Source: Pseudomonas urmiensis
GTDB lineage: Bacteria > Pseudomonadota > Gammaproteobacteria > Pseudomonadales > Pseudomonadaceae
Direction of reading: 5' to 3'
DNA: 64,000 nucleotides
NCBI RefSeq assembly: GCF_014268815.2
Contig: NZ_JABWRE020000001.1
Coordinates: 3,353,001 to 3,417,000 of the forward strand
Part shown: in pieces, positions 1 through 64,000 of the stretch
Layout: each line of letters opens with the position of its first letter
Numbering within the stretch: position 1 is the first letter of the stretch
Translations under genes and position numbers: made by a program
Notes under the pieces: generated by a model
The model's database searches: none
What the model was told of the DNA's origin: nothing
Seen by the model: only the letters and a program-made list of their open reading frames with translations

Positions 1-30
1 GCCTGGCAATCATCTTTGTAGCGATTGTTC

Positions 31-76
31 GGCCCTCATCGCGGGTGCAGGCGCGGGCTTGCCCCGCGACGAGGCC
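31..76. repeat. REP palindrome, degenerate pair
   Basis: Two inverted REP-like arms (CTCATCGCGGG and GGGCTTGCCCCGCGACGAG) face each other and could fold into a hairpin just downstream of the minus-strand DUF1127 gene. It is a partial variant of the REP family that recurs throughout the first 42.5 kb of the window. Confidence 0.7.
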
Positions 77-87
77 GATACTGACAC

Positions 88-306
88 TTACTTACGCAGC
101 GGATCATCCCAGAACGGCCGCTCGGCCTCGCGCTGGATATCCGCCCGGCTCAACCCCAGATCGGCAAGCGTCGCATCACTTAGCCCGGCCAGCTCCTGGC
201 GCTGACGATACAGCTGATGCCACCGCGCCAACCGGTGCCCCACCTCATGCAGCAGGTGGCCGACAGAAAAGACAGGTTGCTGGGTAACGCTGACATGACC
301 TTTCAT
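88..306 (-). CDS. DUF1127 domain small protein
   Basis: This 72-residue protein carries a C-terminal DUF1127 (YjiS-like) segment: an Arg-rich helix (RHQ/RQRQEL type) followed by LSDATLADLGLSRADIQ at about residues 41-57, the family hallmark. The molecular function is not established; short DUF1127 proteins in other bacteria have been linked to RNA turnover and phosphate/carbon responses. It is transcribed away from the LysR gene starting at 403, so the region between them holds both promoters, and that regulator is a natural candidate to control it. An overlapping plus-strand reading frame from 217 is the unused 5' extension of the LysR gene. Confidence 0.85.
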   Translation of the reverse strand: MKGHVSVTQQPVFSVGHLLHEVGHRLARWHQLYRQRQELAGLSDATLADLGLSRADIQREAERPFWDDPLRK

Positions 307-402
307 CGTGAAGCCCTCCGTGTTGATGGCTTCAGTCTCGCGCCAGGCATACGATCAATCCAACGAATGTTTCTGATGCCATGCATCTCGGAGATTGATG
401 CA

Positions 403-1257
403 ATGTCCCAGTACCAGAGCCTCGATTCGGACGTCCTACGCACCTTCGTCGCCATCGCCGAACAAGGCGGCTTCACCCGCGCTGGCGAGGTGGTCAACCG
501 CACCCAGTCGGCGGTCAGCATGCAGATGAAGCGCCTGGAGGAAGACATCCTCCAGCGCCAGCTGTTCGAGCGCGACGGCCGCCAGGTGCGCCTGACCGCC
601 GAAGGCCAGGTGCTGCTTGGCTATGCCCGGCGCATCCTCAAGTTGCATGGCGAAGTATTCAACACCTTGCGCATGCCGCACATGGTCGGGGTGGTGCGCA
701 TCGGCACGCCTGACGACTACGCCATGCGCTTTCTGCCGAGCATCCTTTCAAGCTTCGCCCAGGCCTATCCGCTGATTCAGGTGGAGGTGCATTGCGACTC
801 GTCGAAACAGCTGATGCTGCGCCAGGACCTGGACCTGACCATCGTCACCCGCGAGCCGGGTAATGAGATAGGCCAGCTGCTGCGCCAGGAGCGCTTGGTC
901 TGGGCCGCGGCACAGGGCTTTTGTCCGCAGGAGCAGCGGCCGATGCCGTTGGCGCTGTTCAACACCGATTGTTTCTGCCGGGCTTGGACCTGCAATGCGC
1001 TGGAGAGCCAGGGCATCGATTATCGCATCGCCTATACCAGCCCCAGCCTTGCGGCGATTTTTGCCATTGTCACGGCCGGCCTGGCGGTGACGGCGCAGTT
1101 GCAGAGCCTGGTCGGCGGCAACATCCGCATTCTCGGTGAAGCCGACGGCCTGCCCCAGCTGCCGCTGGCCAATGTGATGTTGCTGCGCAATGCGCAGACT
1201 CAGTCGCCGATCACTGATTGCATGGCTGACTACATCACCGAAGGGTTTGCGGTGTAG
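403..1257 (+). CDS. LysR-family regulator, LrhA/PecT-like
   Basis: A 284-residue LysR-type transcriptional regulator. The N-terminal winged HTH covers roughly residues 5-65 (FVAIAEQGGFTRAGEVVNRT and SAVSMQMKRLE). The effector domain follows, with the GTPDDY stretch near residue 100 typical of the LrhA-like branch. A longer frame begins at 217, but the ATG at 403 is preceded by GGAG at 390-393 and gives the normal family length; the longer form would run through the divergent DUF1127 gene. Ligand unknown. Members of this branch are often encoded beside DUF1127 genes, which suggests that gene as the local target (inference). Confidence 0.85.
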   Translation: MSQYQSLDSDVLRTFVAIAEQGGFTRAGEVVNRTQSAVSMQMKRLEEDILQRQLFERDGRQVRLTAEGQVLLGYARRILKLHGEVFNTLRMPHMVGVVRIGTPDDYAMRFLPSILSSFAQAYPLIQVEVHCDSSKQLMLRQDLDLTIVTREPGNEIGQLLRQERLVWAAAQGFCPQEQRPMPLALFNTDCFCRAWTCNALESQGIDYRIAYTSPSLAAIFAIVTAGLAVTAQLQSLVGGNIRILGEADGLPQLPLANVMLLRNAQTQSPITDCMADYITEGFAV

Positions 1258-1261
1258 TACC

Positions 1262-1326
1262 GCCCTATCGCGCGGCGCAGTCCATTGCGCTACTCGCGTG
1301 GGAGCGGGCTTGCCCCGCGATAGGGC
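1262..1326. repeat. REP hairpin
   Basis: GCCCTATCGCG and CGCGATAGGGC form the outer stem, and the right arm contains a full REP core (GTGGGAGCGGGCTTGCCCCG). It lies between the convergent LysR and TSUP genes, where it may act as a transcription or mRNA-stability boundary. Confidence 0.8.
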
Positions 1327-1350
1327 ATGCACTGACAGCACAATCCATCC

Positions 1351-2100
1351 TCAGAGCTCGTAGACCAGCATCACCGCGCACACCACCAAGAACACGCAGA
1401 ACATCGTGCGCAGGACTTTTTCCGGCAGGGCATGCGCCAACTTCACCCCCCAGCTGATGCTCAGCAACCCGCCGACCGCCAACGGAACGCCCACCTGCCA
1501 GACCACACTCTGGTGCAGCCCATAGGTCAGCAGCGTCACCATGGTGCTGGGCGCCGCCAGTGCCAGCGACAGCCCTTGCGCAACCACCTGGGTAGTACCG
1601 AACACACTGGTCAGAATCGGCGTCGCCACCACGGCCCCACCTACGCCGAACAGCCCGCCCATGGTTCCGGCAAAGCTGCCCAGCACCCCAAGCCAGGGCC
1701 AGGCATAGCGCAACTCGCTGCTCGGCGGGCTAACGCGCATGAACATCCGGGCAACGTTCCACACCGCCAACGCCACCAGGAAGCCGACAAAACCCAGGCG
1801 CATCGAGTGAGCATCGATCCCCACCGCCCAGATCGAGCCCAACCAGGCAAACAGCAAGCTGCACAACGATAACGGCAGCGCATGGCGCAGTTCGATGCGG
1901 TTGCGCTGGTGGTAGCGCCACAGCGCCAGCAACACGTTCGGCACCACCATCACCAGCGCGGTGCCTTGGGCCAGTTGCTGATCCAGGCCAAATAACACGC
2001 CGAGGGCCGGAATGGCGATCAAGCCGCCGCCAATCCCGAACAAACCACCCACGGTGCCTAGTGCGGCGCCCAACACGATATACATCAACCACTCGATCAT
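1351..2100 (-). CDS. TSUP (TauE/SafE) family membrane exporter
   Basis: A 249-residue polytopic inner-membrane protein of the TauE/SafE/YfcA family. Both halves carry the duplicated glycine-rich motif: GGLFGIGGGLIAIPAL near residue 20 and GGLFGVGGAVVATPIL near residue 145. This internal repeat is diagnostic of the family. Characterised members export sulfite, sulfoacetate or related organosulfur anions; the substrate here cannot be read from sequence. The gene is divergent from the LysR gene at 2213, with 112 bp between them, a classic regulator/transporter pairing. Confidence 0.85.
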   Translation of the reverse strand: MIEWLMYIVLGAALGTVGGLFGIGGGLIAIPALGVLFGLDQQLAQGTALVMVVPNVLLALWRYHQRNRIELRHALPLSLCSLLFAWLGSIWAVGIDAHSMRLGFVGFLVALAVWNVARMFMRVSPPSSELRYAWPWLGVLGSFAGTMGGLFGVGGAVVATPILTSVFGTTQVVAQGLSLALAAPSTMVTLLTYGLHQSVVWQVGVPLAVGGLLSISWGVKLAHALPEKVLRTMFCVFLVVCAVMLVYEL

Positions 2101-2212
2101 CAGGGCCTCATCCGCCGGTTACACGATGCGCGCATGCTACCGACACTAGGCTAGCGGGGAAACGCACAGCAACGCACAATGGCTATGCGTAACTCGCACA
2201 AGCAGACCGAGC

Positions 2213-3169
2213 ATGAGCCCCGATACCCTTACCGAGCAATTGAGCCTGTTCCTGGATGTGCTGGAGTCCGGCAGCTTTTCCGCGGCCGCCCGCCGCCATC
2301 CGCTGACCCCCTCAGCGGTGGCGCGGCGCATCGACAACCTGGAAAGCGCCGTAGGCAGCCGGCTGTTCGTACGCAGTACCCACGCGGTGCGTGCGACCCC
2401 GGCTGGCAAGGCTTTCGCCGAACGCGCCCGGCGCATCGTTGAAGAATTACGCCTGGCACGCGCCGAGGCGGTGTCGCTGAGCAACGCCCCGGAAGGTTTG
2501 ATCCGTATCGATGCCCCAGCAGCATTTGGCCGGCGCCACCTGGCTCCAGCGATCGCCGACTTCCTCGTGGCCTACCCGGGCCTGGACGTGCAGCTGCGGC
2601 TGATCGACAGCTTCGTCGACCTGCATGGCAGCCACTTAGGCGAAGTCGACCTGGTGCTGCGGGCAGGTCCGCTGGCCGATACGCGCCTGGTCGCCACGCC
2701 GTTGGCCTACATGGTGCGCATTGCCTGCGCCAGCCCAGGGTATCTGGCCAGCCGCGGCGTACCGGCCTGCCCCAGCGAACTGCCAGAACACGATGGCTTG
2801 GACTGGGACGGCCTGGCGCCGCCGTTCGCCTGGCGCTTCGCCGTGGACGGCCAGAACCGCCTGTATCGCCCGGCACGCATGCGCATGTCGGCCAACAACG
2901 CCGAAACCCTGTTGTTCGGCGCGCTCGCCGGCCTAGGCATCGCGCACCTGCCCACCTGGCTGATCAGCGACTACCTGCTGCGCGGTGAACTGCTGCCGCT
3001 GTTCTGCCAAAACGGCTTGCCCCAGCCGGAAACCAGTGGCGTCTATGCACTACGCCTGGAACATGAAACGAACTCTCGCAGTCGATTGCTGCTCGAATTT
3101 CTCAAGAGCCGCTTCAGCCCGGTTCCACCTTGGGATCTGGCCTTGCGCAGTGGATTACGCTGGTCATGA
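2213..3169 (+). CDS. LysR-family transcriptional regulator
   Basis: 318 residues. The HTH is at about residues 8-65 (FLDVLESGSFSAAARRHPL, then SAVARRIDNLE), followed by a substrate-binding-type domain resembling the CrgA/AaeR group (GLIRIDAPAAFGRRHLAP). It is divergent from the TSUP exporter at 1351-2100 and probably controls it (inference from arrangement). The stop codon at 3167-3169 abuts the ohrR promoter, whose first operator repeat starts at 3170. Confidence 0.85.
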   Translation: MSPDTLTEQLSLFLDVLESGSFSAAARRHPLTPSAVARRIDNLESAVGSRLFVRSTHAVRATPAGKAFAERARRIVEELRLARAEAVSLSNAPEGLIRIDAPAAFGRRHLAPAIADFLVAYPGLDVQLRLIDSFVDLHGSHLGEVDLVLRAGPLADTRLVATPLAYMVRIACASPGYLASRGVPACPSELPEHDGLDWDGLAPPFAWRFAVDGQNRLYRPARMRMSANNAETLLFGALAGLGIAHLPTWLISDYLLRGELLPLFCQNGLPQPETSGVYALRLEHETNSRSRLLLEFLKSRFSPVPPWDLALRSGLRWS

Positions 3170-3198
3170 GCGCGCTAACCATCAGCGTGCTAAATTTT
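3170..3198. promoter_or_regulatory. Putative OhrR operator upstream of ohrR
   Basis: Two similar elements, GCGCGCTAACC at 3170 and GCGTGCTAAATTTT at 3185, are spaced exactly 15 bp apart. The same pattern with the same spacing recurs before ohr (3728-3758). A shared site at both promoters suggests OhrR autoregulation together with control of ohr. Confidence 0.55.
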
Positions 3199-3223
3199 CA
3201 CCAGAATTAATTCAAGGACCTGC

Positions 3224-3679
3224 ATGAACGCCGACACTAAAGCCCCTTGCACCGAGCTGCTGCTGGACAACCAGGTCTGCTTCGCCCTGCACTCCACCTC
3301 GTTGCTGATGACCAAGGTCTACAAGCCCTTGCTGCAGGCCCTGGGCCTGACCTACCCGCAGTACTTGGCGATGCTCGTGTTGTGGGAGCAGGACGGCCTG
3401 ACCGTGGGTGAAATCAGCCAGCGCCTGCTCACCGACCCCGGCTCACTGACCCCGCTGCTCAAGCGCCTGGAAAGCGAGGGTCTGCTCAAGCGCACCCGCA
3501 GCCGCGAGGATGAACGGGTGGTGCTGGTGCAACTCACCGATAAGGGCCGCACCCTGCAGGACGAGGCCCAGCGCGTCCCGCAGTGCATCCTGCAAGCCAG
3601 CGGGCTGAGCCTGGAACGCCTGCAACAGCTGCAAGCCGACCTACTGGAGCTGCGCGCCAGCCTGCAAAAGAGCCTCTGA
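3224..3679 (+). CDS. ohrR: Organic hydroperoxide sensor/repressor OhrR
   Basis: A 151-residue MarR-family repressor that senses organic hydroperoxides. Cys19 in the N-terminal helix (NQVCFALHSTS) is the expected reactive thiol, and Cys121 (VPQCIL) fits the second cysteine of the two-Cys OhrR subclass, which is inactivated by an intersubunit disulfide. The winged helix spans about residues 55-110 (LTVGEISQRLLTDPGSLTPLLKRLE, then RSREDERVVLVQLT). The target, ohr, lies immediately downstream in the same direction but with its own promoter region and a repeated operator motif. The symbol rests on family features plus context. Confidence 0.92.
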   Translation: MNADTKAPCTELLLDNQVCFALHSTSLLMTKVYKPLLQALGLTYPQYLAMLVLWEQDGLTVGEISQRLLTDPGSLTPLLKRLESEGLLKRTRSREDERVVLVQLTDKGRTLQDEAQRVPQCILQASGLSLERLQQLQADLLELRASLQKSL

Positions 3680-3727
3680 GGACTATGCTGTGAAATGGCC
3701 GTTCGGATGAACGGTGGAAGATTTATC

Positions 3728-3758
3728 TTGCGCACTAAATAATTGCGCGCTAATTTAA
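3728..3758. promoter_or_regulatory. Putative OhrR operator upstream of ohr
   Basis: A tandem pair, TTGCGCACTAAATAA then TTGCGCGCTAATTTAA, with a 15-bp repeat distance lies between ohrR and ohr. It matches the pair upstream of ohrR. The AT-rich tract probably overlaps the ohr promoter core, which would allow repression by occlusion. Confidence 0.55.
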
Positions 3759-3808
3759 TCCCACACCCACCCAGCGCCACGGCGCACAGCACACAAGCGA
3801 GGCTCAAG

Positions 3809-4237
3809 ATGCAAAAGGTCACTCCCCTGTACATCGCCCAGGCAACCTCCACCGGTGGTCGCGACGGCACCTCCCGCTCCAGCGACGGCAAGCTGGAAGT
3901 CAAGCTGAGCACCCCCAAAGAGCTGGGTGGCGCAGGCGGTGAAGGCACCAACCCCGAGCAAATGTTCGCCGCTGGCTATTCGGCCTGCTTCATCGGCGCA
4001 CTGAAGTTCGTGGCCGGGCAAGAGAAGAAACAACTGCCGGCCGATGCCTCGATCACTGCCAAGGTTGGCATTGGCCAAATCCCAGGTGGCTTTGGCTTGG
4101 ATATCGATCTGCAGATCAACCTGCCTGGCCTGCAACAGGCTGAAGCTGAAGGCCTGGTAGAGAAGGCGCACAAGGTTTGCCCGTATTCCAACGCCACCCG
4201 TGGCAATGTAGATGTGCGGCTGCATGTGACTGTGTGA
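3809..4237 (+). CDS. ohr: Organic hydroperoxide reductase Ohr
   Basis: 142 residues, the standard length for Ohr of the OsmC/Ohr superfamily, a cytoplasmic thiol peroxidase that reduces organic and fatty-acid hydroperoxides. The catalytic pair is Cys60 (GYSACFIGAL) and Cys124 (KVCPYSNATRGN), with Arg18 (GGRDG) and Glu50 (NPEQMF) completing the active site. An upstream in-frame ATG at 3743 would add 22 residues and lies inside the operator region, so 3809 is chosen. The gene is controlled by the adjacent OhrR repressor. Confidence 0.95.
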   Translation: MQKVTPLYIAQATSTGGRDGTSRSSDGKLEVKLSTPKELGGAGGEGTNPEQMFAAGYSACFIGALKFVAGQEKKQLPADASITAKVGIGQIPGGFGLDIDLQINLPGLQQAEAEGLVEKAHKVCPYSNATRGNVDVRLHVTV

Positions 4238-4264
4238 AAGAGCAGCCCCACACTGTTTCAGGCA

Positions 4265-4294
4265 CAAAAAAACCCGGCCAAGGCCGGGTTTTTT
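4265..4294. terminator. Bidirectional rho-independent terminator
   Basis: A GC stem (AACCCGGCC/GGCCGGGTT) is flanked by an A-run on the left and a T-run on the right, so it can terminate both ohr (plus) and efp (minus), which converge here. Confidence 0.9.
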
Positions 4295-4309
4295 GCGGGT
4301 CGCAAGAAG

Positions 4310-4882
4310 TTAGGCCTTCTTGGAACGGCCCTTGAAGCTGTTGTCGCGGGTGTCGATGTCGATCCACTCGTCGATCTGGATGAAGTCGGCAACCTGAATC
4401 TCGGTACCGTTCTTCAGCTTGGCAGGCTTCATGACCTTGCCGGAGGTATCGCCACGTGCAGCGTTCTCGGTGTAGACAACCTGACGGCTGATGGTAGTCG
4501 GCAGTTCAACCGAAACCAGGCGCTCTTCGAAGAACACAGCTTCGCAGATGTCTTCCATACCTTCTTCGATGTACGGCAGAACGGCCTCGATGTCTTCGGC
4601 GTTCAGTTCGTACATGGTGTAGTCGGTGGTGTCCATGAAGGTGTACGAGTCACCGTTGATGAACGACAGGGTGGCTTCTTTGCGATCCAAGATCACATCG
4701 TCCAGCTTGTCGTCGGCACCGTAGACGGTTTCAGTCTTGTAGCCGGTCAGCAGGTTCTTCAGCTTGGTCTTCATGATCGCGCTGTTACGGCCCGATTTGG
4801 TGAATTCAGCTTTCTGAACCAACCACGGATCGTTATCGATGCGCAGAACGGTACCAGGTTTGATTTCTTTACCAGTTTTCAT
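4310..4882 (-). CDS. efp: Translation elongation factor P
   Basis: 190-residue EF-P, which binds between the P and E sites of the ribosome and relieves stalling at polyproline stretches. Domain I carries Arg32 at the tip loop ([10 protein letters not shown]) where the E. coli-type protein has a modifiable Lys; Arg32 marks the rhamnosylated EF-P class. The modifying enzyme EarP is encoded directly upstream on the same strand (4931-6064). Domains II and III follow (about residues 65-128 and 130-188) and end in GRSKKA. Confidence 0.97.
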
Positions 4883-4930
4883 TGCGAAGTATCCGAATCT
4901 GGATGGATTTATAAAAATCGAGGCCGCGTA

Positions 4931-6064
4931 TCATAGCGAATTTCGGTAAAAGTGTACTAGCGCCGTGGCAAGGTCCGGCCGAGTGGCCTGTTCTGCGGCC
5001 CAGTCACGGGCATGCTGGCGCAACTGCGGCCAGTGCGGTTGCAGCGCTTGCCAGGCCTGGGCCATGTCTTGATCCATGTTCCAGGCGCGCCACACATCGC
5101 TCAGAGCCCCTGCGGCAGCGTCCGACAAGCCGCGACGATAATGGCCAAGAAACGCTTCGAGTTTTTCCCAGTGGGCGTTTTCTTCCTGCACATAGATGTG
5201 CCAGAGCATCGGCGCTCCCGCCCACTGCGCACGGACGAATGAATCCTCGCCGCGCACGGCGTTGAAGTCGCACGCCCAGAGCAACTTGTCGTAGTCGTCC
5301 TGGCTGACGAAAGGCAGCACCTGCACCGTCAGGGCGCCACGCTGGTGGATCGCCCCAACCGGCAAGTGCGCCTCGCCCAACCAGCAAGCGAGATCAGCCA
5401 GCACCCGCCCTTGCGGCACCAGCAAATGGCTGGGCTGTTGATCTGCCGCCAGCACATCGAGCCAATTGGCCAACTGCGGGTTTTCGTAGGCGAACAGGGA
5501 GATCAATCGTGCCGACGCTTCAAGCTGCACGCCAAGCCCCTGAAGAAACCTCGCCCGTTCGCCAGGCGTTTGCTGGAAAGCATCGCGGCGCGCCAGCAGC
5601 GAGGCCTCGCGCAGTAGCCCCCCGGTGTTTGCGGTAAACCCTGGGAAAAAGAACATCTTGCGCAGGCCGTTGGCCTGAGGCGACGGCAGGCCATGGCAGC
5701 CCTCCACCCAATCTTCCGCACTCAGATAGTCAAGGTTCAGCCATAGCGGCGGCGTGGCTTGCGCGCGCATCGCCTCGACATAGGCCGAAGGCAATACGCA
5801 GGCAAAGGCCCCAACCACCACCTGCGCCGGGGCAGCGCCCTGCCAGTCAGCCGGCCAATGGCGCACATCAACGCCCTGCTGGCATTGCTGCTCGGCGTTG
5901 GCGTCGGCCTCTGGGCACAGGCGGACGAAGGCGTTCAAGTCATCGACCCATAAGCGCACCGCCAGATCATGCTCGGCCACCAACTGGCGGGCCAGGCGCC
6001 AGGTCACGCCAATATCGCCGTAGTTGTCGACGACCGTGCAGAAAATGTCCCACGTGGTTTTCAT
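4931..6064 (-). CDS. earP: EF-P arginine rhamnosyltransferase EarP
   Basis: A 377-residue GT-B inverting glycosyltransferase that transfers rhamnose from dTDP-beta-L-rhamnose to Arg32 of EF-P. The N-terminus shows the critical residues Asp13 and Asp17 (CTVVDNYGDIG), and the nucleotide-sugar site is visible in GEDSFVRAQWAG and the following LWHIYVQEE. The open frame extends to 6439, but the extension is low-complexity and overlaps the plus-strand gene at 6198; the ATG at 6064 gives the canonical start MKTTWDIFCTVVDN. It precedes efp by 48 bp. The donor sugar is made by RmlABCD, encoded at 48300-51815. Confidence 0.95.
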   Translation of the reverse strand: MKTTWDIFCTVVDNYGDIGVTWRLARQLVAEHDLAVRLWVDDLNAFVRLCPEADANAEQQCQQGVDVRHWPADWQGAAPAQVVVGAFACVLPSAYVEAMRAQATPPLWLNLDYLSAEDWVEGCHGLPSPQANGLRKMFFFPGFTANTGGLLREASLLARRDAFQQTPGERARFLQGLGVQLEASARLISLFAYENPQLANWLDVLAADQQPSHLLVPQGRVLADLACWLGEAHLPVGAIHQRGALTVQVLPFVSQDDYDKLLWACDFNAVRGEDSFVRAQWAGAPMLWHIYVQEENAHWEKLEAFLGHYRRGLSDAAAGALSDVWRAWNMDQDMAQAWQALQPHWPQLRQHARDWAAEQATRPDLATALVHFYRNSL

Positions 6065-6197
6065 GCCCACTTCCCTCGCCGCGCGGAAAAACCGCCGATT
6101 GTGCGGATAAATGCTTGCCGACAAAAGCTCTGGCGCTGAATAATTCTCGCCCCCCATGCGACAATGCCGGCATGACCCGCCCTGCCAGGAAGCCGCC

Positions 6198-6590
6198 ATG
6201 TATCGCCGCCGCGAACTGAAGATTACCCTCAAGCCCGTGCAATTGATCCTCTGCGTGGCCTTCGGCCTGTGGCTGGGCGCCGTTGCCATTGGCCTGAGCC
6301 TGTGGCTGGCACTGCGCTGGTGGCCTGAACAGGTGACGCCAGTCGCCCAGGCTGTGGCGCCAGCAATCGTCGCACCTGCCCCGCCACCGGCACAGCCCGC
6401 CGATGCCCAGGCGCAGATGTTCGAGCGGTACAAGGACATCCTCCATCAGCAAGAGGCCCAGCAGGCCGCTGATGCCGCCCAAGGCAACCCGCGCAACCTG
6501 AATAACCCCAAGTGTCAGTTCTGGCTGCAACAAAACCGCACCGCCCCAACCGACAAGAGCCAGGCCAACGTGCTGGAGTTCTGCTACTGA
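6198..6590 (+). CDS. Small single-pass membrane protein, unknown
   Basis: 130 residues. A short basic N-terminus (MYRRRELKITLKP) is followed by one hydrophobic helix (about residues 15-38, LILCVAFGLWLGAVAIGLSL), a Pro/Ala-rich linker, and a periplasmic tail. The tail contains Gln-rich and Asn-rich segments with NPKCQFWLQQN, which has one of only three cysteines. The start at 6198 is preceded by AGGAAG at 6185-6190. The stop is 2 bp before the start of the GreA/GreB-like gene, indicating one transcript. I do not recognise the family by function; the membrane topology is inferred. Confidence 0.7.
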   Translation: MYRRRELKITLKPVQLILCVAFGLWLGAVAIGLSLWLALRWWPEQVTPVAQAVAPAIVAPAPPPAQPADAQAQMFERYKDILHQQEAQQAADAAQGNPRNLNNPKCQFWLQQNRTAPTDKSQANVLEFCY

Positions 6591-6592
6591 CC

Positions 6593-7075
6593 ATGAACAA
6601 GACCACCCTGCTCGCGCGCATCGTGCAAACCCTGGAAGACGACGTCGAAGTGCTGCGCCGCGCCGCCCAGACCGCCTATGAAACGGCCACGGCCGAAGAG
6701 AACATTGCCGAGAACAAGTACGACACCTTGGGCCTTGAGGCTTCGTACCTGGCCACCGGGCAAGCGCGGCGCACCGCCGAGATTCGCCAGGCGCTGCTGA
6801 CGTATCAGCAGTTGATCATGCGTGACTATGATCCGGCGCGGGGCATTCAGATCAGCAACCTGGTGACTTTGGAAGATGAGCAGGGTCACCAGAGGATGCT
6901 GTTTCTTGGGCCGCAAGGGGCTGGGCTGAAGATCGGCGAGGGCGAGCAGGTGGTTACCGTGATTACGCCGCGCTCTCCGCTGGGGCAGTTGTTGATCGGC
7001 AAACGGGTTGATGATGAGGTGAGTTTGCAGGTGGCTGGGGTGGCGCAGGTGTCGATTGTGATCGATGTCGTCTGA
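6593..7075 (+). CDS. GreA/GreB-family transcription factor-like protein
   Basis: 160 residues. The N-terminal half is predicted helical (residues 1-75, with acidic positions such as TLEDDVEVL and TAEENIAENKYD) and resembles the GreA/GreB coiled coil. The C-terminal half (about 85-160) has the FKBP-like GreA_GreB fold (GAGLKIGEGEQVVTVITPRSP and LIGKRVDDEV). True Gre factors rescue backtracked RNA polymerase through acidic residues at the coiled-coil tip. This is a divergent paralogue, so anti-backtracking activity or simply polymerase secondary-channel binding is plausible but unproven. It is tightly linked (2 bp) to the membrane-protein gene before it. Confidence 0.75.
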   Translation: MNKTTLLARIVQTLEDDVEVLRRAAQTAYETATAEENIAENKYDTLGLEASYLATGQARRTAEIRQALLTYQQLIMRDYDPARGIQISNLVTLEDEQGHQRMLFLGPQGAGLKIGEGEQVVTVITPRSPLGQLLIGKRVDDEVSLQVAGVAQVSIVIDVV

Positions 7076-7082
7076 CCTGGCC

Positions 7083-7110
7083 TGATCGCGGGGCAAGCCC
7101 GCTCCCACAA
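7083..7110. repeat. REP element
   Basis: Full REP core (ATCGCGGGGCAAGCCCGCTC) between two convergent genes. Confidence 0.85.
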
Positions 7111-7128
7111 GATCGGCACGGGTGCCTT

Positions 7129-8067
7129 CTATAGCGCCTCCAGCGCATCAAAGCGCTTCGCCAGCCCCTGCCGCGCAAACCGCTCCACCACGAAATCGAT
7201 GAACGCCCGGGTCTTGCCCGGCAACAGCTTGTGCTCGGCGTAATAGAGACTGATGTTGCCATCATCCACATACCAGTCCGGCAACACCCGCTGCAGCCTG
7301 CCTGAGGTCAGGTAAGGCACGGCAAACGGCAAGCTGACCAGGGCGATGCCCAAGCCCTGTTCAGCCACCGCGCAGGCGGCGTCGGAGTCACTCATGGTCA
7401 TGGCCTGGCGCAGTTGCAAAGGCCGTTGCTCCTGCCAGCGACTGGTCAGCGGCCAGGAGCGCACGCGGCCGGTCTGCGGCGAGCGGATTAAAATCCCGGC
7501 GTGGCGTGGCAAGTCTTCGGGCTGCTCGATAGGCCCATGCTGCTGGCGATAAGCCGGCGAGGCGACCAGCACCCGGTGTGCCGGGGTCAGCCTGCGCGCC
7601 ACTACCCCCGGCGGCAGATCGAAACCGCCGCCGATCGCCGCATCGAAGCCTTGGCCAATCAGGTCGACCTGGCGGTTGTCGAAGTGCCAGTCGGGGGTGA
7701 TCGCCGGGTAGCGCTGAAGAAATTCAGCCAGTAGCGGCAGCACGTACAAACGCCCGAAAACCGTCCCCATGCTCACCCGCAACAGCCCGGCCGGCTGGCC
7801 TTCGGCGCTGGCCAGGTTGGCCATGGCGTATTGAATGGTGCGAAAGCTGTCGCTGACCTCGGCGAGAAATCGCTGCCCCGCTTCGGTCAAGGTCAGCTTG
7901 CGCGTACTACGCTGGAACAGTCGCACACCCAGCCGCGCCTCCAGCTGGGCGACGTTCTTGCCCACCGCTGCCGGGGTCAGGCTCAGGCGCCGGGCAGCCT
8001 CGGCGAAGCTGCCGACCTCGGCGCTGCGAATAAAGCACTCCAGCGTGCTGAACGACTCCATGGCCAT
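7129..8067 (-). CDS. LysR-family transcriptional regulator
   Basis: 312 residues. The HTH begins at ESFSTLECFIRSAEVGSFAE and continues through AAVGKNVAQLEARLG; the effector domain is of the CrgA-like type (GLLRVSMGTVFGRLYVLP). ATGs at 8067 and 8061 are both possible starts; the long frame to 8193 would cover the promoter of the divergent gene. It is divergent from the SDR gene at 8185 with about 117 bp between, so it likely regulates that dehydrogenase. Confidence 0.85.
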   Translation of the reverse strand: MAMESFSTLECFIRSAEVGSFAEAARRLSLTPAAVGKNVAQLEARLGVRLFQRSTRKLTLTEAGQRFLAEVSDSFRTIQYAMANLASAEGQPAGLLRVSMGTVFGRLYVLPLLAEFLQRYPAITPDWHFDNRQVDLIGQGFDAAIGGGFDLPPGVVARRLTPAHRVLVASPAYRQQHGPIEQPEDLPRHAGILIRSPQTGRVRSWPLTSRWQEQRPLQLRQAMTMSDSDAACAVAEQGLGIALVSLPFAVPYLTSGRLQRVLPDWYVDDGNISLYYAEHKLLPGKTRAFIDFVVERFARQGLAKRFDALEAL

Positions 8068-8184
8068 GATTACCAACCCCAGGTTTACTCTGCTGATCGC
8101 GATTGCCATCTTATCAGCAGGTAATCCACAGCCGATACTTCTCCCATCCCAAGGCATCCGGCCTTTCACTTGCAGGAGATCAGC

Positions 8185-8934
8185 ATGTCCCATTCACTTA
8201 CTCTCGACACCAAGGGAGCCCTGGTCCAGGGCGGTTCGCGCGGCATCGGTGCGGCGATCGTGCGCCGTCTGGCCAAGGAAGGGGCGCAGGTGGCCTTTAC
8301 CTATGTCAGCTCGGCGGACACCGCTGAGGCCCTGGCAGCAGAAATCAACGACGCTGGCGGCAAAGCCTTGGCCTTGCGCGCCGACAGTGCCGATGCCAGC
8401 GCTGTGCAGCAGGCCGTGGAGGCGACGGTCAAGGCATTCGGTAGGCTCGACATTCTGGTCAACAACGCGGGTGTGCTGGCGGTGGCGCCAGTGGCCGAGT
8501 TCGATCTGGCCGACTTCGACCGGATCCTCGCCGTCAACGTGCGCAGTGTGTTCGTTGCCAGCCAAGCCGCTGCCCGGCACATGGGCCAGGGTGGTCGGAT
8601 CATCAATATCGGCAGCACCAATGCCGAGCGCATGCCGTTTGCCGGTGGCGCGCCGTATGCGATGAGCAAGTCGGCGCTGGTTGGCCTGACCAAGGGCCTG
8701 GCGCGTGACCTTGGGCCGCAGGGGATTACCGTCAACAACGTACAGCCTGGGCCAGTCGACACCGACATGAACCCGGCCGCGGGGGATTTTGCCGAGAGCT
8801 TGATTCCGCTGATGGCGATTGGGCGCTATGGGCATGTCGAAGAGATCGCCAGCTTCGTCGCTTATCTCGCTGGGCCTGAGGCTGGGTATATCACTGGCGC
8901 CAGCTTGACGGCGGATGGTGGTTTCTCTGCCTGA
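8185..8934 (+). CDS. SDR-family oxidoreductase (3-oxoacyl-ACP reductase-like)
   Basis: 249-residue classical short-chain dehydrogenase. The NAD(P)-binding motif is GGSRGIG near residue 15, NNAG is near 96, and the catalytic Ser and Tyr-x-x-x-Lys are in NIGSTN and PYAMSK near 140-158. The usual Thr before the first glycine of the cofactor loop is Gln here (LVQGGSRGIG). The start at 8185 follows AGGAG at 8172-8176. Substrate unknown. It is divergent from a LysR gene that probably controls it. Confidence 0.85.
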   Translation: MSHSLTLDTKGALVQGGSRGIGAAIVRRLAKEGAQVAFTYVSSADTAEALAAEINDAGGKALALRADSADASAVQQAVEATVKAFGRLDILVNNAGVLAVAPVAEFDLADFDRILAVNVRSVFVASQAAARHMGQGGRIINIGSTNAERMPFAGGAPYAMSKSALVGLTKGLARDLGPQGITVNNVQPGPVDTDMNPAAGDFAESLIPLMAIGRYGHVEEIASFVAYLAGPEAGYITGASLTADGGFSA

Positions 8935-8943
8935 GGGATGCGG

Positions 8944-8988
8944 CCCCTCTTTGTAGCAGTAGCGGTGCGCCGCGCCTACAAAGAGGGG
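8944..8988. terminator. Long hairpin between convergent genes
   Basis: A perfect 13-bp stem (CCCCTCTTTGTAG at 8944-8956 paired with CTACAAAGAGGGG at 8976-8988) sits between the SDR stop and the minus-strand LysR stop. There is no clean T-run, so it may be a stability element or a weak bidirectional terminator. It differs from the REP family in sequence. Confidence 0.6.
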
Positions 8989-9000
8989 TGATAGCGTCTG

Positions 9001-9873
9001 CTAGGCCAGGCTTTGTTCCAGCACCTCAAGGAATGCGCGCGCTGCTGGGGTCGGGCTGCTCGACCACACCGCATACAAATGTCGTACAGGGGCGTCATCC
9101 AAGTGAGCCACACTGACCCCAGCAAACTCATTGGCAATCCGTTCCGGTACCAGCCCGATCGCCAGGCCACGCTGTACAAACTTTTCCACCAGGCGAATAT
9201 GGCCGATCTCGAACTGTACCCGATGCACCAATCCCGCCGCCTGGAAGGCCTCATCGGTCTGGCGCCGGGCACCAGTGCCTTCGGGAAAGTCGACCAACAC
9301 CTGATCGGCAATATCGGCCAAGGCCAGCCGCCGAGGTCCGGCCAAAGGATGCCCGGGCGGCAGCACCGCGACCAGTTCTTCCCGGCCCAGCAATCGATGT
9401 TGCACGCCCTGCAACACTTCGCCCTGCCACAAGCCGATAAAACCTACATCCAGGCGCCGCTCACAGACATCGGCCACCAGCAACTCACTCTTGGCGGTCA
9501 GCCAGCGCACGTCCACCGCCGGATAACGCGCATGAAACAGCGCCAGCAGATCGACCAGATCGAGCGCCGTCAACGAACTGATCTCACCGATCGACAGCCG
9601 TCCGCGCACCTGCCCGCAGGCAGCCGCCACGTCATCGGCAATGCGCTGGGCAGCCTCCAGCGCTGGCCGCGCGCTGAGCACGAAGGCTTCACCAGCCGGG
9701 GTCAAGCGCACCCGCCGCGAGGTACGCTCGAACAGACTGACGCCCAACTGCGCCTCCAGGCGTGCCACCTGATGACTAAGCGCCGACTGGACCACATGGC
9801 AGCGCTCGGCGGCGCGGGTGAAGCTGCCGGTATCGGCCACGGCCAAGGCATATTCGAGCTGCTTGAGATTCAT
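9001..9873 (-). CDS. LysR-family transcriptional regulator
   Basis: 290 residues with a textbook LysR HTH at about 3-60 (LEYALAVADTGSFTRAAERC, then SALSHQVARLEAQLG), followed by a CbbR/OxyR-like effector-binding domain. It is divergent from the MFS exporter at 9982. The roughly 108-bp spacer is AT-rich and should contain both promoters and the regulator site. It is likely a local activator of the transporter (inference from arrangement). Confidence 0.87.
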   Translation of the reverse strand: MNLKQLEYALAVADTGSFTRAAERCHVVQSALSHQVARLEAQLGVSLFERTSRRVRLTPAGEAFVLSARPALEAAQRIADDVAAACGQVRGRLSIGEISSLTALDLVDLLALFHARYPAVDVRWLTAKSELLVADVCERRLDVGFIGLWQGEVLQGVQHRLLGREELVAVLPPGHPLAGPRRLALADIADQVLVDFPEGTGARRQTDEAFQAAGLVHRVQFEIGHIRLVEKFVQRGLAIGLVPERIANEFAGVSVAHLDDAPVRHLYAVWSSSPTPAARAFLEVLEQSLA

Positions 9874-9981
9874 GGATTGATCTGCAATTGAGATAGATAA
9901 CGTGAAAACTATACATTGGTGTCATGCCAGATACTTACCGATACTGAGCGCACTTTCCTTCTGCCCGCAATGAGAACCACC

Positions 9982-11169
9982 ATGAACGCCCCGACCCTCA
10001 GTCGCGCCCTGATCCTGCTGATGGCGACTGCCACCGGCCTGGCCGTGGCCAGCAACTACTACGCCCAGCCACTGCTGCACAGCATCGCCGAACAGTTCGG
10101 CCTGAGCACCGCCACTGCTGGCACCATCGTCATCGCCGCGCAGCTTAGCTATGGCGCCGGCCTGTTGCTGCTGGCGCCGCTGGGCGATCTGTTCGAACAA
10201 CGCCGTTTGATCGTGATCATGATCGGCATTGCTACCCTTGGCCTGATCATCAGCGCCTGTGCCCCCAGCCTGCCGTGGCTGCTGTTCGGCACCGCCTTGA
10301 CCGGATTGTTCTCGGTCGTGGCGCAGATCCTGGTGCCCATGGCCGCCAGCCTGACTGCCCCGGAGCATCGTGGGCGCGCGGTGGGCACGCTGATGAGCGG
10401 GCTGTTGCTGGGCATTCTGCTGGCGCGTACCGCCGCAGGCTTCATGGCCGAGCTGGGTGGCTGGCGCAGTATCTATGTGCTGGCTGCGGTACTGATGGCG
10501 GTCAGCGCTATCGCCCTGTACCGCAGCCTGCCGCAGCACAACAGCCATGCCGGGCTGAAATACCCGGCGTTGATCGGCTCGGTATTTCGTCTGTTCATCG
10601 AAGAGCCGGTGCTGCGCTTGCGCTCACTGCTGGGGCTGCTGGCGTTCAGCCTGTTCGGGCTGTTCTGGACGCCACTGGCGTTTCTGCTGGCGCGCGAGCC
10701 GTATCACTACTCCGACGCGGTGATCGGCCTGTTCGGTTTGGCCGGCGCTGCGGGCGCGCTGTCGGCGAACTGGGCGGGGCGCCTGGCTGATCGGGGCAAG
10801 GGCTCGCTGGGCACCACGGTCGGGCTGATCGCCTTGCTGCTGTCGTGGATACCACTGGGCTTTGCCGAGCATTCGCTGCTGGCGCTGTTGGTCGGCGTGC
10901 TGGTGCTGGACCTGGCCGTGCAGCTGGTGCACGTGAGTAATCAGAATGCGGTGATCGCGTTGCGACCAGAGGCGCGCACGCGGCTCAATGCCGGCTATAT
11001 CACCTGCTATTTCATCGGTGGCGCATTGGGTTCGCTGCTGGGCACGCAACTGTTCGAACGTCAGGGATGGCTGGGGATCGTCGCCGCTGGGCTGCTGATC
11101 GGCAGCTTGGCCCTGGTGGTTTGGGGGCTGGCAGAGCGCAAGCGCAAGGTGCTGATTCAAGCGGTTTGA
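9982..11169 (+). CDS. MFS transporter, YnfM/drug exporter-like
   Basis: About 395 residues with twelve predicted membrane segments. The N-terminus (ASNYYAQPLLHSIAEQFGLS) is characteristic of the multidrug/arabinose-efflux-like MFS branch, with the loop 2-3 motif LLAPLGDLFEQRR. Frames open from 9916 and an ATG at 9970 also exist; 9982 gives the usual family start. Substrate unknown. It is divergent from the LysR gene and probably under its control. Confidence 0.82.
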   Translation: MNAPTLSRALILLMATATGLAVASNYYAQPLLHSIAEQFGLSTATAGTIVIAAQLSYGAGLLLLAPLGDLFEQRRLIVIMIGIATLGLIISACAPSLPWLLFGTALTGLFSVVAQILVPMAASLTAPEHRGRAVGTLMSGLLLGILLARTAAGFMAELGGWRSIYVLAAVLMAVSAIALYRSLPQHNSHAGLKYPALIGSVFRLFIEEPVLRLRSLLGLLAFSLFGLFWTPLAFLLAREPYHYSDAVIGLFGLAGAAGALSANWAGRLADRGKGSLGTTVGLIALLLSWIPLGFAEHSLLALLVGVLVLDLAVQLVHVSNQNAVIALRPEARTRLNAGYITCYFIGGALGSLLGTQLFERQGWLGIVAAGLLIGSLALVVWGLAERKRKVLIQAV

Positions 11170-11292
11170 TCAGGCCAGCGGCTGACGCGACAACCGACCG
11201 CACGACCCTCCGTCGCCTTGCCGTTGACTTGCTCACACGCAAAGAGCTGCATAGGCGGTGGTCAACAGCCCTCCCACTGACAGGACGACACA

Positions 11293-11670
11293 ATGACAAG
11301 ACTCACGGTGCAATCCGGCGATTTCTTGCTAGGTGAAGGCGAGTATCGCAATGGATCGCTCACACTCAAGACCCCACGCAGCCCTTCGCCTGGCGAGCGG
11401 ATCTCGCTGGCGCGGATCAAGGAACTCAAGCTGGCCAGCCTGGAAACCAACCGCAGCCTGGGCACCGCCCTTGGCTGGGGCGTTGCCGGCGCGCTGGTGG
11501 CCGGCCCAGTCGGGCTGATCGCCGGCCTCTGGCTGGGTGGCAAGGAAGAAGAAGCGACCTTCCTCGCCACCTTCAAGGATGGTCGCAAGCTGATGGCCAT
11601 CACCGATGGCAAGACCTGGTCGAAAATCGACGACAGTTGGCGTCAGCACCAACGCCGCACGGCCGCCTGA
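11293..11670 (+). CDS. Conserved small protein, unknown
   Basis: 125 residues with AGGA about 9 bp before the ATG. An N-terminal beta-rich stretch (VQSGDFLLGEGEYRNGSLTL) is followed by a Lys/Arg segment. A glycine/alanine-rich hydrophobic hairpin comes next (GTALGWGVAGALVAGPVGLIAG, about 55-78), then a short C-terminal beta segment (ATFLATFKDGRKLMAITD). The central hydrophobic hairpin suggests membrane association. I do not recognise a named family with confidence. Confidence 0.65.
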   Translation: MTRLTVQSGDFLLGEGEYRNGSLTLKTPRSPSPGERISLARIKELKLASLETNRSLGTALGWGVAGALVAGPVGLIAGLWLGGKEEEATFLATFKDGRKLMAITDGKTWSKIDDSWRQHQRRTAA

Positions 11671-11827
11671 ATCGCTCCAGACCCTGATCGTCTATTTGCC
11701 TGAGCGCTCCTGAAATAGGGGCGCTCAGCACATCTGCGCCTGCTAACATGGCGCCCTTTTTATCTGCCCCGCCCTCCCCCAATAACAGCCGACCCACAAC
11801 GGCGCGTATGCCCATCAAGGAGCCCGC

Positions 11828-13984
11828 ATGACCTCGCTTCGCCCTCGTTTGCCCCTGAGCCTGCTCAGCCTGGGCCTTGCCCTGCACAGCGGCCATGGCC
11901 TTGCCGACGACAGCGTGACCCTGGCCCCGGTGCGCATCTCGGAGCTGTATGGCGATGGCGGCTACCAGCCGCGCGAGGCCCAGGTGGGCGGCTTTCAACC
12001 AGCGCCACTGCTCGACACCCCGGCATCGATCAGCGTGTTCAGCCAACAGCTGCTGCAAGACCGCCAGGTGCGCAAGCTCAGTGAGGTGCTGCAAAGCGAT
12101 GCCTCGGTTGGCGAAAGCTATGCGCCGATCGGCTACTACGAGAACTTCAACGTGCGCGGCTTTGAGCTCAACGCTGCCAGCAGCTACAAGATCAACGGCC
12201 AGACCGTGGTCGGCGAACAGAACGTGGCGCTGGAGAACAAGCAGCAGGTCGAGCTGCTCAAGGGGCTGTCGGGGTTGCAGAGCGGCGTGGCCGAACCCGG
12301 CGGGCTGGTCAACTACGTGACCAAGCGCGCAGAAGACGTGCGCAGCGTCACGGTCTCGACCAACGAGCAAGGCGAGCGCTATCTGGCCACCGACCTGGGC
12401 GGCTGGTTTGGCAGTGAGCGGCAATTTGGCCTGCGCGCCAACCTGGCCCATGAGGACATCCGCTCCTACGTCGATCACGCCGATGGCAAGCGCGACTTCG
12501 CCTCGCTGGCGTTCGACTGGCAGATCAGCGCCAATGCCACCCTGCAACTGGACGCTGAATATCAGCACCGCGAACAGCGATCAGTACCGGGCTACCAGTT
12601 GCTGGGTGGCACCGAGCTGCCGCACGGCATTGACCCGGATGACCGGCTGGCTTATCAGCACTGGGCCAAGCCGGTACAGAACGACTCGCTGAACCTCGGC
12701 GGGCGCTTCGAGTACCGTTTCAATGACGACTGGACCGGCACCTTGAGCGCTTCGCGCAGCAAGGTGGTGATCGATGACTACAGCTCGTTTGCCTGGGGCT
12801 GCTACGGCTCGGCAAGCTGTGCAAGCGCAGCTGTACCGAACTACTTCAGCCCGCAAGGCGATTACGACATCTATGACTTCCGCAGCCCCGACGACACCCG
12901 CCGCACTGACGAAGTACAAGCTATGCTCAACGGTCGTTTCGATGGATTGGGCCTGGGCCATGAGCTAACCGTTGGCACCAGTGCCCAGCGTCGCACACTC
13001 GACCAGCGCCCCTACTACAACGAGTTTGTCGGCAGCGGCAACATCGCCACTGGCGCCCCTGCCGTGCCGCCGTCGGAGCGCCCCATCGGCTCCAGCGAAC
13101 GCCGCCTGGACAGCCGCCAGTACGGGGTATTTTTCAGCGACCGCATCACCTTCAACGAACACTGGCAAACCGTGCTCGGTGCGCGTGAAGTCCGCCTGGA
13201 TGAGAAGACCTGGGATGAAACTGGCCTGGCCGGACGGCATACCCGGCAGTATCAATTACTGCCCAACGCGGCGTTGATCTACAAGCCGCAGCCAGACACC
13301 ACGCTGTATGCCAGCTATTCCAAAGGGCTATCCGCGGGGGGCACCGCGCCCTGGTTCGCTAGTAATGCCGCCGAGATTCTAGCCCCGACCCTGTCACGGC
13401 AACTGGAAGTGGGCATCAAGCGCGACTGGCAGGGCATGAGCTTCAGTGCCGCGCTGTTCCAGATCCGCCAGGCCTACCAGTACGCCCGCCCAGACGCCAC
13501 TGGCTTCACCTACGTGCAACAGGGCCAACAAAAGAACACCGGACTTGAGCTCGGCGCCAGCGGCTGGGTCACTTCGCGCTTGCAGATCCAGGCAAGCGCG
13601 GCAGCAATCCGCGCCCGGGTGCAGAACAGTGGCACCGATGCCTACGAGGGCCATCAGGCGATCAACGTGCCCACGCTGCGCGCCGCCTTGCAGGCCGAAT
13701 ACAGCCTGCCGGTCGCGGGTCTCGCGCTGCTTGGCGGAGCGCGCTACAGCGCCAGCAAGTACGCAAGTCAAGCGGGCAACGTCGAGGTGGGTGGCTATAC
13801 CGTGTTCGATGTCGGTAGCCGCTACCGCACCACGGTTGGCGGGTATGACACAGTGCTGCGCCTGACCGTGGATAACGTCTTTGACAAGCGTTACTGGCGT
13901 GATGTGGGGGATTACCTGGGCGACAACTACCTGTTCCAGGGCGCGCCGCGTACGGCGCGGTTGTCGGCGACGGTGAGTTTTTGA
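11828..13984 (+). CDS. TonB-dependent siderophore-type outer membrane receptor
   Basis: 718 residues. A signal peptide (about 1-27, ending HGLADD) leads to a TonB-box/plug region (about 45-165, with DTPASISVFSQQLLQD and NVRGFELN) and a 22-strand-type beta-barrel ending in the aromatic Phe of ATVSF. There is no N-terminal secretin/STN signalling domain, so it does not look like a sigma/anti-sigma-coupled transducer. The plug and barrel motifs place it in the siderophore receptor family; the ligand cannot be read. I saw no convincing Fur box in the upstream 150 bp. It stands alone, without a siderophore cluster nearby. Confidence 0.88.
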   Translation: MTSLRPRLPLSLLSLGLALHSGHGLADDSVTLAPVRISELYGDGGYQPREAQVGGFQPAPLLDTPASISVFSQQLLQDRQVRKLSEVLQSDASVGESYAPIGYYENFNVRGFELNAASSYKINGQTVVGEQNVALENKQQVELLKGLSGLQSGVAEPGGLVNYVTKRAEDVRSVTVSTNEQGERYLATDLGGWFGSERQFGLRANLAHEDIRSYVDHADGKRDFASLAFDWQISANATLQLDAEYQHREQRSVPGYQLLGGTELPHGIDPDDRLAYQHWAKPVQNDSLNLGGRFEYRFNDDWTGTLSASRSKVVIDDYSSFAWGCYGSASCASAAVPNYFSPQGDYDIYDFRSPDDTRRTDEVQAMLNGRFDGLGLGHELTVGTSAQRRTLDQRPYYNEFVGSGNIATGAPAVPPSERPIGSSERRLDSRQYGVFFSDRITFNEHWQTVLGAREVRLDEKTWDETGLAGRHTRQYQLLPNAALIYKPQPDTTLYASYSKGLSAGGTAPWFASNAAEILAPTLSRQLEVGIKRDWQGMSFSAALFQIRQAYQYARPDATGFTYVQQGQQKNTGLELGASGWVTSRLQIQASAAAIRARVQNSGTDAYEGHQAINVPTLRAALQAEYSLPVAGLALLGGARYSASKYASQAGNVEVGGYTVFDVGSRYRTTVGGYDTVLRLTVDNVFDKRYWRDVGDYLGDNYLFQGAPRTARLSATVSF

Positions 13985-13989
13985 TGGGG

Positions 13990-14183
13990 TGAGTGGTGCC
14001 AGTGCTGGCCTCATCGCGGGGCAAGCCCGCTCCCACGCCAGATCAACTTCAAGACTGCGGGGGATTGAGTGGTGCCAGTGCTGGCCTCATCGCGGGGCAA
14101 GCCCGCTCCCACGCAGGTTTGGGGTGATCTACCAGGCAGGTTTGAGGCTGATCTCACGTGGGAGCGGGCTTGCCCCGCGATAG
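13990..14183. repeat. REP cluster with 49-bp duplication
   Basis: Three REP cores lie at 14013-14036, 14089-14112 (direct) and 14158-14181 (inverted). The first two are embedded in an identical 49-bp segment at 13990-14038 and 14066-14114, i.e. a recent local duplication that includes flanking non-REP sequence. Confidence 0.85.
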
Positions 14184-14248
14184 CGCCAGCAGCTGCGCTG
14201 CATTTAACCCGCCCTGAATACCCTCTAAAACGCACCGCAAAACAAAAA

Positions 14249-14278
14249 GCCCCCGAACCTTTCAGTTCGGGGGCTTCT
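14249..14278 (-). terminator. Rho-independent terminator of tRNA-Ser
   Basis: The stem GAAGCCCCCGAAC/GTTCGGGGGC is followed by a T-rich run on the minus strand, about 10-40 bp past the tRNA 3' end. Confidence 0.88.
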
Positions 14279-14287
14279 CGTAGAATG

Positions 14288-14377
14288 TGGCGGTGAAGAA
14301 GGGATTTGAACCCTTGATACGATTTCTCGTATACACACTTTCCAGGCGTGCTCCTTCGACCACTCGGACACTTCACC
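14288..14377 (-). tRNA. tRNA-Ser(GGA)
   Basis: A 90-nt class II tRNA on the minus strand. The acceptor arm GGTGAAG pairs with CTTCACC, with discriminator G and an encoded CCA. The T arm contains GGTTCGAATCC. A long variable arm (TACGAGAAATCGTA) and the anticodon GGA (complement at 14341-14343) identify a serine tRNA that reads UCC/UCU. A strong terminator follows. No integrated element is seen next to it. Confidence 0.97.
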
Positions 14378-14665
14378 GTTTCTCTTCAAGCTATTCAGCC
14401 TGTCGAGGCGCGCTAATTTAGTTGAAGGCTCTAATCTTGGCAAGCGTTTTTTTCAGAATTTTCATGCGCTTAAGCAGATCGAACGAAAAACCGGCCAGCC
14501 AGGGCAATGCTGCCATTGTACCCAGCACTTTTACCTGTGGCCTGTACTGCGCACCCAAGCGGCAAGGCATAGCGGCCAATGCCTGACTGATCAGTCAGCC
14601 TTGCTGCTTTACCTGCTCGCCCGTGCTGGGTAACGTCATTGCCACGCCATCCAAAGGACTCTGCC

Positions 14666-15355
14666 ATGAGCGAGCTGATTACCTACCATGCCGAAGACGG
14701 CATCGCCACCCTGACCCTGAACAACGGCAAGGTCAACGCCATCTCGCCGGACGTCATCGCCGCCTTCAACGCCGCCCTGGACCAGGCAGTAGCCGACCGT
14801 GCAGTGGTGATCATCACCGGTCAGCCAGGCATCCTTTCTGGCGGCTACGACCTGAAAGTCATGACCTCTGGCCCCCAACAAGCCGTTGGCCTGGTCACCG
14901 CCGGTTCCACCCTGGCCCGCCGCCTGCTCTCGCACCCCTTCCCGGTAATCGTTGCCTGCCCAGGCCATGCGGTCGCCAAAGGCGCCTTCCTGCTGCTGTC
15001 GGGCGACTATCGGATCGGGGTCGAAGGGCCGTACAAGATCGGCCTGAACGAAGTGCAGATCGGCATGACCATGCACCACGCCGGTATCGAGCTGGCCCGC
15101 GATCGCCTGCGCCGCTCGGCGTTCCACCGCTCAGTGATCAATGCCGAGATGTTCGACCCTAGGGACGCGCTGGATGCCGGCTTCCTCGACAAGGTGGTGC
15201 CGGCCGAGCAGTTGCACGAGACAGCACTGCACGTGGCGCGCGACTTGAAGAAGCTCAACATGCTGGCGCACAAGAACACCAAGCTCAAAGTGCGCAAAGC
15301 GCTGCTGGAGCTGCTGGATGACGCGATTATTCGCGATCAGGAACACATGGGCTGA
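14666..15355 (+). CDS. Crotonase-family enoyl-CoA hydratase/isomerase
   Basis: 229 residues with the crotonase fold. The oxyanion-hole region is PGILSGGYDLKVM (about 52-64), and the second active-site segment is GLNEVQIGMTM near 130. It ends in a helical C-terminal region. Short crotonases of this length often serve fatty acid or acyl-CoA degradation; the substrate is not determinable here. The ATG at 14666 replaces the frame start at 14639, which lacks homology. It is followed by a degenerate REP hairpin. Confidence 0.85.
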   Translation: MSELITYHAEDGIATLTLNNGKVNAISPDVIAAFNAALDQAVADRAVVIITGQPGILSGGYDLKVMTSGPQQAVGLVTAGSTLARRLLSHPFPVIVACPGHAVAKGAFLLLSGDYRIGVEGPYKIGLNEVQIGMTMHHAGIELARDRLRRSAFHRSVINAEMFDPRDALDAGFLDKVVPAEQLHETALHVARDLKKLNMLAHKNTKLKVRKALLELLDDAIIRDQEHMG

Positions 15356-15362
15356 TCCTCCC

Positions 15363-15426
15363 GGCCTCATCGCGGGCACGCCCCCCCACATCGTGTAGGC
15401 GCGGACTTGCCCTGCGATGAGGCCAG
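15363..15426. repeat. Degenerate REP hairpin
   Basis: GGCCTCATCGCGGG at the left pairs imperfectly with CTTGCCCTGCGATGAGGCC at the right; the core is diverged from the standard REP. Confidence 0.7.
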
Positions 15427-15502
15427 CACTGACCGCAGAAGGTTTGCCCCCACCAGTGCACAGTCGTACACTGCCGCGCGACTGTCTGGTGTGAGTCGTA
15501 CC

Positions 15503-16222
15503 ATGCTTTATCTGCTTCGCATGCTCCTGCTGGGGCTGCACTTTCTGCTGGTCGGCCTAGTCGGCCTGGTGATTGGCCTGTGCCGCCCGTTCAACCCCGA
15601 CAACAGCCGCCTCTATGCCCGCCTGTACAGCGTGCCAGCCGCCTGGCTGATGCGTATCAAGGTCAAGGCCGAGGTCGGCCCGCTGCATGACCAGCCGCCG
15701 GGCTGCGTGATCGTCGCCAACCATCAATCGAACTTCGACTTGTTCATCATCGGCCAAGTAGTGCCGCAACGCACCGTGGCCATTGGCAAGAAGAGCCTGG
15801 GCTGGATCCCGCTGTTCGGCCAGCTGTTCTGGTTGGGCGGTAATGTCCTGATCGACCGCAACAACGCCTACCAGGCGCGCAAGGCGATGCAGGTAACCAC
15901 CGGCATCTTGCGTGACGACACCTCGATCTGGATTTTCCCCGAAGGCACCCGTAACCCTGGCGAGCAGTTGGCCCCGTTCAAGAAAGGTGCCTTCCACATG
16001 GCCATCGACGCTGGCGTGCCGATCGTACCGGTGTGCGTCAGTCGCTATGCCAAGCGCCTAGGCCTCAACAGTTGGCGCCAGCGCACGGTAATCATTCGCT
16101 CCCTGCCTCCAATCGAAACTGCTGGCCTGAGCAAGCAGGACGTGCCGGCGCTGATCGAGCAGTGCCGCACGCAGATGCAGCAATGCCTGGACCGCATGGA
16201 AACCGAGCTACCGCACGCCTGA
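15503..16222 (+). CDS. 1-acylglycerol-3-phosphate acyltransferase-like (PlsC family)
   Basis: 239 residues. An N-terminal membrane helix (about 1-27) is followed by the PlsC/LPLAT motifs: NHQSNFD at 73-79 (catalytic NHxxxxD) and FPEGTRN at about 145-151. It would acylate lysophosphatidic acid with an acyl-ACP or acyl-CoA at the cytoplasmic membrane. Pseudomonads carry several paralogues, so this may be a secondary or specialised LPLAT. The frame opens at 15407, but the ATG at 15503 starts the conserved hydrophobic helix. Confidence 0.88.
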   Translation: MLYLLRMLLLGLHFLLVGLVGLVIGLCRPFNPDNSRLYARLYSVPAAWLMRIKVKAEVGPLHDQPPGCVIVANHQSNFDLFIIGQVVPQRTVAIGKKSLGWIPLFGQLFWLGGNVLIDRNNAYQARKAMQVTTGILRDDTSIWIFPEGTRNPGEQLAPFKKGAFHMAIDAGVPIVPVCVSRYAKRLGLNSWRQRTVIIRSLPPIETAGLSKQDVPALIEQCRTQMQQCLDRMETELPHA

Positions 16223-16288
16223 TCGGTTGCTCTCTGGCCTGACACAGCCCAAGCTGTGTCACGTGTTCAACCGAATAAGCGGGCAACC

Positions 16289-17260
16289 ATGGGTCGAGTC
16301 GTCGCAGCGGCGGTGTACAGCGCCGGGAGAAAGGTCACCAATATCAGTATCGACGAAGGCAGCGAGTGGGCGAAAAAGCCCGGCCACTTCGTCTGGATCG
16401 GCCTGGAAGAGCCCAACGCCGAAGAGCTGGCCAACCTGCAGTGCCAATTCAACCTGCACGAGCTGGCCATCGAAGACGCGCTGGAAAAGCACAGCCGGCC
16501 CAAGTTGGAGACTTTCGGCGACGCGCTGTTCATCGTCACCTATTCGCCGGTTCGCCACGAAGGCAAGCTGGAGTTCATCGAGACCCACATCTTTGCCGGC
16601 AACGGCTACATCATCACCTGCCGCAATGGCCACTCCAAATCCTATGCCCTGGTGCGTCAGCGCTGCGAGGCACGGCCGCTGCTGCTCGAGCACGGCGAAG
16701 ACTTCGTGCTGTATGCGTTACTCGATTTCGTCACCGAGAACTACCAGCCGGTCAGCGAGGCGATCCACGGTGAGATCGAGGAGCTGGAGCAGAGCGTGCT
16801 GAGCAATTCGCTCAAGGAAGAAGACATCCAGCGCCTGCACAGCCTGCGTCGCGACATTTTAAGGCTGCGCCGCTACGTAGCGCCCATGGTGGAGATCAGT
16901 GAAGAGCTGCAGCGCTTGAGCTTCCCGTTCATCGACAAGAACATGCGTCCGTACTTCAGGGACGTGCAAATCCACGTCACTCGGCAGATGGAAGACTTGG
17001 TGAGCATTCGCGATATCGCCAGCCAGACCATCGAGATTGGCATGTTGCTGGAGTCGTCACGGCAAAGCATAACCCAGCGCAAGTTTGCCGCCTGGGCGGC
17101 GATCTTGGCGTTTCCCACGGCGATTGCCGGGATTTATGGGATGAACTTCCAGAATATGCCGGAGCTGGAGTGGCACTATGGGTATTTTGCGGTGCTGGGG
17201 GTGATTGGGTTGGGCTGCACCGGGTTGTATGCCAGCTTCAAGCGCTCGGGATGGTTGTAG
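16289..17260 (+). CDS. CorA-family divalent cation transporter
   Basis: 323 residues. A long acidic/helical cytoplasmic domain (about 1-260) is followed by two C-terminal membrane segments. The signature Gly-Met-Asn (YGMNFQNMPE) sits at the end of the first, forming the selectivity filter of this pentameric Mg2+/Co2+ channel family. A GTG at 16256 is an alternative start; the ATG at 16289 matches the family N-terminus. The stop lies 22 bp from the IS481-family insertion. Confidence 0.9.
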   Translation: MGRVVAAAVYSAGRKVTNISIDEGSEWAKKPGHFVWIGLEEPNAEELANLQCQFNLHELAIEDALEKHSRPKLETFGDALFIVTYSPVRHEGKLEFIETHIFAGNGYIITCRNGHSKSYALVRQRCEARPLLLEHGEDFVLYALLDFVTENYQPVSEAIHGEIEELEQSVLSNSLKEEDIQRLHSLRRDILRLRRYVAPMVEISEELQRLSFPFIDKNMRPYFRDVQIHVTRQMEDLVSIRDIASQTIEIGMLLESSRQSITQRKFAAWAAILAFPTAIAGIYGMNFQNMPELEWHYGYFAVLGVIGLGCTGLYASFKRSGWL

Positions 17261-17282
17261 CTTGTAGCAACGCTATCGCGGG

Positions 17283-18562
17283 TGTACGACCGGGGACATC
17301 CTTTACACCGTAAACCGGGGACATGGTTTACACATTTGAGGCTTGGACGCGGCTCTCGCCCCGCCCAAGCCTCCCCAGGAGATGGTCACACAGAAACACA
17401 TCCCAAATATCATCTTCTACTTCTTTCAGGCCTATTTGCTCGCCAGCAAGAGCCTCGCTGATGAACAGCAGCTTACCTTTCCATTTGATCGAACCATTTT
17501 GTCGGACGCTCCGAACCGTCATTTCGGCGGGGTACTCCACAACCGGCAGGCATCCTGGATAAGGTCGATTGGACGGCACGTACAGCTCATACGGGCGCTT
17601 CATCCCCAGTGCCTCATGCGGGCGCACGTAATTGAATTCATGGCGAAAGTGCTCCAGCAGCAATTGCTGGTCAACCAAGTTGCTCCCCAATGGCAGCTCA
17701 AGCTTCAAGCTGCGATGCATCCGCTCGTGGCGGCCATTCTGATCAGGGCGACCAGGCATGGTGCGTTCGGGATAGATGCCCAGGCGGATTAGCCAAACAG
17801 CGATGGTGGACATCCTGGCCAAGCCCGTCGAAGCAAATGGACTGCCGTTATCAGACCGGAGTACGTCCGGCATCCCGTGCTCTTGAAAAAGCCATTCCAG
17901 CGTCTGCTTGACCGGTTGGGTCATGATGTTTTTGTGGGCTCTGCAGGCCAGGATGAGGCGCGAAGCGTGATCGGTAACCGTCAAGGGGTAGCACCACTGG
18001 CCGTTAAGCATCTTGAACTGGCCTTTATAGTCGATGCACCAGGTCTGGTTCGGCTCGTTGGCCTCGCGCATTTTTGTGGGGCCTTTGGCGTATCGCCGTT
18101 TTGGCCCGCGTTTGTGGACTCTACCCATCCGGTCCAACCACTGGCCAGCCGTGCTTGGGGATGGCCAGTCGATTGAAGGGTCTTCGAGGCGCAGCAACTC
18201 GATAAGCTTCTTCGGCCCCCACTTATCGTGCGCATCTTTCATCGCAGCAATGCGGGCCAATAGCTCAACATTGGTCTTATTCGGACTGTTATGGGGACGC
18301 CGGGAAGCATCAGAGAGAGCGTCAAAACCGCCTGCGCAATAGCGAGATATCCACTTATCGACGGTGGGGCGACTGACGTTGTAGCGGCGGGAAAGCTGGC
18401 TTTTGGTGTAGTCACCGGAAAGCCACTCGCTGACCAATCTGACTCGTTGATCCATTGGGGACTCTTGATTCCAGGGCATGATCAGATACCTCCTGATCAT
18501 GCGTATTAGCCTGTAAACCATGTCCCCGGTTTGAAATGTAAACGATGTCTCCGGTTTGTACC
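17283..18562. mobile_element. IS481-family insertion sequence, apparently intact
   Basis: About 1,280 bp flanked by a 4-bp CGGG duplication. Each end carries two copies of an ACCGGGGACAT-GTTTACA type motif. The inner copies (17312-17332 and 18512-18532, inverted) are identical over 21 bp, and the outer copies (around 17290-17307 and 18535-18554) are diverged. The transposase stop codon lies inside the left end. The doubled end motif suggests cooperative transposase binding. The target is a chromosomal REP. Confidence 0.85.
17328..18479 (-). CDS. IS481-family transposase
   Basis: 383 residues from the ATG at 18479; the frame is open to 18521. N-terminal helix-turn-helix segments (LVSEWLSGDYTKSQLSRRYN and RPTVDKWISRY) are followed by an rve integrase core. 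The DDE residues are recognisable in CIDYKGQF, LRSDNGSPF and NGRHERMHRSL. No frameshift or internal stop is seen, so the enzyme may be active. Confidence 0.92.
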   Translation of the reverse strand: MPWNQESPMDQRVRLVSEWLSGDYTKSQLSRRYNVSRPTVDKWISRYCAGGFDALSDASRRPHNSPNKTNVELLARIAAMKDAHDKWGPKKLIELLRLEDPSIDWPSPSTAGQWLDRMGRVHKRGPKRRYAKGPTKMREANEPNQTWCIDYKGQFKMLNGQWCYPLTVTDHASRLILACRAHKNIMTQPVKQTLEWLFQEHGMPDVLRSDNGSPFASTGLARMSTIAVWLIRLGIYPERTMPGRPDQNGRHERMHRSLKLELPLGSNLVDQQLLLEHFRHEFNYVRPHEALGMKRPYELYVPSNRPYPGCLPVVEYPAEMTVRSVRQNGSIKWKGKLLFISEALAGEQIGLKEVEDDIWDVFLCDHLLGRLGRGESRVQASNV

Positions 18563-18623
18563 CGGGGCAAGCCCGCTCCCACGCGGGTAAGTCGCCCTAG
18601 CGTGGGGGCGCTCAGAGTGGTTT

Positions 18624-18685
18624 AGGGCAAGCCCGCTCCCACGCCAGATCCACATACCAGCGTGGGAGCGGGCTTGCCCCGCGAT
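18624..18685. repeat. REP pair, inverted
   Basis: GGGCAAGCCCGCTCCCACGC and, after 20 bp, the inverted copy GCGTGGGAGCGGGCTTGCCC form a two-REP (REPIN-like) unit just downstream of the REP split by the IS. Confidence 0.85.
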
Positions 18686-18715
18686 AGCGTCGGCACAAGC
18701 ACTAACAATCTCTAA

Positions 18716-19450
18716 TCAGGCAGCGCTCTCGTTGCCCTTCGCCGAATGCCCAATGAACTTGAGCATCCATTTCCCAACCAGATCTCCCTGGTGCTCGGTC
18801 GACAGGCTGGCAACCGCCCGCTGGTACACCTCATCGCCCAAATACTCCTGACGCGCATCGAGCAACGCCCGCGAGTAATCATGGACGAACTCCGGATGTC
18901 CCTGGAAGCACAGCACCTGGTCGCGAATGTGATACGCCGCGTTCGGGCAGAAATCACTGGACGCAATCACCGTAGCGCCTTCTGGCAGTTCAGTGACCTG
19001 ATCCTGGTGGCTGATCAGCAAGGTCAGCTCAGAAACCTCAGGATCCATCCACGGCGCATGCGCCGCCAGGCTATAGCGATGAATGCCAACACCCCAGCCG
19101 CGATCGGCGCGCTCGGCTTTGCCACCTAGCACCAGCGCCAGCACTTGATGACCGAAACACACACCGAGCAACTTCTCGCCACGCTCATAGAGTTTGAGCA
19201 AGTACGCCTTCAGCGTCTGGATCCACGGATCCGTGCCAAACGAGTCAGCCTTGCTGCCCGTGACCAGATAGGCATCGAACTTTTCGCCGTCAGGGGGATA
19301 GTCGCCATTCATCACGTTGTACACCTGAAATTCGGCCGCAACCGGCTGACGCGAGAACAACTGCTCGAACATCCTTCCGTAGCCCTGATACTGCGCCGTC
19401 AACTCCGGTCGCAGAACATCGGTTTCAAGGATGCAGATGCGTAACGACAT
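18716..19450 (-). CDS. Class I glutamine amidotransferase
   Basis: 244 residues of the GATase1 fold, as in GMP synthase-like amidotransferases. The nucleophile elbow GVCFGHQ places Cys98; the His-Glu pair is His185 and Glu187 (CFQGHPEF). It hydrolyses glutamine (or a gamma-glutamyl substrate such as a gamma-glutamyl polyamine) and acts alone, with no synthetase domain adjacent. The start at 19450 gives the conserved MSLRICILETD; the longer frame to 19591 is unlikely. Its real substrate is open. Confidence 0.88.
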   Translation of the reverse strand: MSLRICILETDVLRPELTAQYQGYGRMFEQLFSRQPVAAEFQVYNVMNGDYPPDGEKFDAYLVTGSKADSFGTDPWIQTLKAYLLKLYERGEKLLGVCFGHQVLALVLGGKAERADRGWGVGIHRYSLAAHAPWMDPEVSELTLLISHQDQVTELPEGATVIASSDFCPNAAYHIRDQVLCFQGHPEFVHDYSRALLDARQEYLGDEVYQRAVASLSTEHQGDLVGKWMLKFIGHSAKGNESAA

Positions 19451-19815
19451 AGCGATAGTCCTGAACGACATGTGTGGAAATTGTGCTAGAGACTGACGCG
19501 AAAGGGACGTACAAGCAAGGGGTTGCACTGACGAACGGTAAGCCCTGTAACCCTTGGTAACCACCCTCGCGCAGCGGTCTAGCCCCGCCATGCCAGCGTG
19601 CTAGCCAGTGGCCTTAAAACCAAAGGAACTCGATCAGTACTCAGTTAGAACAAAGGGTTCTGAAACATGGATAACGTTCGCCCTACTGTTGGTTTATATC
19701 CACAAAACAAGAGGCATGCAGGAGTTGGCGTGCAACTACGCCGCTGCGATCGACCCGACGCAAAGACAGGGAAGCCAAAGGCTATTCAGGAATAACAACA
19801 AGAAGGCGGTCCGCC
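19451..19815. other. Intergenic stretch without a clear gene
   Basis: About 365 bp between the divergent amidotransferase and the cytochrome locus. It presumably holds the promoters of both. An open frame from 19608 has no recognisable features and is not called. The segment just before 19816 contains a good ribosome binding site (AGAAGGCGG). Confidence 0.4.
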
Positions 19816-19911
19816 ATGTTCAGACAATCGAAAGTACGCCAAGCCGGACTCATATTGTTCGCCACTACACTGCTGCTGATCCTGCCGAACCTCACTCGGC
19901 TATTTGGCTGA
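19816..19911 (+). CDS. Possible 31-residue membrane microprotein
   Basis: The frame encodes MFRQSKVRQAGLILFATT followed by LLLILPNLTRLFG and a TGA. It has a basic N-terminus and one hydrophobic helix of about 17 residues with no charge, the profile of a real small membrane protein. AAGGCGG lies 7-13 bp upstream. It is 66 bp ahead of, and co-oriented with, the cytochrome c gene. I cannot name a family; expression is unproven. Confidence 0.5.
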   Translation: MFRQSKVRQAGLILFATTLLLILPNLTRLFG

Positions 19912-19977
19912 CAGCATCTGTGGAATTATCTGGCCGAGCACAGGTAACCTGCCGACCCTGATGGTTGGAGAATACCT

Positions 19978-20778
19978 ATGCGCCGATGCCTTGCCCTGCT
20001 CGTCTTGATGTTCAGCCTGCCCTTGCACGCAGCGCAATTGAACCTGGAGCTGGGTGATGGCACGCACCGATGGGACAGCGCCGAGCTGCTCAGCCATCCA
20101 CAAGCGCGCAACCTCGATATCGCCCAGGACGTTGCCTATAAACGCGCCATGCATTATCGCGCGGTGCCCCTGGCGGTGTTGCTTGAAGGCATCCAGCCAG
20201 CCGACCACCTGCAGGCCGTAGCCTTGGATGGCTTTGCCGCCGAAATGCCAGCTGCGCCTTTGTTGCAACAGGGTCCGGCCCGCGCCTGGCTCGCCATTGA
20301 AGACCCCACCCAGCCGTGGCCGGCGCTAACACCGGGTAAGCCAAGTGCGGGGCCGTTCTATCTGGTATGGACCGATCCACAGGCCAGCGGCATTCGCCCG
20401 GAACAGTGGCCGTTCCAGATTGCCATGATCCGCAAGTTGGAGTCGGTCGAGCAACGTTTTCCCGCCCTGCTACCCGATGCCAAATTGCCCAGTAGCGATC
20501 CGGCGCGACAAGGCTTTGCCCTGTTCCAGCAAAACTGCCTGGCCTGCCACCGCCTCAATGGCGCAGGTGACGCCCAGTTCGGCCCGGATTTGAACTTGCC
20601 GCATAATCCAACGGAATACTTCCAGCCCGAGTTTTTGCGTCAGTACATTCGCGACCCGCAAAGCTTGCGGCATTGGCCGCAGGCGAAGATGCCGGGGTTT
20701 GCGCAAAGTGTGCTGAGTGAGCAAGAGCTGGATGCGTTACTGGCGTATCTACGCCATATGGCCAAGCGCAAGCCTTGA
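19978..20778 (+). CDS. Periplasmic c-type cytochrome with N-terminal oxidoreductase-like domain
   Basis: 266 residues. The signal peptide is about 1-18 (cleavage near LHAAQ). The N-terminal part (20-155) resembles a small molybdopterin-domain-like module with no visible cofactor ligand (GDGTHRWDSAELLSHP and VDLD-type strands). The C-terminal part is a mono-haem cytochrome c domain: CLACH at 187-191 with a likely axial Met in KMPGF near 240. GGAG precedes the ATG. It would accept or pass electrons in the periplasm; the partner is unknown. Confidence 0.85.
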   Translation: MRRCLALLVLMFSLPLHAAQLNLELGDGTHRWDSAELLSHPQARNLDIAQDVAYKRAMHYRAVPLAVLLEGIQPADHLQAVALDGFAAEMPAAPLLQQGPARAWLAIEDPTQPWPALTPGKPSAGPFYLVWTDPQASGIRPEQWPFQIAMIRKLESVEQRFPALLPDAKLPSSDPARQGFALFQQNCLACHRLNGAGDAQFGPDLNLPHNPTEYFQPEFLRQYIRDPQSLRHWPQAKMPGFAQSVLSEQELDALLAYLRHMAKRKP

Positions 20779-20789
20779 AGCACCCGTTG

Positions 20790-20881
20790 GCCCTTTCGCG
20801 GGCAAGCCCGCTCGCACAGGTACCACGCTGGCTTCGAACTCAACGGGGTACCTGTAGGAGCGGGCTTGCCCGCGAAGAGGC
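20790..20881. repeat. REP pair, second sequence type
   Basis: CTTTCGCGGGCAAGCCCGCTC and GGAGCGGGCTTGCCCGCGAAG face each other around a 45-bp centre, with additional pairing of ACAGGTACC and GGTACCTGT. This is the CGCGGGCAAGCCCGC version rather than the GCGGGGCAAGCCCGC version used elsewhere. Confidence 0.85.
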
Positions 20882-21017
20882 CCGTGTTGCCACCATCACA
20901 CCGGGCTGTGAGCATCGTTTGGAGAACGCTTCAGTGCAGGCATGATTCAATAACTCTTGTGATCGACTTGAATGGCAATGCCTACGATGGGCTGCACAGC
21001 AGCCCCCTGCTCAAACC

Positions 21018-21350
21018 TCAGGCAGTCTGTCGTTCATGCTTGACGCCCCACCCTTCGACCTCACCGCCAAGGGGCACGACAACCCCCTCGAAGGCTTCCT
21101 CGAAGGCACCGATTCCCCGGTAGGTGGCATACATGATCTTGCTCAACTCAAGATCCCAACCACCATCGTCACGTTCACGCACCTGAGCATTGAGTGACTC
21201 ACCACGAAACTGTCCGGCGGCCTGGCGCGCGCCGTCTTCATTGGGAAATACCGCGTAGAACTCGATGGGGTGGATCTGGGTGAAGTCGAAACCGCCAGCT
21301 TTCATCTGGCGCAGGACACTGCTGCTGATATCGTCGTTCTGGCTGCTCAT
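21018..21350 (-). CDS. RraB-family (RNase E regulator-like) protein
   Basis: 110 residues that match the RraB layout: MKAGGFDFTQIHPIEFYAVF strand-helix, an RQAAGQF helix, a DGGWDLELSKIMYATY strand, and the terminal GEVEGWGV. E. coli RraB binds the RNase E scaffold and modulates its activity; for this distant homologue an RNA-decay role is an inference. The start at 21350 replaces the longer 21401 frame. The next co-oriented gene upstream is the 78-residue protein. Confidence 0.7.
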   Translation of the reverse strand: MSSQNDDISSSVLRQMKAGGFDFTQIHPIEFYAVFPNEDGARQAAGQFRGESLNAQVRERDDGGWDLELSKIMYATYRGIGAFEEAFEGVVVPLGGEVEGWGVKHERQTA

Positions 21351-21537
21351 GAATCGTCCTCCTGAATAAAGCAATGGATAGACTTTCCGTGCACTACGCA
21401 CCTGCCGGCGTGTTGGCGATGCCGGACAGATCGAGCTGATGCAAGACGCGAATGAAACCCACCCCGGCCCGCAGAAAAGACCGACGTGTTCACCCAGCGT
21501 AGTGCCTCTCAGAGCACTACGCCAGAGCGGCGCCGTT

Positions 21538-21774
21538 TTACGGCAATTCGCGGATATCGGTGATCGACACGCCGCTTTGCTCCTTGAGCCAGCGTGCGGT
21601 GGGGGATTGGCTGCGGTCTTGGAAGTCGTTGAGGTCCAGTTCGTCCATCACTGGAAACAGGTGCGAGCGGATAGCCCGCGCCGCATCCTCGTCACTGGGA
21701 CGCTGCTCGGCAGTCAGCAGCAGCGTGGTGGTTTCGCCTTTCTGGTCGGCAAAGATGACTTCCCACTCTTTCAT
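21538..21774 (-). CDS. Small acidic protein, unknown
   Basis: 78 residues: beta-strand-rich N-terminus (WEVIFADQKGETTTLLLTAE), an acidic helix (SDEDAARAIRSHLF) and MDELDLNDFQDRSQSPTARW. No membrane segment or known motif. The ATG at 21774 gives a compact domain; a longer frame to 21840 adds no conserved features. It lies between the RraB-like gene and the sulfatase. Confidence 0.6.
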   Translation of the reverse strand: MKEWEVIFADQKGETTTLLLTAEQRPSDEDAARAIRSHLFPVMDELDLNDFQDRSQSPTARWLKEQSGVSITDIRELP

Positions 21775-21868
21775 TGAATAGCCCTCCTCGATACAGCAAT
21801 GAGTGACATCCGTTCTAGCTTGACCCCTGCATAAGGACATTGTTCAGCATGGCTGCCGAGCGAGCATG

Positions 21869-21900
21869 AAAAAGGCCCGCCGGTCACCCGGCGAGCCTCG
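21869..21900 (-). terminator. Rho-independent terminator after the sulfatase gene
   Basis: On the minus strand, GGCTCGCCGG and CCGGCGGGCC form the stem with a TGA-type loop, followed by five T residues. Confidence 0.88.
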
Positions 21901-21917
21901 TTTACAGCAAACCCGAA

Positions 21918-23993
21918 TTACTTCGGCGTGCCGTGGATTACACCTGCCGTGTTATCCAGCAGGCTCTTGGTCGCAGTCTGGATGTAAGCCTCGAGGTTTT
22001 TCAGCATGTGCGGCTGATCCTCGCTTTCAACCAGCTCGGCCTTGAACTCGCGGCCCAGTTGGTAGCGGTACAGGCGCGGGCTCATGTCCTTGGACTCGAT
22101 CAGGATGTGATCACCCTTGATTAGGCCGACGATCTGCTCGCTGCCCGATGGCTTGATGATGCCCACCCCCGGATCACCTTCAGGCAGGTTGAGCAGGTCG
22201 CGCCCCCAGCACTGGTGACGGGTCTGGCCACCGAGACGGCCCATGATGGTCGGCACGATGTCGACCTGGGTGCCCACGGTGTGGTCAACGGCGCCGAATT
22301 TCTCCTGGATCCCCGGAGCGATCAGCAGCAGCGGCACGTTGAAGCGGCCCAGGTCCAATTCGGTGACCTGTTGGCTGTTGCCAAAGCCGTGGTCGCCAAC
22401 GATGACGAACAGGGTCTCCTTGAAGTACGGCTCCTTGCGCGCCTTCTCAAAGAACTGGCCCAGGGCCCAGTCGGAGTAGCGCATGGCGGTCAAGTGCTCA
22501 TCCAGACGGCCCTGGCCGGTCACCGGCTCCACCGGCAGGTCTTTAGGCAGCGCGTACGGGGTGTGGTTGGAAAGCGTCTGCAGCAGCGCGTAGAACGGTT
22601 TCTTGCCGTAGTTCTTGGCCAGCTCTTCGGCGCCGCGGTCGAACATGTCCTGGTCGGACACGCCCCAGGTCGGGTCGGAGAACACCGGGTTGACGAAGTC
22701 ATTGCGGCCGATGAAGGTGGTCATGCCCTGGTTGCCGAAGAAACCAGACTGGTTGTCCCAGGCAAAGTCGCCGTTATAGACATAGACGTCGTCGTAGTCA
22801 CGGGCACTGAGCAGCGCTGGCAGGCCGGACAGCTTGTGGCCGCCCTCTGGCGTTTGCATCAGGTACTCGAAGCCTGGCAGGTTCGGGAAGCACGCCATGG
22901 TGGCGAACATGCCCTGGTGGGTATGGGTGCCGTTGGAGAAGAAGCGGTCGAACAGCAGACCCTCCTTGGCCAGCTTGTCGAAGTACGGAGTGATGTTGTT
23001 CGGGCTACCCAGGGCGCCCACCGAGTGACCGGCGAAGCTCTCCATGAGGATCACCACCACGTTCTTGACCGGCAGGGTGCGCTCGGCAGGCGGCACGAAG
23101 TCACGGCGTACGGCCGCTTCATCGGTATCGACCAGGGTATCGTTAGGGGTCAGCAGCAGGTTGCGTACCGCCTCCTGGGCGACCACTGGGTCGAGGGTGG
23201 CCTTCCAGATATTGCTGCGGTCTTCGCCAAAGCGGCTGTGGGCAGCGTCGATCAGGGTCAAGGTGCCGTTCAGGCCCAACTGGTTGACGAAGTTGGAGTC
23301 GGTGGTGAAGGCATCACCCCAGCGCATTGGCGGGCCCTGGCGCAGGGTGCCACGCGCGGCGATCACCGCCACCAGCAGGATGACCATGAACACCGCCAGG
23401 CGGCCGTACCAGGCAACCGGCGCACGTGGGCTGACGCTTGCGCTTGCGCTGCTGCCACGGGTCAGGCGATCGATGCCCTTGAACAGCAGGCTCAGCAACC
23501 AGGTGCCGACCAGCCAGGCCAGTATGTAGCGGACCACCGGGAAGCCGTACCAGAGCATGCTCATGACGGTCTTGGGGTCTTCCTTGATGTACTGGAACAC
23601 CAGGCCGTTCAAGCGCTGATGGAACTCGCGGTAGAAGTCCATCTCCATCAGGCCGAGGAACATCACCGTACTGGCGGCCAGGGTCAGCCACAGGCGGAAG
23701 AAGCCACGCCGAGCCATCGCCCAAGGGCTGAGCACCGCCAGCAGCAGCGGAATGCTGATGTACACCACCACCCGCAGGTCGAAACGCAAGCCGTTGAGGA
23801 AGCCCTCGGCCACGGTGGAATAAGGGGTGTCGCCGATCATGTCGCTGTTGTAGACCAGCAGCCCCAGGCGCACCAGGCTGAGCATCAGCATGATCACCAG
23901 GCCGCACAGCAAGGTATAAGCCAGGTGCGATTTGAGGGTCGGCGCGAACGGGACCGGCACGGCCCGTTGTTTCAAGGCATCCGTGTTAGCCAT
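21918..23993 (-). CDS. LTA-synthase-family membrane sulfatase/phosphotransferase
   Basis: 691 residues. About five N-terminal membrane segments (about 20-200) are followed by a large periplasmic alkaline-phosphatase-fold domain. Active-site segments are NVVVILMESFAGHS (metal-binding Glu), the nucleophile region NGTHTHQGMFAT, and GDHGFGN (metal-binding Asp/His). Gram-positive LtaS adds glycerophosphate to lipids; Gram-negative homologues modify lipid A, glucans or other envelope molecules. The acceptor here is unknown. The start at 23993 follows the frame from 24059. Confidence 0.85.
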   Translation of the reverse strand: MANTDALKQRAVPVPFAPTLKSHLAYTLLCGLVIMLMLSLVRLGLLVYNSDMIGDTPYSTVAEGFLNGLRFDLRVVVYISIPLLLAVLSPWAMARRGFFRLWLTLAASTVMFLGLMEMDFYREFHQRLNGLVFQYIKEDPKTVMSMLWYGFPVVRYILAWLVGTWLLSLLFKGIDRLTRGSSASASVSPRAPVAWYGRLAVFMVILLVAVIAARGTLRQGPPMRWGDAFTTDSNFVNQLGLNGTLTLIDAAHSRFGEDRSNIWKATLDPVVAQEAVRNLLLTPNDTLVDTDEAAVRRDFVPPAERTLPVKNVVVILMESFAGHSVGALGSPNNITPYFDKLAKEGLLFDRFFSNGTHTHQGMFATMACFPNLPGFEYLMQTPEGGHKLSGLPALLSARDYDDVYVYNGDFAWDNQSGFFGNQGMTTFIGRNDFVNPVFSDPTWGVSDQDMFDRGAEELAKNYGKKPFYALLQTLSNHTPYALPKDLPVEPVTGQGRLDEHLTAMRYSDWALGQFFEKARKEPYFKETLFVIVGDHGFGNSQQVTELDLGRFNVPLLLIAPGIQEKFGAVDHTVGTQVDIVPTIMGRLGGQTRHQCWGRDLLNLPEGDPGVGIIKPSGSEQIVGLIKGDHILIESKDMSPRLYRYQLGREFKAELVESEDQPHMLKNLEAYIQTATKSLLDNTAGVIHGTPK

Positions 23994-24160
23994 GAATGGG
24001 GAGATCCTAGGATTGCGGGTTTGCGGGAAGGCGACATCGCCACAGAGCCCTGCCATCAAGCGTGGCGTTGGACTAACGCAGCATTGTGCGGCGCGGATTC
24101 TGGTTAATCCAGTGTGAAAATTTTGTCACGAACGCCGACAGACGGCGCGAGATTGCCCCT

Positions 24161-24188
24161 ACCGCGGGGCAATCCCGCTCCCACGCCA
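24161..24188. repeat. Degenerate REP
   Basis: CTACCGCGGGGCAATCCCGC followed by TCCCACGC: one mismatch (T for G) in the core. Confidence 0.65.
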
Positions 24189-24216
24189 ACTCGCAATGCC
24201 CCTGCTGGCGGGGCGC

Positions 24217-24408
24217 TCAGAGGCGGATATTGCCTCTGGGGCCAGCAATCGCCCAAATGATCAGGCCAATGACCGGCAACAACAGAATCAGCAAGATCCA
24301 CAGCACCTTGATGCCCACTTCGGCACCACTTTTCAGAACATTCACAATCGCCCAAATGTCCAACGCCAGTATGATCAGGCCTACCAGGCCATTGAATGTC
24401 GAGCCCAT
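24217..24408 (-). CDS. Small PLDc_N-type membrane protein
   Basis: 63 residues with two hydrophobic helices (LVGLIILALDIWAIVNVL and LWILLILLLPVIGLIIWAI) and a Pro-Arg-Gly turn near the end. This layout matches the phospholipase-D-nuclease N-terminal (PLDc_N) transmembrane domain found alone in many bacteria. There is no catalytic domain, so it is a membrane adaptor or unknown-function protein. Residue 49 of the longer frame (24408) is chosen as the start. Confidence 0.8.
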   Translation of the reverse strand: MGSTFNGLVGLIILALDIWAIVNVLKSGAEVGIKVLWILLILLLPVIGLIIWAIAGPRGNIRL

Positions 24409-24535
24409 GCCTTCGCTCCTGAAAAAATCCGTGTGCGGCTGAGCATAGCGTCTATCACGCCGATAGAAGGGAATCCTTGGGCAGCGGCGCAGGTCACTGG
24501 TTAGACTGATTTCATTCATTGTCATTGAGGTCCGC

Positions 24536-25474
24536 ATGCCACCTGCCAACACTCAAAGCGCCGCCCCAGCCTCGATGCTGAGCGCCTGGCGGCAACAAGC
24601 CCTGAATGCTCCCTGGCTCAGTGCCGGCCTGGGTGTGAGCTTGCTCGCGATTGTTATCCTGCTGCTGGCCAGCATGTGGAATGCCGTCAACGGTGATCAC
24701 TCAGACAACCTGCACCTGGCACTGCTCGGCGGGTTGGCAGGTTTTGGCGCTACCGCGCTGGGCGCAGTGCTGGCGGTGGTACTACGTGATGTCAGCGCGC
24801 GCAGCCAGGACGTGATGCTTGGCTTTGCCGCGGGGATGATGCTCGCGGCGAGCTCGTTTTCGTTGATTCTGCCCGGCCTCGATGCGGCCCGCGAGATCAC
24901 CGGCAACGGCCCGGCCGCAGCGTTCACCGTGGTCCTGGGGATGGGCCTGGGCGTGCTGTTGATGCTTGGCCTGGACCGGTTTACCCCACACGAACACGAA
25001 AGCACCGGCCCTTGTGGCCCTGAGGCGGAGCGGATCAGCCGGGTGTGGCTGTTCGTGCTGGCGATCACCTTGCACAACCTGCCCGAAGGCATGGCGATTG
25101 GCGTGAGCTTTACCAATGGCGACATGACCATTGGCTTGCCGTTGACCAGCGCCATCGCGATCCAGGACATTCCTGAGGGCTTGGCAGTGGCCCTGGCTCT
25201 GCGGGCGACGGGGCTGTCGAATCTCAAAGCGGCGCTGGTGGCGATAGGCTCAGGGCTGATGGAGCCTTTGGGGGCCGTGATCGGCCTGGGGATTTCCACC
25301 GGCTTTGCCCTCGCCTACCCGATCAGCATGGGCCTGGCTGCGGGGGCGATGATCTTTGTGGTGTCGCACGAGGTGATCCCCGAAACCCACCGTAATGGCC
25401 ATCAGACAGCGGCGACGCTGGGGTTGATGGGGGGCTTTGGGGTGATGATGTTTCTGGATACGGCGTTGGGCTGA
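24536..25474 (+). CDS. ZIP-family metal transporter
   Basis: 312 residues. It has the ZIP signature in the metal-binding helices: HNLPEGMAIGVSFT near residue 180 and DIPEGLAVALALR near 210, with an H/E pair in HEVIPETHRN near 280. It has about eight membrane segments and would move Zn2+ or other divalent metals inward across the cytoplasmic membrane. The C-terminal HRNGHQ motif adds histidines. It has no adjacent regulator and a short overlap with the divergent PLDc_N frame. Confidence 0.88.
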   Translation: MPPANTQSAAPASMLSAWRQQALNAPWLSAGLGVSLLAIVILLLASMWNAVNGDHSDNLHLALLGGLAGFGATALGAVLAVVLRDVSARSQDVMLGFAAGMMLAASSFSLILPGLDAAREITGNGPAAAFTVVLGMGLGVLLMLGLDRFTPHEHESTGPCGPEAERISRVWLFVLAITLHNLPEGMAIGVSFTNGDMTIGLPLTSAIAIQDIPEGLAVALALRATGLSNLKAALVAIGSGLMEPLGAVIGLGISTGFALAYPISMGLAAGAMIFVVSHEVIPETHRNGHQTAATLGLMGGFGVMMFLDTALG

Positions 25475-25489
25475 TGGGTTGCCAGTGCC

Positions 25490-25524
25490 GACCTCATCGC
25501 TGCGATTGGCCCCGCGATGAGGCC
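25490..25524. repeat. Degenerate REP hairpin
   Basis: CCTCATCGCTGCGA pairs with CCCCGCGATGAGG; the central CAAGCCC segment is lost. Confidence 0.6.
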
Positions 25525-25543
25525 GCACTGGCGACAACCACTG

Positions 25544-26074
25544 TCAGTTGTGCACAGCGACCTTCAAGGCCTCCAACGCCGGTTCCACGGCGATCCCCAC
25601 CTCAGCGCCCAACTCCAGCACCCGCGCCAGGTCATTCTGACCGACCATCACCATCTGCAACTCGTCATCGAGCAACTGGCTGAAGTTGAGCAGCACATAA
25701 CCACCGGCTTCCTTGTTCAGCGCGCCCATCTGCACCTGAATGCGGTTGAGTGCGGTCAATGGCTCGGTTTTCGCCAGCTGCTTGGGCTTGAGGTTGAACG
25801 GCACGCTCTTGTCGAACGAATCAGTGATGTTCTGGAACAACTCCTGATAGCTGTCGGCCTGGAACAGCACGGTATCCGGCAGGCTACCGAGCACGATCCA
25901 CTCACCCAGCGGGATCGGGAAGGTGTCGTCGTAGTTGATATCCGGGTTGGCGGCCAGAAACGCGGCGGGGTCGGCGTAGGCCTGAGCGGCCTCGTCGGCA
26001 ATGCGCTCGATCTCGTCATCGGGCATGCAACCGGCGCCGACGAGGCTGATGAATTCGCGCAATTGGTCTTTCAT
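25544..26074 (-). CDS. Hypothetical protein, possible DUF-type
   Basis: 176 residues, mixed alpha/beta, soluble. A conserved-looking beta segment is DTFPIPLGEWIVLGSLPDTVL at about 47-68, followed by QADSYQELFQNITDSF. No catalytic motif or membrane segment. The ATG at 26074 begins MKDQLREFISLV. I do not recognise the family. It is immediately downstream of, and co-oriented with, the ankyrin gene. Confidence 0.6.
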   Translation of the reverse strand: MKDQLREFISLVGAGCMPDDEIERIADEAAQAYADPAAFLAANPDINYDDTFPIPLGEWIVLGSLPDTVLFQADSYQELFQNITDSFDKSVPFNLKPKQLAKTEPLTALNRIQVQMGALNKEAGGYVLLNFSQLLDDELQMVMVGQNDLARVLELGAEVGIAVEPALEALKVAVHN

Positions 26075-26133
26075 GAGGGGGCTCTGCAATGGTGAAAAAG
26101 TCACCAAGGATAGCTGCAAACGCCCCCTGAGGG

Positions 26134-26655
26134 TTAGCCGACCAGCGCCTGCAAGCGCGCAGCGGTGTCGACCGCGCCCATGGTTTGGGCGGCGGCAAGG
26201 GCATTGGCGCCCCGGGCATCCTGACGCGCAGGGTCGGCGCCCTGGGCCAGCAGGTAGTCGACAATTTCGCTGCGATTGAACATCGCCGCCAGCATCAACG
26301 CTGTACGCCCATCGGCGGCGGCGGCATCCACCGGTACGCCGTGCTCGAGCAGCAGGCGAATCATCGCCAGATCGCCCTTGAACGCGGCGCCAGCGATGGG
26401 CAACTGGCCGTTGTCGTTAGCCATCAACGGATCGGCGCCATGGCTCAACAGCACCTGCACGGCATCATGATGGCCATGGTAGCTGGCAAGCATCAGCAGG
26501 GTATCGCCCTTGTGGTTGCGCAGATTGGCCGGCAGGCCGCTGGCGAGCAAACGCCCCAGCATCGGGGCATCACCGCGGCGAGCGCGCTCGAACACCTCTT
26601 CGGCAAAGGCTGCGGCTTCGTCGTCGTTCATGGTGGCGGGCTGTTGGTCGGACAT
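26134..26655 (-). CDS. Ankyrin-repeat protein
   Basis: 173 residues with about four ankyrin repeats (about 35-165). Repeat signatures are NHKGDTLLMLASYHGHHDAV, NDNGQLPIAGAAFKGDLAMI and AADGRTALMLAAMFNRSEIV, each followed by a helix pair. It is a protein-protein interaction scaffold with no enzymatic motif; the partner is unknown. Start at 26655 (MSDQQPATMN). It is divergent from the DUF3509 gene, with about 268 bp between them. Confidence 0.88.
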   Translation of the reverse strand: MSDQQPATMNDDEAAAFAEEVFERARRGDAPMLGRLLASGLPANLRNHKGDTLLMLASYHGHHDAVQVLLSHGADPLMANDNGQLPIAGAAFKGDLAMIRLLLEHGVPVDAAAADGRTALMLAAMFNRSEIVDYLLAQGADPARQDARGANALAAAQTMGAVDTAARLQALVG

Positions 26656-26758
26656 TCTGAACCTCCTGGCAAAATTTAGAGCCCAAGTCTTTGTCAGGCA
26701 CCCCTGAGGGGTCAAAGGTTCAGATTCTATTGGGCCCAGAGGCTGGCTCTATGGCCTT

Positions 26759-26800
26759 GCAAAATGCACTGTGCAAAATGCACGACCATGCACTATGCAC
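26759..26800. promoter_or_regulatory. Cluster of TGCAC repeats upstream of DUF3509 gene
   Basis: GCAAAATGCAC occurs twice (26759-26769 and 26773-26783, 14 bp apart), followed by CATGCAC and TATGCAC. The cluster sits in the divergent promoter region between the ankyrin and DUF3509 genes, about 125-165 bp before the latter. It may bind a regulator; unproven. Confidence 0.4.
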
Positions 26801-26923
26801 GAAGACCTCCTTTTCAATATCCTTTAAGTCACTGATTTTAAAGGAATTTAATAGATAACGAAGACTGGCACGGTCACTGCAACGATCAACTCACGTCTGC
26901 CAACACAACAGTCAGGAGTTGAT

Positions 26924-27196
26924 ATGGACCTCATTCAGCAAAAGTTCGCCTCGGTGTTTTCCGCCTACCAGGTCGCTACCCAGGCCCGCCCGGACGGCGG
27001 CATCCTGCTGACCCTGCGTGCCGCTGATGGCGTGGTCACCCGCCGGGTACTGACTTACGGCCAACTGCACAGTGCCGAGCAGCTGTCGTGGGCGATCAGC
27101 GCGATTCGCCGTGACCTGGCGGAACAGGCCAGTGAGCTGCCAGTGATCTCGATGCTGCAGAGCCAGCAGCGGTTTGCGCTGCCGACTTACCGCTGA
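26924..27196 (+). CDS. DUF3509 domain protein
   Basis: 90 residues matching the Pseudomonas DUF3509 family: MDLIQQKFASVFSAY at the start, LTLRAADGVVTRRVL in the middle, and a C-terminal helix with RDLAEQ. Function unknown; such proteins are small and cytoplasmic. A strong Shine-Dalgarno (AGGAG) precedes the ATG. The stop lies 17 bp before the tandem REP array. Confidence 0.85.
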   Translation: MDLIQQKFASVFSAYQVATQARPDGGILLTLRAADGVVTRRVLTYGQLHSAEQLSWAISAIRRDLAEQASELPVISMLQSQQRFALPTYR

Positions 27197-27212
27197 GTGT
27201 CAGTACCACTGC

Positions 27213-27581
27213 TATCGCGGGGCAAGCCCGCTCCCACGTAGTTTCCTGCTGAAGCTGATTACGTGGGAGCAGGCTTGCCCCGCGAGGGCTCCCACGTAGT
27301 TTCCTGCTGAAGCTGATTACGTGGGAGCGGGCTTGCCCCGCGAAGGCTCCCACGTAGTCTCCTGCTGAAGCTGATTACGTGGGAGCGGGCTTGCCCCGCG
27401 AGGGCTCCCACGTAGTTTCCTGCTGAAGCTGATTACGTGGGAGCGGGCTTGCCCCGCGAAAGCTCCCACGTAGTTTCCAGCTGAAGCTGATTACGTGGGA
27501 GCAGGCTTGCCCCGCGATGGCTCCCACGTAGTTTCCAGCTGAAGCTGATTACGTGGGAGCGGGCTTGCCCCGCGATAGGGC
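27213..27581. repeat. Tandem REP-derived array, six 58-bp units
   Basis: Unit starts (CCCACGTAGT) are at 27233, 27291, 27349, 27407, 27465 and 27523: exactly 58 bp each. Each unit contains a full inverted REP core (GTGGGAGCGGGCTTGCCCCG) plus the non-REP linker TTTCCTGCTGAAGCTGATTA, and adjacent units create palindromes of the form ACGTGGGAGC ... GCTCCCACGT. Units differ by single bases (AGG/GGG, CTG/CAG, T/C). The array is preceded by one extra REP at 27213. Confidence 0.93.
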
Positions 27582-27595
27582 CGGAGTGCTAAACC

Positions 27596-28132
27596 TCAGA
27601 ATTCGTCGATACCCGCAAACTCCAGCGCAGCCGCATCACCGGTAAACCGCGGAGCCTTCGCCTGCTCATCGCGGAACAACCGCAGCGCCAGACAAAACGG
27701 CGTATCCCCCAGGTCAATCCAACGCCGAACCTGGGCCGGCACAATGAGCACATCGCCCTTCTCGCACAGCACGGCATACACATACTCACCCACCCGCAGG
27801 GTGACCTGAGCCCGCCCGCTGATCACCGCGAACACCTCATCGCCGCCATGCACATGCTCGTTACGCAGATCGACCTGCGCCGCATCCACGCCATCACGGT
27901 TGAGCAACGCATAGGCCGCACAGCCATGCTCGGTCATCAGCCGATCCAATGGCTCACGGCAGGCGTCGAGCACTTCGTCCTGACCCGTCCCAGGGCGAAC
28001 CCGCAGCTCATGCGGTTGATGCATGAAGCGCACGCCCTGCTCGGCGAGGGTCGCGACAATGTCGTCATGGTGGGTCAGCAACTTGTTGGGAAGGCCCGGG
28101 CTTGACGGGTGAAAAACGCTGAGGATGCTCAT
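27596..28132 (-). CDS. Acireductone dioxygenase-like cupin, altered metal site
   Basis: 178 residues and co-linear with MtnD, the acireductone dioxygenase of methionine salvage (LSVFHPSSPGLPNKLLTHHD, then NEHVHGGDEV and VYAVLCEKGDVLIVPA). Three cupin ligands are kept: His93, His95 and Glu99. The fourth, normally His in a K-H-W-F-D-x-G segment, is Arg137 here (VRRWIDLG). Metal binding or chemistry may therefore differ from true MtnD. It overlaps the MFS gene at its 5' end (TGATG), so the two are co-translated. Confidence 0.85.
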   Translation of the reverse strand: MSILSVFHPSSPGLPNKLLTHHDDIVATLAEQGVRFMHQPHELRVRPGTGQDEVLDACREPLDRLMTEHGCAAYALLNRDGVDAAQVDLRNEHVHGGDEVFAVISGRAQVTLRVGEYVYAVLCEKGDVLIVPAQVRRWIDLGDTPFCLALRLFRDEQAKAPRFTGDAAALEFAGIDEF

Positions 28133-29286
28133 CAGGGGCTGTTCCTGCTATCGGTCATTCGAGTTGCAATGATAACGGCTGCGGCAAAGGCTGCGACGCT
28201 GGCCATACCAAAGGTGAAGTGTGGGCCCAGCAATTTCCAGCTGTAGCCCGAATACAAGGCGCCTAACGCGCCGCCTGTGCCCGACAACGCCGCGTACAGC
28301 GCCTGGCCCTGACCTTGCTGGCGTGCGCCGAAGCTGGATTGGACGAAGGCGATCGAGGCGGCGTGGAAACAGCCAAAGGTTGCGGCATGCAACAGCTGGG
28401 CGAAGATCAGCGCGGCCGGGACTTCGGCCAGATTACCCAACAGCAGCCAGCGCAGCCCCGCCAGGACAAAGCTGAGCAGCAGCACCCGGCGCACCGAAAA
28501 GCGCGCGAAGATCCGGCTCATGGCCATGAACATCAAGACCTCCGCTACCACCCCTAGCGCCCACAGCAAGCCGATACTGCCGCGGCTGTAGCCCAGGTGT
28601 TCCAGGTGCAGGGTAAGGAAGGTGTAGTACGGCCCGTGGCTTAGCTGCATCAGCGCCACGCACAGATAGAACGCAATCACCCCAGGCGCCAGCAGCTGGC
28701 GCAGAAAGCCCCCTGCCCCGCTACGCTCGGCATGTTCCACCGGCTGGGCATTGGGCACCCACAGGCTGGCGAGGAAGATACCGGCCATGATGGTGACCAG
28801 CGCCACCGGGTAGATATCCAGGCTCAACCATTCGAACAGCCGGCCCAGGCCCACCACGGTGAGGATGAAGCCAATCGAGCCCCACAGCCGCACCTGGCTG
28901 TAGCGTGAGGTCTGGCCATGCAGGTGGGCCAGGGTAATCACCTCGAATTGCGGCAGTACCGCATGCCAGAAGAACGCATGCAGGGCCATCACCAGCGCCA
29001 GCCAGGCGTAGCTTTTACCGAAGAAGATCAGCGAGAACGTCGCCAGGGTCGACAACGCGCCCAGGCGCACGATCAGCAGGCGCTGGCCGCTGCGATCTCC
29101 CAGCCAGCCCCACAGGTTGGGGGCGAGGCAACGCATCAGCATGGGGATGGCGACCAGCTCGCCAATGCGCGCCGGGGAGAAGCCGAGGTGATCGAAGTAC
29201 AACGCCAGGAACGGCGCGGTGGAGCCGAGCAGGGCGAAGTAGAACAGGTAGAAACTGGACAGGCGCCAGTAGGGAATTGGCGTCAT
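28132..29286 (-). CDS. MFS transporter, HcaT-like
   Basis: 384 residues, twelve membrane segments, of the HcaT (3-phenylpropionate) branch of the MFS: YWRLSSFYLFYFALLGSTAP at the start, GWLGDRSGQR in loop 2-3, and RLWGSIGFILTVVG. Substrate unknown. The stop at 28132-28134 overlaps the ATG of the downstream cupin as TGATG, indicating coupling. The cupin-transporter pair may therefore be one functional unit. Confidence 0.8.
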   Translation of the reverse strand: MTPIPYWRLSSFYLFYFALLGSTAPFLALYFDHLGFSPARIGELVAIPMLMRCLAPNLWGWLGDRSGQRLLIVRLGALSTLATFSLIFFGKSYAWLALVMALHAFFWHAVLPQFEVITLAHLHGQTSRYSQVRLWGSIGFILTVVGLGRLFEWLSLDIYPVALVTIMAGIFLASLWVPNAQPVEHAERSGAGGFLRQLLAPGVIAFYLCVALMQLSHGPYYTFLTLHLEHLGYSRGSIGLLWALGVVAEVLMFMAMSRIFARFSVRRVLLLSFVLAGLRWLLLGNLAEVPAALIFAQLLHAATFGCFHAASIAFVQSSFGARQQGQGQALYAALSGTGGALGALYSGYSWKLLGPHFTFGMASVAAFAAAVIIATRMTDSRNSP

Positions 29287-29328
29287 GGGGCAGTGCGCTT
29301 TGTGGTGATCATTGGGGGCTGCTTTGCG

Positions 29329-29394
29329 GCCCTATCGCAGGCGAGCCAGCGCCTACAAAGACCGTGTAGGCGTTGGCTTGCCCCGCGATAGGGC
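29329..29394. repeat. REP pair, diverged
   Basis: GCCCTATCGCAGGCGAGCCA and GGCTTGCCCCGCGATAGGGC face each other, with an inner pairing of GCCTACA and TGTAGGC. Confidence 0.8.
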
Positions 29395-29413
29395 CTGCGC
29401 CGATCAACGCTGA

Positions 29414-30505
29414 TTAAAGCTGGCCCAAAACGGGAGTATTGACCCGCACATCGGCATTCTGTGCACGATGGCGCAGCAGGTGATCCATCAGCACGATGGC
29501 CATCATCGCCTCGGCAATCGGCGTGGCGCGGATGCCTACGCAGGGATCATGGCGGCCCTTGGTAATCACTTCGACCGGGTTGCCATCGACATCGATCGAA
29601 CGACCCGGGGTGGTGATGCTCGACGTGGGCTTGAGTGCCAGATGGGCAACGATTGGCTGGCCGGAGGAAATACCACCGAGAATGCCGCCCGCATTGTTGC
29701 TGAGGAAGCCTTGCAGGGTCAGCTCATCACGGTGCTCGGTGCCACGCTGGGCGACACTGGCGAAACCGGCGCCGATTTCCACGCCCTTGACCGCGTTGAT
29801 GCTCATCAGCGCGTGGGCAAGCTCGGCATCCAGGCGATCGAAGATCGGCTCGCCCAGGCCCGGCATGACGCCCTCGGCCACCACAGTGATCTTGGCCCCG
29901 ACCGAATCCTGGTCACGGCGCAGTTGGTCCATGTAGGCCTCAAGCTCTGGCACCTTGGCCGGGTCCGGGCTGAAGAAGGCATTGTCTTCGACCGAGTCCC
30001 ACGTCTTGAACGGGATTTCGATGGGGCCCAGCTGGCTCATGTAGCCACGTACGGTGATGCCTTGGCTGGCCAGGTACTTCTTGGCGATGGCACCGGCAGC
30101 GACGCGCATGGCGGTTTCCCGCGCCGAGCTGCGACCACCGCCACGGTAGTCGCGCAGGCCGTACTTGTGGTGGTAGGTGTAGTCGGCGTGGGCTGGGCGG
30201 AACAGGTCCTTGATTGCCGAGTAGTCCTTGGATTTCTGGTCGGTATTGCGGATCAGCAGGCCAATCGAGCAGCCCGTGGTACGGCCTTCGAACACCCCGG
30301 AAAGGATCTCGACTTCGTCCGGTTCCTGACGCTGGGTGGTGTGCCGGCTGGTGCCGGGCTTGCGCCGGTCGAGGTCGTGCTGCAGATCGGCCAGGGAAAT
30401 CTCCAGGCCAGGCGGGCACCCATCGACAATGGCGACCAACGCCGGGCCATGGCTTTCGCCAGCGGTGGTGACAGTGAACAGCTTGCCGTAGGTATTGCCG
30501 GACAT
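29414..30505 (-). CDS. aroC: Chorismate synthase
   Basis: 363 residues, the standard length. It converts 5-enolpyruvylshikimate-3-phosphate to chorismate with reduced FMN, the last shared step to aromatic amino acids. Motifs are [18 protein letters not shown] (about 16-33, FMN/phosphate site), [17 protein letters not shown] [18 protein letters not shown] near 125, and the C-terminal [17 protein letters not shown]. The start at 30505 gives [11 protein letters not shown] longer frame to 30703 lacks homology. Confidence 0.97.
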
Positions 30506-30603
30506 GGACGCTCCGCGAATCAGCCTGAAGTTTGGATGAGGCGGCCAGTATACGGAAAGCCGCTGGCTTGCGAAAAAAATCAGGGGGCTTTTGTTGCCCT
30601 TTC

Positions 30604-30681
30604 TGGCGCTATCGCGGAGCAACCCCGCACCTACATGGACAGCGAAAGCCCCGTAGTCGCGAGCTTGCCCGCGAAGAGGCC
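30604..30681. repeat. REP pair, diverged
   Basis: GCGCTATCGCGGAGCAACCC and GCGAGCTTGCCCGCGAAGAG, two REP arms of different types in opposite orientation. Confidence 0.7.
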
Positions 30682-30753
30682 GCAATTGACCCGAGCCGAT
30701 CACAGCACTGGCAGAACCTTCATCAGGCCTCCAGGTCCAACCCTCATCTCCTC

Positions 30754-31728
30754 ATGAAGTACCCCATGATGCTGCGCTTCGCCGCCTTGTTGCTGCTGTT
30801 CTGCACCACCTTCGCCAATGCTGCCGCCCCCACCGTCCTGCAACGTCCGATCGACTTGGACACCGGCCAGGGCGTGCTGCACGGCAGCCTGCTATTGCCC
30901 CAGCAGGACACCCCGCCGCCAGTGGTATTGATCATCGCCGGCTCCGGTCCAACCGACCGCGACGGCAACAACCCTGCCGGCGGGCGAATCGACAACCTCA
31001 AGCGACTGGCCTTGCTGCTGGCCGGCGAGCACATCGCTAGTGTGCGCTTCGACAAACGCGGGGTTGCCGCCAGCCAGCCGGCAACCCCGGACGAGCGCGA
31101 ACTGAGCGTCGAGCGCTACGTTGCAGACACCGTGGCCTGGAGCCGCAAACTTCAGGCCGATCCGCGTTTTGGCCCATTGATTTTGCTCGGCCACAGTGAA
31201 GGTGCGCTGATCGCCACCCTGGCCGCCGAACAAGCCGGCGCCAGCGCCGTCATCACTGTCGCCGGCAGCGGCCGGCCAGTGGCGCAGGTGCTGCGCGAGC
31301 AACTGGCGCAACGCCTGCCAGCGGCGCAACTGGCGCGCGGCAACGCCTTGATCGACCGCCTGCAAGCCGGCCAGACCAGCCTGGATGTGCCGCCAGCACT
31401 GCGCGAAGTGTTCCGCCCTTCGGTGCAGCCCTACCTGATCTCGTTGCTGCGCCAGGATCCGGCCGGCGCCTTCGGCCAGCTCCAAGTGCCTGCCCTGATC
31501 ATCCAGGGGCGCAACGATGTGCAAGTGGACGTGGCCGATGCCGAGCGCTTGCAGGCGGCCAAGCCCGATGCCCAGCTGGCGCTGATCGATGGCATGAACC
31601 ACATGCTGCGTATCAGTCCGCGCGCCATGAGCGGCCAGCGTGAGAGCTATCAGAATCCTGAGCTGCCGCTGGCGCGCGAACTGGGCCAACGGATCGTCGC
31701 TTTCATTCGCCAATTGCCGCAGGCGTAG
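30754..31728 (+). CDS. Secreted alpha/beta hydrolase
   Basis: 324 residues. A signal peptide (about 1-22, MLRFAALLLLFCTTFANAA) precedes an alpha/beta-hydrolase fold. The oxyanion/nucleophile segment GHSEGALIATLA places the catalytic Ser near residue 149. The acid residue is likely in QGRNDVQVDV and the His in DGMNHMLR near 290. DRDGNNPAGG near the N-terminus is typical of the family. A longer frame from 30532 adds unlikely sequence. Substrate unknown. Confidence 0.85.
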   Translation: MKYPMMLRFAALLLLFCTTFANAAAPTVLQRPIDLDTGQGVLHGSLLLPQQDTPPPVVLIIAGSGPTDRDGNNPAGGRIDNLKRLALLLAGEHIASVRFDKRGVAASQPATPDERELSVERYVADTVAWSRKLQADPRFGPLILLGHSEGALIATLAAEQAGASAVITVAGSGRPVAQVLREQLAQRLPAAQLARGNALIDRLQAGQTSLDVPPALREVFRPSVQPYLISLLRQDPAGAFGQLQVPALIIQGRNDVQVDVADAERLQAAKPDAQLALIDGMNHMLRISPRAMSGQRESYQNPELPLARELGQRIVAFIRQLPQA

Positions 31729-31837
31729 GGCGCGCCCCTACAGTACTGACCGCTGCTGCCGATAAGCAGGCATTGGGCCGGTTATTGCGGGGGAAATCCT
31801 GCGATATCCGGCCATCGTGCATGTGAGGAAGCCCGTG

Positions 31838-32623
31838 ATGACCGATGCCCCCGCCGCTGAGGCGACCGAAGAGCCGCAAGCCCCGGAGAGCGCCCCGCTG
31901 CCCTGGGCGGATGTGGCCGCTGAACATTTCCAGCTGCTGCGCCTGGCGCCGTTGCCCACCGACCGCAACAGTGGCGCCCGGCCGCTGCGCTTCGTGCAGT
32001 TCGGCTATGTCGAGCGGCACAGCAAGGAGCACAGCCTGCTACGCATGGAAATCCGCTTGCCCGGGCAGAAAGTGCGAAAAGAGCAGAACCAGCTGGATAT
32101 CCGTGTCGATCACGGCCAGCGCCTGGTCAGCATTGGCGCTGAAGCCGGGCTGCAAATAGAACCGCTCAACCGTGGTTTGGGCCGTTACCTGCTGGGCCAG
32201 GCAGTGCAGTGGTTGCAGGCCAACTGGTCGCACTACCGCGTTGAAGGCATGACCCTGCCGAACAAGGATGCGCTCAACGAAGACACCCGCCTGCGCCGCG
32301 ACCATGTCTTGCGCAGTATCGGTGTAGAGGTGGAGTACACCGACGGCCAGGTGCTCAAGGGGCGCACCGTGGAGGTGGCGGTCGGTCAGCTCAAAGGCGG
32401 CTGGAACGCCGAGAAGGTCCAAAGGATCGATACGCTGGAATCGGCCGGCATGCTGCAACAGGCCGAGCAGACGTTGCAGGAAAAAGAAGCGCAACTGCGC
32501 GAGCGCGATGAGCGGGTGGCCAAGTACCGCCGTGAAGACAGCGGGCTGCGCTTTACCATTACCTGCCTGGTGGCGTTTGCGGTGTTCCAGGCGGGGCTGT
32601 TGATCTGGATCGCTACCCGCTAG
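31838..32623 (+). CDS. Tail-anchored coiled-coil protein, unknown
   Basis: 261 residues. A globular N-terminal part (about 20-180, with FQLLRLAPLPTDRNSGARP and RRDHVLRSIGVEVEYTDG) is followed by a predicted coiled coil (about 200-235, QAEQTLQEKEAQLRERDERV). One C-terminal membrane helix (CLVAFAVFQAGLLIWIATR) ends at the very last residues. This topology (cytoplasmic domain, coiled coil, tail anchor) is unusual for bacteria. I recognise no named family. Start at 31838 (MTDAPAAEAT). Confidence 0.7.
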   Translation: MTDAPAAEATEEPQAPESAPLPWADVAAEHFQLLRLAPLPTDRNSGARPLRFVQFGYVERHSKEHSLLRMEIRLPGQKVRKEQNQLDIRVDHGQRLVSIGAEAGLQIEPLNRGLGRYLLGQAVQWLQANWSHYRVEGMTLPNKDALNEDTRLRRDHVLRSIGVEVEYTDGQVLKGRTVEVAVGQLKGGWNAEKVQRIDTLESAGMLQQAEQTLQEKEAQLRERDERVAKYRREDSGLRFTITCLVAFAVFQAGLLIWIATR

Positions 32624-32652
32624 GCGGCTTGCGCCCCTTCGCGGTCGCACTG

Positions 32653-32740
32653 GTGGGAGCGGGCTTGTCCCGCGATAGCGATGGCCAATGCGATAGATGT
32701 CGCCTGGTCTAACGCTATCGCGGGACAAGCCCGCTCCCAC
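32653..32740. repeat. Perfect inverted REP pair (REPIN)
   Basis: 28-bp arms at 32653-32680 and 32713-32740 are exact reverse complements, with a 32-bp centre. The core uses GACAAGCCC in place of GGCAAGCCC. Located between convergent genes. Confidence 0.92.
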
Positions 32741-32753
32741 AGGCCCATTGGCT

Positions 32754-33662
32754 TCAGACGCGCGAGCTGAACAGCTCCTGATGCTGGCGGCACTGCTCAG
32801 CCGTCAACATGAACACCCCATGGCCGCCGCGCTCGAACTCCAGCCAGGCAAAATCGACTTCCGGGTACAGCGTCTCGACATGCACCTGGCTGTTGCCCAC
32901 CTCGACGATCAGCAAGCCTTTCTCGGTCAGGTGATCAGCCGCCTCGGCCAACATCCGCCGTACCAGGTCCAGGCCATCGTTACCGCACGCCAAACCCAGC
33001 TCCGGCTCATGCTGGTATTCGGCCGGCATGTCGGCAAAATCTTCGGCATCGACATACGGCGGGTTGGACAGGATCAAGTCGAAGCGCTGCCCCGGCAACC
33101 CAGCGAAGCCATCGCCCTGCACGGTGAACACCCGCTCATCCAGACCATGGCGTTCGATGTTCTGGTTGGCCACTTCCAGCGCGTCGAACGACAAATCGGC
33201 CAATACCACTTGCGCCTCAGGGAACACCTCGGCGGCAACGATACCGATGCAGCCGGAGCCCGTGCACAGGTCAAGAATGCGGGCCGGCTCTTGCGCCAGC
33301 CACGGCTCGAAACGTTTTTCGATCAGCTCGCCAATCGGCGAACGCGGCACCAGCACACGCTCATCGACCAGGAACGACATACCGCAAAACCAGGCCTCGC
33401 CGAGCAGGTAGGCGGTGGGCACGCGCTCTTCGATGCGGCGCTTGAGCAGATGCTGCAGACGCACTCGCTCGTCATCCTCGAGCTGGCAATCCAGGTAGCT
33501 GTCGGCCACCTCCCATGGCAGGTGCACGGCGCCCAGCACCAGCAGGCGGGCCTCGTCCCAGGCGTTGTCGGCACCGTGGCCGAAGAACAGCTCATGCTCG
33601 TGGAAGCGGCTGACTGCCCAGCGGATGTAGTCGCGCAGGGTGCGCAGGCGGGATGTGATCAC
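32754..33662 (-). CDS. prmB: Ribosomal protein uL3 glutamine methyltransferase
   Basis: 302 residues, a class I SAM-dependent methyltransferase of the HemK/PrmB family that N5-methylates a glutamine of ribosomal protein L3. The SAM motif I is [15 protein letters not shown] near 137, and the catalytic NPPYVD (motif IV) is at about 204-209. Length and the all-alpha N-terminal domain (about 1-100) fit PrmB rather than PrmC. In many gamma-proteobacteria prmB adjoins aroC; here two extra plus-strand genes lie between. Confidence 0.93.
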
Positions 33663-33840
33663 GGGGTACTCCTTTTCAGACAGGACAAAAGTCTAACAGG
33701 CCCACCCGCTGAAATGTTCCACCCAATCCCCAACAAGTAGCCCCAGGCCAGTAAACACGCAGGTTACGATGTCAACCATTCCCATTAGCGGCCAAGCAAG
33801 GGAGAATAGGCGCACAAAAGCCCTACTGAAGGAGCCCTTG

Positions 33841-34431
33841 ATGTCCGTTCCAACCACGATGTTCCGCCTCAGTGGCCGCGACTACCCGCCGGCCAAGCTG
33901 GGCAACGCCAGCCTGATCATCATCGATGCGCAGAAGGAGTACCTCAGCGGTCCCCTGGCGCTGTCGGGCATGGACGAGGCCGTGGCCAACATCGCCAGGT
34001 TGCTCGACGCCGCGCGTAAAGCCGGTCGCCCGATCATCCACGTCCGTCACCTAGGTACCGTTGGCGGCCTGTTCGACCCACAGGGCCCGCGCGGCGAATT
34101 CATCGAAGGCCTTGAGCCGCGTGGTGATGAAATCATCATCGAAAAGCGCATGCCCAACGCCTTCAAGAACACCAAGCTGCACGAAACCCTGCAGGACAAA
34201 GGCCACCTGGACCTGATCGTCTGCGGCTTCATGAGCCACTCCAGCGTCAGCACCACCGTGCGCCGCGCCAAGGACTATGGTTATCGTTGCACGCTGGTCG
34301 AGGATGCTTCGGCAACCCGCGACCTGGCGTTCAAGGATGGCGTGATTCCTGCCGCGCAGATCCACCAGTGCGAAATGGCCGTGATGGCCGACAACTTCGC
34401 CTGCGTCGCCCCAACCGCCAGCCTGGTCTGA
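33841..34431 (+). CDS. Isochorismatase-family protein with Ser for catalytic Cys
   Basis: 196 residues of the cysteine-hydrolase (isochorismatase-like) fold. The conserved Asp is Asp29 (LIIIDAQKEY) and the Lys is Lys102 (IEKRMPNAF). The usual nucleophile Cys in the T-x-x-C-V motif is Ser135 (MSHSSVSTTVRRA). The preceding Cys128 in VCGFM is not in the nucleophile position. With Ser the family's usual amide hydrolysis is unlikely; isochorismatases themselves also lack the Cys. Start at 33841 after AAGGAG. Reaction unknown. Confidence 0.82.
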   Translation: MSVPTTMFRLSGRDYPPAKLGNASLIIIDAQKEYLSGPLALSGMDEAVANIARLLDAARKAGRPIIHVRHLGTVGGLFDPQGPRGEFIEGLEPRGDEIIIEKRMPNAFKNTKLHETLQDKGHLDLIVCGFMSHSSVSTTVRRAKDYGYRCTLVEDASATRDLAFKDGVIPAAQIHQCEMAVMADNFACVAPTASLV

Positions 34432-34511
34432 GCGCATGACCGCCCGGCAGACGGGCGGAACCTGATAGCCACGGGCAGGTCGAACTCCGGATACCCATAG
34501 AGGAAATCGGA

Positions 34512-34832
34512 ATGAAGCTCAAAGGCAGTTTCGACGCCAAGCGCCTGCGCCCGCGCGAACCGCGTAACTGGGGCGCACGCCTGGCTGCCGGGCTGTCTGC
34601 CCTGCTGGCGACGCTCGGCATACTCCTGGCGATGGCCGGTTTTGCCGGTCTGCTGGGCAATTACCCCGCGCTTGCCGAACTCAATGCCAATCGGCCGCTG
34701 TCGGGCATCCTGCTGGCGGTGGGGTTGTTGTTGCTGTGGATGGGCGTGCGTTTCTGGCGCCGTAGTCGGATTCGCCTGCGTCGTGGGAGGGAGTTGAACC
34801 TGTCGCCGCATTTGATGAAGAAGCACGACTGA
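34512..34832 (+). CDS. Small two-helix membrane protein
   Basis: 106 residues. A basic N-terminus (MKLKGSFDAKRLRPREPRNW) and two hydrophobic helices (LLATLGILLAMAGFAGLLG and LLAVGLLLLWMGVRFW) are followed by a very basic tail (RRSRIRLRRGREL). GAGGAAA precedes the ATG. Probably a two-pass inner-membrane protein; function unknown. It is co-oriented with the isochorismatase-family gene upstream, with 80 bp between them. Confidence 0.75.
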   Translation: MKLKGSFDAKRLRPREPRNWGARLAAGLSALLATLGILLAMAGFAGLLGNYPALAELNANRPLSGILLAVGLLLLWMGVRFWRRSRIRLRRGRELNLSPHLMKKHD

Positions 34833-34850
34833 GTTGGCTGTCAGTGCTGG

Positions 34851-35002
34851 CCTCATCGCGGGGCAAGCCCGCTCCCACGTAATGGCCACCGCATCTGATG
34901 AAAGAGTACGACTGAGTGGGATGTCGGTCGGGGCAAGCCCACGTGATGGCGCCATAGCGCTGCACATAACTCGTGGGAGCGGGCTTGTCCCGCGATGGGG
35001 CC
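34851..35002. repeat. REP elements, inverted pair spaced about 100 bp
   Basis: CTCATCGCGGGGCAAGCCCG at 34851 and CGTGGGAGCGGGCTTGTCCC at 34972, in opposite orientation. A weaker fragment (GGGGCAAGCCCACG) lies between at about 34930. Confidence 0.8.
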
Positions 35003-35061
35003 AGCACAGGTGTACGCAGGCGCGCACTCGCGTAAACTACGCCGCCCACGTGGAGGCCTGC

Positions 35062-35622
35062 ATGCAAGACGACGATTTTTCCCTGTTCCATGCCGAAGTG
35101 CGCGGCGTCAAGCCGATCAAGCACGATCGTGCCGAGGTCGGCAAACCCAAGGCTGACCGCAAGCAGCTGGCCGGCCTGCGCCAGTCGGCTACGGTGCGCA
35201 GCGACCAACCTTTGGTGGTCGATGGCATGTCCGATCAGTTCGTCATCGACGTGGGCGCCGAAGACGAGCTGATGTGGCGTCGCGACGGCGTGCAGGAAGG
35301 CCAGATCCGCAAGCTCAAGCTCGGTCAGATCCCTTTCGAAGGCAGCATCGACTTGCACGGCATGAGCGTGGAGAAGGCCCGCGAGATCCTCTGGGCGTTT
35401 CTCGCCGAGGCGACCAAGCTGGAAGTGCGTTGCGTGCGGGTCACCCATGGCAAGGCAGCGCGGCTGGATGGCAAGCGGCCGATGATCAAGAGCCACGTCA
35501 ACACCTGGCTGCGCCAGCACCCGCAAGTACTGGGCTTCACCTCCTGCCAGGCGCGCCACGGCGGCACCGGCGCGGTGTACGTGATACTCAAACGGACCAT
35601 GCTCGACGGGCGCGACGAATAA
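35062..35622 (+). CDS. Smr-domain protein
   Basis: 186 residues. The C-terminal Smr domain (about 95-175) shows [14 protein letters not shown] and the [18 protein letters not shown] loop, ending [18 protein letters not shown] is the family hallmark. Smr domains bind or nick nucleic acids and in E. coli SmrB act as ribosome-collision endonucleases. The N-terminal half is basic and helical. Start at 35062 follows TGGAGG; the frame opens at 34834 over REP sequence. It precedes folE by 70 bp. Confidence 0.88.
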
Positions 35623-35692
35623 CGCCGCGCTTGCAGCGCCGCCCTTGCCGCCGTACCCTTCTTTTTTGCGTTTATTCCCTACAGGTAGATAC

Positions 35693-36238
35693 ATGTCCCT
35701 GGAACAGAACTACACCGAGATCCTCAGCCAACTTGGCGAGGACGTCTCCCGTGAGGGCTTGCTGGACACGCCCAAGCGGGCCGCAAAGGCCATGAAGTAC
35801 CTTTGCCGCGGTTATGAACAGACCCTGGAAGAGGTCACCAACGGCGCGCTGTTCAGCTCCGACAACAGCGAGATGGTGCTGGTCCGGGACATCGAGCTCT
35901 ACTCGATGTGCGAGCACCACATGCTGCCGTTCATCGGCAAGGCTCATGTGGCCTACCTGCCACAAGGCAAAGTACTGGGCCTGTCCAAGGTTGCGCGGAT
36001 CGTCGACATGTTCGCCCGCCGCCTGCAGATCCAGGAAAACCTGAGCCGCCAGGTTGCCGAAGCCATCGAGCAGGTCACTGGCGCTGCCGGCGTTGCGGTG
36101 GTCATCGAAGCCAAGCACATGTGCATGATGATGCGCGGTGTCGAGAAGCAGAACTCGACCATGATCACTTCGGTGATGCTCGGCCAGTTCCGCGAAAACG
36201 CCGCGACTCGCAGCGAGTTCCTCAGCCTGATCAAGTGA
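35693..36238 (+). CDS. folE: GTP cyclohydrolase I (type IA)
   Basis: 181 residues. It converts GTP to dihydroneopterin triphosphate at the head of tetrahydrofolate and tetrahydrobiopterin synthesis. Zn ligands and active site are visible: CEHHMLPF near 75-82, and the later HMCMMMRG with the second Cys. VRDIELYSM precedes the zinc site. The ATG at 35693 replaces the open frame from 35645. A terminator follows at 36255. Confidence 0.96.
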
Positions 36239-36254
36239 TCGGCGCGTGATCCCA

Positions 36255-36283
36255 AGCCGGCCCTCAGGGTCGGCTTTTTATTT
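36255..36283 (+). terminator. Rho-independent terminator of folE
   Basis: GCCGGCCCT and AGGGTCGGC pair around a short loop (one G-T), followed by a T-rich tail (TTTTTATTT). Confidence 0.88.
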
Positions 36284-36298
36284 GTTCAGGAGTTGCCC

Positions 36299-36670
36299 AT
36301 GATCGTCAAAGCCCTGCGGGTCGGCCTCGGCCAGCTTATCGTGTTCGGCGACTGGATCAGCCGCCCGGCCAAGCAAAAGCGTGACCCGGCGGCCCAGGCG
36401 CTGGTCGAGCAACAGGCCAAGGGCCTGGCGCTGTACCAGTTCCACGCCTGCCCGTTCTGCGTCAAGACCCGACGCAACCTGCATCGGCTGAATGTGCCGG
36501 TGGCGCTGCGTGATGCCAAGAACGACCCGCAACACCGCCAGGCCCTGCTTGAAGGTGGCGGCCGGGTGAAGGTGCCGTGCTTGCGCATCGAGGAACAAGG
36601 CCAAGTGACCTGGATGTATGAGTCCAAGGAGATCATTGCCTATCTGGACAAGCGTTTCGCCGGCGTTTGA
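36299..36670 (+). CDS. Glutaredoxin/GST-N-domain protein
   Basis: 123 residues. An N-terminal hydrophobic/amphipathic segment (about 1-20) is followed by a thioredoxin-fold domain with CPFC at about 49-52 (QFHACPFCVKTRRNL) and the cis-Pro region KVPCLRI. It is probably a glutaredoxin that reduces protein or glutathione disulfides, perhaps anchored to the membrane by its N-terminus. AGGAG at 36288-36292 fits the ATG at 36299; a TTG at 36293 is too close. Confidence 0.85.
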   Translation: MIVKALRVGLGQLIVFGDWISRPAKQKRDPAAQALVEQQAKGLALYQFHACPFCVKTRRNLHRLNVPVALRDAKNDPQHRQALLEGGGRVKVPCLRIEEQGQVTWMYESKEIIAYLDKRFAGV

Positions 36671-36690
36671 TTTTTTGGGGGCGGTGCCGG

Positions 36691-36787
36691 CCTCATCGCG
36701 GGGCAAGCCCGCTCCCACGCAGCCAGCTCTCGCCCGACTTGCGCCAATGCAGCTACACACGTGGGAGCGGGCTTGCCCCGCGATAGC
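36691..36787. repeat. REP pair, inverted
   Basis: CCTCATCGCGGGGCAAGCCC at 36691 and GTGGGAGCGGGCTTGCCCCG at about 36761, separated by roughly 45 bp, in opposite orientation. Confidence 0.85.
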
Positions 36788-36788
36788 G

Positions 36789-37391
36789 TTACTCGCCCAT
36801 CGGCACATGCCGCGGATGCGAAGCCACCCGCGCCAACCACGCCTGCACCGCAGGGTATGCGCCCAGATCAAATCCACCCTGGTGCGCCACATGGGTATAG
36901 GCATACAACGCCACATCGGCAATCGAATACTGCTGCCCGACCAGATACGGCGTCATCTGCAGCTGCTTTTCCATCACCCGCAGCGCTTTGTAGCCGCCCT
37001 TGTGCAGCCCCTTGTATTCCTCGAGCCGCTCCTGTGGCAAGCCCAGATAAAACTGGATGAAGCGCGCCACCGCAATGTACGGCTCATGGCTGTACTGCTC
37101 GAAAAACTGCCACTGCAACACCTGGGTACGCAGACGCGGCTCGCTGGGCAAAAACTCGCTGCCGTCAGCCAAGAAGTTGAGAATCGCGTTGGACTCCCAA
37201 AGATAACTGCCATCTTCGAGCTCCAGCACCGGCACCTTGCCATTGGGGTTCATGGCGAGAAACTCCGGCGTCTCGGTCTCACCCTTGAGAATGTCCACCG
37301 GATGCCATTGATACGGACGATCGAGCAAATGCAGCATCAGCTTGATCTTGTAGCAGTTGCCCGACTGGTAGTCCCCATAGACCTTGTACAT
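36789..37391 (-). CDS. Glutathione S-transferase
   Basis: 200 residues with the two-domain GST fold. The N-terminal thioredoxin-like domain has KVPVLEL (cis-Pro) and LWESNAILNFL, whose Glu-Ser pair binds the gamma-glutamyl group of glutathione. The all-helical C-terminal domain is at about 85-200. It resembles cytosolic GSTs of the general bacterial type that detoxify electrophiles. Ends RVASHPRHVPMGE. Confidence 0.88.
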   Translation of the reverse strand: MYKVYGDYQSGNCYKIKLMLHLLDRPYQWHPVDILKGETETPEFLAMNPNGKVPVLELEDGSYLWESNAILNFLADGSEFLPSEPRLRTQVLQWQFFEQYSHEPYIAVARFIQFYLGLPQERLEEYKGLHKGGYKALRVMEKQLQMTPYLVGQQYSIADVALYAYTHVAHQGGFDLGAYPAVQAWLARVASHPRHVPMGE

Positions 37392-37533
37392 CGCCCCTCC
37401 CCTTCAATGCAGTTGCCGATATAGGCCCAATAGTTGGCGACTGTACGGCTAAATGCAATGGTCGCTGTATGGCAAGGATCAACGCTTGCCGCGTTAGTCT
37501 GAAAAAACTGCTTACAAGTACAAGGATTGCACC

Positions 37534-38724
37534 ATGACCGATGCCACTTCAGCGCGCCTGCGCCCATTGGCAGACAGCTCCCCGTCGGCGGTGGTCGCCG
37601 GCTTCATCGCCATGCTCACCGGCTACACCAGCTCGCTGGTATTGATGTTCCAGGCCGGCCAGGCGGCCGGATTGACCACAGCGCAGATCTCCTCATGGAT
37701 CTGGGCGCTGTCGATCGGCATGGCGATCTGCAGCATTGGCCTGTCGCTGCGCTATCGCACGCCGATCACCGTGGCCTGGTCGACGCCGGGAGCGGCGCTG
37801 CTGATCACCAGCTTAGGCGGCGTCAGCTACGGCGAAGCGATCGGCGCGTATATCACCTGCGCCGTACTGGTGCTGATCTGCGGCCTGACGGGCAGCTTCG
37901 AGCGCCTGGTCAAACGGATTCCAGCATCACTGGCATCGGCACTGCTGGCTGGGATCCTGTTCAAGATCGGCAGTGAGATTTTCGTTGCCGCGCAGCACCG
38001 GACCTTGCTGGTCCTGGGCATGTTCTTCAGTTACCTGCTGGTCAAGCGCCTGTCACCGCGCTATTGCGTGCTGGCCGCGTTGATAGTGGGTACGGCGCTG
38101 TCTGGCGCGTTGGGCCTGCTGGATTTCAGCGGCTTCAACCTGGAAGTGGCCAAGCCGGTGTGGACCACGCCGAGCTTCTCGCTGGCAGCGACCATCAGCA
38201 TTGGCATCCCATTGTTCGTGGTAGCGATGACCTCGCAGAACATGCCGGGGGTGGCGGTATTGCGCGCCGATGGTTACCAGGTGCCGGCCTCGCCGCTGAT
38301 CTCGGCGACCGGTTTTGCTTCGTTGCTGCTGGCACCGTTTGGCTCGCACGGGGTGAACCTGGCGGCGATCAGCGCGGCGATCTGCACCGGGCCGCACGCC
38401 CATGAAGACCCGAGCAAGCGATATACCGCAGCGGTGTGGTGCGGGATCTTCTATGGCATCGCCGGCGTGTTCGGCGCGACCTTGGCCGCACTGTTTGCCG
38501 CCCTGCCCAAGGAGCTGGTGCTGTCGATTGCGGCGTTGGCGCTGTTCGGTTCGATCATGAATGGCTTGAGCGTGGCCATGAGTGAGGCGCGCGAGCGCGA
38601 GGCGGCGCTGATTACCTTCATGGTGACGGCGTCGGGCTTTACCTTGTTTTCGATTGGCTCGGCGTTCTGGGGGATCGTGGCGGGGGTGATTACCTTGCTG
38701 ATCCTCAATCCGCGCAGGGCTTGA
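37534..38724 (+). CDS. BenE-family transporter
   Basis: 396 residues with about twelve membrane segments of the BenE (benzoate:H+ symporter) family. Signatures include TAQISSWIWALSIG, TPITVAWSTPGAALL (near 75-90) and MTSQNMPGVAVLRADGY. BenE members bring benzoate or related aromatic acids inward. There is no aromatic-degradation gene nearby, so the substrate is uncertain. The C-terminus is basic (NPRRA). Confidence 0.85.
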   Translation: MTDATSARLRPLADSSPSAVVAGFIAMLTGYTSSLVLMFQAGQAAGLTTAQISSWIWALSIGMAICSIGLSLRYRTPITVAWSTPGAALLITSLGGVSYGEAIGAYITCAVLVLICGLTGSFERLVKRIPASLASALLAGILFKIGSEIFVAAQHRTLLVLGMFFSYLLVKRLSPRYCVLAALIVGTALSGALGLLDFSGFNLEVAKPVWTTPSFSLAATISIGIPLFVVAMTSQNMPGVAVLRADGYQVPASPLISATGFASLLLAPFGSHGVNLAAISAAICTGPHAHEDPSKRYTAAVWCGIFYGIAGVFGATLAALFAALPKELVLSIAALALFGSIMNGLSVAMSEAREREAALITFMVTASGFTLFSIGSAFWGIVAGVITLLILNPRRA

Positions 38725-38740
38725 AATGTCGATGGCTGAA

Positions 38741-38791
38741 CGGGCCTCATCGCGGGACAAGCTCGCTCCTGCAAGGCTGCGATGAGGCCCG
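38741..38791. repeat. REP-related hairpin
   Basis: CGGGCCTCATCGC and GCGATGAGGCCCG form a perfect 13-bp outer stem around CGGGACAAGCTCGCTCCTG. Confidence 0.8.
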
Positions 38792-38819
38792 ATCTGCCGA
38801 CACGATACTCAGGCTCTGC

Positions 38820-40760
38820 TCAGAGCCTGAAATGCCCGACCATCCCCTTCAACTCATCCCCCAACTGCGCCAGTTGCACACTCGACTGGGCATTGTCGCG
38901 CATCGCCAGCGCAGCCTGATCGGCACTGCCGCGAATCTGTGTGACGCTGCGGCTGATCTCCTCGGCGACCGAACTCTGCTGCTCGGCCGCGGCGGCAATC
39001 TGCTGGTTCATCTGCTGGATCAATGACACCGCCGTGGCAATGCTCCCCAGTGCGGTTTCGGTATGCAGCGCATCCGCCACCGCCAAGCGCACCAGTTCGG
39101 TACTGCCGCGAATCTGCGCCACCGACTGCTGGGCGTTGCCACGCAAGCTTGCGACCAAACGCTCGATTTCCTCGGTCGATTGCCGGGTCCTCCTGGCCAA
39201 AGCCCGCACCTCATCGGCGACCACGGCAAAACCACGCCCTTGCTCCCCGGCCCGCGCTGCTTCGATCGCCGCATTGAGCGCCAGCAGGTTGGTCTGCTCG
39301 GCGACGCTCTTGATCACTTCAAGCACATCGCCAATGGTATGAATCTCTGCACTCAGGCTCTCGATGCCGGCGCTGGCGGTCTCTGCCGCCGCCGCCAACT
39401 GCTCGATGCGCTGCATGCTCTGGCGCACCACCTGCTGGCCGGATTCGACCTTGTCATCGGCAGCCTGCGCGGCCTGGGCGGCTTCTTCGGCATTGCGGGC
39501 CACGTCGTGCACGGTGGCGGTCATCTGCTGCATGGCGGTGGCAACTTGCTCGGTTTCTTCTTTCTGGCTGCCGACCTCGCGGTTGGTCTGCTCGGTCACG
39601 CTCGACAGCGACTGAGCGCTGCCAGCCAACTGCTCGATGCCCTGCTGCAGACCACTGACCATGCCGGACAGGCCCGCCGCCATCTGCTGCATGGCCTGCA
39701 ACAGCTGGCCGACTTCATCGCCCCGCGGCGCTTCGGCCTGCATACCTAAGTCACCGGCGGCAATCCGTTGGGCACGGGTGATCACCCGCTTGAGCGGGCC
39801 GACTACAGCACGGGTGATCAGCCACGCCGCCACCACCCCAGCCAGCAGCGCCAGCGCAGTGGCCAGAACAATCGCCAGGGCGTTGCGTTTGAGCTCGCCC
39901 TGCATGGCCTGTTGTTGATTGCTGTAGGCCTGATCGACCCTGGCGGTGACCTGGTCGGCGCGCGCCTGCAACTGCGCCTTGAGGCCCTGCTCTTGGGCCA
40001 GCAGATCGGTGTATTCGTTGAGCTTTTGGCCGAAGCTGGCGATATGCCCGGCGACCTCGCCCAATACACTCTGGTAACCACTGTCGCTGACCGAGGTCTT
40101 GAGCTGCTCGACCAGGCTGGCCGCCTCGACGGTCTGGGCGATCCGCCCCTGGTTGACCGCCTCCTCGCCCTTGCGCCCCTGCTCCAGTCGCACCCGCGCC
40201 TCGTCCATCGCCTGCAACATCAGTCGCGACACCTGGGCCACCTGCGCGGCCTGTTCGAGAAACTCACCGCCTTGCTGGCCCTGGGACTGCTTGAGGGTGT
40301 AGCTGCCATCGTCAGCCAACCCCGCCTGCAGTACATCGAGGTTATTGGCCACGCTTGAGACCGACCAACTGGCCATGTCCAGCGCCAGCTCCTTGGCCTG
40401 TACAGCTTCAACGAAGGTGTCGAAGGCCTGGCCATAGGCGGTCAAGTCAGCCTCGCTCGCGCTCAATTGCGCGACTCCCCGGGCACGTTCGATCAGCCCT
40501 TGCAGGCCAGTGCGCAACGCTTCGGCGTCCTCGCTGTCGGAGCGCAACGCAAAGCCCTGTTCGAGCTGGCGCAAGCGCAGCAGGTCGGTATTGAACTGGG
40601 TCATCTGGCGTAAGCCATCAAAGCGCTGACCGACGCTGTACAGCGCAAACACGCCAATCGCCGCCACCGCCAGGGTCAGCAACAGGACTAAAGCAAAGCC
40701 CAAGCCGAGCTTGCGAGCCATGCCGAGATTGGCCAGAACGCCGTGCTTGGTCACTGCCAT
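38820..40760 (-). CDS. Methyl-accepting chemotaxis protein
   Basis: 646 residues. The first membrane helix (about 19-43), a periplasmic helical domain of about 245 residues, and the second helix (about 290-312) are followed by HAMP and the cytoplasmic signalling domain. The signalling tip contains [20 protein letters not shown]. The long all-helical sensor domain resembles the HBM (helical bimodular) type found on pseudomonad receptors for organic acids. The ligand cannot be assigned. Confidence 0.9.
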
Positions 40761-40876
40761 CGCCGATTCCCCCTCGCCCTGTCAGGCTTTCTGAAGGGTA
40801 AGAGTGACAATGGCGAGAGGATGCTCACAAGTCCTTGGCGCCAGAATGGTGTCAAATAGCTATGAGCGTGTCGTTT

Positions 40877-42274
40877 TCAGGCCGCTGAAGGTCGCCCTGC
40901 ATGCTGAAGGAAGGCTTGGGCACGTTGGTCCTGCCCGTAGGCGACATTGATCCGCAACCAGTCACTGGCAGCCCCCTGAACATCAAAGGCGCTGCCCGGC
41001 GTGAGCAGCACCGCATGTTCCAGTGCCAGCCGCTCAAGGCTGGCGAAGTCGCGGCCTGGCACCCGCGCCCAGACGAACATCCCACCGTACGGCTCACAGA
41101 ACACCTGCCAGCCATAGCCTTCAAGCTGGCCGAGCAACTTGGCCATGTGCTGCCCCAGACGCACGCGCAAACGCTGCACGCTCTTGCGATAGCTGCCATT
41201 GGCGAGCATCTGCGCCACCACCTGCTCGGCGAAGCGCGAGTTGCCGATACCACTGACCATTTTCAGCTCGGCCAAGCGTGCAATCAGGTCCTCGTCGGCC
41301 ACCAGGTAGCCGACTCGCAGCGAACTGCTGAGGGTCTTGGAGAAACTGGCCAGGTAGATCACCCGCTGCTCGCTGTCGAGGGTAGCCAGGCGGGTGGCCG
41401 GACCTTCCTGGAAATCGGCGTAGATATCGTCCTCGATGATCCGCACGTCTCGCTCGCGGGCCAATTCCAGCAGGCGGTAGGCGGCCTTCGGCGTCAGACT
41501 GGTGCCGGTCGGATTGTGGTACAGGCTGTTGATGAACAGGCAGCGCGGGCGATGCTCGACCAACAGCTGCTCCAGTGCCTGCAAGTCAGGGCCATGGACG
41601 GTACGCGGAACCGGCAGCATGCGTACTTGATGGGCACTTAGCAGGTTGTACAGATTGTAGTAACCGGGGTTCTCCACCAGTACCGTATCGCCTGGGCGCA
41701 GCAGGGTGCGCACCAGCAGATCGAGGCCATGGCTGGCGCCTTGGGTGGTGAGGATGCGTTCGGCACCCGCCGCAATATCCAGCCGCGCCAGCCGCTTGTG
41801 CAACTGCTGGCGCAGGCTGCTCAGGCCCAACGGCGGGCTGTAGTCGAACAAGTCCGCAGGGTTGCCACGGCTGACCTGGCGAATGGCCTGGGCCAATTCC
41901 TCAGCCGCGCGCCACGCGTTGGGTAACCAGCCGCAGCCGAGCTTGAGCAGCTCGTCGTGGCCTTCGCGGAACTGGCGCCAACTACCCACCAGCGCCTCTC
42001 CCCAGTGTTCAGCGTCGGCTGCTTCCAGGCCCGGCTTGCGCTCGGCAACGAAGAAGCCGGTGCCGTGGCGCGCTTCTAACCAGCCACTGGCGACCAGTCG
42101 ATCGTAAGCCTCGATCACGCACGACGGGCTGACCTGATGGGTTCGTGCCAGGGCGCGAATCGAGGGTAAGCGCGCGCCGGGGCGCAGGCGCTGGTGCTCG
42201 ATCCAGGCCTGGAGCTGGTCGGTGAGTTGTTGGACCAGGGGGGTGGGGCTGAGGCGATCAAGCTGCAGGTTCAT
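40877..42274 (-). CDS. MocR-type GntR/aminotransferase regulator
   Basis: 465 residues. The N-terminal GntR winged HTH (about 10-75, RLPSIRALARTHQVSPSCVI) is fused to a class I aminotransferase-like domain (about 110-460). The PLP lysine lies in YLASFSKTLSSSLRVG. MocR proteins sense PLP or amino-acid adducts and usually regulate vitamin B6 or GABA-type genes. It is divergent from the MFS exporter at 42490, with a REPIN between them, so that gene is a candidate target. Confidence 0.88.
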   Translation of the reverse strand: MNLQLDRLSPTPLVQQLTDQLQAWIEHQRLRPGARLPSIRALARTHQVSPSCVIEAYDRLVASGWLEARHGTGFFVAERKPGLEAADAEHWGEALVGSWRQFREGHDELLKLGCGWLPNAWRAAEELAQAIRQVSRGNPADLFDYSPPLGLSSLRQQLHKRLARLDIAAGAERILTTQGASHGLDLLVRTLLRPGDTVLVENPGYYNLYNLLSAHQVRMLPVPRTVHGPDLQALEQLLVEHRPRCLFINSLYHNPTGTSLTPKAAYRLLELARERDVRIIEDDIYADFQEGPATRLATLDSEQRVIYLASFSKTLSSSLRVGYLVADEDLIARLAELKMVSGIGNSRFAEQVVAQMLANGSYRKSVQRLRVRLGQHMAKLLGQLEGYGWQVFCEPYGGMFVWARVPGRDFASLERLALEHAVLLTPGSAFDVQGAASDWLRINVAYGQDQRAQAFLQHAGRPSAA

Positions 42275-42372
42275 GGCAAGTGTTCGCGGATTTTGTGCGA
42301 ACAGTTAAGCATAAATGGGCTGGGGGTGTGTCTTGTTGGTGGAGCGGCTGGGCATCAGTGTGGCCAGTGCCG

Positions 42373-42452
42373 GCTCTATCGCGGGGCAAGCCCGCTCCCA
42401 CGAGGCTTCTGTGATCGACGCCCGTGGGAGCGGGCTTGCCCCGCGATAGAGC
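42373..42452. repeat. Perfect inverted REP pair (REPIN)
   Basis: 30-bp arms at 42373-42402 and 42423-42452 are exact reverse complements, with a 20-bp centre. This is the last REP seen; none occurs in the remaining 21.5 kb. Confidence 0.93.
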
Positions 42453-42489
42453 AGGCACAAACACCCACAGACCAACGGACCACCCCGAA

Positions 42490-43650
42490 ATGCCCAATCG
42501 CCACGCCCCCGCCCTGCTGGCCTTCGCCCTGTGCATCATCACCCTCGCGGTGAACCTGCAAGCGCCGCTCTACATCACCTACGCCGACCTCTCCGGCCGC
42601 GGCGCCGCCGCCACTGCAGTGGCATTCTCCGGCTATGTACTCGGCGTGCTGCCGATACTCCTGGCCCTGGGCGGCCTGGCGGATCGGGTCGGCCGGCGGC
42701 CACTGATCCTCGCCGCCCTAGGCCTGTCGATGCTCGCCACGCTGCTGATGCTGCTGGCCCCTAGTCTGGAAACCCTCGGCGTCGCGCGCCTGTTCCTCGG
42801 TCTGGGCACCGGCCTTGCCTCAGCCACGGCTACCGCCTACATGGGCGAGTTGATGGCCGGCAGCGACAGCAGCCGCGCCGCCAACTGGGTCACTGCCAGC
42901 ACCTCGCTGGGCTTTGGCCTGGGCGCGGCCTTGACCAGCCTGTTCCTCCTAGCCGGACCGAGCCTGACCCCAGGTAGCTTCCATCTGCAACTGCTGCTGG
43001 CGTTCATCGCCATCGTTTTGGTGTGGCGCTTGCCGGATCCACGCCCGGCACAGCGCACAGCCATGCTGCGCTTGCCCTGCTACCCGGCCGGCAGCCTCGC
43101 CTATGGCTTCGCCATCCTCCTGGCCTGGGCCTGCGTCGGCCTGGTGATCGCCCTGCTGCCAGGGATTCTGCGTCAGCATGGCTTGAGCGCCTGGTCAGGC
43201 TTTTCCACCTTCTGCGTGATCAGCTGCGGCCTGCTGTTCCAGCCCATGGCCCGGCGCTTGCCGAGTGCCCAAGCGACCCTGCTGGGGCTGGCCGTCTTGC
43301 CTTGCAGTTATACCCTGTTGGCCTGGGGCGCGGACAGCGGCGCACTGCTCGCAGTGCTGCTCGGCGCGGTGGCCGCGAGCAGCGCTTGCTATGGCTTCAT
43401 CTACCTCGGCGGGTTGGCGGCGGTGAACCAATTGGCCGGCAGCGAAAAGACCCGGGCCAGTGCCGGGTTCTTCCTTCTTGCGTACATGGGGTTCAGCCTG
43501 CCAGTGATTTTTACCGGGTTGCTCAGTGATGCGCTGGGGGCGCGAGTGGCGCTGATAGCATTTGGCGCAGTGCTGCTCACAGGCTGCTTGATCGTTGCGG
43601 CGATGCTTCACCTCAGCGCGCGCAAACAACGTGTTGAAGCCGCCTGTTGA
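42490..43650 (+). CDS. MFS transporter
   Basis: 386 residues, twelve predicted membrane segments. The first begins LLAFALCIITLAVNLQAPLY. The loop 2-3 motif is GGLADRVGRRPLI, matching the drug-exporter-like MFS signature, and LGLGTGLASATATAYMGELM is typical of helix 4-5. Start at 42490 (MPNRHAPALL); the frame opens at 42424 within REP sequence. Substrate unknown. It is divergent from the MocR gene and possibly regulated by it. Confidence 0.83.
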   Translation: MPNRHAPALLAFALCIITLAVNLQAPLYITYADLSGRGAAATAVAFSGYVLGVLPILLALGGLADRVGRRPLILAALGLSMLATLLMLLAPSLETLGVARLFLGLGTGLASATATAYMGELMAGSDSSRAANWVTASTSLGFGLGAALTSLFLLAGPSLTPGSFHLQLLLAFIAIVLVWRLPDPRPAQRTAMLRLPCYPAGSLAYGFAILLAWACVGLVIALLPGILRQHGLSAWSGFSTFCVISCGLLFQPMARRLPSAQATLLGLAVLPCSYTLLAWGADSGALLAVLLGAVAASSACYGFIYLGGLAAVNQLAGSEKTRASAGFFLLAYMGFSLPVIFTGLLSDALGARVALIAFGAVLLTGCLIVAAMLHLSARKQRVEAAC

Positions 43651-43747
43651 TGATCGGAATTAGATGAAAGATTTGTAGGAATTTTGTGAAAAAATGTAAG
43701 ATAACTGAAAGCAAGCAATAGCACTTTGACACTACCAAGGATGTAGC

Positions 43748-44593
43748 GTGCACCCCAATTCCCCCACCTGGCGCAGCGAGTACCCCCATGTACTAAGCCA
43801 CAGCCATACCACGCTACATTTTCAGTCGCCCTTGGCAGCCAAGACCCGCTGCGCGCTCAAGCAACTGATCGAACAGGCGCCTAGCGCCAAACGCGTCAGC
43901 GCACCACTGGCCTGCAGCGAAAGTGGGTTGTTCACCAAGCGTGAGCAACTCGATTCGCTGAAAAAGAAATGGCGGGTGCAGCGCGGCAATCCAAGGAGTA
44001 AGGGGCTCTACGACTGGACAATCGAGGAACTGATCAACACCCGCGAAGCCACCCGACGTGGCGCGCGGGTAGCTGGACTGGTCGGCTTTGGTTACAGCCG
44101 CTCCAAGCTTGGCTTGGTGCAGGACCTGTACCTGATCACCGAACTACTGGATGCCCATGATGATGGTTTGAGCAAGGTTCGCAACGACCCGAGCGCAGTG
44201 CACAGCGTAATCGGAGCGGCATTTGAACTGCTGCACGACCTACACCAGCGGGGGATCAGCCACATGGATCTGTGGGCCGCCAATGTCATGCTGCCGCGAG
44301 ACGACACCCGCCAACCGTTGGCCATCGACCTGGAAAACAGCTTCTGCGTGCCGACGGCGTTTTTTAGCGAAACCCTTGGCTTTCAGTTCGGCTTCCTGTA
44401 CTTGCGGGAAATCTATCGCTACATCACCGAAGCAGACTTCGACGCCTGCGTGGACCAGGCGCTTGAGCGGTACTTCCCGGCCATCGACCGGCCCGCGTTC
44501 GACCGGGTGTTTGCCATCGCCAAGCATGAAGATATCGGGCGCCTGGAGCGCCGCGAGATCTTCCTCAAAGGGACAGTGCCAAACGCGGGATAA
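43748..44593 (+). CDS. Protein-kinase-fold phosphotransferase-like protein
   Basis: 281 residues. The catalytic loop is visible as HMDLWAANV (His172, Asp174, Asn179) and the metal-binding segment as AIDLENSF (Asp194), matching the kinase-like HxDxxxxN ... D pattern of RIO, LPS-core (WaaP/KdkA) and related phosphotransferases. A glycine-poor N-lobe with RTE/REATRRGARV near 98-108 is present. The substrate could be a sugar (LPS core) or protein. GTG start at 43748 after AAGGA. The upstream 90 bp is AT-rich. Confidence 0.72.
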   Translation: MHPNSPTWRSEYPHVLSHSHTTLHFQSPLAAKTRCALKQLIEQAPSAKRVSAPLACSESGLFTKREQLDSLKKKWRVQRGNPRSKGLYDWTIEELINTREATRRGARVAGLVGFGYSRSKLGLVQDLYLITELLDAHDDGLSKVRNDPSAVHSVIGAAFELLHDLHQRGISHMDLWAANVMLPRDDTRQPLAIDLENSFCVPTAFFSETLGFQFGFLYLREIYRYITEADFDACVDQALERYFPAIDRPAFDRVFAIAKHEDIGRLERREIFLKGTVPNAG

Positions 44594-44598
44594 CCCCC

Positions 44599-45360
44599 TC
44601 AGATAGCCAAGGCACCACCGTCTACGGTCAGCGAGTGGCCGGTGGTGAACGCCGCACCGTCACTGCACAGATACAGCACGGCACTGGCAATTTCCTCGAC
44701 CTTGCCAATCCGCCCAACCGGGTGCATTGCGGCCGCGAACTCGGCCTTGCGCGGGTCGGCTTCATAGGCGCGGCGGAACATATCGGTGTCGATCACCGCC
44801 GGGCAAACCGCGTTAACCCGAATGCCCTTCTTGGCATACTCGATGGCCGCCGACTTGGTCAGGCCGATGACTGCATGCTTGGAGGCGGCGTAGATGCTCA
44901 TCTTCGGCGCGGCCGACAGGCCTGCCACCGACGCGGTATTGACGATCGCCCCACCGCCCTGGGCCAGCAGCAACGGCAGCTGGTACTTCATGCACAACCA
45001 CACGCCCTTGACGTTGACGCCCATGATCGCGTCGAACTCTGCCTCGCTGCCCTCGGCCAAGCGGCCCTTCTCGATCTCGATGCCGGCGTTGTTGAAGGCA
45101 TAGTCGAGACGGCCATAGGCGTCGATAACGCCTTGGTGCAGTTGGCGCACATCGCGGTCCTGAGTCACATCGCAGGGCAGGAACAGCGCCTCGCCCCCTG
45201 CCTCACGAATCAAGCTCACGGTGGCCTCACCACCCAGCGCATCGCGGTCGGCCACTACCACCTTCAGCCCCTCGGCAGCGAAGGCCAGTGCCGTCGCCCG
45301 GCCGATACCCGCCGCGCCCCCGGTGACCAGGGCGACCTGGCCGGAAAAGGTCATGCTCAT
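44599..45360 (-). CDS. SDR-family oxidoreductase
   Basis: 253 residues, classical SDR. The cofactor motif is TGGAAGIG near residue 14, NNAG is near 92, and the catalytic Ser-Tyr-Lys are in NTASVAGLS and IYAASKHAV near 140-160. The C-terminal SDGAAFTTGHSLTVDGG is the usual substrate-loop end. Start at 45360 (MSMTFSGQVALV). It is divergent from the MDR oxidoreductase gene, with about 230 bp between. Substrate unknown. Confidence 0.87.
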   Translation of the reverse strand: MSMTFSGQVALVTGGAAGIGRATALAFAAEGLKVVVADRDALGGEATVSLIREAGGEALFLPCDVTQDRDVRQLHQGVIDAYGRLDYAFNNAGIEIEKGRLAEGSEAEFDAIMGVNVKGVWLCMKYQLPLLLAQGGGAIVNTASVAGLSAAPKMSIYAASKHAVIGLTKSAAIEYAKKGIRVNAVCPAVIDTDMFRRAYEADPRKAEFAAAMHPVGRIGKVEEIASAVLYLCSDGAAFTTGHSLTVDGGALAI

Positions 45361-45589
45361 CGCTCGCTCCTGCAACAAAAATTGAAGTCGAGCCTGAGTC
45401 TAGTCAGGCGACCGCTGCCAGGGGCAGCATCATTAGGCCAACGGTTGAGCTACCATCGTTGCCAGTGATTGTCCCTGTAGCTCCCGATCATCCGCGTGGA
45501 TCGCCCGGCATTCGCCACACCGGTAAACCTTGCCGCGCCGCGCGCCAACCACTATCAACAGGCTTTGCCTACTATCAGCGAGATTCGCC

Positions 45590-46591
45590 ATGACCCAGAC
45601 CAACCGCCGCTTCCTGCTTGCCAAACGCCCGGTCGGCGCCGTTACCCGTGACGATTTCACCTACGAACAAGTCCCCGCCAGTGAGCCGGCCGAGGGCCAG
45701 ATCCAGGTCAAGAACCTGTACCTGTCGCTTGACCCTGCAATGCGCGGCTGGATGAATGAAGGCAAGTCCTACATTCCCCCAGTGGGCCTAGGCCATGTCA
45801 TGCGCGCCCTGGGCGTGGGTGAAGTGGTCGCCTCCAAGCACCCAGGTTTCCAACCCGGCGACCACGTCAGCGGCGCGCTCGGCGTGCAGGATTACTTCAC
45901 TGGCGAACCGCAGGGCCTGCACAAGATCGACCCCAAGCTCGCCCCCCTGCCCCGCTACCTCTCGGCCCTGGGCATGACCGGCATGACCGCCTACTTTGCC
46001 TTGCTCGACGTGGGTCAGCCTAAAGAAGGGGAAACCGTAGTGATCTCCGGCGCCGCGGGCGCGGTGGGCAGCATCGCCGGGCAGATCGCCAAGATCAAAG
46101 GCTGCCGGGTAGTCGGCATTGCCGGTGGCGCGCAGAAGTGCCAGTACCTCAAGGATGAGCTGGGTTTTGACGGGGTGATCGACTACAAGGCCGAAGACGT
46201 GCTGGCGGGCCTCAAGCGCGAGTGCCCCAAGGGCGTGGACGTGTACTTTGACAACGTCGGTGGGGATATCCTCGATGCCGTACTGAGCCGCTTGAACTTC
46301 AAGGCGCGCGTGGTGATTTGCGGGGCGATCAGCCAGTACAACAACAAAGAAGCGGTCAAAGGGCCGGCCAACTACCTGTCGCTGCTGGTCAATCGCGCGC
46401 GGATGGAAGGCTTCGTGGTGATGGACCACGCCAAGGAATACGGCAAGGCGGCGCAGGAGATCGCCGGCTGGTTGGCCAGTGGCAAGGTCAAGAGCAAGGA
46501 AGATGTGGTGGACGGGCTGGAGACCTTCCCGGAGACGCTGCTCAAGCTGTTCAGCGGCGAGAACTTTGGCAAGTTGGTTTTGAAGGTCTGA
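45590..46591 (+). CDS. Medium-chain dehydrogenase/reductase, CurA-like
   Basis: 333 residues, MDR superfamily without the structural-zinc motif. The NADPH-binding segment is SGAAGAVGSIAGQIAK near residue 151-166. LYLSLDPAMRGWMNEGKSY and FDNVGGDILDAVL are typical of the NADP-dependent alkenal/curcumin reductase (CurA, leukotriene B4 dehydrogenase-like) group. It likely reduces alpha,beta-unsaturated ketones or aldehydes. Start at 45590. Confidence 0.88.
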   Translation: MTQTNRRFLLAKRPVGAVTRDDFTYEQVPASEPAEGQIQVKNLYLSLDPAMRGWMNEGKSYIPPVGLGHVMRALGVGEVVASKHPGFQPGDHVSGALGVQDYFTGEPQGLHKIDPKLAPLPRYLSALGMTGMTAYFALLDVGQPKEGETVVISGAAGAVGSIAGQIAKIKGCRVVGIAGGAQKCQYLKDELGFDGVIDYKAEDVLAGLKRECPKGVDVYFDNVGGDILDAVLSRLNFKARVVICGAISQYNNKEAVKGPANYLSLLVNRARMEGFVVMDHAKEYGKAAQEIAGWLASGKVKSKEDVVDGLETFPETLLKLFSGENFGKLVLKV

Positions 46592-46602
46592 CGCGCTGCA
46601 CA

Positions 46603-46633
46603 CGCGCCGGGCACACTTGCTGTGACCGGCGCG
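46603..46633. terminator. Hairpin between convergent genes
   Basis: CGCGCCGG pairs with CCGGCGCG around a 15-bp loop between the MDR and pyrF stop codons. No T-run is seen. Confidence 0.5.
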
Positions 46634-46674
46634 AACCTCAGTAGGCGCAGCGTTCGCGCACCTACTCGGTCAAT

Positions 46675-47376
46675 TCATCCGCGAATCTCAGCTACTACCG
46701 CCGCCAGCGCTTGGGCCGGATCCGCTGCCTGACTGATTGGACGTCCAATTACCAGATAGTCGGAACCGGCATCCAGGGCCTGACGCGGGGTAAGAATGCG
46801 ACGTTGATCGTCTTGGGCGCTGCCAGCCGGGCGGATGCCTGGAGTGACCAACTGCAGCGACGGATGCGCCGCCTTCAACGCCGGCGCTTCCAGCGCCGAG
46901 CACACTAGACCGTCCATCCCGGCCTTCTCGGCCAAGGCTGCCAGCCGCAGCACCTGCTCTTGCGGTTCGATGTCCAGGCCGATGCCCGCCAAGTCTTCAC
47001 GCTCCATGCTGGTCAGTACGGTTACACCGATCAGCAGCGGCTGAGGACCACTGCGCTTGGCCAGCTCTTCACGGCAGGCCGCCATCATGCGCAGGCCGCC
47101 GGAGCAATGCACGTTGACCATCCACACGCCCATCTCGGCTGCAGCCTTTACCGCCATCGCCGTGGTGTTGGGGATATCGTGGAACTTGAGGTCGAGGAAT
47201 ACTTCGAAGCCCTTGGCACACAGGGTCTCGACGATGCCCGAAGCGCTGCTGGTGAACAGCTCCTTGCCAACCTTTACCCGGCACAGCGCCGGATCGAGCT
47301 GGTCAGCCAGCTTCAGAGCGGCCTCACGGGTAGGGAAATCGAGGGCGACGATCAGGGGCGTCTGGCAGGCGGACAT
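46675..47376 (-). CDS. pyrF: Orotidine 5'-phosphate decarboxylase
   Basis: 233 residues, the single-domain prokaryotic OMP decarboxylase, last step of de novo UMP synthesis. The catalytic motif is [10 protein letters not shown] (about 61-70), with [10 protein letters not shown] near the N-terminus and the phosphate-binding TPGIRPAG and DYLVIGRPI near the end. Start at 47376 ([13 protein letters not shown]); the frame is open to 47436. Next to it is the small DUF2897 gene, divergently transcribed. Confidence 0.96.
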
Positions 47377-47558
47377 GGTCGGGGTCTCTTGGCAAGTCGT
47401 AAACGGCGCGCATTGTAAACGAAGTGACGGGGCCATGGGGGCCCGCAGGTCACGAGAATTGGCCCAAGTGTGGGCGGGCTCTATAATTGAACCATCGGCA
47501 CAGGTATCAGCTCAAAAATCATACAAACGGTGCCTTCCGTTTTTGCAGGAGAAAGACA

Positions 47559-47726
47559 ATGCCCTGGTATGCCTGGTTGATCCTCATCGTAGCGCTTGGC
47601 TCGATCGTAGGTGGGCTGATGCTGCTGCGCGATACGGCGAAGAAATTGCCGCTGACCGAAGAGCAGTTGAAGAAAGTTCATGAGCGCAATGCAGAGATGG
47701 ATGCCAAGGAAGCCAAAGATCGCTAA
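47559..47726 (+). CDS. DUF2897 small membrane protein
   Basis: 55 residues: one N-terminal hydrophobic helix (WYAWLILIVALGSIVGGLML) and a charged cytoplasmic tail (RDTAKKLPLTEEQLKKVHER). This matches the DUF2897 family, function unknown. AGGAG precedes the ATG at 47559. The upstream frame to 47487 is not used. A palindrome follows the stop. Confidence 0.85.
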   Translation: MPWYAWLILIVALGSIVGGLMLLRDTAKKLPLTEEQLKKVHERNAEMDAKEAKDR

Positions 47727-47732
47727 AGCCTG

Positions 47733-47761
47733 GATGGCCGACCATGAGTTGATCGGCCATC
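47733..47761. terminator. Convergent-gene hairpin
   Basis: GATGGCCGA and TCGGCCATC form a perfect 9-bp stem between the DUF2897 gene and the minus-strand ComEA-like gene. It lacks a T-run. Confidence 0.55.
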
Positions 47762-47772
47762 GCCACCTGAGC

Positions 47773-48114
47773 TTACTCCACAGTTAATTTGTCACGGTTG
47801 CGATCCAGGATCGCGTTGCCGATCCCTTTGATTTCCAGCAATTCATCGACCGAAGTGAATGGCCCATGTGCGTCACGGTAGGCCACGATCGCTTCGGCTT
47901 TTGCTTTACCAATCCCGTTCAGCTCCTTTTGCAAGGTTGGCGCATCGGCAGCGTTGAGATTGACGCGAGTCGTGTGGGCAACCGTTGCCGGTGTGGCCAC
48001 TGCGCTAGCGGTTAGTTCAGCGGGTGCCGGAGCGGGATTGGGCGCTGCACTGAGGGAAAAGGACAGGCCCGCGAACAGCGGAAGGAACAGATAGGAAAGG
48101 ACGGTATTACGCAT
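47773..48114 (-). CDS. ComEA-like helix-hairpin-helix protein
   Basis: 113 residues. A signal peptide (about 1-24, SYLFLPLFAGLSFSLSAA) and an Ala/Pro/Thr-rich spacer precede two HhH motifs: LNAADAPTLQKELNGIGKAKA and VDELLEIKGIGNAILDRNRD. ComEA proteins bind double-stranded DNA in the periplasm during uptake; orphan short forms like this are common in pseudomonads with no proven competence role. A gene of this type flanks the O-antigen locus in P. aeruginosa, consistent with the polysaccharide genes beginning here. Confidence 0.88.
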   Translation of the reverse strand: MRNTVLSYLFLPLFAGLSFSLSAAPNPAPAPAELTASAVATPATVAHTTRVNLNAADAPTLQKELNGIGKAKAEAIVAYRDAHGPFTSVDELLEIKGIGNAILDRNRDKLTVE

Positions 48115-48248
48115 TTGGCACACTCCATTGAGACGAGAATTGCAGGGCAGCGTTTCCGTAGCTGCCAAACAAACCTAGCGCTTCTGAAGTGCCGGTGAAA
48201 GTGCGCGAAGGGTGAGAATCTTTACTGAATTAGACGTCACATTTCATG

Positions 48249-48284
48249 TCCTCTTCTTGAGCAAAAAGTCGCACAAGAAGAGGA
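48249..48284. repeat. Inverted repeat downstream of rmlA
   Basis: TCCTCTTCTTG (48249-48259) and CAAGAAGAGGA (48274-48284) pair perfectly around 14 bp. The T-run lies on the wrong side for a classic terminator of rmlA, so its role is open. Confidence 0.5.
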
Positions 48285-48299
48285 TAAAAAACTTACCAA

Positions 48300-49181
48300 T
48301 TAATAAACTTTGTCTTGCAACAAGCGCTGCAAATATTGACCGTATCCATTCTTCGCAAGAGGGGCGGCAAGCTTTTCAAGTTGCTCTGCACTGATCCAGC
48401 CCTGGCGGAACGAAACCTCTTCCGGGCATGCCACTTTCAAGCCCTGGCGGCGCTCTATGGTCGCGATGTATTGGCTGGCTTCGAGCAACGAATCGTGGGT
48501 GCCGGTATCCAGCCAGGCGTAGCCGCGGCCCATGATTTCAACCGACAGCTTGTTACGCTCAAGGTAGGCGCGGTTGACGTCGGTGATCTCAAGCTCGCCA
48601 CGTGGCGAGGGCTTGATGGCCTTGGCGATCTCGACCACATCCTGATCATAGAAATACAGGCCGGTTACCGCGTAGCTGGACTTGGGTTGCAGCGGCTTCT
48701 CTTCAAGGCTGATCGCGGTGCCCTGGGCGTCGAATTCAACCACGCCATAGCGTTCAGGATCGTGCACGTGGTAGGCGAACACGCTAGCACCAGTGGCACG
48801 ACTGTTGGCGTTGCTCAGCAGGTGCTGGAAGTCGTGGCCGTAATAGATGTTGTCGCCCAACACCAACGCCGACGGATCATTGCCAATGAACTGCTCACCA
48901 ATGATGAACGCCTGCGCCAGGCCATCCGGAGCGGGTTGCACGGCGTAGGAAATATTCAGGCCCCACTGATTACCGTCGCCCAACAACTGCTCAAAACGCG
49001 GGGTGTCCTGCGGGGTGGAAATGATCAGGATGTCGCGAATCCCCGCCAGCATCAGCGTAGTCAGCGGGTAATAGATCATCGGCTTGTCGTAGACCGGCAA
49101 GAGCTGCTTGGAGATCGCCAACGTTGCAGGGTGCAGTCGAGTACCCGAGCCGCCTGCCAGAATGATGCCTTTACGTTTCAT
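48300..49181 (-). CDS. rmlA: Glucose-1-phosphate thymidylyltransferase
   Basis: 293 residues. It joins dTTP and glucose 1-phosphate to give dTDP-glucose, first step of dTDP-L-rhamnose synthesis, and is allosterically inhibited by the end product. The nucleotidyltransferase signature is [20 protein letters not shown] (about 10-29), and the sugar-site motif includes LGDNIYYG near 110. It is the last gene of rmlC-rmlB-rmlD-rmlA, 4 bp after rmlD. Confidence 0.96.
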
Positions 49182-49185
49182 GCGG

Positions 49186-50082
49186 TTATTTCCCTTGTAT
49201 TTCCGTCAGCATCCGCGCAACGCCCAGGCGCCAGTCAGGAAGCTGCAAACCGAAAGCCTTTTCAAGTTTTAGCGTATCGAGTCGCGAATTGGCCGGCCGC
49301 CGCGCAGGCGTGGGGTAGGCGTCAGTGGTCAACGCCGAGACTGCCTGCGGCTTGACCTTCAGCTCAATGCCCATCTGCTCAGCCAGCTCAAGAACGTATC
49401 GCGCATAGCCACACCAGGTGGTTTCACCCGCTGCTGCAAGATGGTAGAGCCCACCCAGTTCAGGCTTGGCGCGCCAGGCGACGATCGCATGCGCCGTCAC
49501 ATCTGCGATCAACTCAGCACCGGTTGGTGCGCCGAACTGATCATCGATTACCCCAAGGGTGTCTCGCTCGCCAGCCAAGCGCAGCATGGTCTTGGCAAAA
49601 TTATTGCCACGCGCCGCGTACACCCACGAGGTGCGGAAGATCAGGTGCGAGCACGCCGACGCCTGAATAGCCTGCTCTCCAGCCAACTTGCTCAGACCAT
49701 AGACATTCAGCGGCCCCACCACGTCTTCTTCGCGCCAGGGCGCTTGACCCTCCCCTGGGAAGACATAGTCAGTGGAGTAATGCACCAGCAGCGCACCTGA
49801 ACGTGCAGCGGCCTGCGCGAGCACTTCGAGCGCCTCGGCGTTGACGCGATGAGCTTGCGCCTGCTCGGACTCGGCCTTGTCTACCGCGGTGTAAGCCGCC
49901 GCATTGACAATCACATCTGGCGCCCAGGCCTGGACGGTCTGCGCCAAACCTTGCAGATTGGCGAGATCACCGCAGTAATCCTGACTCTTGGAGTTAAGGG
50001 CCAGCAGCTCTCCCAGCGGCGCCAGGCTGCGCTGCAGCTCCCAGCCGACCTGGCCGTCTTTACCAAGCAGCAAAATCTTCAT
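49186..50082 (-). CDS. rmlD: dTDP-4-dehydrorhamnose reductase
   Basis: 298 residues, the final enzyme to dTDP-L-rhamnose. An extended [13 protein letters not shown] cofactor loop near residue 7-16, [11 protein letters not shown] (catalytic Thr/Asp) near 105, and YGLSKLAGE (Tyr-x-x-x-Lys) near 128-136. The ATG at 50082 overlaps the rmlB stop by 4 bp (ATGA), giving translational coupling. A frame to 50115 is not the start. Confidence 0.95.
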
Positions 50083-51149
50083 TCGCTGCGCTCGCCGTAG
50101 TTCTTCTCGACCCACTCGCGGTAGTTGCCCGACTGCACGTTTTCAACCCACTGCCAGTTGCTCAGGTACCACTCGACCGTCTTGCGGATACCGGTCTCGA
50201 AGGTTTCCGCAGGCTTCCAGCCCAGCTCACGCTCGAGTTTGCGCGCATCGATGGCGTAACGGCGGTCATGGCCTGGGCGGTCGGTGACGAAGGTGATCTG
50301 CTCGCTGTAGGACTTGCCATCAGCGCGCGGGCGCAGCTCATCGAGCAAAGCGCAAATGCGGTTAACGATCTCCAGATTTGGCTTCTCGTTCCAGCCGCCA
50401 ACGTTGTAGACCTCGCCCACCGTGCCCGCCTCAAGCACCCGGCGAATCGCGCTGCAGTGATCTTTCACGTACAGCCAGTCGCGGATTTGCTGGCCGTCAC
50501 CGTAGACCGGCAGCCCTTTGCCACCCAACGCGTTGACGATCATCAGCGGGATGAGCTTTTCCGGGAAGTGGTACGGGCCGTAGTTGTTGGAGCAGTTGGT
50601 GGTGAGAACCGGCAGGCCATAGGTGTGGTGGTAGGAACGCACCAAGTGATCGCTGGCCGCCTTGCTCGCCGAGTAAGGGCTATTGGGCTCGTACTGGTGC
50701 GTCTCGGTGAACGCCGGAGCGTCAGGCGCCAAGGAGCCATAGACTTCGTCGGTGGAAACATGCAGGAAACGGAACGCTTGCTGCGTATCGCCCGGCAAGG
50801 CTTTCCAGTAGGCGCGCACCGCTTCGAGCAGGCGGAAGGTGCCAAAGATGTTGGTCTGGATGAAGTCTTCCGGGCCATGAATCGAACGATCGACATGCGA
50901 CTCGGCGGCGAAATTGATCACCGCACGCGGCTGATGCTCGGCCAGCAACTTCTCGACCAGCGCCGAGTCGGCGATATCGCCGTGGACGAACAGGTGCTTG
51001 GGGTTACCATCGATGGACGCCAGGCTCTGCAGGTTGCCCGCGTAGGTCAGCTTATCCAGGTTGATGACCAGCTCATCTGCTTGAGCTACCCAGTCCAGGA
51101 CAAAGTTGGCGCCGATGAAGCCGGCTCCGCCGGTTACTAAGATAGTCAT
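50079..51149 (-). CDS. rmlB: dTDP-glucose 4,6-dehydratase
   Basis: 356 residues. It converts dTDP-glucose to the 4-keto-6-deoxy intermediate. Extended SDR with [10 protein letters not shown] near residue 7-16, STDEVYG (catalytic Asp-Glu) near 132, and YSASKAASD (Tyr-x-x-x-Lys) near 160. It follows rmlC by 120 bp and overlaps rmlD by 4 bp. Confidence 0.96.
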
Positions 51150-51269
51150 TGTTCGGATCTTTTCAATAGCATCGTTAGAGGGTTACCAGGAGAGCCACCT
51201 GTGCCTTCCCACTTTCTGAAACAACCTTGGGGTTGGGATCGGAATTAGCGCTCACCAGTTAGGCAATAT

Positions 51270-51815
51270 TTAACCGAAACATTCGGCCTCAGAAAGCAGT
51301 TTACCCCGCAAATCTTTATCAGATAGTAAGGGTGGTGCACTCAAGGGCCAGTCGACGCCGATCTGCGGGTCATTCCATGCCAGGCAACGCTCATGAGTGG
51401 GCGCATAAAAATCGGTGGTCTTGTATAGGAACTCAGCATCCTCGCTCAGTACTACAAATCCATGAGCAAAACCTTCCGGTACCCAGAGCTGATGCTTGTT
51501 CTCAGAAGAGAGATATGCACCTACCCACTGCCCGAATGTCGCAGAGCTACGCCGTAGATCGACCGCCACGTCGAACACCTCCCCCGCGACTACACGGACC
51601 AGTTTGCCCTGAGCCTGCTCGACTTGATAGTGCAGGCCACGCAGGACCCCTTGGGCGGAGCGGGAGTGATTGTCCTGAACAAACTCTACATGCCGCCCGA
51701 CAGCATTTTCAAAAACACGCTGGTTGAAACTTTCGAAGAAAAACCCTCGATCGTCGCCAAACACGCGAGGTTCGAAGAGAATAACATCGGGAATAGCTAA
51801 AGCGGTTGCTTTCAC
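51270..51815 (-). CDS. rmlC: dTDP-4-dehydrorhamnose 3,5-epimerase
   Basis: 181 residues with a GTG start at 51815, giving the standard length and the canonical N-terminus VKATALAIPDVILFEP. The active-site His region is QDNHSRSAQGVLRGLHYQ (about 49-65), with GFAHGF near 118 and the catalytic Tyr in FLYKTTDFY. The longer ATG frame (51938) adds 41 residues without homology. It is the first gene of the rmlCBDA operon. Confidence 0.93.
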   Translation of the reverse strand: MKATALAIPDVILFEPRVFGDDRGFFFESFNQRVFENAVGRHVEFVQDNHSRSAQGVLRGLHYQVEQAQGKLVRVVAGEVFDVAVDLRRSSATFGQWVGAYLSSENKHQLWVPEGFAHGFVVLSEDAEFLYKTTDFYAPTHERCLAWNDPQIGVDWPLSAPPLLSDKDLRGKLLSEAECFG

Positions 51816-52304
51816 AGAAATCACCAAAAAAAGCAGATTATACATCTCATTGCGATACTGCGGGCGACTGATGACGGATCCGTAGGCCAGAAGGGATCCA
51901 GAAAATTCGCCACCCCGTCCTCTTGTTTTTCGGTCCACACCACCGGTCCGCGAATATGCGCCTCTCCGAGAAAACGAGCGAGCGCCTCCGTCCTTATGAC
52001 TATGAACCAGACCTCTGCCGCCCTAATGCCAGCAATACGCCCAAACAACGATTACAACTGAGTCATTATCCAGAGTTCTCAGCTATCATGTCCTACAATA
52101 AAACGGACTTTATCACTACACAAAATGGTAAAATAGCAGGTCCGAAGCCAGTCCCCGCGACATAAAAATTGCCGGTTCATAGCGGCATACAGAAAAGCTT
52201 TATTACAATCGATAGTCCACGCGTACGCCACTCAGTCAAAACTTGATAAAATTTGTAAAACATGTTAAAAGCTGCAAACTCAAACAAATAATTGTCGATA
52301 TGCT
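51816..52304. other. AT-rich intergenic region between divergent glycan genes
   Basis: This 489 bp must hold the promoters for rmlC (minus) and the acyltransferase (plus). A minus-strand open frame at 51821-52048 is of higher GC and encodes a protein-like segment (VWFIVIRTEALARFLGEAHI), perhaps a gene remnant. GC falls sharply on the 52 kb side. No RNA gene or repeat was recognised. Confidence 0.4.
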
Positions 52305-53462
52305 ATGACCCTCTCAAACTTACTACCTTTAATAATTTTTTCATTATTTATAGCATTTGCTTGGGCAACAACAATAAAACACGGTAGCGCTGGAAGCATC
52401 AATAATAATAGATTCGCCTATATAGATGGACTTAGAGGCATTGCAGCGGTAGTGGTAGTTGTGACTCATTTTTGGAGGACGACACCGTCAAGCAATGGAA
52501 TATCATTCTTATTCGACGGCCGAGCCAATTATGGCCCAATTGGTGTACAGATCTTTTTTTGCATTACAGGCTTTCTATTCTTTGGTCAGATAATCGCCAA
52601 AAAAGGTGTTTTCTCATGGAGTACTTTTTACCGCTCTCGAGTTAGACGCATACTTCCGGCATACCTAGCATTCTATGCGCTAGGAATAATTACCGTGCTC
52701 GCCTACGGAGATATAACAAAAGCCTCGACCGAACAAATACCCAGCCTTGCAGACATGCTTTTTTTCGGGTTTGCAGGAAAAGGCGAGGGAAAGATGTTTG
52801 CAAGCGTTCCTCTTGATCTCGTATTCGGCGTAATCTGGACGCTTAAATATGAAATTATTTTTTACATCACACTTCCATTCATTACTTACCTAGTAGCAAG
52901 AACAGGCATTGGCGCAGGCCTGTCGATTATGTTTGCAGCTGTTGGATATGAACTAGCAAGCACGGGAACCACATTTGCTGGATACTTCCTCACTGGCGGC
53001 ATTGCCTATATATTGGCCCAAAAAACAAAGCCCTCCACCGCGACAAAATTTCTTTGCGGACTGTGCATCCTTTCGTTGATTTACTACTTAATTACATCCA
53101 ATTATCAACAATACGGCGTAAAACACTTCATCGTATCATCCTCTCTATTCTTACTCATTACGCTGTGCAAACCCACTATCCTAGAATCCAAGCCACTTAG
53201 ATATCTTGGTGAGATAAGCTACAGCATATACTTGCTTCACGCACCCTTATTAATTCTCAACAGAGTACTGTTTGCAAACATTCTAAACATAGGCACACAG
53301 GAACCCCAAAACTACATCCTAGTAACTTTCATCGGAACAACACTCATCTTTGGGGCATCCGCCATTCAGCACAAATATCTTGAGCTTCCATTCATAACAA
53401 AATCCAAGCCACTCTCCAGCATGGAAGAGCAGATTAAAACATCAGAAATCACGATCAAATAA
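52305..53462 (+). CDS. Membrane acyltransferase, OafA/YrhL type
   Basis: 385 residues with about ten membrane segments and the acyltransferase-3 fold: YIDGLRGIAAVVVVVTHFWR near residue 38-57, then the RSRVRRILPAYL motif near 108. These enzymes O-acylate (usually acetylate) sugars of O-antigen or exopolysaccharide. The DNA is AT-rich compared with the left half of the window. It is on the plus strand, unlike almost all glycan genes around it. Confidence 0.85.
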   Translation: MTLSNLLPLIIFSLFIAFAWATTIKHGSAGSINNNRFAYIDGLRGIAAVVVVVTHFWRTTPSSNGISFLFDGRANYGPIGVQIFFCITGFLFFGQIIAKKGVFSWSTFYRSRVRRILPAYLAFYALGIITVLAYGDITKASTEQIPSLADMLFFGFAGKGEGKMFASVPLDLVFGVIWTLKYEIIFYITLPFITYLVARTGIGAGLSIMFAAVGYELASTGTTFAGYFLTGGIAYILAQKTKPSTATKFLCGLCILSLIYYLITSNYQQYGVKHFIVSSSLFLLITLCKPTILESKPLRYLGEISYSIYLLHAPLLILNRVLFANILNIGTQEPQNYILVTFIGTTLIFGASAIQHKYLELPFITKSKPLSSMEEQIKTSEITIK

Positions 53463-53559
53463 GCATATCGTGAACTCACACAAACTCGACGAACAGCAAG
53501 CAATTAAAGCTTTCAGCCGAGATCTCGCACAACAAAATACGGCCGAGCTACATTAGGCA

Positions 53560-53980
53560 CTGTGAAAATATAGTATGAATCCCAGAAGAACCTTCCTGCA
53601 CGTGGATTTCAGTTGTCTGGCCATCAAGACTGCGGAACAGATCATGATCGACAGCCCTCTTTCTTCCGAGTGCCAGATGAGGCTCGCTTACTGCGCTTGA
53701 GTTGATCATCTTGATCACGCCTTGCTCAAACAATCTCAGATGCAAGTGTTCAGCATGTGATCGAATTCCTCCAGCTTTCGCCAGCCACAGCACCGTTGAT
53801 CATAGTGCCCATGGGCCAAACAATGTGGTACATCTCGCCATTCAACACCCGAGCAGAGCATCCAGAGCAAGCCATCGAGTATCAGGCGGTCGCTTAATCG
53901 GGACCGCCCTCTACCACGGGTTTGGCTAAAATCTAAGCAACCACCGCCCAAGCTTCAGAGAGCTGGTAACGCTTTGCCAT
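53560..53980 (-). pseudogene. Decayed IS5-family transposase
   Basis: The minus strand reads MAKRYQLSEAWAVVA then stops (TAG). In another frame, SRLSDRLILDGLLWMLCSGV followed by EWRDVP continues the typical IS5-family N-terminal domain, and a third frame holds INSSAVSEPHLALGRKRAVD and GQTTEIHV, which match the catalytic-core region. At least two frame changes and a premature stop show it is dead. No complete IS ends were found. It lies between two glycan genes. Confidence 0.75.
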
Positions 53981-54071
53981 CAAAAAATTCCTTCCGTAGA
54001 TGGCTGGAAACTCTCTAGAATTAATGCTATTCCAGCGCGCCGATTGGTTTTCTCGGGGTTAAGTAAAGAAT

Positions 54072-55313
54072 CTAATGCGCGTGCGGCTTTTTATTTGACA
54101 CTGCTAACAAGATGGCAACCGGCAGCCAGAAGACCGTCCAGTAATCACCGGGCCGCGTGTAAATTCGTTCGACATCAGTCAACATCGCGATTATCGCAAA
54201 AAGTAAAGCAGGGAATGCAAGCCGGATCCATGGGTTATCTCGCAGCGTCCAAGCCCTATAGCACAACCCCATTAGACCTATAACCATCAAGAAAAGTGAG
54301 ACTAGCCCACTATCATATACTTGCTGCAAGAAGAGACTGTGAGCATGAGGAGAAATCATCTTCCCATCCGGCCATAAATACGTGAACGGTGTTCCTAAAC
54401 CATGTCCAAATAGCCAATGGCCTGACATAACCTGGAAGTAATAATCCCAGATTGGCCCGCGGCCAGATAACTGACGTTTGCTTACCTCCTCAATAATCTG
54501 ATCCCAGAGGATAATACCCGCACCAAGAGTGAGCAGGATACATAAGCAAATCCCCCACAAACCACGCTTGGAGCGGTGCATCAACACTGCCAATATACAG
54601 CTACCCATTAGGGCGAAACACGCTCCCCGGGTACCTGTCATAAAAACATAAGCAGCTAATACAAAAAAAAGCATCAGCCAAAACAGGAAACTACGACGAT
54701 CGCTTCGCCTCTCTAACACTACCCCTATCACCCAAGTAGCGACAGCTCCATTGAAAATTCCTGCCGCTACAGGCCAACCGTAATTTACCAAATCGCCAAT
54801 TCCCATTCGGTCAATTCGATAAGCTCTGAATGCTTTAGGTTTATCCAACACACCATATTGATAAATCAAACTTGCTAGAGCACCGAAGGCCACTACAACC
54901 AATGAGACGAGCAAGACACGTCGAAACAAATCTTCGTGACGATTGAGTAGCATATGAATAGCTAGCAAGTACAAGCCGACAAAAACACCGCGCTTCGCGA
55001 GTGACAAAGCACTGGATTCGCCCGCCGTTGCCCACAAAGTACTCAGGGCCACCCAACCAAGAAATAACGCCCACGGTAGATATTGTAAGTCAAGCCTAAA
55101 ATCACGCTTTAAAATGAGCTTATGGAGAGATAAGAGAAGCGCCGGCAGTAATAGCCATATGTAGACTTGAGTATTTCGAGCACTGCCTGATACCAGCCAG
55201 ACTTTACCACTGAGCTGTATAAAAAAACCTACAGCCAACATCCAAAGCATCAGTTTCGACCAGCTTGCATTTGAAGCTAACGAGCTCAACCGCTCTAGCT
55301 TGATTCCATTCAT
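54072..55313 (-). CDS. O-antigen ligase/polymerase-like membrane protein
   Basis: 413 residues with about twelve hydrophobic segments and the Wzy_C/O-antigen-ligase signature. The large periplasmic loop near 270-340 includes LSGRGPIWDYYFQVMSGHWL, GHGLGTPFTYLWPDG and HAHSLFLQQVYDSG. FMTGTRGACFALMG precedes it. Such proteins either link O-antigen to lipid A core (WaaL) or polymerise repeat units (Wzy); the two are hard to separate by sequence. AT-rich DNA. It precedes an IS5 remnant. Confidence 0.82.
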   Translation of the reverse strand: MNGIKLERLSSLASNASWSKLMLWMLAVGFFIQLSGKVWLVSGSARNTQVYIWLLLPALLLSLHKLILKRDFRLDLQYLPWALFLGWVALSTLWATAGESSALSLAKRGVFVGLYLLAIHMLLNRHEDLFRRVLLVSLVVVAFGALASLIYQYGVLDKPKAFRAYRIDRMGIGDLVNYGWPVAAGIFNGAVATWVIGVVLERRSDRRSFLFWLMLFFVLAAYVFMTGTRGACFALMGSCILAVLMHRSKRGLWGICLCILLTLGAGIILWDQIIEEVSKRQLSGRGPIWDYYFQVMSGHWLFGHGLGTPFTYLWPDGKMISPHAHSLFLQQVYDSGLVSLFLMVIGLMGLCYRAWTLRDNPWIRLAFPALLFAIIAMLTDVERIYTRPGDYWTVFWLPVAILLAVSNKKPHAH

Positions 55314-55334
55314 AACTTTTGTCTTATCACCAAA

Positions 55335-56720
55335 TCAATACGCATTCTTATTAACAAAACCTTTAAACACAGTCATGACAATTATTCGCAAATCGAGCCA
55401 AAGCGACCAATTATCAATATACCACAAATCATACTCTACTCTTTTTTGCATCTTTTCGAGCGTATCAGTCTCGCCACGATAACCACTGACTTGCGCCCAG
55501 CCCGTTATACCGGGCTTGACCTTATGCCGCTGCATATAGGACTCAACCAATTCTTTATAGTATTCATTATGTGATAACGCGTGAGGTCGCGGGCCCACGA
55601 TAGACATGCGACCTTGCAAGACATTGAAAAACTGCGGTAACTCATCAAGACTTGTTCGCCTTAAAAAAGCACCAACCTTCGTTATACGCGAATCGTTTCG
55701 AGTCGCCTGCGTTACCCCCCCCGAATTCTCATCATGCAACACCATAGACCTAAACTTATAAACTTTAAAGCATTTCCCATTAATACCAGTCCGATACTGC
55801 TTAAACAATACAGGGCCTTTCGAAGTCAACTTTATTGCTATTGCAATAATTAAACAAATCGGAGCAATCATCAATGAAATTAATGAACCGACTACAAGGT
55901 CCTCCAATCGCTTCAGCAAGCGAGGGGGTCCATCCATGGGACTGCAACTCAAGTCCAGTGAATAGACTCCCGCTATATGACTCACCCTGTGGTTTAAAAG
56001 CGGGATGTCTTCCCACTCTGGAATAAATCGAACCGCAACGGTATGATGGCGAAGCGCATACATAATCGAATGAATCCCACCCCCATCGCTCAGCGGTAAG
56101 CATAACCAGACCTCATGTACTCCCAATTCGTTAACCTTTGCAACTAGTTCTTCCAGCCAGGCTTTTTCCAATTGGAAGGGCAGGCTATAAACGACCTTGA
56201 AACCATACTCGTCGAGCGCAGGGCCGTTACTCAACTGGCTTGCCAACCTCCCTCCCGAGTCCACGAGTAGGACTGTTTTAAGGTTCAGCCCTGAAGCTCG
56301 CAAACGTCTCAACAGTAAAAAGACGCTCAACCGAAGCAAAAGGCTTAATCCCCCCCCCGCTACAAGCATGGTGCTAAACCAAATTCGTGAGTAGTTTTCG
56401 GATATTTTAAGAAAGAAAGTCAACGACAACAGAATACCCGCCGCCGCTAACCAGCCAGCCAGCAGCACACTGAACTGACGAAGGAATGCGTACCCTCGTT
56501 GGGAGCCGTACACCCCCCCCATTCCCAGACAAAGCACGACCACAATCGCCGTCAGCATTGTTGCGCTGTTATAGCGACCGGTCATTTCTAAGGTGCCGAA
56601 ACGGTAGTAATGAGCCAGGATTCCTGCTAGGAGGACTGTCAAAAAATCCAGTAGCGCCACAAAAAAGGGCACGGGATAACGCTCGGCAAAGGTTGGCCTA
56701 TAACGAGGGATAGCTTGCAT
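55335..56720 (-). CDS. Undecaprenyl-phosphate sugar phosphotransferase (WcaJ-like)
   Basis: 461 residues. About four to five N-terminal membrane helices and a CoA-binding-like middle domain are followed by the C-terminal bacterial sugar transferase domain: LTSKGPVLFKQYRTGING, KFRSMV, TSLDELPQFFNVLQGRMSIV and GPRPHALSHNE. This is the classic priming enzyme that loads glucose-1-phosphate (or another sugar-phosphate) on undecaprenyl phosphate to start a polysaccharide repeat unit. It follows the polymerase/ligase gene by 21 bp on the same strand. Confidence 0.92.
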   Translation of the reverse strand: MQAIPRYRPTFAERYPVPFFVALLDFLTVLLAGILAHYYRFGTLEMTGRYNSATMLTAIVVVLCLGMGGVYGSQRGYAFLRQFSVLLAGWLAAAGILLSLTFFLKISENYSRIWFSTMLVAGGGLSLLLRLSVFLLLRRLRASGLNLKTVLLVDSGGRLASQLSNGPALDEYGFKVVYSLPFQLEKAWLEELVAKVNELGVHEVWLCLPLSDGGGIHSIMYALRHHTVAVRFIPEWEDIPLLNHRVSHIAGVYSLDLSCSPMDGPPRLLKRLEDLVVGSLISLMIAPICLIIAIAIKLTSKGPVLFKQYRTGINGKCFKVYKFRSMVLHDENSGGVTQATRNDSRITKVGAFLRRTSLDELPQFFNVLQGRMSIVGPRPHALSHNEYYKELVESYMQRHKVKPGITGWAQVSGYRGETDTLEKMQKRVEYDLWYIDNWSLWLDLRIIVMTVFKGFVNKNAY

Positions 56721-57360
56721 ATCCTTTACGAAAACTCCGACTGAACGCGAACGATGAAGGCAATAATACTGCCCTTTACCACAGATATCTAAGGAAACTC
56801 CGAAAGCTTACTCAAACGCGTCGCAGGGGCGTCCGATTCGGCCTGCCCTTTAGCCAGATGATTTCATGACCAAGGATAGGCCCGCAAGCTCAAGCTCACA
56901 TACCTCTAAGGTAAATGAAAAAGCGCGACCTGGCAGCTTACTGACTTTGATAGGTACTATATCATCCCGAGGCCGTTAGTGGCCAAAACCCTCGCATAGG
57001 CGCCGGAGGAGGTAGCCGATACGAAGCTGGGTTCTCCCAGTTCCGTAGGTGAAAAAGAAGCCAACCTCACATGCCGACGCTGCCATCAACGCAGCACTGG
57101 AGCACGTACCCTGCCCCTTTACGATAATCTCGAACCAACGCCGGGAAATTCGGCGAAGAGGAATATCGTCACTAGCACAACTTAGGTACAGAAATAAGAA
57201 AGTTGCTGGCAAGAAGACCAAACCCATCTTCTTATTCTCACGCGCACTTGATCAAAAGCCAGTTGAAAAAAACATCAAAAAATCATCACAACACAACAGC
57301 CGCTAGATTTACTGGAATGTAGCATTAGCGGTACCTTTGTGCTTAGGCCAAAAAGTAAAC
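56721..57360. other. 640-bp AT-rich stretch without an assignable gene
   Basis: Two short frames (57049-57306 plus, 56976-57227 minus) have no recognisable motifs, repeats or strong ribosome-binding sites, and I call neither. It lies between the sugar phosphotransferase and an acyltransferase, both on the minus strand. It may be a remnant of a lost gene or a promoter region for the phosphotransferase. Confidence 0.4.
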
Positions 57361-58458
57361 TTACACCACATATAACTCCTTGCGCTTCAAGGCAAGCTTT
57401 CGATAAGAATTATTCACCATATCCCGAAAAGGCCGCTCCACGAATACAAACACAACGATTGAAAGAAAAACAAGAAACAGAAAATACAAATAGAATGCAG
57501 AATCTCCTGCGCGGACATACCACTCAGAAAACAATGCCTTGAAGGCTAGAAACACAGGCAGCTGCAATATATAAAGAGCATAGCTAGCTTCACCCAGAAT
57601 AACTGAAATCCTATTCGCCAATAGCCATGAAAACAAACGAGAGGAAACCACTATAGCGAAAATAAAGAAAGCGTAAAGCGGAGCTAATCCGCCCGCTGCA
57701 TTCAATATCTTAAATCCAAGCAAACTGGAAACACGGAAATTTAGCGCAAAATATATAGCGCACGCCGACGCCAGGACCCCAAAAAATGCGAGTAGCACCG
57801 CCCGGCGCGATGCCAAATCTGCCTTATAAGCTATTAACAAAAACGCGGTTGCAAGTCCAACTATAAAACTTGCCAAGTGAGATATTGGAAAATAGAATAT
57901 CAATGCATGACTTAATTTCCCACCAACCTTGTAGAAATCTGAATAAAACAGATTAGCAAGTACAAGCTGTGAAAAAGCCCAGACCAAGATTGCAAAGACA
58001 GAAAAGGAAAATGCCGAAGCCTTAACTTCTCTCATCAAGAAGAGAGCTAACGGGAATAGTGCATAGAAGAATAGCTCGACAGAAATTGACCACCCGGGAT
58101 AGTTTCCCCAGCCAGCAAATTGAGGAAACCATGCTTTAAGAAGGGTCACGTCGACAATCAATTGCCAAACACCAAAAGACCTGAAGCATAAAAGCACCAA
58201 TAATGCCAGCATGTATACAGGAACAATTCTAGCAAACCTAGCAATGAAATACTCACCAACATGGAATCTAGGACGTTCCAAGTAAACATAAGCCATAATG
58301 AAGCCGGAGAGCACAAAGAAAAAACCAACCATTTGTGGCCCTGCTGTCAGAAATCCTTTCCCGACAGAATCCACCAAGCCGACATTACTACCAAAATGAA
58401 AAACCACAACTATCGCTGCAGCTAAAAACCTCAATCCCGTCAAGACCCGCGTATCCAT
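57361..58458 (-). CDS. Membrane acyltransferase-3 family protein
   Basis: 365 residues, about ten membrane segments. TGLRFLAAAIVVVFHFGSNV near the start has the catalytic His, and RFARIVPVYMLALL near 72-85 is the second family motif; GYGFI/GYSIL-like NYPGWSISVELFFYALFP is also present. It likely O-acylates a glycan. The gene starts 32 bp after the kpsF stop, in the same operon. Confidence 0.87.
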   Translation of the reverse strand: MDTRVLTGLRFLAAAIVVVFHFGSNVGLVDSVGKGFLTAGPQMVGFFFVLSGFIMAYVYLERPRFHVGEYFIARFARIVPVYMLALLVLLCFRSFGVWQLIVDVTLLKAWFPQFAGWGNYPGWSISVELFFYALFPLALFLMREVKASAFSFSVFAILVWAFSQLVLANLFYSDFYKVGGKLSHALIFYFPISHLASFIVGLATAFLLIAYKADLASRRAVLLAFFGVLASACAIYFALNFRVSSLLGFKILNAAGGLAPLYAFFIFAIVVSSRLFSWLLANRISVILGEASYALYILQLPVFLAFKALFSEWYVRAGDSAFYLYFLFLVFLSIVVFVFVERPFRDMVNNSYRKLALKRKELYVV

Positions 58459-58490
58459 TCCCTGCCCCCCAACTGCCCCAGAGCAGCTAA

Positions 58491-59450
58491 TTACTTTTTA
58501 AACACGCCGACAACATCGTCACCCTTTAGCACTAGCAAAGCGGTAATCTGACGTTTTTCCATGACTGCCAAAGCATCCTCTATTCGAGTCCCCGTACAAA
58601 TCATTACAGGATCCGCGCTCATCAGCTCCTGAGCTGTCTTGGAGAACACTTCTTCGCCGTAGCATTCAATCGCCCGCCGAATATCTCCGTCAGTTATCAC
58701 CCCCCAGCCTGTATCTGATCTAACAATCGCCAACCCTAATGACGCATGAGTCATTGCCTGGATTACATCTAAGACTTTTGCGCCCTCACCCACAAACGGT
58801 AGTTCGTCCTCTACCATCTCATCTTCGACAAAGCGTAAAAGACGACGACCCAAAGATCCACCTGGATGTAAACGAGCAAAATTTTCAGGCTTAAATCCTC
58901 TGACCTCCATTAAGGTCACCGCTAAAGCGTCCCCCATCGCCAAGGTAGCAGTAGTAGAAGATGTGGGAGCTAGTTGCAAAGGGCAAGCTTCTTGATCAAC
59001 TCGAACGTCAAGATGACAATCTGCGGCTCGCGCCAACGAAGATGATGGATTTCCGGTAATTGCAATCAGGAAGTTTCCATTATCCTTTAAAAAAGGCAGC
59101 AGCTTGACAACTTCTTCAGTCTCCCCAGAGTTAGAAATAGCAATAAACACGTCCGCGCTTGCCACCATACCTAAATCACCATGATAGGCCTCACCAGGAT
59201 GCATAAAGAAACTTGGCGTACCGGTACTTGCGAGCGTGGCTGCTATTTTCTTACCAATGATCCCAGACTTTCCCATACCGCAAATGATTACCCTACCATG
59301 GGAGCTCACTATATGAGCTACTGCTTTACTGAAATTCTCGTCAATCCTGTCTGAGAGCGCAGCTACAGCCTCAGACTCGATTTGGAAAACCCTCCGCGCC
59401 GAGGCTACATAATTCAGCATAAGCTCAACCTTACTCGTAATATGTTCCAT
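58491..59450 (-). CDS. kpsF: KpsF/KdsD-type D-arabinose-5-phosphate isomerase
   Basis: 319 residues. The SIS domain (about 40-180) has GMGKSGIIGKKIAATLASTG and HPGEAYHGDLG with the isomerase His residues. Two CBS domains follow (about 210-319, with MTHASLGLAIVRSDTGWGVI). It converts ribulose-5-phosphate to arabinose-5-phosphate, the precursor of Kdo. Most pseudomonads have a core kdsD elsewhere, so this is likely a cluster-specific copy. Only 4 bp separates it from kdsA upstream. Confidence 0.9.
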   Translation of the reverse strand: MEHITSKVELMLNYVASARRVFQIESEAVAALSDRIDENFSKAVAHIVSSHGRVIICGMGKSGIIGKKIAATLASTGTPSFFMHPGEAYHGDLGMVASADVFIAISNSGETEEVVKLLPFLKDNGNFLIAITGNPSSSLARAADCHLDVRVDQEACPLQLAPTSSTTATLAMGDALAVTLMEVRGFKPENFARLHPGGSLGRRLLRFVEDEMVEDELPFVGEGAKVLDVIQAMTHASLGLAIVRSDTGWGVITDGDIRRAIECYGEEVFSKTAQELMSADPVMICTGTRIEDALAVMEKRQITALLVLKGDDVVGVFKK

Positions 59451-59453
59451 GGG

Positions 59454-60917
<1,464 letters not shown>

Positions 60918-60931
<14 letters not shown>

Positions 60932-62165
60932 TGAGCAAAACTGCGCGGATGCGCGTAGCCTGAGCGTCGTCGTCATTAAACCACTTACTCAATTTCTGCG
61001 TTCTTTTCCTTGCGCACTCAGGGAATCGTATATCTTCAGACCGAGCTGCTATTATGGTCTCTGGACTACTAAAACTCAAACCGTCAGCGCAAAAAGCTGT
61101 GGAAAGTCTCCCGTCATTTAGCAAATAAACTGGCACATTAGCATACAACATTTCAATGGTTGCCCCAGTCATGTGAGCCACACCGAAGTCAATTTTAGCT
61201 AAATAGCAAGACAGACCGTAATGACCAATCCCAGCACAACGTTCATCCAGCAATTCCAAATATTGCTTTGGTGTACTCCATGGATGTAAGCGCACCACAT
61301 ATTGTAAATCTAGACTTTGAGCAATTCGCTTAGCAGCATCTAGTAGGGCAGCATTGGACGCCCTACCATTCTCTCCATTAAGCATCACACCGAATACACC
61401 GAGCGAAGGGTGAGGTGTTATAGCATCCCAATCCTTGATCCATCCGGTGACAATCAATTGCTCTGCTTTGAAACCGAAACGAACGAATTCGCTTGCGGTT
61501 GCTTCACCCCAGCATAAAATATAATTTGAAACGAAATTCGCATATGCTTCTGCATCGGAACTAATGTTAGAAGCATCGAGAACTCGATATTGGCCATGCT
61601 GTGTTGTGAATGTCTTAATATCAACGACATTGGCCATTTGCGCTAACAAATTTTCCGGGGCATGTGCATCGCAAAAAGTAATAAGTCGTTTTTTATCCTG
61701 AAGTAACGCGGGAAAAATTCGCTTCGCCGTAGAACGATACTTAGATATCAGTAACGCGCAACCCAAACGTTGTAGAGCATTGACGTCGTAACCTTTAGCA
61801 CCATGCCAACCGCTAAAAAACTCTTTCAGTGTAAAAAAAGCCTGACCTAATGAAAATCGCTCTATGGATTCGGCGTAGCCACAATTGGTGCCCAGCAACT
61901 CACGCAACCTCTGAGGAATGTAATCATAATCAGCCCTCCGCTTGTAGCGACCCGAATAGTATAAAAGTATCGAGCCCCCCTTCGACTTCTCCAGCGAAAC
62001 GCACGTCGAAAAGAACAGGGAAAATATAATCTTCTTGAATAACCCAATTAATGACTTATCATACAAATAAGGTGCAACCACATGAGCATAATTCACGCCA
62101 CCGAAGAAAGCCGTGCCACTAGACTTAAAATTTTGTATTTTTTCATAATCATGGAAGGAAGTCAT
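60918..62165 (-). CDS. Predicted glycosyltransferase of unfamiliar family
   Basis: 415 residues, soluble alpha/beta, no N-terminal membrane helix. Conserved-looking segments are ITFCDAHAPENLLAQMANV and KTFTTQHGQYRVLDASN (about 165-200), SNYILCWGEATASEFVRFGF, and a C-terminal VVRLHPWSTPKQYLELL with FGVAHMTGATIEMLYANVP. This arrangement resembles GT-B-fold capsule enzymes (KpsS or Kdo-transferase-like), but I cannot assign a named family. The ATG overlaps the flippase stop (ATGA at 62162-62165). Its neighbours make Kdo, so CMP-Kdo is a possible donor (inference). Confidence 0.65.
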
Positions 62166-63439
62166 TTCTGCTCGTCCTGGGGAATAATAAATAGACTATA
62201 CACGCGCACACCAAGGACGAACGAAAGTAATGCGTAAGAGCAAACCAAAGACACCGAGACTGCCTCCAGGGAGAAGAAGTGACTGGCCGTAATGAATACT
62301 AAGCTCCCCACCCCATTGATCGCAGCTTGGGTGATAAACAAAAAGTTATCGTCATGCGCCATACTCAGCACTATTGAAAACAAAGCAGAAATCGAAAAAA
62401 ACAATTGACTTATCAACAAAATAAGAAGCATTGTCGTCATATTATTGCTTACCTCTGCATAGGCAAACAACCATTGACGAGTCAGCACAAGAAATAGTGC
62501 GCCCCCTATGCTAGCTATCATTATGGTTAGCAGGGAATATCGGACTATTCTTCGGAGTTGCTGCAAGTCGCCTGCGGCATATAATGATGCGAAGCGTCTT
62601 GAAAAAGTGAAGTTAACTGCCAACATAGCCAAACTAATGAGCGTGGCAAGTTTTTGCACCACTACGAACCCTTTATACGCCTCGTCGCCATATGAATATG
62701 GAACAATGAGTAGAGCTGCCCATCCTAGTACTTGCTGTGCTAGTACAACTACGCCTAATTTGTTGGCAGCACTGCTATCGACACCCTCCCACTTCAGCTT
62801 ATATGCCATCAAAAGCAAACCCAGCGGATTACCGTAAAAGCTTATGGTAGTGAAGAGATACACTACGGCAGATACACAAGTATAGAGGAGAATAAGATCA
62901 CGAGCATCAGCCTTCTTGCTACTGATCAACACAAGTAGGCCAAGAAGGGACAGCCCTGGCACTACGATGTTTAGAAGAAAAGTCGCCAAGTTGGTACGAC
63001 CACTGCCTTGCAAAATGCGGGCAATACATGCTGACAATGCCACAAATGCAGCAGCGAATATAGCGTTTATCAGACTGAGTGTATCAATCGCCACCAAGGT
63101 GTTTTGAAACGTTGGATGCCAAACCACTACAGATAATAATAACAAGCAAATAACTACCCAGAGAGCCACGCGCCGATGTGAAAGGGCCGCCAAGTGCTGC
63201 GCCGTTTTCGGGATCTCCTCTGCAGACAGTTTAGCTACCCGACGGATAATGACTTCATCTAACCCCCAACGGAAGCAGACCGCTGCGATAGTGCTAATGT
63301 TGAACAATAAGAAAAACCGCGCGGCTGAATCTGTAGGCAAATGACGCGAGACCATAACAGTAAACAACACTGCAATTCCAGAACCTAAGCCACGAAGAAT
63401 AAGTGTATTAAGTACAGCAGCCACACGCTTAAAGTTCAT
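62162..63439 (-). CDS. Wzx-like polysaccharide flippase
   Basis: 425 residues with about twelve membrane segments of the MOP/Wzx type. SRHLPTDSAARFFLLFNIST at the start and GLDEVIIRRVAKLSAEE are typical of the polysaccharide-transport N-terminal part. It would move undecaprenyl-linked repeat units to the periplasm. The ATG overlaps the upstream polymerase-like stop by 4 bp and its stop overlaps the glycosyltransferase start by 4 bp, so the three are translationally coupled. Confidence 0.85.
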   Translation of the reverse strand: MNFKRVAAVLNTLILRGLGSGIAVLFTVMVSRHLPTDSAARFFLLFNISTIAAVCFRWGLDEVIIRRVAKLSAEEIPKTAQHLAALSHRRVALWVVICLLLLSVVVWHPTFQNTLVAIDTLSLINAIFAAAFVALSACIARILQGSGRTNLATFLLNIVVPGLSLLGLLVLISSKKADARDLILLYTCVSAVVYLFTTISFYGNPLGLLLMAYKLKWEGVDSSAANKLGVVVLAQQVLGWAALLIVPYSYGDEAYKGFVVVQKLATLISLAMLAVNFTFSRRFASLYAAGDLQQLRRIVRYSLLTIMIASIGGALFLVLTRQWLFAYAEVSNNMTTMLLILLISQLFFSISALFSIVLSMAHDDNFLFITQAAINGVGSLVFITASHFFSLEAVSVSLVCSYALLSFVLGVRVYSLFIIPQDEQK

Positions 63440-64000
63440 TGTGATAAGTGCCCGCTCACCTTAACAAAATCTTTCGAAGCGCGGGTTTGCACCCTCCGTC
63501 GATGCCCTTCAAGATGGAGCCAGTAGATCATCATAAAGACAAGAACTACTCCATTCACGTAATACTCCCCCATGCGCAACAAGATAATCATTAGGGTAGC
63601 AGTATAAGCAATACTGATAGCTGGAGTGTCACCTCCACGAATCTCACGCCAACACCAAATTAAAGATATTAAAAAAAGAAGCCAGCCAGCAACACCAAGC
63701 TCTGCGGTAAGGCGTGCAAAAAGTGATGTTCCAGAGCCGCGACCTGGCAGGTCATCACGATAATTAGGCATTTCATAATCATTAATATAGTGATCAAAAA
63801 CAGCACTGTACGTTCCAAAACCTGTTCCAAATCCATAATTATCCTGGATAGAACGCAGAGACATGGACATATTTACAGCAAGCGAGTAGGTGCTAATATT
63901 CATACCTGTACTCATAGTAAGCTCAGCACCCCTTATCACCGCAAGCGTGTCATTCAAGCGCATTTGGAAAAATTCTAATTGACTTGCCTTGTATCCACCA
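63436..64000 (-). CDS. O-antigen polymerase-like membrane protein, 5' truncated by window
   Basis: The frame is open to the right edge, so the N-terminus is missing; at least 187 residues are visible. The polymerase-like loop motif GFGTGFGTYSAVFDHYIND leads to a helical segment (LTAELGVAGWLLFLISLIWC) and two more hydrophobic segments, then a basic tail. It is the C-terminal part of a Wzy-type polymerase. A second polymerase/ligase-like gene occurs at 54072, so this locus may have separate polymerase and ligase functions. Confidence 0.75.
   Translation of the reverse strand, partial: GGYKASQLEFFQMRLNDTLAVIRGAELTMSTGMNISTYSLAVNMSMSLRSIQDNYGFGTGFGTYSAVFDHYINDYEMPNYRDDLPGRGSGTSLFARLTAELGVAGWLLFLISLIWCWREIRGGDTPAISIAYTATLMIILLRMGEYYVNGVVLVFMMIYWLHLEGHRRRVQTRASKDFVKVSGHLSQ

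Follow-up and report, generated by a model that had tools for sequence, protein, structure and literature searches.

REPs and REPINs are known to occur in tandem. Bertels and Rainey (2011, PMC3116915) report 16 ordered REPIN clusters as well as evenly spaced REP arrays in SBW25, and tandem REP/REPIN arrays also appear in PMC3733652, so that the statement in an earlier note on the present DNA, that REPs are normally singlets or inverted pairs, is not supported. Such clusters can also shrink, as a tandem cluster of six REPINs in E. coli lost five copies during mutation accumulation (PMC8049555). With respect to position, PMC3733652 places the REPs of convergent gaps in P. entomophila mostly less than 20 bp from both gene ends. 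Here, we describe a tandem array that lies between two convergent genes in a 64-kb window (the whole stretch of DNA that was analysed) and probably consists of one REPIN enlarged from within. Literature searches found no paper on this locus, and no wider absence is claimed. The features of the locus are as follows.

26924..27196, plus strand: DUF3509 gene (PF12021, 8.4e-34), with 18 bp between its stop codon and the inverted REP
27212..27578, no strand assigned: whole expanded REPIN, an inverted REP plus six 58-bp units with ends CTA/TAG (from the sequence, TRF, and unit columns with flanks)
27215..27285, no strand assigned: 71-bp REPIN (inverted REP, spacer, REP) at the left end of the array (26-bp arms 96% complementary; fold)
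27215..27237, minus strand: complete inverted REP of type A, the reverse complement of GTGGGAGCGGGCTTGCCCCGCGA
27230..27287, plus strand: unit 1 (from unit columns)
27288..27345, plus strand: unit 2 (from unit columns)
27346..27403, plus strand: unit 3 (from unit columns)
27404..27461, plus strand: unit 4 (from unit columns)
27462..27519, plus strand: unit 5 (from unit columns)
27520..27577, plus strand: unit 6, which keeps the right end of the original REPIN (...GCGATAG) (from unit columns)
27596..28132, minus strand: convergent ARD-family gene (PF03079 above cut-off, Cupin_2 below), with its stop 20 bp past the last REP

The earlier note had reported a six-unit array with a period of exactly 58 bp at 27213-27581, flanked by a DUF3509 and a cupin gene. 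The array is borne out by TRF, which at 27230-27575 returned 6.0 copies of a period of 58 with 95% matches and 0% indels; its score of 629 compares with 50 and 71 for the other two rows of the 64-kb window. Repeat finding agrees, the start-to-start distance of 58 recurring five times. The span given earlier is off by a few bases at most, and both gene assignments agree with the domain matches above, the ARD family being part of the cupin superfamily. The six units cover 27230-27577, about 0.35 kb. Variation among them is confined to columns 14, 18, 42, 57 and 58, and every unit is distinct. The pattern at the junctions between units has five exact forward matches, no reverse match and no control match genome-wide, and these five are the array junctions alone, which excludes chance. 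The order of the REPs is <>>>>>>, with only the first inverted, and each unit starts inside the left REP, leaving out the first 15 bp (27215-27229), which hold most of the palindromic core. A unit is thus the REPIN minus 15 bp plus two junction bases, a net loss of 13 bp. Because the 15 bp ahead of unit 1 (27215-27229) complete an inverted REP, the array reads as iREP-(spacer-REP)x6 rather than as six copies of a REP plus linker. The complementary outermost triplets, CTA (27212-27214) and TAG (27576-27578), are present only at the two ends of the array, and the five internal junctions carry GG, AG, GG, AA and TG instead.

The left 71 bp of the array is an ordinary REPIN, in which two inverted REPs and their spacer combine in one hairpin; folded as single-stranded DNA, 27215-27285 reaches -34.7 kcal/mol (z -10.4). 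Loci of the same REP type elsewhere in the genome follow this plan in four of the five cases tried (L002, L004 and L006 at 71 bp, L005 at 72 bp; L008 does not fit). The supposedly unique non-REP linker is the spacer of this REPIN: one of these loci, L002, carries a closely similar spacer (GTAGTTCGCTGCTGATGTTGATTAC there, GTAGTTTCCTGCTGAAGCTGATTAC in the array), and the idea of a unique linker was dropped. The view that a REP was joined here to foreign DNA is thereby corrected. Type-A REPs number 745 sites genome-wide at up to 2 mismatches (368 forward and 377 reverse, array copies counted; control 0). In the window, REPs of two types give 26 matches, seven of them in the array and one inside a roughly called gene. 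Another REPIN of the window, at 14090-14180, has a spacer with a 23-bp two-copy tandem repeat (14109-14154), which may be an incipient spacer expansion of the kind described below for genome G389.

A RAYT partner for this REP type is present. A search of the genome for Y1 transposases, of the kind proposed in the earlier note, recovered two genes. NCBIfam NF047646 identifies both as RAYTs, at 147 and 151 bits against a cut-off of 80. The one in L079 (147 bits) has type-A REPs, the REP type of the array, on its flanks:

L079:1395-1417, strand not given: perfect type-A REP beside the RAYT
L079:1975-1997, strand not given: type-A REP with 2 mismatches beside the RAYT

This cognate RAYT presumably moves the REPIN. 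The second RAYT, in L078, is flanked by another REP type. Directly upstream of it lies a six-copy tandem REP array with a period of 114 (L078:1952-2647; G000:C1 near 5285813), and on its other side a 46-bp array of 4.2 copies (L078:1189-1380).

For RNA of the gap between the two genes, the predicted folding energy is -253.8 kcal/mol, where shuffles average -164 (z -17.7; 0 of 100 as good), and the predicted structure has one long stem closed by the outermost REPs. The internal REP palindromes are each flanked by GTGGGAGC and GCTCCCAC, so that an alternative, longer hairpin would be possible there, but this alternative came out weak when tested against 200 shuffles (z -2.9, with 4 of them as good). 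An Rfam family identity was considered and dropped, as nothing in 26600-28300 matched at gathering score. Several GTGCA/TGCAC inverted motifs, e.g. GTGCATTTTGCAC, lie upstream of the DUF3509 gene in a divergent gap (26758-26803 of the window) and could be an operator or another repeat.

The site was compared across 49 orthologous gaps from other genomes (29 loci, then ten and a further ten). These comprise all 45 other genomes whose cupin match reaches E <= 1e-60 and four with weaker matches; genomes with only partial or no cupin matches were left out, any match being present in 235 of 298. A DUF3509 search of 57 relatives gave a match in 30. No close relative and no second genome of the species was found in genus draws of 298 and 398 genomes, where the best cupin match was 78%. 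The genes are tail-to-tail in all 49 gaps, as the earlier note described them here, and 41 of 49 gaps fold significantly better than shuffles (z <= -3, 60 dinucleotide shuffles each; z <= -5 in 32 of these). An energy of -15 kcal/mol or lower is reached in 43 of 49, a threshold that is no real test in GC-rich DNA. By eye, many of these gaps are REPINs of other sequence types, and the DUF3509/ARD slot usually carries a palindrome. The hairpin slot is nevertheless not essential, since six gaps are bare (10-24 bp long) and two of the other 43, L127 (z -2.6) and L133 (z -1.6), do not reach z -3.

A 58-bp array of the present kind occurs in none of the 49 gaps. TRF on the gaps longer than 40 bp found an array of at least three copies in G389 and in none of the 48 others, among which L139 has one two-copy 19-bp repeat. 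In G389 (L119), a 46-bp unit that folds on its own is repeated 5.6 times inside that genome's own REPIN in the orthologous DUF3509/ARD gap (L119:2074-2328), and a 25-base piece of the unit, searched at up to 3 mismatches, occurs in that genome only within the array, five times. Arrays are therefore found at this gap in two of 50 genomes, with units unrelated in sequence. If one array of at least three type-A units per genome with 745 REP sites (several hundred loci) is taken as the rate, which does not count spacer-only expansions, the roughly 41 occupied gaps should contain about 0.1 further arrays, and one was observed, so that an excess over chance at this one site is suggestive only. The independent array in G389 may mean that the site itself favours expansion. 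A tentative and rather doubtful extension is that the gap is a recurrent expansion site, filled by unrelated REPINs, where at least two species independently amplified a palindromic unit (58 bp here, 46 bp in G389) and kept the outer inverted REPs as a long closing stem. If so, REPINs between convergent transcripts would be prone to, or selected for, internal expansion, driven perhaps by RAYT strand transfer or by the collision of convergent transcription, and recurrence across species would make the gap a natural test bed for convergent transcription versus RAYTs as the driver of repeat growth.

Tandem REP arrays at other loci place the present one in a wider class. At least three same-direction REPs of related type, about 43-73 bp apart, occur in 22 of 298 genus genomes; the own genome is included in the 298 and scores 0, because its REP does not fit the related-type pattern. 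One array from each of the 22 genomes has a main period of 55-73 bp and 2.3-11.5 copies by TRF, and in four of the 22 (L095, L105, L106 and L107) an inverted REP heads the direct ones. Two of these, L106 (G011) and L107 (G216), represent one and the same 55-bp array, at orthologous positions in two species. The REP counts are 7 and 10, and identity is 98% over array plus right flank and 89% over left flank plus array, indicating that unit number changes in this class. The idea that such arrays are typical of type-A REPs in other species was dropped, as exact short-spaced direct pairs of this type occur in three of 298 genomes: the own genome has seven (five being the array), whereas G170 and G271 have a single one. 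In a broad collection of genome contigs, from which the window's own record may be excluded, the exact junction pattern was found in four stretches (two Sphingomonas, one Novosphingobium and one Bacteroidales). By a rough gene caller based on codon usage, 11 of 24 arrays (own included) lie between convergent genes and 11 (L078 included) between same-direction genes, with two undecided; these contexts are not relied on, because the orthologous L106 and L107 were called differently.

The reading that we favour, and consider quite probable, is a lineage-specific local expansion of a REPIN in a shared 3'-end hairpin slot, originating by slippage, with a hairpin role at the 3' end and a near-neutral unit number. 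A founding REPIN, of a type dispersed in this genome, would have lodged in the tail-to-tail DUF3509/ARD-like gap, and a 58-bp segment comprising the remnant of the left REP arm, the spacer, the right REP and two junction bases would then have been duplicated locally to six. The confinement of CTA and TAG, the ends of a single REPIN, to the outer borders indicates growth inside one element rather than several insertions. Hairpin-skipping slippage during replication is the preferred start, since the missing 15 bp, most of the palindromic core, are what a polymerase skipping the hairpin would drop; continuation may have involved slippage or unequal exchange. A private base at column 18, common to the neighbouring units 5 and 6, fits stepwise duplication. 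Some details run against this reading, besides the gaps that are bare or fall short of z -3 and the independent array in G389. Units 1 and 5, which lie far apart, alone carry an A at column 42, a pattern not expected from plain stepwise duplication. The junction bases show an excess of change (3 of the 6 minimum changes fall in 2 of 58 columns; post hoc binomial probability about 8e-4), which simple copying of one junction via unequal exchange does not predict. The latter fits independent junctions or a mutable site and is not fully explained. As to role, the most economical one, judged from position and comparison, would be that the underlying 3'-end hairpin, rather than the number six, protects the ends of both convergent mRNAs and limits read-through antisense, insulating both transcripts; unit number itself is probably near-neutral.

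The main rival, which we regard as improbable, holds that the array was made by a RAYT, a truncated single-stranded REPIN with one intact and one cut end having been circularised and then copied or joined repeatedly into a head-to-tail multimer. The genome does contain a cognate RAYT, its second RAYT has the six-copy, 114-period REP array upstream, and the unit is asymmetrical (net 13 bp short, at one end), as are the putative excised REPINs of SBW25 (PMC3116915); however, the truncation differs from the roughly 6 bp given there. Similarly, the junctions read GC|TCCC and C|T is the cleavage site of E. coli TnpAREP (PMC8266576), but C|T is a common dinucleotide and, in another enzyme, a GTAG-to-GTGG change moved cleavage to CC (PMC8266576), GTGG being what precedes the palindrome here. 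Moreover, the junction bases differ from unit to unit, the base private to units 5 and 6 agrees with stepwise growth, and neither RAYT lies near the array.

Positive supercoils collide between convergent genes, and this position would suit an array selected for binding or topology (gyrase, IHF or RAYT), with its unit number under selection. Although REPs or BIMEs of E. coli interact with IHF, gyrase and Pol I (PMC3686654), we judge such selection unlikely here: none of the 49 orthologous gaps has this array. A different one, of more than five copies, is present in one of them, and TRF on gaps over 40 bp detected none of at least three copies in the remaining 48. IHF binding, suggested earlier, is not favoured, as no site in the array matched the IHF consensus, the best having 4 mismatches on either strand. 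Helical phasing of the units was dropped as well, as 58/10.5 gives 5.52 turns, so that with a period of 5.5 turns successive units do not lie on one helix face. Strong hairpins, no more than 20 bp from either stop codon, would suit a bidirectional intrinsic terminator, yet this was rejected as highly unlikely for want of a T run: a scan for a GC stem followed by a T run found none within the array, and T or A tracts of at least 4 (gap ends excluded) are present in seven of the 49 orthologous gaps but absent here. Assembly can collapse or expand tandem repeats, and the unit number might therefore be an artefact; this has very little probability, because the six units are all distinct and thus placeable, and because the array spans a short stretch inside a contig of more than 5.5 Mb.

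The locus has regularly spaced, near-identical units that include non-REP sequence (period 58, 95%), as in tandem REP/REPIN clusters. It shares with the REPIN tandem clusters and GI arrays of SBW25 the head-to-tail order, the regular spacing, the near-identity of units and the presence of cognate RAYTs, and its layout resembles the evenly spaced GI sequences of that Pseudomonas fluorescens strain (PMC3116915); it differs in REP sequence and in a unit that is a REPIN without most of one REP. The spacing from the neighbouring genes, 18 and 20 bp, is much like that of the convergent REPs of P. entomophila (mostly below 20 bp; PMC3733652). Like the BIMEs of E. coli, BIME-2 in particular, it is an extragenic tandem cluster of REPs (PMC3686654), but BIMEs alternate REP orientation (PMC2817692), whereas all REPs here except the first point one way. 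The L106 and L107 arrays likewise have an inverted REP followed by direct REPs at close to REPIN spacing, but with another REP type, spacer and locus and with a unit that lacks the inverted-arm remnant. In G389, too, a palindromic unit was expanded in tandem within a REPIN of this tail-to-tail gap, but there the spacer alone was amplified and not the REP, and the sequence is unrelated. Tandem expansions of this sort are already known in this bacterial group, and the array adds a new and well-resolved instance without being a different kind of object. It is a clean case of a REPIN turned into a tandem array, in which the outer ends of the founder, the lost piece and the order of the units can all be read.
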